Shown here piece by piece: positions 1 through 38,731 of a stretch of DNA of 38,731 bases. Below the pieces are notes generated by a model, which had not been told where the DNA came from, made no database searches, and worked only from the letters and a program-made list of their open reading frames with translations. This stretch comes from Rhizobium sp. (GTDB lineage Bacteria > Pseudomonadota > Alphaproteobacteria > Rhizobiales > Rhizobiaceae): assembly GCA_020621905.1 (NCBI GenBank), contig JAHRYZ010000009.1:1-38731 (forward strand). The letters are read 5' to 3'. The number at the start of each line of letters is the position of its first letter. Within the stretch, counting starts at the first letter, position 1. The translations under genes and the position numbers were made by a program.

Positions 1-47
1 CGGACGGCGCCTCGACGGGGCGCAGGCTACAAACAGGAGCGCTCGTC

Positions 48-1064
48 ATGGATTTTGCAGGTCCCGATATCGTCGTCATCGCGCTGGTCGCGCTCGTCAT
101 CCTCGTTCTCTTTGCCGGTATCAAGACCGTGCCGCAGGGCTTCCGCTACACGATCGAGCGCTTCGGCCGCTATACGCGCACGCTCGAACCCGGCCTCAAC
201 CTGATCGTCCCCTTCATCGAGCGGATCGGCTCCAAGCTCAATGTCATGGAGCAGGTGCTCGACGTTCCGACCCAGGAAGTCATCACCAAGGACAATGCGA
301 GCGTTTCCGCCGATGCGGTCGCCTTCTACCAGATCCTTAATGCCGCCCAGGCGGCCTATCAGGTTGCCGATCTGCAGAACGCCATCCTCAACCTCACCAT
401 GACCAATATCCGATCGGTCATGGGCTCGATGGATCTCGACGAACTGCTGTCCAACCGCGAGGTCATCAACGACCGGCTGCTGCGCGTCGTCGACGAGGCC
501 GTCGGCCCCTGGGGCATCAAGGTCACCCGCGTCGAGATCAAGGACATCCAGCCGCCGAAGGATCTGGTGGATGCCATGGGCCGGCAGATGAAGGCCGAGC
601 TCGAAAAGCGCGCCCAGGTGCTGGAAGCCGAAGGTTTCCGTAACGCGCAGATCCTGCGCGCCGAAGGTGCCAAGCAATCCGCCATTCTGCAGGCGGAAGG
701 CCAGCGCGAAGCCGCCTATCGCGAGGCGGAAGCCAGGGAGCGGCTGGCCGAGGCGGAAGCCAAGGCAACGCGCATGGTGTCCGAGGCGATCGCCGCCGGC
801 GACCTCAATGCCATCAACTACTTCGTTGCGCAGAAATACACCGAGGCGATGAGCGCGATCGGCACGGCGCCGAATTCCAAGATCGTGCTGATGCCGATGG
901 AAGCCTCGAGCCTGATCGGTTCGCTCGGCGGGATCGGCGCCATCGCCCGCGAAGTGTTCGGCGAGCAGACCTCGGCACCCAAGCCTCGTCCGGTGGCGCC
1001 GCCGGTGCCCCCTGCCCGCACCACGCCGGTGATCAATCCCTTTGCGCCTGAGCGGGAGAACTGA
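48..1064 (+). CDS. qmcA: SPFH/Band-7 membrane protein, paraslipin/QmcA-like
   Basis: N-terminal TM helix, then [33 protein letters not shown]...[20 protein letters not shown], typical of SPFH; followed directly by nfeD. Confidence 0.93.
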
Positions 1065-1066
1065 AC

Positions 1067-1525
1067 ATGCTGAGCCGCGCGGTCGTCGAACTCGGTCCCT
1101 GGAGCTGGTGGCTGCTCGGCCTGCTGCTGCTCGCCGCCGAACTGCTGCTGCCGGGCGTCTTCCTGGTTTGGATCGGTATCGGGGCGCTTGCCACCGGTGT
1201 CCTGTCGCTGCTGCTGTGGGAGAGCGCCCTGTGGGGCTGGCAGATCCAGCTGCTCGTCTTCGCGGCGCTAGCAGTTGTCTCGACCCTGCTCGGCCGCAGG
1301 TTCCTGTCGAAATCGGATCAGGTAACGGACGAGCCCCTGCTGAACCAGCGCGGCGCGAGCCTCGTCGGCCGCACCGCCACCTTGCAGGAACCCATCGCGG
1401 AAGGCCGCGGACGCATCCGCCTGGACGACACCCATTGGCCGGTGCTGGGCCCGGACCTGCCCGTCGGCACCAAGGTCAGGATCGTCTCCTGCAACGGCCG
1501 TGATCTGACCGTCGAACCCGCCTGA
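1067..1525 (+). CDS. NfeD family membrane protein
   Basis: Hydrophobic N-terminal half with C-terminal OB-like domain (NQRGASLVGRTATLQEPIAEGRGRIRLDDTHWPV); 2 nt after qmcA. Confidence 0.9.
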   Translation: MLSRAVVELGPWSWWLLGLLLLAAELLLPGVFLVWIGIGALATGVLSLLLWESALWGWQIQLLVFAALAVVSTLLGRRFLSKSDQVTDEPLLNQRGASLVGRTATLQEPIAEGRGRIRLDDTHWPVLGPDLPVGTKVRIVSCNGRDLTVEPA

Positions 1526-2498
1526 TCAGGCGACGCCGATCCGCAGCAGGTCGTGGAAGTGCACGATGCCGAGCGGCGTGCCGTCTTCTTCGGTGACGAA
1601 CAGCGCCGAAATGTTGTGCTGGTTGAGGATGCCCATGGCGCTCGTCGCCAGCATCGTGGAATTGACCGTCTTCGGATTGCGCGTCATCACGTCGTCGACG
1701 ATGCTTTCGCCGAGATTGATGCTGAGGTGACGGGCGATGTCGCCATCCGTGACGATGCCGCACAGCGCACCCGCCTCGTCGATCACGCCGACGCAACCGA
1801 ACCGCTTCATCGACAGAACGGTAATCGCTTCCGGCATGCCGGTGCCGACCGGAACGAGCGGGATGCTGTCGCCGGTGTGCATGATGTCGGAGACGTGGCT
1901 GAGCATGGCACCCAGCTTGCCGCCCGGATGGAACGTGCGGAAATCATGGGCCGTGAAGCCGCGTGCTTCGAGCAGCGCAATGGCCAGCGCATCGCCCATG
2001 GCGAGCTGCATGATGGTCGAGGTCGTCGGCGCCAGGCCGTGCGGACAGGCTTCCTGTTCCTTCGGCAGCAGAGCGATGTCGGCTTCGCGCGCGAGCGTCG
2101 GGTTGCTCGAGTCAGGGCGATCAGCGGAATGGAGAAGCGCCGCGAATAGACGGGATGCCATGCAGCTCGGTGCTCTCGCCGCTCCGGACATGGCCAAATC
2201 ACATCGTCGCGGGCGATCATGCCGAGGTCACCGTGATTGGCTTCGACCGGATGGACGAAGAAGGACGGCGTCCCGGTCGAGGCAAAGGTCGCGGCGAGCT
2301 TCGTGCCGATATGGCCGCTCTGCCGACGCCGGTGACGATCACGCGGCCGGAAATTCGCCGATCACCCGGATGGCGTTGCGGACCGGCCAGACTGCCCGTC
2401 AGGGCCGCTCGGGCGTCAGTCCGTTTCGCTCGGTTGAAACCACCCGGAGAGCCGATTCGATGGCTCCAGCTTCGACGATTTACAGCGCGCTTGATCAT
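1526..2498 (-). CDS. kpsF: KpsF/GutQ-type sugar isomerase (arabinose-5-phosphate isomerase; SIS + 2 CBS domains), multiply frameshifted
   Basis: C-terminal CBS pair intact (MHTGDSIPLVPVGTGMPEAITVLS...); SIS fragments RVIVTGVG, GTKLAATFASTGTPSFFVHPVEANHGDLGMIARDDVI, YSRRFSIPLIALT lie in different frames. Confidence 0.8.
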
Positions 2499-2708
2499 TC
2501 CGGTTCTTTAACGCTTTTGTCTGTCGGTGTCCACAATATGACGGAGATTCCCGCCCAGGCTGGGCATGTCATGCACAGCATAGCGGCGAAACATTGCACG
2601 TTGCGGCCCGAACAGCTCATTTTGAGCCAACGCTGCGATCGCAACCAAACGTTAACCACAAGGCTTTACGTTTGGGTAAGCATTTCAGCATTGCCGAGCG
2701 AAGTCCAG

Positions 2709-4265
2709 ATGGTTCAGAACGCAAAGACCGAAGCGGAAGCTGCGCGCCGCAGGGCTTCCGCCTTGTCGGCCGGTCTCCTGAGCTGTGGCCTGCTCGGCCT
2801 TGGCCTGCCCGCCGCCGCGCAGACACTTGCACCGACGACGACGTGGACGCCGCTGCCCAGGAGCAGCACGAACACGACGACGGCCGCCGACCAGACCACG
2901 GCCGCGACGACCGATGCCACCGGCGCAACCGGCACCACCGGGACCGGCACGGATCCGACCACCACAGCCACCATCGGAGATCCGAACGGCAACACGCCTC
3001 CGCTGGAAGGCGATGCGGCGCTCGACCCGGAACTGGACCCGGATGCCAACGCGCAGCCGCTCGACTTCGGTCGGCAGAACCTGCGCGAGACGACACTCGA
3101 CGATCCGACGGCGCTCAGGACGCGGCGCGACGCCGAAGTGGCCAGTGACGGGGTCAGGCTCGGCACCATGGTGCTCCGCCCCTCCATCACCGAGAAACTC
3201 GTCCACGAGCGCAACAACAGCGGCGGCGAGCGGACCAATCGCACATTCTCCGAAACCGGCCTCAAGGGAAGCCTGACCTCCGACTGGTCGCGCCACGAGC
3301 TGACGATCGGCGGCGAAGGCTACTGGCAGAAGAACCTGTCCGGCGAGGGCGCGACCGATCCGCGCGCCAACCTCAATGCCGATCTGCGCCTCGACCTCGC
3401 CGACGATACCGTCGCCCATATCAAGGGCGGCTACGCCTTCAGCCGCGAGGACAGCGACGATCCGAACGCCATTTCCGGGGCATCGGTGCAATCGGGAATC
3501 CACCAGTATTCCGGCGGCGTATCGGTGGAGCATGACTTCGGCCAGCTGCGCGGCACGATCGCCGCCGATATCACCCGCCTGCAATATTCGGATGCCGAAC
3601 TCTCCGACGGCACCAGCCTCACCCTCAGCGATCGCGACCGGTGGGCCGGCGAGTTGCGCGGCCGCGTCGGCTACGAGATTTCCCCTGCCCTCACCCCCTT
3701 CGTCGAGGTGGCGATCGGCAAGATCACCTACGACGAGAAGCGCGACACGTCGGGCTATGCCCGTTCGGCCGATACCTACGGGGCCAAGGCCGGGATAGCC
3801 GCCGATTTCGGTGACAAGCTCAAGGGGGAACTGGGCATCGGCTACGAGCGCCAGCGCTTCGAGGATTCGCGTCTCGACGAACTCGCCGCCCTGACCGTGG
3901 ACGGCAATGTCACCTGGTCGCCGCGCCAGGGAACGAATGTCGATCTGGGCCTGTCGACGACCATCGATCCCTCGACCACGGCCGGCCTCAACGGCTCGGT
4001 GATCTACGCGCTGAATTCCGCCGTGCAGCACCAGCTGCGCAGCAACCTCGTGCTGCGGCTGGCGAATACCGTCGAATGGACGCGCTATCCGAGCAGCGCC
4101 TCGTCCGAGGATTCGATGACCTACACCACAGGCGCCGGGCTCACCTGGAGCATCAATCGTTATCTCGACCTGACGACCGATGTCGAATACGAGCGCAAGG
4201 AACAGAACGGCTCGTCGGGCAGCGACGTTCTGACCACCTCGATCGGGCTGACGGCCAAGCGATAA
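2709..4265 (+). CDS. Outer-membrane beta-barrel protein with signal peptide and Thr-rich linker
   Basis: Signal peptide (...SAGLLSCGLLGLGLPAAAQT), Thr-rich low-complexity linker, then alternating beta-barrel pattern; internal ATG of the 1737-4265 ORF. Confidence 0.75.
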   Translation: MVQNAKTEAEAARRRASALSAGLLSCGLLGLGLPAAAQTLAPTTTWTPLPRSSTNTTTAADQTTAATTDATGATGTTGTGTDPTTTATIGDPNGNTPPLEGDAALDPELDPDANAQPLDFGRQNLRETTLDDPTALRTRRDAEVASDGVRLGTMVLRPSITEKLVHERNNSGGERTNRTFSETGLKGSLTSDWSRHELTIGGEGYWQKNLSGEGATDPRANLNADLRLDLADDTVAHIKGGYAFSREDSDDPNAISGASVQSGIHQYSGGVSVEHDFGQLRGTIAADITRLQYSDAELSDGTSLTLSDRDRWAGELRGRVGYEISPALTPFVEVAIGKITYDEKRDTSGYARSADTYGAKAGIAADFGDKLKGELGIGYERQRFEDSRLDELAALTVDGNVTWSPRQGTNVDLGLSTTIDPSTTAGLNGSVIYALNSAVQHQLRSNLVLRLANTVEWTRYPSSASSEDSMTYTTGAGLTWSINRYLDLTTDVEYERKEQNGSSGSDVLTTSIGLTAKR

Positions 4266-4281
4266 CCCCGTTTCAGCCAAC

Positions 4282-4315
4282 AAAAAACCGCGCCCTCGAC
4301 AGGCGCGGTTCGTTT
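4282..4315 (-). terminator. Intrinsic terminator between convergent genes (serves galU; possibly bidirectional)
   Basis: CCGCGCC-ctcgaca-GGCGCGG; minus strand reads into TTTTTT. Confidence 0.75.
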
Positions 4316-4334
4316 GTCTGGCAGGCCGGACGGC

Positions 4335-5220
4335 CTACTTCAGCGCCGCAAGCAGCGCCTTCAGCGGTTCCTCGATCATCGGGCGGATGTCGGCGCGTTC
4401 GATGGCGAAGGAGACATTGGCCAGGATGAAACCGTCCTTGGCGCCGCAGTCGAAGGTCTCGCCCTTGAAGTGGTAGCCGGCGAAGGCCTGGTCCTTGGCG
4501 AGCTTGAGCATACCGTCGGTGAGCTGGATCTCGTTACCGGCGCCCCGTTCCTGCGTCTCGAGGATCGCGAAGATCTCGGGCTGCAGGATATAGCGGCGTT
4601 GATGAAGAAGTTGGACGGCGCGTACCCTTGGCTGGCTTCTCCACCATTTCGGTGATCTCGAAGCCGCCCTCCAGCGTCTTGCCGACGCCAACAATGCCGT
4701 ATTTGTGCGCCTGGGACGCGTCGCATTCCTCGACGGCGATGATGTTGCCGCCAGTCTTTTCAAAGAGTTCGACCATGCCCTTGAGGCAGCCCTTTTCGCC
4801 GCGCATGATCATGTCCGGCAGCAGCAGGGCAAACGGCTCCGCGCCGACGATGTCGCGGGCGCACCACACGGCATGGCCGAGGCCGAGGGGTTCCTGCTGG
4901 CGGGTAAAGCTTGCAGAGCCGGCCTTCGGCAGAAGTCCGGAGAGCAGGGTCAGTTCGGCATTCTTGTTGCGCGCCTTGAGCGTCTGCTCCAGTTCGTACT
5001 GAATGTCGAAGTAATCCTCGATCACTCCCTTGCCGCGGCCGGTCACGAAGACAAAATGCTCGATGCCCGCCTCAGCGGCCTCATCGACGACGTATTGAAT
5101 GACCGGTTTGTCGACGACAGTCAGCATTTCCTTCGGAACGGCCTTCGTGGCCGGAAGAAAACGCGTACCGAGACCGGCGACGGGGAAAACGGCTTTTCGG
5201 AGTTTATTACGTTGAACCAC
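4335..5220 (-). CDS. galU: UTP--glucose-1-phosphate uridylyltransferase, frameshifted
   Basis: [48 protein letters not shown]...; C-term [28 protein letters not shown] in another frame; two 1-nt deletions inferred near 4595-4630. Confidence 0.92.
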
Positions 5221-5415
5221 ACATTCCTCCTCGAGGATTCTGCCAGGGCGCCTTCAATACGCACACGCCCACTACTATATATTCACTACCATTTCGCAAA
5301 GGTTTCGCGAGGGCCTGTGCGATGGTAAAGACTTTGTTGACGCTGTTGCCTTAACCTAGGGTGAACAGCCTCCAGACCGGCTGGAAAAGAACCGTAACAG
5401 AGCGGGGATGTTCCC

Positions 5416-6627
5416 ATGACGAGTAAAAATCGCAAGCTTCTCGGAGCGATTGCCATTTCCATCGCTGCCGGCCTCATGCCGGGAACGGCCTCGGCGGACG
5501 CTGGTTTCAAGAAGTGGATCAACGGCTTCTATTCGACTGCGGCCAAGAACGGCATCAGCCAGAAGACCTACAACCAGGCCTTTGCCGGCGTTTCCGAACC
5601 GGATCCCTTCGTTCTGGAAAAGGCGCGCTACCAGCCCGAATTCAAGTCGCAGATCTGGGACTATCTGGATTCGCGGGTCAATCCCTACACCGTCCAGGTC
5701 GGGCGCGAGATGGCGGCCAAGTATGGCTCGACGCTGGCGGCGCTGGAGCGCCACTTCGGCGTCGACCGCAACATCCTGCTCGCCATCTGGTCGATGGAGT
5801 CCAATTACGGCGCCGCGCTCGAAAGCCCGGACCGGCTGCATCACGTGCCCCGCGCGCTGGCGACCCTCGGCTATGCCGACGCCAAACGCTCGAAGTATGC
5901 CAAGAACCAGCTGGTCGCGGCGCTGAAGATGCTGCAGAACGGCGACGTCTCCTCCAAGAACCTGATGGGCTCCTGGGCGGGCGCCATGGGCCATACCCAG
6001 TTCATCCCTTCGAGCTATCTGCTCTACGCCATCGACGCTGACGGCAACGGCCGCAAGGACATCTGGCATTCGGTGCCGGACGCGCTGGCCACTTCCGCCA
6101 ACTTGCTCGCCAAGAACGGCTGGCAGACCGGCAAGACCTGGGGCTACGAGATCGTCGTGCCGAAGGGGGGCCACGCCCATGCCGGCAAGACGAAGACGCT
6201 TGCCCAATGGGCGGCTCTCGGCTTCGTGCGGCCGAGCGGCAAGGGCTTCAAGAACGGCGCCGAACGGGCCGAGCTGAAGATGCCGGGCGGCGCCAACGGC
6301 CCCGGTTTCCTGATGACCAAGAACTTCTTCACCATCAAGCGCTACAACGCCGCCGACAGCTACGCGCTGGCAGTCGGCCTGCTCGCCGACGAGCTCGCCG
6401 GCTATGGCGGCATGAAGCAGGGATGGCCGCGGCCCGACGGCAGCCTCGACATCAAGGAGAAGTTCGAGCTGCAGAGCCGCATGCAGGCGCTCGGCTATTA
6501 TGACGGCAAGATCGACGGCAATTTCGGCTCGGGCTCGAAGGCGGCGATCGCCGCCATCCAGTCGCGGCTCGGCATGGCCGCGGACGGACAACCCTCGAAG
6601 GTTCTTCTGGACAAGCTGCGCAATTGA
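5416..6627 (+). CDS. Lytic murein transglycosylase (MltB family) with C-terminal peptidoglycan-binding domain
   Basis: ILLAIWSMESNYGAALESPDRLHHVPRALATLGYAD, GAMGHTQFIPSSYLLYAIDADGNGRKDIW; PG_binding_1-like C-terminus. Confidence 0.93.
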   Translation: MTSKNRKLLGAIAISIAAGLMPGTASADAGFKKWINGFYSTAAKNGISQKTYNQAFAGVSEPDPFVLEKARYQPEFKSQIWDYLDSRVNPYTVQVGREMAAKYGSTLAALERHFGVDRNILLAIWSMESNYGAALESPDRLHHVPRALATLGYADAKRSKYAKNQLVAALKMLQNGDVSSKNLMGSWAGAMGHTQFIPSSYLLYAIDADGNGRKDIWHSVPDALATSANLLAKNGWQTGKTWGYEIVVPKGGHAHAGKTKTLAQWAALGFVRPSGKGFKNGAERAELKMPGGANGPGFLMTKNFFTIKRYNAADSYALAVGLLADELAGYGGMKQGWPRPDGSLDIKEKFELQSRMQALGYYDGKIDGNFGSGSKAAIAAIQSRLGMAADGQPSKVLLDKLRN

Positions 6628-6701
6628 CAAGCGCCCATGCCCGCAGCACATATCCGGTGATCTCGCGTGGGTAGGCGAAACGGACAGGGACGGCGAACGG
6701 G

Positions 6702-7880
6702 ATGCGGGAGACACGGCAAAACAGGGCCGCTCTAGGCTGGTTGGTTGGCGCGATTGCGCTTGCCTTCCTCGCCGTGTCGGTGCTGGCGACCCGTGTCGAA
6801 GCCCAGCAGACCCGCCAGCCCCGCAACCTGATCGAGCTCTTTTTCGGGCAGCGCGAACCGCGCTCTCCGGAGCCCCCGCCACCGCGCAAGGTGAAGACGC
6901 CGCGCGCGGTGAAGAAGCAGACGAAGAGCGTCACCAGCATCACCACCGCGCCAGCACCGCCGCCGCCGGCCAAGATAGAAAACGCCCGCAAGGTCCTGGT
7001 GATCGGCGACTTCGTCGCCGATGGCCTTGCCACCGGGCTGGTGGAGGCCTTCTCGGCCTCCCCTGGCGTCATGATCGACGAGCGCAGCAATGGTTCGTCC
7101 GGCCTGGTGCGCACCGATTATTTCGACTGGCAGACCGAGCTGCCGGCCATGATCGCGGAGGTCAAGCCCGCCGTCGTGATCATCGAGATCGGCGCCAATG
7201 ACCGCCAGCAGATGACGGCGGCGTCCGGCAAGCTGAATTTCCGCACGCCGGAATGGTTCGAGGAATACGAGCGGCGCGTGACCGCGCTCGGCAAGGTCGT
7301 CACCGATGCCAAGATCCCCTTGCTGTGGGTCGGCATGCCGGCCTTTCGGCCGCAGAACATGACGGCGGACGCGCTGACGCTCAACGCCGTCTATCGTCGC
7401 GCCGTCGAGCGCATCGGCGGCGAGTTCATCGATGTATGGGAAGGCTTCGTCGACCAGGACGGCCGCTTCATCGTCACCGGCTCGGACATCAACGGCCAGC
7501 AGGTCCGTCTGCGCGGCTCGGACGGCATCAACCTGACGGCCGCCGGCAAGCGCAAGCTCGCCTTTTATGTCGAGAAGTCCGCCCGCCGTCTGCTCGGCGA
7601 CATGACGAGCCCCGATCTCGTCCGGCTCGACGCCAGCAACCTGCCCGAACTGCTGAACCTGCCGCCGTCGGAAATGCAGAATCTGGTCAGAACCCAGCCG
7701 ATCGACCTGTTCGATCCGGAACTCGACGGCGCGACCGAACTGCTCGGCGCGGCGCCCCTGCCCGTCGCCGCAATGCCGACGCCGCGCGACCAGCTGGTCA
7801 AGAACGGCACCCTGCCGCCGCCGCCGTCCGGCCGCGTGGACGACGTGCGTATTCTGCAGACCGGCACCATCCAGAAATGA
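6702..7880 (+). CDS. SGNH hydrolase-type protein (DUF459 family)
   Basis: KVLVIGDFVADGLATGL, VVIIEIGANDRQQM, proline-rich N-terminal linker. Confidence 0.82.
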   Translation: MRETRQNRAALGWLVGAIALAFLAVSVLATRVEAQQTRQPRNLIELFFGQREPRSPEPPPPRKVKTPRAVKKQTKSVTSITTAPAPPPPAKIENARKVLVIGDFVADGLATGLVEAFSASPGVMIDERSNGSSGLVRTDYFDWQTELPAMIAEVKPAVVIIEIGANDRQQMTAASGKLNFRTPEWFEEYERRVTALGKVVTDAKIPLLWVGMPAFRPQNMTADALTLNAVYRRAVERIGGEFIDVWEGFVDQDGRFIVTGSDINGQQVRLRGSDGINLTAAGKRKLAFYVEKSARRLLGDMTSPDLVRLDASNLPELLNLPPSEMQNLVRTQPIDLFDPELDGATELLGAAPLPVAAMPTPRDQLVKNGTLPPPPSGRVDDVRILQTGTIQK

Positions 7881-7883
7881 AAA

Positions 7884-7901
7884 GGGCCGCGAACGCGGCC
7901 C
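7884..7901 (-). terminator. Intrinsic terminator downstream of gltD
   Basis: GGGCCGC-GAAC-GCGGCCC followed by TTTT on minus strand. Confidence 0.65.
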
Positions 7902-7926
7902 CTCCAAGCTTGTTGATCGCAGCCGC

Positions 7927-9381
7927 TCAGCGCGGCAGCACGCTTGCGCCCATCAGCGCCTCGTCGATCGCCCGCGCTGCCTGACGGCCCTCGCGGATCG
8001 CCCAGACCACCAGCGACTGGCCGCGGCGCACGTCGCCCGCCGTCCACAGCTTGTCGACCGAGGTCTTGTAGTCGCGATCGTTGGCGACGACGTTGGTCGA
8101 GCCGCGGCGGTCGGTGTTGAGCGTCAGCTTGCCGTCGAGCTCCTTGACGACGCTGTCGTTGAACGGTCCGCGGAAGCCGATGGCGATGAAGGCGAGATCG
8201 GCCTTGATGATGAACTCCGAACCGGCGATCGGCTTGCGCTTGTCGTCGACCTGGCAGCACTTCACGCCGGTGAGTACGCCGTCTTCGCCGACGAATTCGA
8301 GCGTGCCGACCTGGAACTCGCGGATCGCGCCTTCGGCCTGGCTCGACGAGGTGCGCATCTTGGTCGCCCAGAACGGCCAGATGGCCAGCTTGTCCTCGGT
8401 TTCCGGCGGGCGCGGGCGAATGTCGAGCTGGGTAACCTTCACCGCACCCTGGCGGAAGGCAGTCCCGACGCAGTCGGACGCCGTGTCGCCGCCGCCGACG
8501 ACGACGACATGCTTGCCGCCGGCGAGGATCGGGTCGGACGGCCAGCCGTTGCTGTCGATGTTCTCGCGGCCGACGCGGCGGTTCTGCTGCACGAGATAGG
8601 GCATCGCGTCATAGACGCCGTGGAAGTCGACGCCGGGCATGCCGGCCTCGCGCGGGGTTTCCGAGCCGCCGCAATAGAGCACGGCATCGTAGTCCGCCAG
8701 AAGCTTCTCGGTCTTGACGTCGACGCCGACATTGACGCCGCAATGGAAGGTGACGTTCTCGCCTTCCATCTGCTCGACGCGGCGATCGATGAAGTTCTTC
8801 TCCATCTTGAAGTCCGGAATGCCGTAGCGCAGCAGCCCGCCGGGCTTGGTCTCGCGCTCGTAAACATGCACTTCATGGCCGGCACGGCCGAGCTGCTGGG
8901 CAGCGGCCAGCCCGGACGGACCGGAACCGATGATCGCCACCTTCTTGCCGGTGTGCACGGTTGCCGGCTGCGGCACGATGAAGCCGAGTTCATAGGCCTT
9001 GTCGGCAATCGCCTGCTCGACCGTCTTGATGGCCACCGGCGTGTCTTCGAGGTTCAGCGTGCAGGCTTCCTCACACGGAGCGGGACAGACGCGGCCGGTG
9101 AATTCCGGGAAGTTGTTGGTCGAGTGGAGGTTGCGGATCGCCTCCTCCCACTTGTTGTTGTAGACGAGGTCGTTCCAGTCCGGGATCTGGTTATGCACCG
9201 GGCAGCCGGTCGGACCGTGGCAGTAGGGAATGCCACAATCCATGCAGCGCGCCGCCTGCTTGGTAACCTCGGCATCCGACATCGGGATGGTGAATTCGCG
9301 GAAGTGACGGATGCGGTCGGACGCCGGCTGGTACTTCATGACCTGCCGGTCGATTTCCATAAAACCTGTAACCTTGCCCAT
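7927..9381 (-). CDS. gltD: Glutamate synthase small subunit
   Basis: MGKVTGFMEIDRQVMKYQPASDR; MDCGIPYCHGPTGCPVHNQIPDWNDLV; FAD motif KKVAIIGSGPSGLAAAQQL. Confidence 0.97.
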   Translation of the reverse strand: MGKVTGFMEIDRQVMKYQPASDRIRHFREFTIPMSDAEVTKQAARCMDCGIPYCHGPTGCPVHNQIPDWNDLVYNNKWEEAIRNLHSTNNFPEFTGRVCPAPCEEACTLNLEDTPVAIKTVEQAIADKAYELGFIVPQPATVHTGKKVAIIGSGPSGLAAAQQLGRAGHEVHVYERETKPGGLLRYGIPDFKMEKNFIDRRVEQMEGENVTFHCGVNVGVDVKTEKLLADYDAVLYCGGSETPREAGMPGVDFHGVYDAMPYLVQQNRRVGRENIDSNGWPSDPILAGGKHVVVVGGGDTASDCVGTAFRQGAVKVTQLDIRPRPPETEDKLAIWPFWATKMRTSSSQAEGAIREFQVGTLEFVGEDGVLTGVKCCQVDDKRKPIAGSEFIIKADLAFIAIGFRGPFNDSVVKELDGKLTLNTDRRGSTNVVANDRDYKTSVDKLWTAGDVRRGQSLVVWAIREGRQAARAIDEALMGASVLPR

Positions 9382-9474
9382 AATCTGGATCCTGCTCAAT
9401 ATCTCGTGGACGGCACACTCTGGTGCCCGAAGGGTGTCCCGCCGCATGACCGGCGAGACGGCTTCGAAAGGCGG

Positions 9475-14195
<4,721 letters not shown>

Positions 14196-14340
14196 TGCCT
14201 TCCCTCCATTTGCGTCCCGGAGCCGGGGTTCAGTCCCGCCAGAACCGCTGGCGTCGATGCCGGCGCAGCCGCTGCATTCTGGAGAGAAAAGCTCTCACCA
14301 TCATGACAAGCGAACCGAACCGGCTCAAGATCATTGAATT

Positions 14341-14359
14341 AGGTCAATTGTTCTGACCT
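14341..14359. promoter_or_regulatory. Inverted repeat upstream of gltB
   Basis: AGGTCA-attgttc-TGACCT, perfect 6-bp arms. Confidence 0.4.
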
Positions 14360-14460
14360 ATTTTCCATTTTTCTATGACAGAAAGCGCATAGCGGCGCAA
14401 GGCGGTTCGGCAAAAAATTGACGCCCATCGGAGCCGAAAGTTACAAGTTCAGGCCGCATT

Positions 14461-14477
14461 GAGTAATTTAATTACTC
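14461..14477. promoter_or_regulatory. Palindrome in the gltB/ltaE divergent region
   Basis: GAGTAATT-t-AATTACTC, perfect 8-bp arms. Confidence 0.45.
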
Positions 14478-14614
14478 GGAAGCGAAAAATTCACCCCGGT
14501 TGTTGCGCGCACGTATAATTCCACATCGGTCCGCCGCAGAATGGATTGATCGGGCCGTCGAAATCCCTAATCTGCCGATCACCGATTTCACCCTTCGCAA
14601 ACGGAATCCCTGCC

Positions 14615-15664
14615 ATGTTCTTCGCCTCCGACAATTGGGCCGGCGCCCATCCGAAGATTGCCGAAAGCCTCGCGCGCGAAGCGGCCGGCTATGCCGCCGC
14701 TTACGGCACCAGCGACCTCGACCGGCGCATGGAAGAACGCTTCAACGACCTGTTCCAGCGCGAGGTCGCCGTCTTCTTCGTCGGCACCGGCACGGCCGCC
14801 AATTCGCTTGCGCTGGCCGCAGTGGCAAAACCCGGTGGCGTCACTTTCTGCCATTCCGAGGCCCATGTCACGGCCGACGAATGCGGCGCGCCGGAATTCC
14901 TCACCGGCGCCTGCCGGCTCTTTCCCGTCCATGGCCCCGGCGGCAAGATGGACAAGGACGCGCTGTCCGCCGCCATCGGCCGATACCCGCCGGGTGCCGT
15001 GCACCAGGGACGCCCGATGGCCGTCACCATCACCCAGGCGACGGAATCGGGCACGGTCTATTCACTCGACGAAATCGAGGCGATCGGCGCCGTCGCACGC
15101 GCCAACAGCCTGCCACTGCACATGGATGGCGCCCGCTTCGCCAATGCACTGGTCGCCCTCGACGCCAGCCCCGCCGACATGACCTGGAAGCGCGGCGTCG
15201 ACATCCTGTCCTTCGGCGCCACCAAGAACGGCTGCTGGTGCGCCGAGGCGATCATCTTCCTGAAACCCGAACTGGCGAGCGAAATGCCGTTCATCCGCAA
15301 GCGCTCGGCCCAGCTCTTCTCCAAGACGCGTTTCATCTCGGCCCAGCTCGAAGCCTATCTCGAGGGCGGGCTCTGGCTCGATCTGGCGCGCAACGCCAAT
15401 GCCACGGCCGACCGCCTGCGCGCAGGCATCGGCGCGGCATCGAAAAGCCGGCTGGCCTGGAACACCACGACCAACGAGGTCTTTGCGGTCCTCACCAAGG
15501 ATGCCGCGGCCCTGGCGGAAAGCCGTGGCGCCAAGTTCTACGACTGGCCCGTACCGGCGGAAACGCCGGACCTGCTGCAGGATAACGAGATGCTGATCCG
15601 CCTGGTGACGAGCTTCGCCACCACGGAAGACGACGTCGACCGGTTCCTCGACGTTCTGGCCTGA
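14615..15664 (+). CDS. ltaE: Low-specificity L-threonine aldolase family (PLP)
   Basis: MFFASDNWAGAHPKIAESLARE; LPLHMDGARFANALVAL; LSFGATKNGCWCAEAIIF. Confidence 0.9.
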   Translation: MFFASDNWAGAHPKIAESLAREAAGYAAAYGTSDLDRRMEERFNDLFQREVAVFFVGTGTAANSLALAAVAKPGGVTFCHSEAHVTADECGAPEFLTGACRLFPVHGPGGKMDKDALSAAIGRYPPGAVHQGRPMAVTITQATESGTVYSLDEIEAIGAVARANSLPLHMDGARFANALVALDASPADMTWKRGVDILSFGATKNGCWCAEAIIFLKPELASEMPFIRKRSAQLFSKTRFISAQLEAYLEGGLWLDLARNANATADRLRAGIGAASKSRLAWNTTTNEVFAVLTKDAAALAESRGAKFYDWPVPAETPDLLQDNEMLIRLVTSFATTEDDVDRFLDVLA

Positions 15665-15691
15665 CGTCCACTTCTGAGCGACAGCCATGAA

Positions 15692-15724
15692 AAAGGGCGG
15701 CACCCCACCGGGAGCCGCCTTTTC
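15692..15724. terminator. Bidirectional intrinsic terminator between ltaE and hsp20
   Basis: AAAAgGGCGGC...GCCGCCTTTT hairpin between convergent genes. Confidence 0.65.
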
Positions 15725-15742
15725 AATTCAACACGCGCTGGA

Positions 15743-16210
15743 TCAGGCGACGCGGGCCTCGATTGCCTTCGGTGCGTTGCCGGCCTCGGCGCTGATCGAA
15801 ATCCGGCGCGGCTTCATGGCTTCCGGAATGTTGCGCAGAAGGTCAATGTGGAGCAGGCCGTTCTTCAGCGAGGCGCTCTGCACTTCCACATGGTCGGCAA
15901 GCTGGAAGCGGCGTTCGAATGCGCGCTTGGCGATGCCGCGATAAAGGAATTCGCTCTGCTCGGCCTTGTCTTCCTCGGCCTTCTCGCCCTTCACGGTCAG
16001 CACCTGGGCATGGGCCTCGATCGACAGTTCGGACTCATCGAAACCGGCGACCGCCATGGTGATGCGATAGGTGGTCTCGCCCGTACGTTCGATGTTGTAG
16101 GGCGGATAGGTCTGGGCCTGTTCCGGCTGGCCGAGACTGTCCAGCATGGTGAACAGACGGTCGAAGCCGACGGTGGAGCGGTAGAGGGGGGAAAAATCGA
16201 CGTGACGCAT
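15743..16210 (-). CDS. Hsp20/IbpA-type small heat-shock protein
   Basis: MRHVDFSPLYRSTVGFDRLFTMLD; PPYNIERTGETTYRITMAVAGFDESELSI; RGIAKRAFERRFQLADHVEV. Confidence 0.95.
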   Translation of the reverse strand: MRHVDFSPLYRSTVGFDRLFTMLDSLGQPEQAQTYPPYNIERTGETTYRITMAVAGFDESELSIEAHAQVLTVKGEKAEEDKAEQSEFLYRGIAKRAFERRFQLADHVEVQSASLKNGLLHIDLLRNIPEAMKPRRISISAEAGNAPKAIEARVA

Positions 16211-16310
16211 GATGTCCTCCTTGAAGCGACGTTTTGCGGTTTTCTCGTCCGGCGCCCCGTGACCGGCGGCGGCGGAATGGATTGCGATCCCGTGATGGCG
16301 ACCACGAAAA
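16211..16310 (-). promoter_or_regulatory. ROSE-type RNA thermometer in the hsp20 5' UTR
   Basis: Last hairpin UCGCUUCAAGGAGGA (16215-16229) fits the UYGCU:AGGAGGA ROSE module masking the SD; upstream hairpins CGUGGU-CGCC-AUCACG and GGAU-CGCA-AUCC. Confidence 0.75.
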
Positions 16311-16476
16311 GGAGATGGGAACCGCGCAATTCGAATTCAAGGCCGTCCCAGGTCGATGAATTCAACGTGAACGGACGGTTCAGCGGCAGCTCAAGGCCCT
16401 CGCGCTAGAACTCCACCATCGGATGTCTCATCCCGATGGCCGGAAGAAAACGTCCCTTCCCTTTCGGTCGCCTTTC

Positions 16477-16519
16477 GCCGGAACCGCGCCCGTGTCCCTT
16501 GTGCGGTTCCGGCTTTTTT
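16477..16519 (+). terminator. Strong plus-strand intrinsic terminator with no upstream plus-strand CDS
   Basis: GCCGGAACCGC-N15-GCGGTTCCGGC-TTTTTT. Confidence 0.8.
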
Positions 16520-16599
16520 CTTTGACCTCGCCCGGCCTTCGTCCTATCCGGTTGGGTGAAGCGGCGATTGCGCCCGCGCACGATTCGGTGAATGCGAGC

Positions 16600-17589
16600 A
16601 TGGACCCCATCCTTCACGCCACTCCCGGCAATCCGATCCCCGGCACCCCCGTTACCGGCTTCTTCACCGGCCATCGCGGCGTCAAGCTGCGTTATGCGGT
16701 CTTCCGCGCGGATGCCCCGGTCGCCAAGGGCACTGTGGTCCTGCTGCACGGACGCAACGAGGCGATCGAGAAATATTTCGAGACCATCCGTGACCTGAAT
16801 GCCCGCGGCCTGTGGGTTGCGACCTTCGACTTCCGCGGCCAGGGCGGCTCGCAGCGCCTGCTGAAAAATCCCCGCAAGGGCCATGTTCACCGCTTTTCCG
16901 ACTATGTCCGGGATCTCGAACTCTTCATCGAGCATATCGTCCTGCCCGATACCCGCCTGCCCTTCTTCCTGCTGGCGCATTCGACCGGCGGCCTGATCGC
17001 GCTGTCGGCCGCGCCGCGTCTGGCGAACCGCATCGACCGCATGGTTCTGCTCGCCCCCTTCGTCGGCCTCGGCGGGCAGAAGCTGTCGCCGAAGAACATC
17101 CACCGGATTTCGCGGCTGGCCACCTTCACCGGCCTCGGGCGCATCTGCCTGACCTCGGACGATCCGACGAAACCCTACGACGACAACCCGCTCACCTCCG
17201 ACCAGCAGCGTTACCAGCGCAATGTCGACATCCTGAAGGCGCATCCGCATCTGGCGCTGGGGCCGCCGACGGCGCGCTGGCTCTACGAGGCGCAGGAAAC
17301 GATCAGGCAGGTCTCGTCGCCGAAACATCTGGCCTCGATCACCGTGCCCACCGTGATCGTCGCGCCGGGCAACGATCCCATCGTACCCTTCGCCTATCAG
17401 GAGAAGTTGTCGCAGTATTTCCGCGCCGCCCAGTTGGTGCCGGTGCCCGGCAGCCGCCACGAGATCCTGCAGGAACGCGACCGCTTCCGCGCCCAGGCGC
17501 TCGCCGCCTTCGACGCCTTCGTTCCCGGGGGAGACCCCGAGCCGGAATCCGCCAATGCGCCCGCCCTTCCGGAATTTTCCGAGGACTGA
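16600..17589 (+). CDS. Alpha/beta hydrolase, lysophospholipase/monoacylglycerol lipase-like (PldB family)
   Basis: VVLLHGRNEAIEKYFETIRDLNARGLWVATFDFRGQGGSQR; FLLAHSTGGLIAL nucleophile elbow. Confidence 0.88.
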   Translation: MDPILHATPGNPIPGTPVTGFFTGHRGVKLRYAVFRADAPVAKGTVVLLHGRNEAIEKYFETIRDLNARGLWVATFDFRGQGGSQRLLKNPRKGHVHRFSDYVRDLELFIEHIVLPDTRLPFFLLAHSTGGLIALSAAPRLANRIDRMVLLAPFVGLGGQKLSPKNIHRISRLATFTGLGRICLTSDDPTKPYDDNPLTSDQQRYQRNVDILKAHPHLALGPPTARWLYEAQETIRQVSSPKHLASITVPTVIVAPGNDPIVPFAYQEKLSQYFRAAQLVPVPGSRHEILQERDRFRAQALAAFDAFVPGGDPEPESANAPALPEFSED

Positions 17590-17610
17590 CGTGATTTCAG
17601 CAAGGGAATC

Positions 17611-18387
17611 TCAGTTGTCGCGGAGCATTTCGAGAGCCTGCGCGTGGAGCGCGGCGCTCCCCGCAGCCACGATGCAGCCGCCCGCTTCCGGACGTCCGCC
17701 GTCCCAGGTGGTGATCTTGCCGCCCGCCTGTTCGATCAGCGGGATCAGCGCGCCGACGTCGTAAGGTTTCAGCACGGTCTCGATGACAAGATCGACGTGG
17801 CCGGCCGCCAGAAGCGCATAGGCATAGCAGTCGATGCCGTAGCGGAAGAGCTTCACCCTGTCCTGCACCGCCTGGAACTTGGCGATTTCCGCCCCCTTGA
17901 ACAGATGCGGCGAGGTCGTGAACAGGATGGCATTCTCGATGCCGCCGCAGTCGCGTGTGCGGATCTGCCGCTCCCCGTCCGGACCGCTGTACCAGGAGCG
18001 CTCGCCGTCGGCGAAATAACGCTCGCCGGTGAACGGCTGGTCCATCAACCCCATGACCGAGCGGCCCTTTTCCTGGAAACCGATCAGTGTTCCCCAGACC
18101 GGCACGCCGGAGATGAAGGCGCGCGTCCCGTCGATCGGATCGATCACCCAGACATGGTCGCGGTCGGTGCCGATGTCCTCGTGCTCCTCGCCGAGAATGC
18201 CGTGCTCGGGATATTCCGCTTCGATCAGCGTGCGGATCGCCGCTTCTGCCGCCTGGTCGCCCTCGGTCACCGGATCGAAGCCGCCATGCTCCTTGTTGGA
18301 GATGCTGAGCGGCGAGCGGAACCGCGGCAGGGTTTCAGCCTTGGCGGCTTCGGCGAGACGATTGAAGAAGCTGCGGTCGGGACGCAT
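17611..18387 (-). CDS. hisN: Inositol monophosphatase family, histidinol-phosphatase-like
   Basis: GILGEEHEDIGTDRDHVWVIDPIDGTRAFISGVPVWGTLIG. Confidence 0.85.
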   Translation of the reverse strand: MRPDRSFFNRLAEAAKAETLPRFRSPLSISNKEHGGFDPVTEGDQAAEAAIRTLIEAEYPEHGILGEEHEDIGTDRDHVWVIDPIDGTRAFISGVPVWGTLIGFQEKGRSVMGLMDQPFTGERYFADGERSWYSGPDGERQIRTRDCGGIENAILFTTSPHLFKGAEIAKFQAVQDRVKLFRYGIDCYAYALLAAGHVDLVIETVLKPYDVGALIPLIEQAGGKITTWDGGRPEAGGCIVAAGSAALHAQALEMLRDN

Positions 18388-18528
18388 CGGCTTTTCCGCT
18401 GGCTGGAAATGGATCGGACTGCGTTCTCTTAAAGCAGTTTCGCCGATTTGCAATCGCCGGAGGCACCGTGGCTCGTCGGCACGAATTGCGTAAAAAAGCG
18501 CCGTGCTCAAAAAAGTGACTGCTGGCGT

Positions 18529-18558
18529 CTTGACGGTTGTGCGCTGCAACAATAATAT
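18529..18558 (+). promoter_or_regulatory. Sigma70-type promoter for the sRNA
   Basis: CTTGAC (18529-18534), 18-nt spacer, TAATAT (18553-18558). Confidence 0.65.
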
Positions 18559-18564
18559 GACCTT

Positions 18565-18640
18565 GCAGTCTCCGGACTGTAAATACCCTCCTTGGGTGTT
18601 TCCTCCCTAGACTTAGCCGCGCCAATGGCGCGGTTTTTTT
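18565..18640 (+). ncRNA. Trans-sRNA, probable suhB/alpha-r8 (MmgR) family
   Basis: Promoter plus three hairpins (CAGUC-UCCG-GACUG; ACCC-UCCUU-GGGU; CCGCGCC-AAU-GGCGCGG-U8), unpaired UCCUCCC, about 76 nt, next to an inositol monophosphatase gene. Confidence 0.75.
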
Positions 18641-18655
18641 TGATCTGCGGAAGAT

Positions 18656-19540
18656 TTACTCGGCGGCGAGCGCCGTATCGCCGGAATAATCGGCAACGAA
18701 TTCAGCCATTTGCTGCATGAATACGGCGATCGAGCCGGCCAGCGCGCCGAAATCGCCGCGCTTCGCCAGCGTCGTTTCGTCGACATAGAGCGAGCGGTTC
18801 ACCTCGATCTGCAGCGCATGCAGGCCGCGGGCCGGACGGCCGTAATGCTCGGTGATGAAGCCGCCGGCATAGGGCTTGTTGCGCACGGCGGCGAAGCCCA
18901 GCCCTTCGAGAAATTCCTGCGCGGCGTGGGAAAGTTCGGCCGAAGCGCTGGTACCGTAGCGATCGCCGATGATGAAATCGGGCCGGATGCTGCTGCCGGC
19001 GACGCGGATATTGCCTGGCATCGAATGGCAGTCGATCAGCACGCCGAAGCCGAATCGCGCATGGGTGCGCGCGATCAGTTTCCGCAGGCAGGCATGGTAG
19101 GGCTTGTAGATCGCCTCGATGCGTTCGAGCGCTTCCGCTACCGGCAGCCGCTTGGCGTAGATCTCGACATTCTCGGCGACGATGCGGGGAATGGTGCCGA
19201 GCCCGCCGGCGACGCGCACGGAATTGATGTTGGCAAAGGGCGGCACCGCGTCGGAGAACATGCGCGGGTCGAGTTCGTAGGGCTCGCGATTGACGTCGAC
19301 GAAGGCGCGCGGGAAATGCGCAAGCAGCAAAGGCGCGCCGAAATCCGGCGCTGCACCGAACAGCTCGTCGACATAATGGTCTTCGGATCGGCGTATGGCG
19401 AGGCCGTCGAGGCGCGACTGATCGAGGAAGCCGGGGGAGTACCGCCGCCCGCTATGGGGCGAATTGTAGACGAAGGGAATGGACTGCGTTTCCGGCTCGC
19501 GCACCTCGAACAGCTCGAAATCGCCTGTCATCCCGTTCAC
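18656..19540 (-). CDS. N-formylglutamate amidohydrolase family
   Basis: VYNSPHSGRRYS; AHFPRAFVDVNREPYELDPRMF; FGVLIDCHSMPG. Confidence 0.92.
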   Translation of the reverse strand: MNGMTGDFELFEVREPETQSIPFVYNSPHSGRRYSPGFLDQSRLDGLAIRRSEDHYVDELFGAAPDFGAPLLLAHFPRAFVDVNREPYELDPRMFSDAVPPFANINSVRVAGGLGTIPRIVAENVEIYAKRLPVAEALERIEAIYKPYHACLRKLIARTHARFGFGVLIDCHSMPGNIRVAGSSIRPDFIIGDRYGTSASAELSHAAQEFLEGLGFAAVRNKPYAGGFITEHYGRPARGLHALQIEVNRSLYVDETTLAKRGDFGALAGSIAVFMQQMAEFVADYSGDTALAAE

Positions 19541-19730
19541 TGTTCCTCTTTTTTACCAAGTCACAACCTTGTTGCGTCGACCATGTTGCCAGTTGCCCCT
19601 GCGAAAGTCCATATTGGCGGCAATGGCGATCGAGCCCGGAAAACCGGTTCTTCACCGGATGTTTACTCGACGAGAGCAGACTTTGAAGCCCGAAAGCCTT
19701 CCATGGAAATGAGTGAGTAGCGGACCTCCA

Positions 19731-20092
19731 ATGATTCAGAAAATTCTTCTCGCCGAAGACGACAACGACATGCGCCGGTTCCTGGTGAAGGCACTGGAAA
19801 AGGCGGGCTACAAGGTGTCCTCCTTCGACAACGGCGCAAGTGCCTATGACCGCCTTCGGGAAGAACCCTTCTCGCTGCTGCTGACCGACATCGTCATGCC
19901 CGAAATGGACGGCATCGAGCTGGCGCGCCGCGCCACCGAACTCGATCCCGATCTCAAGGTGATGTTCATCACCGGCTTTGCCGCGGTCGCCCTCAACGCC
20001 GACTCGCAGGCTCCGAAGGACGCCAAGGTGCTTTCCAAGCCTTTCCACCTTCGCGACCTCGTCAACGAAGTCAACAACTCCTTGCCGCGTAA
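19731..20092 (+). CDS. cpdR: Response regulator CpdR, frameshift in last codons
   Basis: ILLAEDDNDMRRFLVKALEKAGYKV...LLTDIVMPEMDGIELARRATELDPDLKVMFITGFAAVAL...KVLSKPFHLRDLVNEVN; restoring one base near 20077 gives ...LLAA* at 20092. Confidence 0.93.
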
Positions 20093-20184
20093 GGGCTTTC
20101 CGGACGCTTTAAAAACTCGTCACAAAACCGAAAAATCCCTATTGACGGGGCCGAGGGTTTTGTGGTCTTAAGCCGCCATCGGAT

Positions 20185-20259
<75 letters not shown>

Positions 20260-20269
20260 TCCTAATTCA

Positions 20270-20305
20270 AACAAGGGCTTGCCGAATATTCGGCGAGCCC
20301 TTGTT
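20270..20305. terminator. 36-nt near-perfect palindrome 10 nt after tRNA-Val, probable terminator
   Basis: AACAAGGGCT-T-GCCGAATATTCGGC-G-AGCCCTTGTT then gcgtttt. Confidence 0.6.
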
Positions 20306-20596
20306 GCGTTTTCGGACCTCGTTTGCGCGCCCCTCGCCGGCGAAAACCGAAGCGGCACCCGCGCTCCTCTCGCACGATCCTGGCGACTTCGCGCTCGACG
20401 AAACGGCCTCCGACGGGTGCGTGTCCGATCCGGCGCCCCGCCTTCCGGCAGCACCCCACAAGTTCGCGATACCGAGACCGCCAGCCATGCAGATTTCAGG
20501 GGGCAGCGCCGATATCGCCCTTGCCTGCGGCAAGCCGATGAAATCTTATCGCCTTCCCACCTTCCGGCTCTTCAACAGGCAAGCGCACGACACATC

Positions 20597-22150
20597 ATGA
20601 CCAGCATCGATCTCTCCGGCCTCGAACGGGAAATTCACGCCATACCGCTCAAGTCCAAGGGCCCCGGCGGCGTCGTCGGCGTGGTCAAGGACGGCCGGGT
20701 GGTCCTGCGGCAGGCCTGGGGCTTCGCGGACCTGAAGAACCGGCGCCCGATGACCACCGAAACCCTGATGCCGATCTGCTCGATCAGCAAGCAGTTCACC
20801 TGCGCCGCACTGCTGGATCTCGCCGGGTCGCCGGAAGACCTGGACGCTCGACTGGCCGACGTGCTTCCCGCCCTCGAGGGCCGGCGGCCGAGCGTCGCCG
20901 AACTCTGCCACAACCAGTCGGGGCTTCGGGACTACTGGGCATTGACCGTTCTGCATGGCGCCGATGCCGAAGGCCTCTTCCGCCGCGAGGATGCCAAGGA
21001 GCTGTTCCGTCGCATGCGCAGCACGCATTTCGAGCCGGGCAGCCGCTATTCCTATTCCAACGGCAATTTCCGCATCCTCTCCGACCTGATCGAGGATCTG
21101 GCCGGCCGGCCGCTCGGCGAGGTCTACCGCTCCCGGATTTTCGACCCGGCGGGAATGCCGACCGCCGCCCTGATCGCCGACACGTCCAGGACCGAGACCG
21201 TCGGCTACGAGGGCAATGACACGGTCGGGTTCTTCCCGGCGACCAACCGCATCTACTGGACCGGCGATGCCGGGATCTCGGCTTCGCTCGACGACATGCT
21301 GGCCTGGGAGAGCTTCATCGACCGCACCCGCGACGAGCCCGACGGGCTCTATTGCCGCCTGTCGACGCCGCAGACCTTCTCCGACGGAAACCCGGCGCCC
21401 TACGGCTTCGGCCTGTCGCACGGCAAGGTCGGCGAGATCGCCACGACCGGCCATGGCGGGGCACTGCGCGGCTTCCGCTGCCACCGGCTCCACGCGGCCT
21501 CCGAGCGCCTGTCCGTGGTGGCGATGTTCAACCACGAGGCCGACGCCCACGGCACCGCCGTCCGGCTGATGAAGGCGGCCCTCGGGCAAACCGCTGCACC
21601 GTCGACCGGCCAGGAAGCCGGCCCCGGCTGGACCGGCCGTTACCTCGATCCGGAAACGGGCCTGCTGGTCACGGTGGCGAAGAGCCATCGCGGCATCAGC
21701 CTGCGCTTTGCCGGGGCCTCCGATGCACTGACGCTCGGCGACGACGGCATCGCCCGGTCCGATGCGGTGGAGCTGTCGCGCGATGGCGACGTCGTGCGCA
21801 TGCGGCGGCCAAGGGAAAATCTCGACGTCTCCGCGACCCGCCTGTCCGGCGATGCGAAGGGCGACATTGCCGGACGCTTCGTTTCGGCGGAGCTGGATGC
21901 CGCGCTGGAGATCGTCGCGACGGGCAGCGCATTCTATGGCGCCTGCGACGGTTTCCTCGGCAAGGGCGAGATGATGCCGCTCTATCCCGTCGCCGAAGAC
22001 GTCTGGATCATGTCCTGCCGCCGCTCGATGGATGCCCCGGCACCCGGAGACTGGACGATCCAGGTGAGGCGAGATGCATCCGGCGCGGTCAGCGGCTTTA
22101 CGCTCGGATGCTGGCTGGCCCGCAAGATCGAGTACATCAGGACCGCCTGA
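20597..22150 (+). CDS. dap: Serine beta-lactamase-fold peptidase, D-aminopeptidase (DAP, Brucella/Ochrobactrum anthropi type)
   Basis: GPGGVVGVVKDGRVVLRQAWGFADLKNRRPM; MPICSISKQFTCA (SxxK); HNQSGLRDYWAL; YSYSNGNFRIL; TGHGGALRGFRCHR. Confidence 0.85.
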   Translation: MTSIDLSGLEREIHAIPLKSKGPGGVVGVVKDGRVVLRQAWGFADLKNRRPMTTETLMPICSISKQFTCAALLDLAGSPEDLDARLADVLPALEGRRPSVAELCHNQSGLRDYWALTVLHGADAEGLFRREDAKELFRRMRSTHFEPGSRYSYSNGNFRILSDLIEDLAGRPLGEVYRSRIFDPAGMPTAALIADTSRTETVGYEGNDTVGFFPATNRIYWTGDAGISASLDDMLAWESFIDRTRDEPDGLYCRLSTPQTFSDGNPAPYGFGLSHGKVGEIATTGHGGALRGFRCHRLHAASERLSVVAMFNHEADAHGTAVRLMKAALGQTAAPSTGQEAGPGWTGRYLDPETGLLVTVAKSHRGISLRFAGASDALTLGDDGIARSDAVELSRDGDVVRMRRPRENLDVSATRLSGDAKGDIAGRFVSAELDAALEIVATGSAFYGACDGFLGKGEMMPLYPVAEDVWIMSCRRSMDAPAPGDWTIQVRRDASGAVSGFTLGCWLARKIEYIRTA

Positions 22151-22182
22151 GAGGCCGCCCACCGTCGCAGCCGCCCGCAGAC

Positions 22183-22229
22183 AAAAAAGCCCGCCGGCCG
22201 CGACTGACTTGCAGTCGTGGCAGGCGGGC
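22183..22229 (-). terminator. Intrinsic terminator of the peptide ABC operon
   Basis: Minus strand GCCCGCC...GGCGGGC with inner GACTG/CAGTC pairing, then TTTTTT. Confidence 0.75.
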
Positions 22230-22270
22230 AGCTGGTCGGGAGTCCGTCTGTTTCCAAACCCTGTCAGTCC

Positions 22271-22303
22271 GACCGGTGCCGCCCTCATCGGGCAGCACCG
22301 GTC
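22271..22303. repeat. Strong hairpin just 3' of the substrate-binding-protein stop
   Basis: GACCGGTGC-c-GCCC-tcatc-GGGC-a-GCACCGGTC, no T tract. Confidence 0.6.
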
Positions 22304-22309
22304 GTCAGC

Positions 22310-23824
22310 TCAGTTCTTGACCGTGTCTTCGAGGAAGAAGCGGCCGAGCGGGTTCTGGTCGAAGTTCTCGATGCCCTTGCGGGTCACGTTGATATAGGGG
22401 CTGTAGTAGAGATCGATCCAGTGGACGTCGTCCTTCGCCATCTTCTGGATGTCGACATACATCGCCTCGCGCTTGACCGGGTCCATCTCGATGCGCGCGG
22501 CGGCAACCAGGTCCTTCACCTTGTCGTTCTTGTAGCGCGTCATGTAGTTCATGTTGGAGTCATGGCCCAGCACGAAGGTCGTCTTCTGGTCCGGGTCGAG
22601 AATGTCGTTGGTCCAGTACATGACCGACAGGTCGTAGTCGCCGGCCACCAGCATGTCCCAGGTCTGGCTCGGATCCATCTTCTGCAGGTTGACGGTGATG
22701 CCCGCCTTCAGCAGTTGCTGCTGCAGGAGAACGGCGATCTGTTCGTCGACCTCGTTGCCGGCATTGACCAGGTAGCTGAGCGTCAGGCCGGAAGCGCCGG
22801 CCTGTTCCAGCAGGGCCTTGGCCTTGTCGGGATCATAGGGACGCTGCATGTTGTCGGCGAAGTGATAGAGCGCGCCCTTCGGAATGTAGGAGTTGGCGAC
22901 CTCTCCGAAGCCGAAGGTGACCGCGTCGACCACCGCCTTCTTGTCGATCGCCAGGTCGAGCGCCTCGCGCACTTCCTTCTTGGCCAGCGCACCATGCTCG
23001 TGGTTGATCAGGAGGTGATCCTCGCGGGTGGAGGTGTCGAGGTGAACGGTGAGGTTCGAATCCTTCTTGAGCTCCTCGACGCGGGAGAACGGAACGAAGA
23101 TCGCCGCATCGAGTTCGCCGGCCTGCACGTTCAGCATGCGGGTATTGTCGTCCGGAACGGAGATCCATTCGACGCCGTCGAGACTGACGCGGTCGGCCTG
23201 CCAGAAGTTGGGGTTCTTCTCCAGGATGACCCGGTCGCCGCGACGCCATTCCTTGACGACGAAGGCGCCCGAGGAGGCGGTCGGCAGTTCCCCGAAGGCG
23301 TCCTCGCCGGCTTCGACCGCCTTCTTCGACAGGATGGAGACATTGGGCAGCGCCAGGGCCGAGAGGAAGGGCGCGGACGGGGTCTTCAGCTTGACGACCA
23401 GCGTGCGGTCGTCGGCGGCTTCGGCCGTATCCACCACCTTGTAGGAATCGCTCCACAGCGACCCCTCGTTGTCACGGATACGCAGCAGGCTGTAGGCCGC
23501 GTCTTCCGCCGTGATCGGCGAACCGTCGGAGAACTTCGCATCACGGATCTTGAAGGTATAGGTGAGACCGTCGTCGGAGATCGTCCAGCTCTCGGCGAGA
23601 CCCGGCTCGAGCTTGGTGCCGGTCTTGTCCACCCGGATCAGCACGTCGAAGACGTTGGAAAACACCCAGTTGTCGACGTTCTGCGCCGTCTTGATCGGAT
23701 CGAAGGTCGTCGAATCCTCACGACGACCGATGGTCAGAACCCCCGCCGCTTCCGCAAGACTGGCGCCCAGGGACAGGGAGGTCATCACCGTGACCAGCCC
23801 GATTTTCATCCATTTGTTCTTCAT
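22310..23824 (-). CDS. Peptide-type ABC transporter substrate-binding protein (SBP_bac_5)
   Basis: Signal peptide; LTIGRREDSTTFDPIKTAQNVDNWVFSNVFDVLIRVD; LEPGLAESWTISDDGLTYTFKIRDAKFSDGSPITAEDAAYSLLRI. Confidence 0.94.
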   Translation of the reverse strand: MKNKWMKIGLVTVMTSLSLGASLAEAAGVLTIGRREDSTTFDPIKTAQNVDNWVFSNVFDVLIRVDKTGTKLEPGLAESWTISDDGLTYTFKIRDAKFSDGSPITAEDAAYSLLRIRDNEGSLWSDSYKVVDTAEAADDRTLVVKLKTPSAPFLSALALPNVSILSKKAVEAGEDAFGELPTASSGAFVVKEWRRGDRVILEKNPNFWQADRVSLDGVEWISVPDDNTRMLNVQAGELDAAIFVPFSRVEELKKDSNLTVHLDTSTREDHLLINHEHGALAKKEVREALDLAIDKKAVVDAVTFGFGEVANSYIPKGALYHFADNMQRPYDPDKAKALLEQAGASGLTLSYLVNAGNEVDEQIAVLLQQQLLKAGITVNLQKMDPSQTWDMLVAGDYDLSVMYWTNDILDPDQKTTFVLGHDSNMNYMTRYKNDKVKDLVAAARIEMDPVKREAMYVDIQKMAKDDVHWIDLYYSPYINVTRKGIENFDQNPLGRFFLEDTVKN

Positions 23825-23865
23825 GCTCTTGTTCCCTTTTTTGGTGGTTTGGTTGATCGAAGGCG

Positions 23866-25548
23866 TCAGGCGGCAGACGACATTCCAGGCGGGATCACCG
23901 CGAGGAGCGGCTTGTCCGGGTCGATGTCGGGAATGGCGCCGATAAGGGCTGCGGTATAGGGGTGCTTGGGATTGGCGAAGACCTCGGTCGACAGGCCCTC
24001 TTCGACGATCTCGCCCCGATACATGACGACCACGCGGTCGCAGAGATTGCGCACGATGGCGAGGTCATGGGCGATGAAGAGCAGCGTCAGCGACATCTTC
24101 TCCTTCAGCTCGCGGAAGAGGTCGATGATCTGTGCCTGGATGGTGACGTCCAGCGCCGCGACGCACTCGTCGGCGATGACGAGGCGCGGATCGATCGCCA
24201 ACGCCCGCGCAATGCCGGCGCGCTGGCACTGACCGCCGCTCATGCTGCGCGGCTTGCGGTCGGCAAACTCCCGTTCGAGACCGACGAGGTCGAGCAGTTC
24301 ACCGATGCGGGCGGGGATGCTCGACGGGTCCTTTCCGTGCACCCTGAGGACCTCGCCCAGCATCTGACCGACCGTCAGGCGCGGGTTGAGGGCGTTGAGC
24401 GGATCCTGGAAGACCATGGCCGCCTCGCGCCTGAGCTTCGCGAGCGCCACCCGCGAATTCTGCGCGAGATCGGCGCCGTCGAAGGTGACGTGGCCCGACG
24501 ACAGCGGCGTCAGGCCGAGAATGGCGCGCGCAAGCGTGCTCTTGCCACTGCCCGATTCCCCGACGATGCCGACGGTCTCTCCGGGCATGACCCGGAGGCT
24601 CACGCCCTTGACCGCGCCGACCGTCTTGGCGCCGGCCTTGAACAGCCCGCCGCCGACGGCAAAGCGCACATGCAGGTCGTCGATTTCCAGAAGCGGACGA
24701 AGGGGCGCCCCGGCCGGCGTTGCGGGTGCGTGAGCAGGCGCCGGGCCCGGATGATCGGGAAGCGAGGGATGGCTGGCGATCAGGGCCTTGGTGTAAGGAT
24801 GCTGCGGCGCGGACAGGATCGAACGCTTGTTGCCCTGCTCGACGAGCTGGCCCTGGCGCATCACGGCGATCCGGTCGCAGGTCTGGGCGACGATGCCGAG
24901 ATCGTGGGTGATGAGGATGATCGACAGTCCGCGGCTTTCGCGCAGGCTCATCAGCAGTTTGAGGATCTGCGCCTGGATGGTCACATCCAGCGCCGTCGTC
25001 GGCTCGTCGGCGATCAGGATCTTCGGATTGCACGACAGCGCAGCGCCGATCATGGCGCGCTGGCGCATGCCACCGGAAAACTCGTGCGGGTAGCTGTCAT
25101 ACTGACGGGCGGGATCGGGAAAGCCCACCTGGCCCAAGATCTCGGTGGCAGCCGCGCGGGCCGCACGTGCATCCAATCCCGCGTGGTAGCGCAAACCCTC
25201 GGCAATCTGGTCGCCGATCCGCATGACCGGGTCGAGATGGCTGGTGGGGTTCTGGAAGATCATGCCGATCTCGCGTCCACGCACTTTCAGCATCTCCGCC
25301 TCGCTGGCGCCGATCAGGTCGCGTCCCTCGAGCAGGACGGAACCGCTTTCGACGGCAAGGCTCAGCGAGGGCAGAAGACCGACCATCGACCGGCAGAGCA
25401 GGCTCTTGCCGGACCCGCTTTCGCCGACCAGCCCCAGCACCTCGCCCTTGTGGAGATCGAGCGACACGCCGTTGATCAGCGTGCGCGCCGCATCGCCCAG
25501 ATGCGCCCTGACCACCAGATCCCGCACGGAAAGCATCGGCGCACTCAT
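23866..25548 (-). CDS. Fused duplicate ABC ATPase (DppD-DppF type)
   Basis: Two Walker A motifs (GESGSGKSLLCRS, GESGSGKSTLARA) and two signature motifs (FSGGMRQR, MSGGQCQR). Confidence 0.95.
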   Translation of the reverse strand: MSAPMLSVRDLVVRAHLGDAARTLINGVSLDLHKGEVLGLVGESGSGKSLLCRSMVGLLPSLSLAVESGSVLLEGRDLIGASEAEMLKVRGREIGMIFQNPTSHLDPVMRIGDQIAEGLRYHAGLDARAARAAATEILGQVGFPDPARQYDSYPHEFSGGMRQRAMIGAALSCNPKILIADEPTTALDVTIQAQILKLLMSLRESRGLSIILITHDLGIVAQTCDRIAVMRQGQLVEQGNKRSILSAPQHPYTKALIASHPSLPDHPGPAPAHAPATPAGAPLRPLLEIDDLHVRFAVGGGLFKAGAKTVGAVKGVSLRVMPGETVGIVGESGSGKSTLARAILGLTPLSSGHVTFDGADLAQNSRVALAKLRREAAMVFQDPLNALNPRLTVGQMLGEVLRVHGKDPSSIPARIGELLDLVGLEREFADRKPRSMSGGQCQRAGIARALAIDPRLVIADECVAALDVTIQAQIIDLFRELKEKMSLTLLFIAHDLAIVRNLCDRVVVMYRGEIVEEGLSTEVFANPKHPYTAALIGAIPDIDPDKPLLAVIPPGMSSAA

Positions 25549-26399
25549 TCGTGAACTCCCAGAAGATCGCCAAGCGCATCGCCGAGCAGACTGAAACCGA
25601 AAGCGAGCACGACGATGGAAAGGCCCGGGAAGAGCGTGATCCACCAGGCGGTGGTGACGAAGGCCTGGCCCTCGGCGACCATGATGCCCCATTCGGCGAG
25701 CGGCGGCTGGACCCCGAGGCCGAGATAGCTGATGGCCGCGCCGCTCAGCAGCACGAGCACGGCATCGGACATGACGAAGACGAGAGAACCGGCAACCGCA
25801 TTGGGCAGCAGGTGGCGGAACATGATGCGCGTCCGGCTGTAGCCCAGGCTGACGGCGGCGACCGCATAGTCGCTGTTCTTCAAGACGAGGATCTGCGCGC
25901 GCACCAGCCGGGCATAGGAAACCCAGCCGACCAGCGCCATGGCAATGTAGAAGCTGCCGAGGCCCGGGCCCAAGATGGCGATGATCGACAACATCAGAAC
26001 GAGGAACGGGAAGGCCAGGATGATGTCGATCAGGCGCATGAAGACGATGTCGACGATGCCGCCGAAGAAGCCCGCGACCGTGCCGGCGATCGTGCCGATC
26101 AGGAAGGGGAAGATGACGCCGATCACCGCGATCTGCAGATCGATCCGGGTGCCCCAGATGACGCGGGAGAGAATGTCGCGGCCGAAATTGTCGGTGCCGA
26201 AGGGGTGAAGCAGCGACGGCGCCTGCAATCGCGCATCGGCGGCCTGCGAGATCGCATCATAGGGCGCGATCAGGGGCGCGGCAACGGCGAGGAAGACGAA
26301 GAAGGCGAGGATGCCGGCGCCCGCGACAAGCGTCAGTCGCTTGCCGAGAAAACGGCGCCATTGGACGGCGAAGGACGGGGCGAAGGTTTCGGCGCTCAT
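25545..26399 (-). CDS. Peptide-type ABC permease (DppC-like)
   Basis: HPFGTDNFGRDILSRVIWGTRIDLQIAV; EAA-like loop; 4-bp overlap with ATPase gene. Confidence 0.94.
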   Translation of the reverse strand: MSAETFAPSFAVQWRRFLGKRLTLVAGAGILAFFVFLAVAAPLIAPYDAISQAADARLQAPSLLHPFGTDNFGRDILSRVIWGTRIDLQIAVIGVIFPFLIGTIAGTVAGFFGGIVDIVFMRLIDIILAFPFLVLMLSIIAILGPGLGSFYIAMALVGWVSYARLVRAQILVLKNSDYAVAAVSLGYSRTRIMFRHLLPNAVAGSLVFVMSDAVLVLLSGAAISYLGLGVQPPLAEWGIMVAEGQAFVTTAWWITLFPGLSIVVLAFGFSLLGDALGDLLGVHE

Positions 26400-27333
26400 A
26401 GCTTCACCCTCGGATCGGCGGCCACCGTGACGATGTCGGCCAGGAAGTTGACGAGCACGGTTGCGCAGGCAAAGACCATGGCGACGCCCTGCACCACCAT
26501 GTAGTCGCGCGAGAAGATGGCCCGCACCAGCAATTGCCCCATGCCGGGAAGGGCAAAGACGCTCTCGATCACCACCGTGCCGCCAATCAGCCAGCCGATA
26601 TTGACGGCAAGCAGATTGATGGTGGGCACGAGCGAGTTCGGCACGACATGGCGCCAGAAGACGATGCTCTCCGGCATGCCCCGGGCGCGGGCCGCCGTCG
26701 CCACATCGGATTTCAGCCCCTGCACCATGGCCGCGCGTAGGCTGCGCGTCAGGCCGTCGACAGCGACAGGGCGACGGTCAGGCCCGGAAGCGCGAGATGC
26801 CAGAGCTTGTCGCCCGGGCTGTTGCCATAGCCCGATACCGGGAAGACGCCGAGCTTGACGCTGAACAGGATGATCAGCATCAGCGCCAGCCAGAAGGGCG
26901 GAAAGCCGATGCCGAGCGTCGAGACGACGCGCACCGCGTGATCGGGAACGCCGCCCTGGTTGCGGGCCGCCAGCGCCGCCATCGGCACCGCGATCAGCAC
27001 GGCCAGCAGGACGCTCACCAGCACCAGCGCCAGCGTCGGCTCGATGCGCGTGGCGATCAGTTTCAGCACGTCGATCTTGTAGAGGATCGACTTGCCCATC
27101 TCGCCGCGGCCGAGATTTTCCAGGAAGTAGAAATATTGCAGCCACAGCGGCTCATCGAGGCCGTATTGCGCGCGGATCTTGGCGATCGCCGTCGGCGTCG
27201 CACGCGTGCCTAAGAGCACCCGCGCCGGGTCGCCGGGAATGAGGCGCACGAGAATGAACGTGATGACACTGATCCCGAAAAGCACGGGCAGGAACTGCAG
27301 CGGACGATAGAGAACGAACTTATAGCGATGCAT
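26396..27333 (-). CDS. Peptide-type ABC permease (DppB-like), frameshift near 26755
   Basis: MHRYKFVLYRPLQFLPVLFGISVITFILVRLIPGDPARVLLG; C-terminal half LTRSLRAAMVQGLKSDVATAARARGMPESIVFWRHVVPNSLVPTINLL in next frame. Confidence 0.93.
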
Positions 27334-28273
27334 GGCAGATGCCGTCTCTCCTTGCCGAATTCAGTGCTGGGGGGATGAACATCATCAGTTTGCCCTGTTG
27401 CGCGAGAAATCCGGTGAGCACCGGATAATACTCCTCGGGATTCTCATAGAACGGCATGTGGCTCGCATTGCGGATCACCTTGAGCTCGGCGCCGGGCAAG
27501 GCGATCTTCATGCGCAGTGCGCAAGCCGGGGTCAGTTCGTCGTGCTCGCCGACCGTGATCAGCACCGGAACCTTGATCTTCGGCAGGTCGGGGATCCGGT
27601 TCCAGTCCTTGAGATTGCCGGTGTAGAGGAATTCGTTCGGTCCCTGCATGGTCACATAGGGCCCCATGTTCCAGTCGTCGAGCGAGCGCCTGACCGGGGC
27701 CGGCCATTCCGGCAGGCGGCAGACATGGCGATAGTTGAGGATGGTGACCGCCGCCATGTATTCGGGATGATCGAAACTGCCCTGAGCCTCGTGCTTCTGC
27801 ATCATCGCGACCGTCTCGGACCCGAGCGCCGCGCGCAGCCGTTCCAGCTCGACGACGAGATGAGGCATGTCGGCGACGGTATCCTCGAGGATCAGGGTCG
27901 CCAGGTTTTCCGGATAGGTCAGCGCATAGTCGATGGCGAGCCAGCCGCCCCAGGAATGGCCGAGCATGTGGACCTTGCCGAGGCCGAGCGCCTTGCGGAC
28001 CGTTTCCGTTTCCTCGACATAGCGCCCGATGGTCCACAGGGCCTCGTCCTCCGGCCGGTCGGAAGCGCCGGTGCCGAGCTGGTCGAAGGCGACGACGCGG
28101 TAGCCGTGGTCCACCAGGCAGGAATGGGCCTCCCGCAGATAGTCGCAGGGCAGGCCCGGACCGCCGTTGAGGCAGAAGATCGTCTCCGCGCCGCTGCCGA
28201 AGCTGTAGGCGATCACCCGACGCCCCTCGACATCGACCTCAATGCGCGCGTCCGGCTCCATCTCTCGCCACAT
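27320..28273 (-). CDS. Proline iminopeptidase-family alpha/beta hydrolase (PIP1)
   Basis: FCLNGGPGLPCDYL oxyanion motif, MLGHSWGGWLAIDYAL nucleophile elbow; overlaps dppB-like start by 14 bp. Confidence 0.88.
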   Translation of the reverse strand: MWREMEPDARIEVDVEGRRVIAYSFGSGAETIFCLNGGPGLPCDYLREAHSCLVDHGYRVVAFDQLGTGASDRPEDEALWTIGRYVEETETVRKALGLGKVHMLGHSWGGWLAIDYALTYPENLATLILEDTVADMPHLVVELERLRAALGSETVAMMQKHEAQGSFDHPEYMAAVTILNYRHVCRLPEWPAPVRRSLDDWNMGPYVTMQGPNEFLYTGNLKDWNRIPDLPKIKVPVLITVGEHDELTPACALRMKIALPGAELKVIRNASHMPFYENPEEYYPVLTGFLAQQGKLMMFIPPALNSARRDGICHASL

Positions 28274-28351
28274 ATGCCCGTCCCTGCCCTCGAATTCTGA
28301 TGCCCAACATTTGAGCATGGCTAATTTTTAACGGAATGACGGGTCCACACC

Positions 28352-28371
28352 AGCTATAAGAAGTGATAGGT
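28352..28371 (-). promoter_or_regulatory. lux-box-like inverted repeat, copy 1 (between PIP1 and luxR)
   Basis: Minus strand ACCTATCACTTCTTATAGCT, about 80 bp upstream of PIP1 and 33 bp upstream of luxR. Confidence 0.65.
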
Positions 28372-28403
28372 TGCCCGGATCGGGATGCTTGCCGGAGCAA
28401 GAA

Positions 28404-29161
28404 ATGCTGGACGAAATTGCGGTCCTCAGGGAGAGATTTTCCGCCGCCGGAACGGTGGACGGCAGCGTCGACCAGATGTACGAGACCGCGAAACAGCTCG
28501 GTTTCGATGCCCTGATTTACGACTATACGCCGGTCCCCTTCGACTACAACGGCGACATCATGCTCCCGTCGCTGCTGAAGCTGCGCAACATCGCCGACGA
28601 CATGCCCGATTACTGGTTCAATCGCGGCTATTTCCGCATCGACCCGGTGCAGAGGCTGGCGTGCCGCACCACCGTGCCCTTCTTCTGGAACTACGATCCG
28701 GATGCGGCGACCCTGATCAGCCGCTTCATGACCGAGGAGACCGGGCCGGTGGCTCACTATCTGCGGGAGCGGGACATGTCCCGCGGTATCACCGTACCAG
28801 TGCATACGCCGCGCGGCGACTATGCGACCGTCACCGCCGTGCATTTTGGCCGGGGCGGCGACTTCTCCCGCGAGGCGCAGCACCATATCGCCGAGTTCAG
28901 CCTTGCCGCCCAGGTCTTCCACGAAGCCGCCTATGCGATGTTCGACGCCGGGGCGCGCAGCGTCTCCACGGCGCGCCTGACGGAGCGGGAAAGTGAATGC
29001 CTGCGCTATTCGGCGGAAGGCTATTCGGCCAAGGAAATCTCCCGCATCATCGACCGTTCGGTGCCAACGGTCGTCATGCACCTCAACGCCGCCGCCAAGA
29101 AGCTCGGCGCCAGGAACCGCACCCAGGCGGTCGTACCGCCAGCCATTACCGGCTGCTGTAG
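28404..29161 (+). CDS. LuxR-family regulator with autoinducer-binding domain (PAB-type LuxR solo), frameshift near 29135
   Basis: MPDYWFNRGYFRIDPVQRLACRTTVPFFW; RGITVPVHTPRG; LTERESECLRYSAEGYSAKEISRIIDRSVPTVVMHLNAAAKKLGARNRTQAVV. Confidence 0.93.
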
Positions 29162-29170
29162 GCCGGGCCA

Positions 29171-29189
29171 CCCTATAACTTCGATAGCT
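29171..29189 (+). promoter_or_regulatory. lux-box-like inverted repeat, copy 2 (upstream of PIP2)
   Basis: CCCTATAACTTCGATAGCT; aligns to copy 1 at 16 of 20 positions with one 1-nt gap. Confidence 0.6.
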
Positions 29190-29250
29190 GCGACGCTCTT
29201 CCGCTCGCTATGGTCCGCGACCCAACCGAGGAAGGAGATGCCACACCGAC

Positions 29251-30140
29251 ATGAATGCCACGAGGCTATCTGCCGTTTCGCGATTATCGCACTGCCCGCA
29301 TCACCGGCACGCTGGATTCCCAGAGGCTGCCGCTGGTCGTCGCCCATGGCGGGCCGGGCTGCACCCACGACTACGTCGATTCCTTCAAGCATATCAGCGA
29401 CCTCGACGGCCGCGCAGTGATCCACTACGACCAGCTCGGCAACGGCAACTCGACCCGCCTTCCCGACAAGGGTCCGGACTTCTGGACCGTGGAGCTCTTC
29501 CTCGAGGAACTCGACGCGCTGCTCGCCCATCTGGGCATCAAGGACCGCTACGCCTTTCTCGGCCAGTCCTGGGGCGGCATGCTGGGCGCCGAGCACGCCG
29601 TGCGCCGCCCGGCCGGGCTGAAGGCGCTGGTCATCGCCAATTCGCCGGCGAACATGAAGACCTGGGTGGAGGAGGCAAACCGCCTCAGGCGCGAACTGCC
29701 GCAGGACGTGCAGGACACGCTCACCCGCCACGAGACGGCCGGCAACCTGACCGACCCGGACTACATCGCCGCCTCGCGCGTCTTCTACGACCGTCACGTC
29801 TGCCGCGTCGTTCTCGGCCGCCAGAGGTTGCACGCACCTCGCCATCATGGACGAGGACAATACCGTCTACCGCAACATGAATGGCCCGACCGAATTTCAC
29901 GTCATCGGCACGATGAAGGACTGGACCATCGAGGACCGCCTCCCCCTCATCGAGGCCCCAACCCTGCTGATCTCGGGGCGATATGACGAAGCGACGCCGG
30001 ATGTGGTGCGACCTTATGTCGAACGCGTGCCGGGCTGCCAGTGGATCGTGTTCGAGCAATCGAGCCACATGCCGCATGTGGAGGAACAGGACGCCTGCCT
30101 GAAGGCCGTGTCCGACTTCCTGAAACCGCTCGACGGCTGA
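29251..30140 (+). CDS. Proline iminopeptidase-family alpha/beta hydrolase (PIP2), frameshifted near 29815-29850
   Basis: [38 protein letters not shown]-term [25 protein letters not shown]...[21 protein letters not shown] in another frame; exact start uncertain (29251 or 29255). Confidence 0.88.
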
Positions 30141-30349
30141 CCGCGGGGCAGCGAACCGGCAGGGGCATTTGCATCGCCCCAATCGAGCAGGACTCCGGCA
30201 CGACCGCTGGAGGTTCTGCTGCGTTTGCCATAGCCGGTGTCACCGACCACCCGCCGTCACGATCGCAGCTGCGGCAACCTTCATGCAGCCCCCTCTGACC
30301 GACCCCGCTCTCCGTAAACATCCGAAAATGTGTGACTTCTCCGAATTTC

Positions 30350-30380
30350 ATGTTGCATTTCCAACATCAATATTGTTGGA
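30350..30380. promoter_or_regulatory. Overlapping inverted repeats upstream of the kinase gene
   Basis: ATGTTG-catttc-CAACAT and TCCAACA-tcaatat-TGTTGGA. Confidence 0.5.
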
Positions 30381-30413
30381 TTTGCCAACTCACGATCCGA
30401 ATGGGCGCGCCAA

Positions 30414-31381
30414 ATGTTGTATGATGCAGATTTTCTGTCGAGGCTGGAACATGGTCTGAAGTACCTCTCGTCGGTCTGGGGCGTCTCGCCGGAGGCCGAC
30501 CTCAAGCTCCTGACGATTTCCGAGAACGCCACCTTTCGCATCGCCGACGCCAAGGGCGGGCGCGACCTGATCGTGCGCGTGCATCGGCCCGACTACCATA
30601 CCGAACAGGAAATCCTCTCCGAACTCGCCTGGATCGAGGCGCTGCGGCAGGACGGCGTGGTCGCCACGCCGCAGCCGATCACGGCCAAGGATGGCAGCCT
30701 GCTGCAGGTCTTCTCCGACGGAGAGACCACGCGCCATGCCGTCGCCTTCGAATATATGGCCGGCAAGGAACCGGATGCGAACTGACCGTCCGGTGGTATG
30801 GCGCGCCGGGGAGATCAACGCCCGCCTGCACGGCCACAGCCGAGCACCCGGCCGGACCGGTTCGTCCGCAAGACCTGGAACTTCGACCGCATTCTGAAGG
30901 CGCCTATTGGGCGACTGGCGCGCCGCTTGGGCCACGCCGAAGGGTGAGGATCCCGAGCGCACCCACGCGCTGCTGAACCCAGACTGCGGTCGGCGGCTAC
31001 GGCGCCGATCGCTTCGGTCTCGTTCACTGCGACATGCGCGCCGCCAACCTGCTGGTGGAGGGCGACCGGCTGGGCGTGATCGATTTCGACGACTGCGGCC
31101 TGTCCTGGTTCGCCTATGACTTCGCCGCCGCGATCAGCTTCATGGAGCATGAGCCCTTCATTCCCGACCTGATGGCGGCCTGGCTCGAAGGCTACCGGCG
31201 CGTCGCACCGCTCGATGCCGAACACGAGGCGGCCCTACCGATGTTCATCATGCTCCGCCGCATGCAGCTCACCGCCTGGATCGCCTCGCATGCCGAGACG
31301 CCGACGGCCCAGTCCATGGGCACCGCCTATACCGACGGCACCGTGGCGCTCGCCGAGCGCTATCTGGCCGAACACAGTTGA
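30414..31381 (+). CDS. Aminoglycoside/choline kinase-like (APH family) phosphotransferase, multiply frameshifted
   Basis: N-term [25 protein letters not shown]...; C-term [39 protein letters not shown] catalytic loop in another frame. Confidence 0.82.
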
Positions 31382-31391
31382 GGAGAGCCCG

Positions 31392-32720
31392 ATGAGCGTC
31401 GCCACCAAGGAAATTCTCGACCTCAACCGCTTCGATGCCACCCGCATCGATGGTTTTCCGCCCGAGCTTGCCGAGCGCGTCGCCAAGCGCCAGGCGGCCT
31501 TTGGCGCCTCTTCCGTGCTCTTCTACGAACAGCCGATCGAGATGGTGCGGGCCCGGGGCGCCTATATGTATGACGCCGGCGGGCGCCGATATCTCGACGT
31601 CTACAACAACGTGCCCTCGGTCGGCCATTGCCACCCACGCGTGGTCGAGGCGGTCGCCCGCCAGGTCGGCGAACTCAACATCCACACGCGTTACCTCAAC
31701 CGCGTCGTCGAGGCCTATACCGAAAAGCTGCTCTCCAGGTTTCCGCGGAGCCTCAGCAATGTCGTGCTGACCTGCACCGGCAGCGAGAGCAATGATCTGG
31801 CCATGCGCATCGCCCGCATCGCCACCGGCGCGGAAGGCTTCATCGTCACCGAGGCCGCCTATCACGGCAATACGGCGCTGGTGACGGAGATTTCCCCCTC
31901 CTCGCTGCGCAAGCGCAAACCCGCCCCCTTCGTGGCCATCATCCCGGCGCCCGCCGCGCGCGACGGCAAGAGCGTCGAAGCAAGCTTCGCGGCCTCCGTC
32001 GAACAGGCGATCGCCGAGCTCGAATCGCGCGGCATCGGCCTTGCCGCACTGATCATCGACACGATTTTTTCCAGCGACGGCATCTATGCCGATCCGGCCG
32101 GCTTCCTCAAAGGGGCGACCGATGCCGTGCACCGCGCCGGCGGCCTGTTGATCGCCGACGAGGTCCAGCCCGGCTTCGGCCGCACCGGCGGCGGCTTGTG
32201 GGGGTTCGAGCGCCATGGCGTGACGCCCGACATCGTCACCATGGGCAAGCCCATGGGCAACGGCTTCCCGATGGGCGGGGTCGTCACAAGGCCAGAATTC
32301 CTGAAACGGTTCTGCGAGGAGACCGGCTATTTCAACACCTTCGGCGGCAATCCGGTGGCGGCCGCGGCCGGCCATGCCGTGCTGCAGGTGATCGAGGATG
32401 AGGGGCTGATCGAGCGGTCCGCCACGGTCGGCGGCTATTTCATGCGATCGCTTGAGGCCTTGCAGGGCACGCATTCCGAGATCGGCGACGCGCGCGGCGC
32501 CGGCCTGTTCATCGGCCTCGATTTCACCGACCCGGCGACGGGTGAGCCGGACACGGCACTGGCCACCCATGCGATCAACCAGCTGAAGCACAACGGCATC
32601 CTGATCGGAGCGGCGGGCAAATATGGTGCGACGCTGAAGATCCGCCCGCCGCTGTGCTTCTCTAAGGAGGATGCCGACCTCTTCACCGGCACGCTGGACA
32701 CGATCCTCAAGGCGCGCTGA
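31392..32720 (+). CDS. Class-III aminotransferase-fold PLP enzyme (aminotransferase or phospho-lyase)
   Basis: [82 protein letters not shown]. Confidence 0.93.
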
Positions 32721-32735
32721 GACACCTGATACGCC

Positions 32736-32771
32736 GAAGAAGCCGGGCGCGACATCGTGCCCGGCTTCTTC
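32736..32771. terminator. Perfect 13-bp-arm hairpin between convergent genes
   Basis: GAAGAAGCCGGGC-gcgacatcgt-GCCCGGCTTCTTC. Confidence 0.65.
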
Positions 32772-32776
32772 CGTTG

Positions 32777-33541
32777 TCAGCCCATGGCTTCGAGCGCCAA
32801 GCGATTCCGGCAGGATCTGGCCGCCATCGACGACGATCGACTGGCCGGTGATATAGGCGGCCTCTTCTGACGCAAAGAACAGGGCGGCATTGGCAATATC
32901 TGCCGGCGTGCCGAGACGGCGGAGCGGCACCGAGGCTTCCATGGCGGCGATATATTCCGGACCGTTGCCTTCGAGGCCTTCCGTCATGATGTTGCCGGGC
33001 ATCACGGCATTGACGGTGATCTTCTTCGGCGCAAGCTCGATCGCCGCGGTGCGCATGAAGCCGAGCTGGCCGGCCTTGCTCGCCCCGTAATGCGACCAGC
33101 CCGGATAACCGGTGATCGGTCCGGTGACGAGATGATGATGCGGCCGGAGCCCGCCCTGGTCATCGCCGGCAGCACGGCCGAGACGCTGAGGAAGGTGCTC
33201 TTGAGATTGGTCGAGATGACGTGATCGAAATCGGCCGCCGTCATTTCGCCGAGCCTGGCGGCCGGGAAGATGCCGGCATTGGCGCACAGCACGTCGACGC
33301 CGCCATAGCGGGCGACGGCCGCCTCGACCATGCCCTTGCAGCCCTCCTCCGTGCTGACATCGGCGGCATATCCCGATGCGTTCGGGCCGATTTCGGCGGC
33401 GACCGCGTCGGCATCCGCCTGGCTGCGCGACACGACGAGCACGTTCAACCCGGCCTCCCCGAAGCGCAAAGCGATGCCCTTGCCGATCCCGCGGCTGCCA
33501 CCCGTGACGATAACTGTTTTACCTTGTAGCGACTTCAACAT
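32777..33541 (-). CDS. Short-chain dehydrogenase/reductase (FabG-like), frameshifted near 33135 and 32800
   Basis: [80 protein letters not shown]. Confidence 0.9.
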
Positions 33542-33856
33542 TTTTGGCTCACTTCGTTGTTCTGGACCAAGGGCACTCGGCCGCCGATATTGCCCGATAT
33601 TTTTGCGCGAGATTAAAACCTAGCCACTCCTGCATCGGCGATTGCCCAAAAGAAATGCAAAGTAATTCTCGTACATTAGGTGGAATTCGACGGCGGATGC
33701 AGGACGTCGGCAGGCGTCATTTCGCTTGCCACATCCTCATTGCGCAATGCACAATGAAGAAGAAAATAGATGTTGTAAACTACACATTTTTGCGACACAC
33801 TTCCAACATTATAAGTTCACAAGCCGCCACAGCCGGCCAGAAACAGGGGAACGATA

Positions 33857-34996
33857 ATGATGAAACTCTCCAGACGTAACATGATGCAGATGATGGGCGC
33901 GGCCGCCTTCTCCGGACCGCTGGCAAGCGCCACGCGCGCCTTTGCCGCGCGCGAGAAGGAACTGAACATCCTCTGCTGGGAAGGCTACAATTCCGCCCAG
34001 GTGCTCGACCCGTTCCGCTCCAGCCAGTCGGCGACCGTCAAGGCCGAAAGCCTGACCAACGACCCGACCATGATCAACCGCCTGCGCGCCGGCGAAACCA
34101 AGATCTGGGACCTGATCAACGTCAACAATCCCTGGGCCCGCAAGGTCATGGCGCCGGCCGGCCTCATCAAGCCTTTGCCGCGCGCCGAGTTCGAGCCCTA
34201 TTTCGACACCATGCTGCCGGACTTCAAGGCGCCCTATCGCTGGGCGATGAGCGACGACGGCAAGGATCTGCTGGGCATGGCCCAGCGTTTCGGACCCTAC
34301 AGCTTCGTCGTCAACACCGACAAGGTCAGCAAGGCGACGGCGGAAGAGCAGGGCTGGGAGCTGTTCAACGACACGGCTCTCGCCGGCAAGTACGGCATCC
34401 AGGAATCCGACGACTGGAACGTCTTCAACATCTTCCTGATCGCCGGTATCAATCCGTTCAAGGAGCACACGGAAGAGGAATTCAAGGCCTTCTCCGCGAC
34501 CGCCGAGAAGGTGTTCAAGGGCGCCAAGATGGTCGGCGACATGGCCTCGCTCAACCAGGCGCTGGTATCCGGCGAAATCGACCTCTACATGACCGGCGGC
34601 ACCTATTCCGTCTCGCCGGCCCGGGCCGACGGTTATCCGAACCTGCGTGCCATCACCCCGCTCAAGGGCCCGATCGACGGCAAGGGCGGCATTTCCTGGA
34701 TCGAGATCACCTCCACCGTCAACAATCCGGATCTGTCGCCGCTCGCCATCGAATTCCTCAAATATGTCCAGGATCCGGAAGTCGCCCACACGGTCGCCTT
34801 CGCCGAGGGCACGTTCAATCCGGTCAGCCAGATGGGCAATCCGAAGTGCTTCGAACTGTTCACCAAGGACGAGCTGGACGCCATCCAGTGGGACAGCCTT
34901 GAAGAGGACATGGCCCGTTCGGCCGAGTACGACATCGTGCCCGACTACGACAAGGCACTGGAACTGATGACGGCGGCCAAGCGCCTGCGCGGCTGA
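33857..34996 (+). CDS. Polyamine-type ABC substrate-binding protein (PotD-like) with Tat signal
   Basis: SRRNMMQMMGAAAFSGPLASATRAFA twin-arginine signal; ELNILCWEGYNSAQVLDPFRSS. Confidence 0.92.
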   Translation: MMKLSRRNMMQMMGAAAFSGPLASATRAFAAREKELNILCWEGYNSAQVLDPFRSSQSATVKAESLTNDPTMINRLRAGETKIWDLINVNNPWARKVMAPAGLIKPLPRAEFEPYFDTMLPDFKAPYRWAMSDDGKDLLGMAQRFGPYSFVVNTDKVSKATAEEQGWELFNDTALAGKYGIQESDDWNVFNIFLIAGINPFKEHTEEEFKAFSATAEKVFKGAKMVGDMASLNQALVSGEIDLYMTGGTYSVSPARADGYPNLRAITPLKGPIDGKGGISWIEITSTVNNPDLSPLAIEFLKYVQDPEVAHTVAFAEGTFNPVSQMGNPKCFELFTKDELDAIQWDSLEEDMARSAEYDIVPDYDKALELMTAAKRLRG

Positions 34997-35025
34997 GCCG
35001 CGCAAGGTCTGACGGAGCAAACGAA

Positions 35026-36156
35026 ATGAGCCTTGCAATGATCTCGCCCACCCTGACCGACAACCCATCGGAGACCGAAGACGCAGTCCAGGCCACAACG
35101 GCACCGGTTCTGCAGCTGGTCGATGTCCGCAAGATCTTCGGCGATTTTGCCGCGGTCGACGGCATCAATGTCGACATCAAGGAGGGCGAGTTCGTCACCA
35201 TTGTCGGACCCTCCGGGTCCGGCAAAACGACGCTCTTGCGCATGCTGGCCGGCATGGAATCGCCGTCGCAAGGCTACATCACGCTCCGCGGCGAACTGAT
35301 CAACGACGTGCCGGCCGACAAGCGGCCGACATGTCTTGTCTTCCAGTCGCTGGCGCTCTTCCCGCACAAGACCGTCGGCGAAAACATCGAGTTCCCGCTG
35401 AAGGTCCGCAAGATGCCGGCGGCCGAGCGCAAGGCCCGCGCACTCGAACTGATGCGCATGGTGCGCCTGCCCGAGAGCTACTACTCCAAGAACGTGATGC
35501 GCTGCTCGGGCGGCGAAAAGCAGCGCGTGGCGCTGGCCCGCGCCTTTGCCTACGACCCGGACGTGCTGTTCTTCGACGAACCGCTGTCGGCGCTCGACTA
35601 CAAGCTGAAGAAGGTACTGGAGAAGGAACTGAAGGATCTCCACCGCGAGAGCGGAAAGACCTTCGTCTACATTACCCATTCGCTCGAGGAAGCCATGGTG
35701 ATGTCCGACCGCGTCGGCGTCATGAGCCGCGGCCGCCTCGTGCAGATCGGCACGCCGGAGGAGATCTACACCCGGCCCGCCACCCGTTTCGTCGCCGAGT
35801 TCTTCGGCGAGGTGAACAGCTTCGAAGTGAAGCGCGAGGGTCAGGGCGCCTGGACCCTGACCGATGGCAAGCCGATCACGGTGGCCCCGGTCGGCGAAGC
35901 GATCGGCGACACGGCCACCGTCATCGTGCGGCCGGAGACCATGCGCTTCGTCACCGGCCCCTCGAGCGCCGACAACCTGATCACCGGCAGGATCTACAAC
36001 GAATACTCGCTTGGCTCGCGCATGCAGTACCAGGTGCATTCCGGCGAACGGATCTACCTCGTCGAGGCGGCACGCACAGCGGTGGCCGGCATCTCCGCGG
36101 GCGACACCGTCACCATCGGCTGGGATGCCCGCGACGCCATTGTGGTGGGAGACTGA
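35026..36156 (+). CDS. Polyamine-type ABC ATPase (PotA-like)
   Basis: GPSGSGKTTLLRMLAGMESPSQGYI; CSGGEKQRVALARAFAYDPDVLFFDEPLSALD; TOBE-like C-terminus. Confidence 0.96.
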   Translation: MSLAMISPTLTDNPSETEDAVQATTAPVLQLVDVRKIFGDFAAVDGINVDIKEGEFVTIVGPSGSGKTTLLRMLAGMESPSQGYITLRGELINDVPADKRPTCLVFQSLALFPHKTVGENIEFPLKVRKMPAAERKARALELMRMVRLPESYYSKNVMRCSGGEKQRVALARAFAYDPDVLFFDEPLSALDYKLKKVLEKELKDLHRESGKTFVYITHSLEEAMVMSDRVGVMSRGRLVQIGTPEEIYTRPATRFVAEFFGEVNSFEVKREGQGAWTLTDGKPITVAPVGEAIGDTATVIVRPETMRFVTGPSSADNLITGRIYNEYSLGSRMQYQVHSGERIYLVEAARTAVAGISAGDTVTIGWDARDAIVVGD

Positions 36157-36157
36157 C

Positions 36158-37054
36158 ATGGCGGTAGCGACCCACGAAGACATGGCAAGCCGTGCAAGCG
36201 CCCTGCCCGCGATCCCCGCCGGCCTTCGCGCCGCCGGCCCCGTTGCCATCCTGCTGGTGCTGGGCTTCCTCGCCCCACTGCTGACGGTTGCGGCTTATGC
36301 CTTTGCCACGCCGAAGAGCTTCGACGCCTTCAGCTCCTTCACCCTCGCCAATTTCGCGGCGATCTTCGACACCTCCAACACGGTGTGGATGTCGTTTGCC
36401 TGGTCGCTTGCCTATGCATTCGCCACCGTGGTGCTTTTGGCAGTGATCGCCTATCCGATCGCCTATGGCCTCAATCGCGTGTTCGGCAAATGGTCGGGCT
36501 TCGTCGGCGTGCTTTTCGTCTTCCCGCTCTTCGTCTCGGAAAACGTCCGCCTCTATGGCTGGGTGCTGTTCTTCATCAAGAACGGCGTGCTCGACGGCGG
36601 ACTGAAATGGCTCGGCTTCTCCGGCGGCCCCGAAGTGCTCTACACGCCCGGCGCCATCCTCTTCGGCATGCTCTATGTCTACCTGCCCTTCATGCTCTTC
36701 CCGATGTCGCTCGGCATCGCCATGATCCCCAGGGACCTGGTCGATGCGGCGCGCGACCTTGGGGCCGGCCGCCTGATGATCTGGCGCGAGATCGAACTGC
36801 CGCTCGCCATGCCCGGCATCCTGATCGGCATGCTGCTCACCTTCGTGCTCGGCGCCGGCGCCATCGCCGAATCCAAGATCCTAGGCGGCCAGTCGGTCAT
36901 CACCATCGCCCAGGACATCGAGGTCGCCTTCACCTATGCGCAGAACTGGCCGCTGGGTTCGGCACTCGCCATCCTGCTCGTCATCATCGTCAGCGGGCTT
37001 GCCCTCCACGTCCTGTCGAAGCTCGATCTCGACCGCATTCTCGGAAAGAAGTGA
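36158..37054 (+). CDS. Polyamine-type ABC permease (PotB-like)
   Basis: Multi-TM; IPRDLVDAARDLGAGRLMIWREIELPLAMPGILIG EAA motif. Confidence 0.94.
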   Translation: MAVATHEDMASRASALPAIPAGLRAAGPVAILLVLGFLAPLLTVAAYAFATPKSFDAFSSFTLANFAAIFDTSNTVWMSFAWSLAYAFATVVLLAVIAYPIAYGLNRVFGKWSGFVGVLFVFPLFVSENVRLYGWVLFFIKNGVLDGGLKWLGFSGGPEVLYTPGAILFGMLYVYLPFMLFPMSLGIAMIPRDLVDAARDLGAGRLMIWREIELPLAMPGILIGMLLTFVLGAGAIAESKILGGQSVITIAQDIEVAFTYAQNWPLGSALAILLVIIVSGLALHVLSKLDLDRILGKK

Positions 37055-37057
37055 GAC

Positions 37058-37866
37058 ATGGAAACCCGCTCGCAGATCCGCGCCCGCGCCTTCGTCAAGC
37101 TCTGGACCGCATTCGTCGTTCTCGCCATCTACCTGCCGATCGTCTGCGGCGCGCTGGCCGGCCTGTCCAAGGGCCGCTACTTCGCCTTCCCGGTCCGCGT
37201 CTTCTCGACCGAATGGTGGAGCAAGACCTTTGCCTCGCTGGAAATCCAGACGCTGGTGCAGAACTCGCTGCTGATCGCCTTCATCGTCACGCTGGTCTCG
37301 GTGGTCTTCGCCTTCTTCGGCGCACTCGCCTTCGCCCGTTACGACTGGAAGGGCCGCAAGCTGTTCCAGAAGGCGAGATCCTCTGCCCGTCTTCTCTTTC
37401 CGCAGCCGGTGCGGGGCTCGCCCTCCTCCTGTGGTTCAACGCGCTCGGCATCAATCCGAGCTGGCAGACGGCGGTCGTCGCCCATCTCGTCTGGATCGTG
37501 CCGGTGGTCACCCTGGTCATCGCCATCCAGGTCTATTCCCTCGACCCGACGCTCGAAGAGGCCGCCCGCGACCTCGGCGCCAGCCGCTGGTTCATCCTGC
37601 GCGAGATCACCCTGCCGATCCTCTGGCCCGGCATCTGGTCGGGCGCGCTCTTTGCCTTCCTGCTGTCCTGGGGCAATTTCCCGCTGTCGCTCTACACGGC
37701 GGGCGTCGACTCGACGATCCCGAAATGGCTCTACTCGAAGATGGTCGCCGGCTATTCGCCGATGGTCCCGGCGCTCGGCACGATGAGCACGCTTTCGGCC
37801 GCCGCCCTGTTGCTTGCCGGCGGACTTGTCATCATGCTGGTGCGCCGCCGCCAGGCGGAAGCATGA
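37058..37866 (+). CDS. Polyamine-type ABC permease (PotC-like), frameshifted near 37375-37415
   Basis: N-term METRSQIRARAFVKLWTAFVVLAIYLPI...; C-term LEEAARDLGASRWFILREITLPILWPGIWSG in another frame. Confidence 0.93.
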
Positions 37867-37876
37867 GGATCATCGC

Positions 37877-38578
37877 ATGAGCTGGAAGACCGAACGCCGT
37901 TCCTTCTACTACCAGGGGGCCCCGGAGCCCGAGGATCCGGTGCTCGAAAAGGGCAAGGTGGCGCTGCTCGTCATCGACATGCAGAACACCTATCTCGATC
38001 GCCCGGACCCTGCGACCCTGTCGGCCGTCGACCTTGCCCGCTATCACGCCTGGACGCCGTTCCATGAGCGGATGCACGGTACCGTCGTCCCCAACAACCA
38101 GCGCCTGCTGGAGCGCTTCCGGTCGCTCGGCCTCGACGTGCTCTTCGCCCGCATCGCTTGCCTGCGCACCGATGGCCGTGACCGATCGCTCAGCCAGAAG
38201 AAGCCCGGCTGGAACAACCTGCTGCTGCCGAAGGACGAGCAGGCCTCGCAGATCCTGTCGCAGATCGCCCCGCTCGACGGCGAGATCGTCGTCACCAAGA
38301 CGACCGACAGCGCGCTGACCGGCACCAATCTGAGACTCGTGCTCGCCAATATGGGCATCACCCATGTGGTGTGCACCGGCATCTTCACCGACCAGTGCGT
38401 CTCCTCGACGGTGCGCAGCCTCGCCGACGAGAGCTTCGACGTGATCGTCGTCGATGATGCCTGCGCAGCCGGCTCGATGGACCTGCATGTGAGCGAGCTG
38501 GAGCGCATCCACATGATCTACGCCAATGTGATGAACACCGACGAGCTGATCGGCTATCTGCCGCCCGCGCAAGGATGA
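37877..38578 (+). CDS. Isochorismatase-like cysteine hydrolase
   Basis: ALLVIDMQNTYL; VVTKTTDSALTGTNL; VVCTGIFTDQCVSSTVRSL (Asp-Lys-Cys triad). Confidence 0.93.
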   Translation: MSWKTERRSFYYQGAPEPEDPVLEKGKVALLVIDMQNTYLDRPDPATLSAVDLARYHAWTPFHERMHGTVVPNNQRLLERFRSLGLDVLFARIACLRTDGRDRSLSQKKPGWNNLLLPKDEQASQILSQIAPLDGEIVVTKTTDSALTGTNLRLVLANMGITHVVCTGIFTDQCVSSTVRSLADESFDVIVVDDACAAGSMDLHVSELERIHMIYANVMNTDELIGYLPPAQG

Positions 38579-38643
38579 GACAGTCGGGGATGGCGCGCGC
38601 CCTGGACTTGTCCCACTTGGCCGTTCCTGACACAACTTGGCCG

Positions 38644-38731
38644 ATGAAAGCGCCCGAAATCCTCTGTGCCGGCAAGACCCTCGCCGTCCGCTTCGCCGCC
38701 GAACAGGCGGTGCTCAGCTGGTCCCTGAGCC
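38644..38731 (+). CDS. Truncated 5' end of a CDS, possibly adenosylcobinamide amidohydrolase (CbiZ-like)
   Basis: MKAPEILCAGKTLAVRFAAEQAVLSWSLS...; open to window edge; family guess only. Confidence 0.3.
   Translation, partial: MKAPEILCAGKTLAVRFAAEQAVLSWSLS

Follow-up and report, generated by a model that had tools for sequence, protein, structure and literature searches.

Paired pip/lux-type boxes in front of the two iminopeptidase genes of a rhizobial pipR locus

Genes and dyads of the pipR locus

Analysis of a 38,731-nucleotide stretch of contig JAHRYZ010000009.1 (the window), which belongs to a 4.4-Mb Ciceribacter genome (Rhizobiaceae), revealed a gene encoding a LuxR-type regulator (pipR; positions 28404 to 29161, plus strand). 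It was delimited by domain searches, ortholog alignment and comparison with sister genomes. The deduced product contains an Autoind_bind domain (PF03472; 8.9e-27) and a GerE/LuxR-HTH domain (PF00196; 3e-13). It carries the plant-associated PAB (class D) signature, in which W57 and Y61 of TraR are replaced by M and W; these residues of the motif DMPDYW align with W and Y of PAWQEHY in RhlR. Genes for proline iminopeptidases (TIGR01250) adjoin pipR on both sides, as is typical of PAB LuxR solos, and they do so in all 80 loci compared. A luxI search of the genome detected no cognate luxI at the pipR locus, and the sole match lies on another contig (C398), where another luxR is also found. Judged from its sequence, pipR is orthologous to the genes of the plant-responsive PAB LuxR solos NesR, PipR and OryR. 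Such a solo is believed to respond to a ligand other than an acyl-homoserine lactone.

The gene on one side, pip1 (27320 to 28273, minus strand; TIGR01250, 1.7e-79), encodes an aapA-like hydrolase of the proline iminopeptidase family with a conserved start (MWRE, 28273); a frame error close to the 3' end may have extended the listed end. Downstream of pip1 lies a dipeptide-type ABC transporter cluster (22310 to 27333, minus strand), which comprises permeases (26396 to 27333, frameshifted, and 25545 to 26399), an ATPase (23866 to 25552) and an SBP_bac_5 binding protein (22310 to 23824; Pfam, 7.6e-98). All of these components are found on the same strand downstream of pip1 in 80/80 loci. On the other side, pip2 (29238 to 30140, plus strand) encodes a pipA-like proline iminopeptidase (TIGR01250, 7.8e-43 for one piece). 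Missing bases split it into two open reading frames in the window, and the frame is intact in one sister genome (L010). Comparison with the sister genomes favored a start at about 29238 over the ATG at 29251.

Upstream of each pip gene lies a 20-bp dyad of the lux/pip-box type, xCCTATmACTTsTkATAGCT. Operator 1, ACCTATCACTTCTTATAGCT, occupies positions 28371 to 28352 on the minus strand and points toward pip1. Operator 2, CCCTATAACTTCGATAGCT (that is, CCCTATAACTTC-GATAGCT), occupies positions 29171 to 29189 on the plus strand and points toward pip2. Both lie exactly where an earlier note on this DNA had put them. Its further measurements were reproduced as well: 16 of 20 aligned columns agree between the copies, the distances to the pip genes are about 79 bp (pip1, start at 28273) and 62 bp (pip2, ATG at 29251), and 33 bp separate the end of copy 1 from the pipR ATG at 28404. 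Copy 1 directly contains CT(N12)AG, the core described for both las and pip boxes (PMC4471428); copy 2 reads CT(N11)AG in the window and N12 in both sister genomes. The half-site mismatches of the two boxes are opposite and conserved, being promoter proximal in box 1 (CCTATCA...TTATAG) and promoter distal in box 2 (CCTATAA...TGATAG). Shuffling of the window gave an expectation of 0.07 matches with up to 3 mismatches, and the occurrence of the pair is far above chance.

The earlier note had left it undecided whether copy 2 is truly one nucleotide shorter or has lost a base in this assembly. Both sister genomes, those of Ciceribacter selenitireducens (L011, identical to L045) and of a Rhizobium sp. 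metagenome-assembled genome (L010, identical to L046), read CCCTATAACTTCTGATAGCT, which is 20 bp long. A real length difference between the boxes was thereby ruled out, and the missing base is attributed to an assembly deletion. Compared with the sisters, the window is about 20 bases short between 29100 and 30000, far more than elsewhere in the alignment. This loss accounts for the apparent frameshifts in pip2 and at the end of pipR, where the frame is broken near 29136 by one missing base.

Conservation and confinement of the boxes

Conservation was determined in 80 retrieved loci from Rhizobium, Ensifer/Sinorhizobium, Mesorhizobium, Neorhizobium and Ciceribacter. Both boxes were present in 80/80 loci; many of these come from closely related species, so that the counts are not independent, while the range of genera and the contrast with the flanking sequence stand. 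Columns 2 to 20 of box 1 read CCTATCACTTCTTATAGCT and are identical in 79/80 loci, and its upstream flank shows 30 to 57% identity per column at most positions. Box 2 reads CCTATAACTTsTGATAGCT or a close variant. The only point in favor of regarding the boxes as coincidental short inverted repeats, or as a repeat element, is that they are short. With 0.07 matches expected in the window, boxes unique in the genome, and both boxes kept in 80/80 loci at a fixed spacing to pip1, we consider this reading practically negligible, and the conservation already refutes it.

The distribution of the boxes was determined by genome scans with IUPAC patterns. The pattern describing the two copies gave 2 matches in the 4.4-Mb genome, both at this locus, and the reversed control gave 0. 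In the sister genomes, the exact core occurs at the two pip boxes only. A scan of six carrier genomes with a 16-base consensus, allowing up to 2 mismatches, returned the same two sites as sole matches, and the window's own genome returned one, owing to the deletion in copy 2. The six genomes yielded no third copy; the earlier note had spotted none in front of the kinase or polyamine-ABC genes. Relatives of the 16-bp core with one mismatch were not commoner than in the reversed control. A degenerate pattern matched at the pipR locus only in 13 carriers and not at all in 6 sampled congeners without pipR.

Regulator and pattern listings of 299 family genomes were cross-tabulated by hand. A pipR-like regulator was found in 29 of them, and 20 of these 29 have a pattern match; an exact match to the degenerate pattern is absent from the other 9/29. 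All 30 matches in the 20 carriers are located no more than about 115 bp from pipR. Among the 270 family genomes that lack the regulator, 6 contained a total of 7 matches. Because the pattern was derived from pipR loci, the matches there arise partly by construction; the absence of matches elsewhere does not. The motif is not equally frequent at unrelated loci, its matches in carriers being confined to the pipR neighborhood, and the rhizobial pipR regulon looks private.

This distribution also bears on the idea that the boxes serve as binding sites for another LuxR-family protein, of which five others with a ligand domain exist, or for a different regulator. The genome encodes six Autoind_bind proteins and one luxI, and OryR and LasR can cross-activate promoters (PMC4471428). 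However, the boxes track pipR: none of the 6 sampled congeners without pipR has any, and only 6/270 family genomes without pipR contain a pattern match. Moreover, the change of motif from alpha- to gammaproteobacteria is accompanied by a change of the recognition helix. Binding by such another regulator therefore appears highly improbable. Two lux-box-like operators, one for each pip gene, remain the best reading of a pair that is conserved, confined to the locus and arranged like that of PipR in Pseudomonas sp. GM79.

Promoter register and a predicted uptake and degradation circuit

Measurement of the spacing in the 80 loci revealed that the distance from box 1 to the pip1 start is nearly constant (87.9 ± 1.5 bp), whereas that to a fixed pipR codon varies (SD, 9 bp). 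A probable -10 hexamer of the pip1 promoter, TAAAAA (28325 to 28330, minus strand), occupies columns 42 to 47 after box 1 in 76/80 loci. Downstream of box 2, the pattern TATGNT is found at columns 43 to 48 in most of the 80 loci; in the window it is represented by TATGGT (29209 to 29214, plus strand), a probable -10 hexamer of the pip2 promoter from which the start site is inferred. With starts deduced from these hexamers, the box centers would lie at about -43.5 (operator 1) and about -44.5 (operator 2, in the sisters). The box center of LuxR-activated promoters is typically at -42.5 (PMC4471428). The presence of -10-like hexamers in the same register after both boxes fits LuxR-type activation. 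A general sigma-70 scan identified no promoter at its threshold. A further motif, TTnnG (28331 to 28336, minus strand; columns 36 to 40 after box 1), sits between box 1 and the pip1 -10 hexamer and is 99 to 100% conserved in the 80 loci.

The locus is a further case of a known type of system, for which functional evidence has been published for PipR of GM79. In that strain, PipR activates pipA via a box at -71.5, and mutation of the box abolishes PipR-dependent expression (PMC4981722). A second potential box at -91.5 of aapA has a small effect, and a mutant of the ABC transporter is unresponsive, the transporter being needed for the response (PMC4981722). The genomes themselves show the two boxes, how well they are conserved, how they are placed relative to the hexamers and pip starts, that they are confined to the locus, and how the genes are laid out. 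Homology with PipR of GM79, which has been tested, suggests the following model for ligand, binding, activation, feedback and operon structure. Both dyads would be binding sites of the PipR/NesR-type solo encoded between them. A small ligand, probably plant derived, would be imported by the adjacent ABC transporter and bind PipR, and a PipR dimer would then settle on each box just upstream of the -10 element. Occupancy of box 1 would switch on pip1 and the transporter genes, and occupancy of box 2 would switch on pip2. More importer would mean more ligand uptake (positive feedback), while the peptidases would consume the ligand (negative feedback), giving a self-limiting circuit. On the present analysis, PipR-type activation of pip1-transporter and pip2 via both boxes is very probable. 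Box 1 could matter less than box 2, because the effect of the aapA box is small in GM79. PAB solos do not in every case activate pip under the conditions tested, examples being PsrR (PMC7301841) and PsaR2 (PMC3909224).

The earlier note had also suggested that copy 1 allows autoregulation of pipR. As far as activation is concerned, this found no support: box 1 is in register with pip1 and not with pipR, and activation of pipR from it was rejected on account of the variable spacing. Repression is conceivable. On the pipR strand, box 1 reads GCTATAAG, a -10-like element, and all 80 loci retain the base that both interrupts the dyad of box 1 and gives rise to TATAAG. In Ensifer aridi, expression from the nesR promoter is higher in the nesR deletion mutant, though near background (PMC8877191), and the E. 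aridi locus (L069) has an identical box. On the other hand, the spacing from box 1 to the pipR start is anywhere between 30 and 80 bp, the pipR strand shows no evident -35 element, autoregulation is absent for psaR2 of P. syringae pv. actinidiae (PMC3909224), and in some relatives at a greater distance the dyad is perfect and TATAAG is lacking. That box 1 serves mainly as an auto-repression site, at which PipR would shut down its own promoter and activate pip1 at the same time, is plausible but rather less likely than not. More speculative still is a combination in which rhizobial PipR/NesR has a private two-promoter regulon, oppositely asymmetric operators and box 1 as a dual-purpose switch. 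If this were true, box 1 would activate pip1-transporter and shut off pipR through the embedded TATAAG, and the wide effects of nesR mutations would be indirect consequences of ligand uptake and turnover.

Comparison with known systems and the adjoining genes

Like the PipR-pipA/aapA-AapBCDEF system of Pseudomonas sp. GM79, the locus has a LuxR solo between two peptidase genes, a peptide-type ABC transporter adjoining one of them and a 20-bp inverted repeat before each. The box centers are also comparable (-71.5 and -91.5 in GM79; about -65 to -71 and -88.5 in the window). The two differ in the half-site (CTATCA here, CTAGC type in Pseudomonas-like loci), in the residue at TraR position 57 (M here, W in GM79) and in the location of box 1, which here lies between genes and not inside the pipR reading frame. 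An ethanolamine derivative has been reported as the ligand of PipR, but a closely homologous transporter protein of another species does not bind it (PMC10134790).

NesR of Sinorhizobium meliloti and Ensifer aridi represents the rhizobial orthologs, whose genes are flanked by the same pip genes and transporter. One S. meliloti strain (L098) and E. aridi LMR001 (L069) carry both boxes. The literature searched contained no published operator description for NesR of these two species, nor a published operator for the rhizobial branch. The pair provides the rhizobial members of the plant-responsive LuxR solos with an explicit and testable candidate operator. What is new here are the opposite conserved half-site mismatches, the private-looking regulon and the possible repression of pipR from box 1. 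NesR has been linked to methionine-cycle, stress and nodulation phenotypes, and deletion of nesR lowers nodulation in E. aridi (PMC8877191), whereas the regulon predicted from the box scan consists of two local promoters. With an apparent regulon of two sites, it becomes a sharper question how the broad nesR-mutant phenotypes arise. Since the site is near-invariant in Rhizobium, Ensifer, Mesorhizobium, Neorhizobium and Ciceribacter, one reporter design could be applied to many symbionts and would serve the search for the plant signal.

OryR, XccR and XocR of Xanthomonas are likewise PAB LuxR solos with a CT(N12)AG pip-box dyad before pip; their reported targets lie at other places in the genome (motility genes, recN and trpE), in contrast to the local sites found here. 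With the canonical lux box (LuxR, LasR and TraR), the operators share a 20-bp dyad next to the core promoter (canonical center, about -42.5), but the locus lacks luxI. Outside the 80 loci, an alphaproteobacterium from a different order (L136) carries CTCTATCATTTTTGATAGGT, with a second site that is similar. In four loci, all from one genus in another class of the phylum and with a layout that we infer to be Pseudomonas-like, ACCTAGCTGTTTTGCTAGTT precedes pip2. In one of these (L133), the center of ACCTAGCTGTTTTGCTAGTT is 71.5 bp before the ATG, matching the published position in GM79 pipA, and a second dyad lies on the opposite side. Among the Pseudomonas-like loci, L130 and L133 have two boxes at matching places, the half-site CTAGC and an altered recognition helix. 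The helices differ correspondingly (SVPTVVMHL versus SLAVVTLHL). In the comparison with L130 to L133 and L136, the half-site is CTATC in alphaproteobacteria and CTAGC in Pseudomonas-like loci, and the recognition helix changes with it, which offers a natural pair for mapping the DNA specificity of LuxR solos.

Synteny with both sister genomes ends at about 30158, directly after pip2. The remainder of the window (30158 to 38731) encodes an APH-type kinase, a class III aminotransferase (PRK06148/PRK06149-like), an SDR, a polyamine-type ABC transporter and an isochorismatase, and represents a lineage-specific insertion or rearrangement, or a misjoin. None of the 80 loci has these genes close to pipR, apart from low-identity matches to the aminotransferase and the SDR (2 loci each) and an ABC-ATPase match at 32% identity in 80/80 loci, which is weak and generic and falls on the peptide transporter. 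Membership of the kinase and polyamine-ABC genes in the PipR system was ruled out by the end of synteny and by their absence beside pipR, and on the same evidence a link of the APH kinase, aminotransferase, polyamine-ABC and isochorismatase genes with the system, which could have suited catabolism of an ethanolamine-type ligand, was rejected. Upstream of the kinase gene (30345 to 30395), the repeats TTGCATTTCCAAC and GTTGGATTTGCCAAC resemble operators of another regulator.

Follow-up and report, generated by a model that had tools for sequence, protein, structure and literature searches.

The window (the whole stretch of 38,731 nucleotides that was analysed) carries a luxR solo of the NesR/PipR (PAB) type on the forward strand at 28404-29161. 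The gene is read in frame 1 to about 29136 and then in the +1 frame to the TAG at 29159-29161; the original prediction gave the same span, but its end is reached only after the +1 frame change near 29137, since the open frame itself continues to 29420. Divergently from luxR, on the reverse strand, lies pip1 (27320-28318), an AapA-like hydrolase of the proline-iminopeptidase family (TIGR01250, 267 bits); its likely start is the ATG at 28273, and homologs align from residue 16. A second, PipA-like hydrolase of this family, pip2, follows luxR on the forward strand at 29243-30140 (ORFs 29255-29986 and 29847-30140); its intact ortholog of 303 aa in the relative L044 scores 269 bits to TIGR01250.

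The reverse strand continues from pip1 with ABC permease 1 (AapB-like, 26396-27333) and ABC permease 2 (AapC-like, 25545-26399), both identified from the neighbourhoods of relatives, then a single ORF with two ABC ATPase domains (AapD/E-like, 23866-25692; ABC_tran 213 bits in two stretches, oligo_HPY), and finally a periplasmic binding protein (22310-23824). The latter is an AapF ortholog, with 796 bits to the solved AapF (7kz8/7kz9) and 170 bits to the next-best PDB match. Thus, a complete AapB-F-type importer adjoins luxR; neither the importer nor the flanking pip genes were noticed in the original prediction.

Results

Conservation of the locus. The gene order is identical in all 80 named loci of Rhizobiaceae and Brucella, and it is also kept in most sampled relatives from the family, in an order-level relative and in Pseudomonas-like relatives from the phylum. 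In two family relatives (L038 and L039) two pip genes stand in tandem upstream of the importer; no pip gene follows luxR there and, correspondingly, the downstream box is absent. Three other neighbourhoods (L041, L042 and L143, which belong to L024, L025 and a class-level relative, respectively) contain a PAB-type regulator, one pip gene and a CTAT-N8-ATAG box, with an SBP_5 importer only about 24% identical in place of AapF; possibly, this is a PAB branch with another ligand.

The DNA downstream of pip2 differs. Similarity between the window (30150-38731) and Ciceribacter selenitireducens is lost directly after pip2. In C. selenitireducens the genes found there are a GMC gene resembling choline dehydrogenase and an ABC importer of the nitrate/taurine type; the window has an APH-family kinase, a class-III aminotransferase, an SDR and a polyamine-type ABC importer, with frameshifts here too. 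The kinase and the aminotransferase (30414-32720) were considered as a catabolic arm for amino alcohols, which would link them to PipR's ethanolamine-type ligand. This was rejected because neither gene occurs near the locus in any relative, whether among the 80 named or the 17 sampled ones, and because C. selenitireducens diverges at this very point.

Residues of the regulator. The translation of 28404-29132 contains the string DMPDYWFNRGYFRIDPV, from which methionine and tryptophan had been predicted at positions 57 and 61 of the TraR numbering. Counting back from D70 (residue 80) indeed shows that position 57 is Met (residue 67, codon 28602-28604 on the forward strand) and that position 61 is Trp (residue 71, codon 28614-28616); the alignments agree. 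The predicted retention of D70, P71, W85 and G113 is confirmed, and the DNA-binding residues E178, L182 and G188 are intact as well. The rest of the PAB specificity patch, which the original prediction did not use, is also present (Q73, V101 and L105, where the subfamily has L, M or V at 105). The patch is described for OryR and PsaR2 as W71, Q83, V116 and L120 (PMC3909224, PMC3821632), and these residues sit at exactly equal residue numbers in our protein. It does not carry the TraR-type AHL signature (W57, Y61, a hydrophobic residue at 73, F101 and A105).

Two domains are recognised in the 243 residues preceding the frame break, Autoind_bind at 93 bits and GerE at 49 bits. Modelled with AlphaFold (mean pLDDT 85, pTM 0.71), the regulator has structural matches to TraR, LasR, QscR, RhlR and SdiA, with TM of about 0.84 (by target length) to LasR ligand domains.

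The methionine and the tryptophan are invariant in 18 of 18 family relatives and in all 28 rows of a second alignment set. None of the 12 TraR-type proteins has the pair M57+W61, nor do the five further Autoind_bind proteins encoded in the host genome (of these, L006 is too short at that end to be scored).

Phylogeny and distribution. In the tree, 30 PAB rows, including the window protein and the S. meliloti (NesR) copy, are separated by a branch supported at 100/100 from the 12 TraR-type proteins and the 5 other LuxRs of the genome. The clade is anchored by the S. meliloti copy and Pseudomonas-like copies, with OryR and PipR themselves absent from the tree. Among the PAB rows, W61, Q73 and V101 each occur in 30 of 30, and M57 in 26 of 30. 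W57 is found in L137-L140, all of which have a Pseudomonas-type locus, in agreement with the W57 reported for Pseudomonas members (Table 2 of PMC3909224). The double substitution W57M/Y61W had been proposed as the PAB hallmark; considering that W57M fails in these four rows, only Y61W can be taken as the general mark.

The window-type LuxR is carried by 18 of the 151 sampled genomes of the same family. Among the 80 loci of the named genome collection, the best matches are 99%-identical copies in C. selenitireducens ATCC BAA-1503 and in a Rhizobium MAG, followed by copies in Rhizobium, Ensifer/Sinorhizobium, Neorhizobium and Brucella pituitosa, so the window originates from Ciceribacter-like Rhizobiaceae. 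A sample of 400 genomes from the phylum added Pseudomonas-like and other gamma- and alphaproteobacterial copies (the genus was judged by the locus type).

The residues and the phylogeny support the predicted assignment to the PAB (OryR/NesR/PipR) subfamily, and so do the two pip genes beside luxR and the importer of the AapF type. It is well supported that the locus is a NesR/PipR ortholog, i.e., an ordinary new member of a known regulator system; this interkingdom-signalling module is thereby extended to a Ciceribacter-like soil bacterium. The rule that PAB LuxRs always adjoin pip has an exception: the M57/W61 regulator at L141:9440-10246 has neither pip nor a peptide importer nearby and is adjoined by a divergent APC-type amino-acid permease.

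Operator sites. A lux-box-like site, CAGCTATAAGAAGTGATAGG, lies on the forward strand at 28351-28370 in the divergent intergenic region; shuffles give 0 such sites expected by chance. From its centre to the start codons that follow on either side, the distance is about 88 bp for pip1 (likely ATG) and about 42 bp for luxR. The second site, between luxR and pip2 (about 29172-29190, reverse strand), is a near-identical inverse of the first; it is one base short in the window and intact in the relatives L043 and L044, and in L044 it is located at about -64 to -70 from the pip2 start. The box was spotted by eye when the two intergenic regions were compared and was then confirmed in relatives; an automated repeat search of both intergenic stretches returned nothing at the settings used.

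Both boxes are found in 80 of 80 named loci, with conservation of 0.999 for the first site (flanks 0.46-0.79) and 0.970 for the second (flanks 0.62-0.64). The pattern CTATNA-N4-TNATAG is retained in diverged relatives, and its spacing CT-N12-AG is that of lux boxes. A search of 28 genomes for GCTATNANNNNTNATAGG, the exact 18-bp form, gave 24 hits, every one at the luxR locus, in 16 of 17 carrier genomes; this search, which would miss weaker sites, found none elsewhere in the carriers or in the 11 non-carrier genomes. As these loci are the source of the pattern, only its absence elsewhere is informative.

The concept of a lux/pip box is already in print for the PAB subfamily (PMC4981722, PMC7301841). 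Our literature search found no description of the rhizobial operator CTATNA-N4-TNATAG, which is not a proof of absence. The operator is precise and testable for the rhizobial branch of PAB regulators, and its locus-only distribution makes it directly testable whether NesR acts globally or on its own locus alone.

Discussion

We consider it quite probable that the locus works as a NesR/PipR-type circuit with peptidase feedback. The importer (22310-27333) would take up a small peptide-like or ethanolamine-like compound, which would bind the LuxR pocket. The lactone-facing residues of the pocket are altered (M57, W61, Q73, V101, L105), and therefore an acyl-homoserine lactone is not expected as the ligand. 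With its ligand bound, the LuxR dimer would occupy the two matching boxes and activate pip2 downstream as well as the divergent operon of pip1 and the transporter; the peptidases would then degrade the signal, which would constitute a negative feedback. The residues, the clade, the gene order, the AapF orthology and the conserved boxes with their restriction to the locus are direct observations. The requirement for import, the activation and the feedback are presumed from the work on PipR: in Pseudomonas sp. GM79 the induction of pipA needs import and PipR, and the peptidases dampen it (PMC4981722).

Which signal is sensed is a separate matter. It is plausible that the regulator senses a plant signal, as several orthologs do. 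A plant ligand is no more than an inference here: the response of NesR, the closest studied ortholog, to plant compounds is unaddressed in PMC3821632, and in PsrR of Kosakonia, another family member, neither macerate nor ethanolamine nor HEHEAA elicits a response (PMC7301841). This failure of PsrR counts against the proposed circuit, as do an AapF homolog from elsewhere that does not bind HEHEAA (PMC10134790) and the fact that the nearest public copies do not come from known plant symbionts.

The same regulator and wiring could instead serve to sense nutrients, be it in soil, in water or in reactors, with the signal being general peptides or breakdown products of amino alcohols rather than anything specific to plants; we give this slightly less than an even chance. 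Peptones and Ser-His-Ser also trigger PipR (PMC4981722), a connection of NesR with nutrition and stress has been described (PMC3821632), the locus is present in only 18 of the 151 sampled family genomes, and its nearest public copies are those of C. selenitireducens and a MAG, with Brucella pituitosa also among the carriers. However, the named carriers were mostly isolated from legumes or plants, and macerates trigger several orthologs (PMC10134790).

It is also conceivable, although rather doubtful, that the regulon is restricted to its own locus by the single strict operator, so that in many carriers the system is a self-contained scavenging sensor of an imported peptide-like or amino-alcohol nutrient and not a dedicated receptor of a plant signal. 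If this is true, the published pleiotropic phenotypes of NesR would be indirect. The literature ties NesR of Sinorhizobium and Ensifer to the methionine cycle and stress phenotypes, a role wider than the locus-only boxes suggest.

The state of the genes in this strain also deserves a comment. One base is lost at about 29137 in luxR; both close relatives have that base, and the ortholog in L043 and L044 is intact (252 aa), with the protein being 99% identical. Other frameshifts, all due to indels found only in the window, affect the 3' end of pip1 (about 27400), permease 1 (about 26754) and pip2 (several). About fifteen single-base losses are packed into 160 bp (29137-29297), whether the DNA is coding or not. 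Neither close relative has any of these losses, although their identity to the window is 94-96% over the full 11.8 kb. Considering their density across coding and non-coding DNA and their absence from both relatives, the frameshifts are probably assembly errors in a poorly covered segment. Breaks in four genes might instead suggest a decaying locus and a system that is dead in this strain; we regard this as very improbable, since the losses ignore the boundary between coding and non-coding DNA, are absent from both relatives and follow a protein that is 99% identical up to the break. Further single-base length differences from the close relatives are found beyond the luxR locus, at 20076-20511, 22162-22183 and 23837.

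The original prediction noted that the window lacks a luxI-like ORF, which is correct; nor is there one anywhere on its contig. A cognate luxI nearby in the genome was named as a counterargument. The genome (88% complete, in 455 contigs) does have one luxI, but it is on contig C398, where a luxR-like gene of its own adjoins it, and it is not linked to the window luxR. With this luxI and the kept Autoind_bind fold one could think of a receptor eavesdropping on AHLs, including those from the strain's own LuxI; this is hardly credible, as each lactone-facing specificity residue is unlike that of AHL receptors, a LuxR of its own is encoded next to the LuxI, and OryR and PipR are unresponsive to AHLs. 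We reject the identity of the protein as an AHL receptor on the residues and the tree.

Comparison with known systems

The closest system is NesR of Sinorhizobium meliloti, a PAB LuxR solo (class D/subgroup 0) from the same bacterial family, listed as M/W in Table 2 of PMC3909224 and represented in our comparisons by the copy L094 from strain 4H41. The two proteins are about 70% identical, and the loci share M57/W61, the pip-luxR-pip and importer order and both boxes. They differ in genus, in the assembly-type indels of the window copy, and in the genes after pip2, which do not lie beside the S. meliloti copy.

The PipR-AapA-F-PipA system of Pseudomonas sp. GM79 has the same gene arrangement and an AapF ortholog (PMC4981722). 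Its boxes are at -91.5 (aapA) and -71.5 (pipA) (PMC4981722), nearly equal to about -88 in the window and -64 to -70 in L044. GM79 has two separate ATPase genes, whereas the window has one ORF. Most listed Pseudomonas PAB regulators (PMC3909224; L137-L140) keep W57 and are about 40% identical to the window LuxR. OryR and XccR of Xanthomonas have, like the window, the specificity patch W71, Q83, V116 and L120 (PMC3909224) and an adjacent pip; unlike the window, they have no linked ABC importer (PMC4981722).
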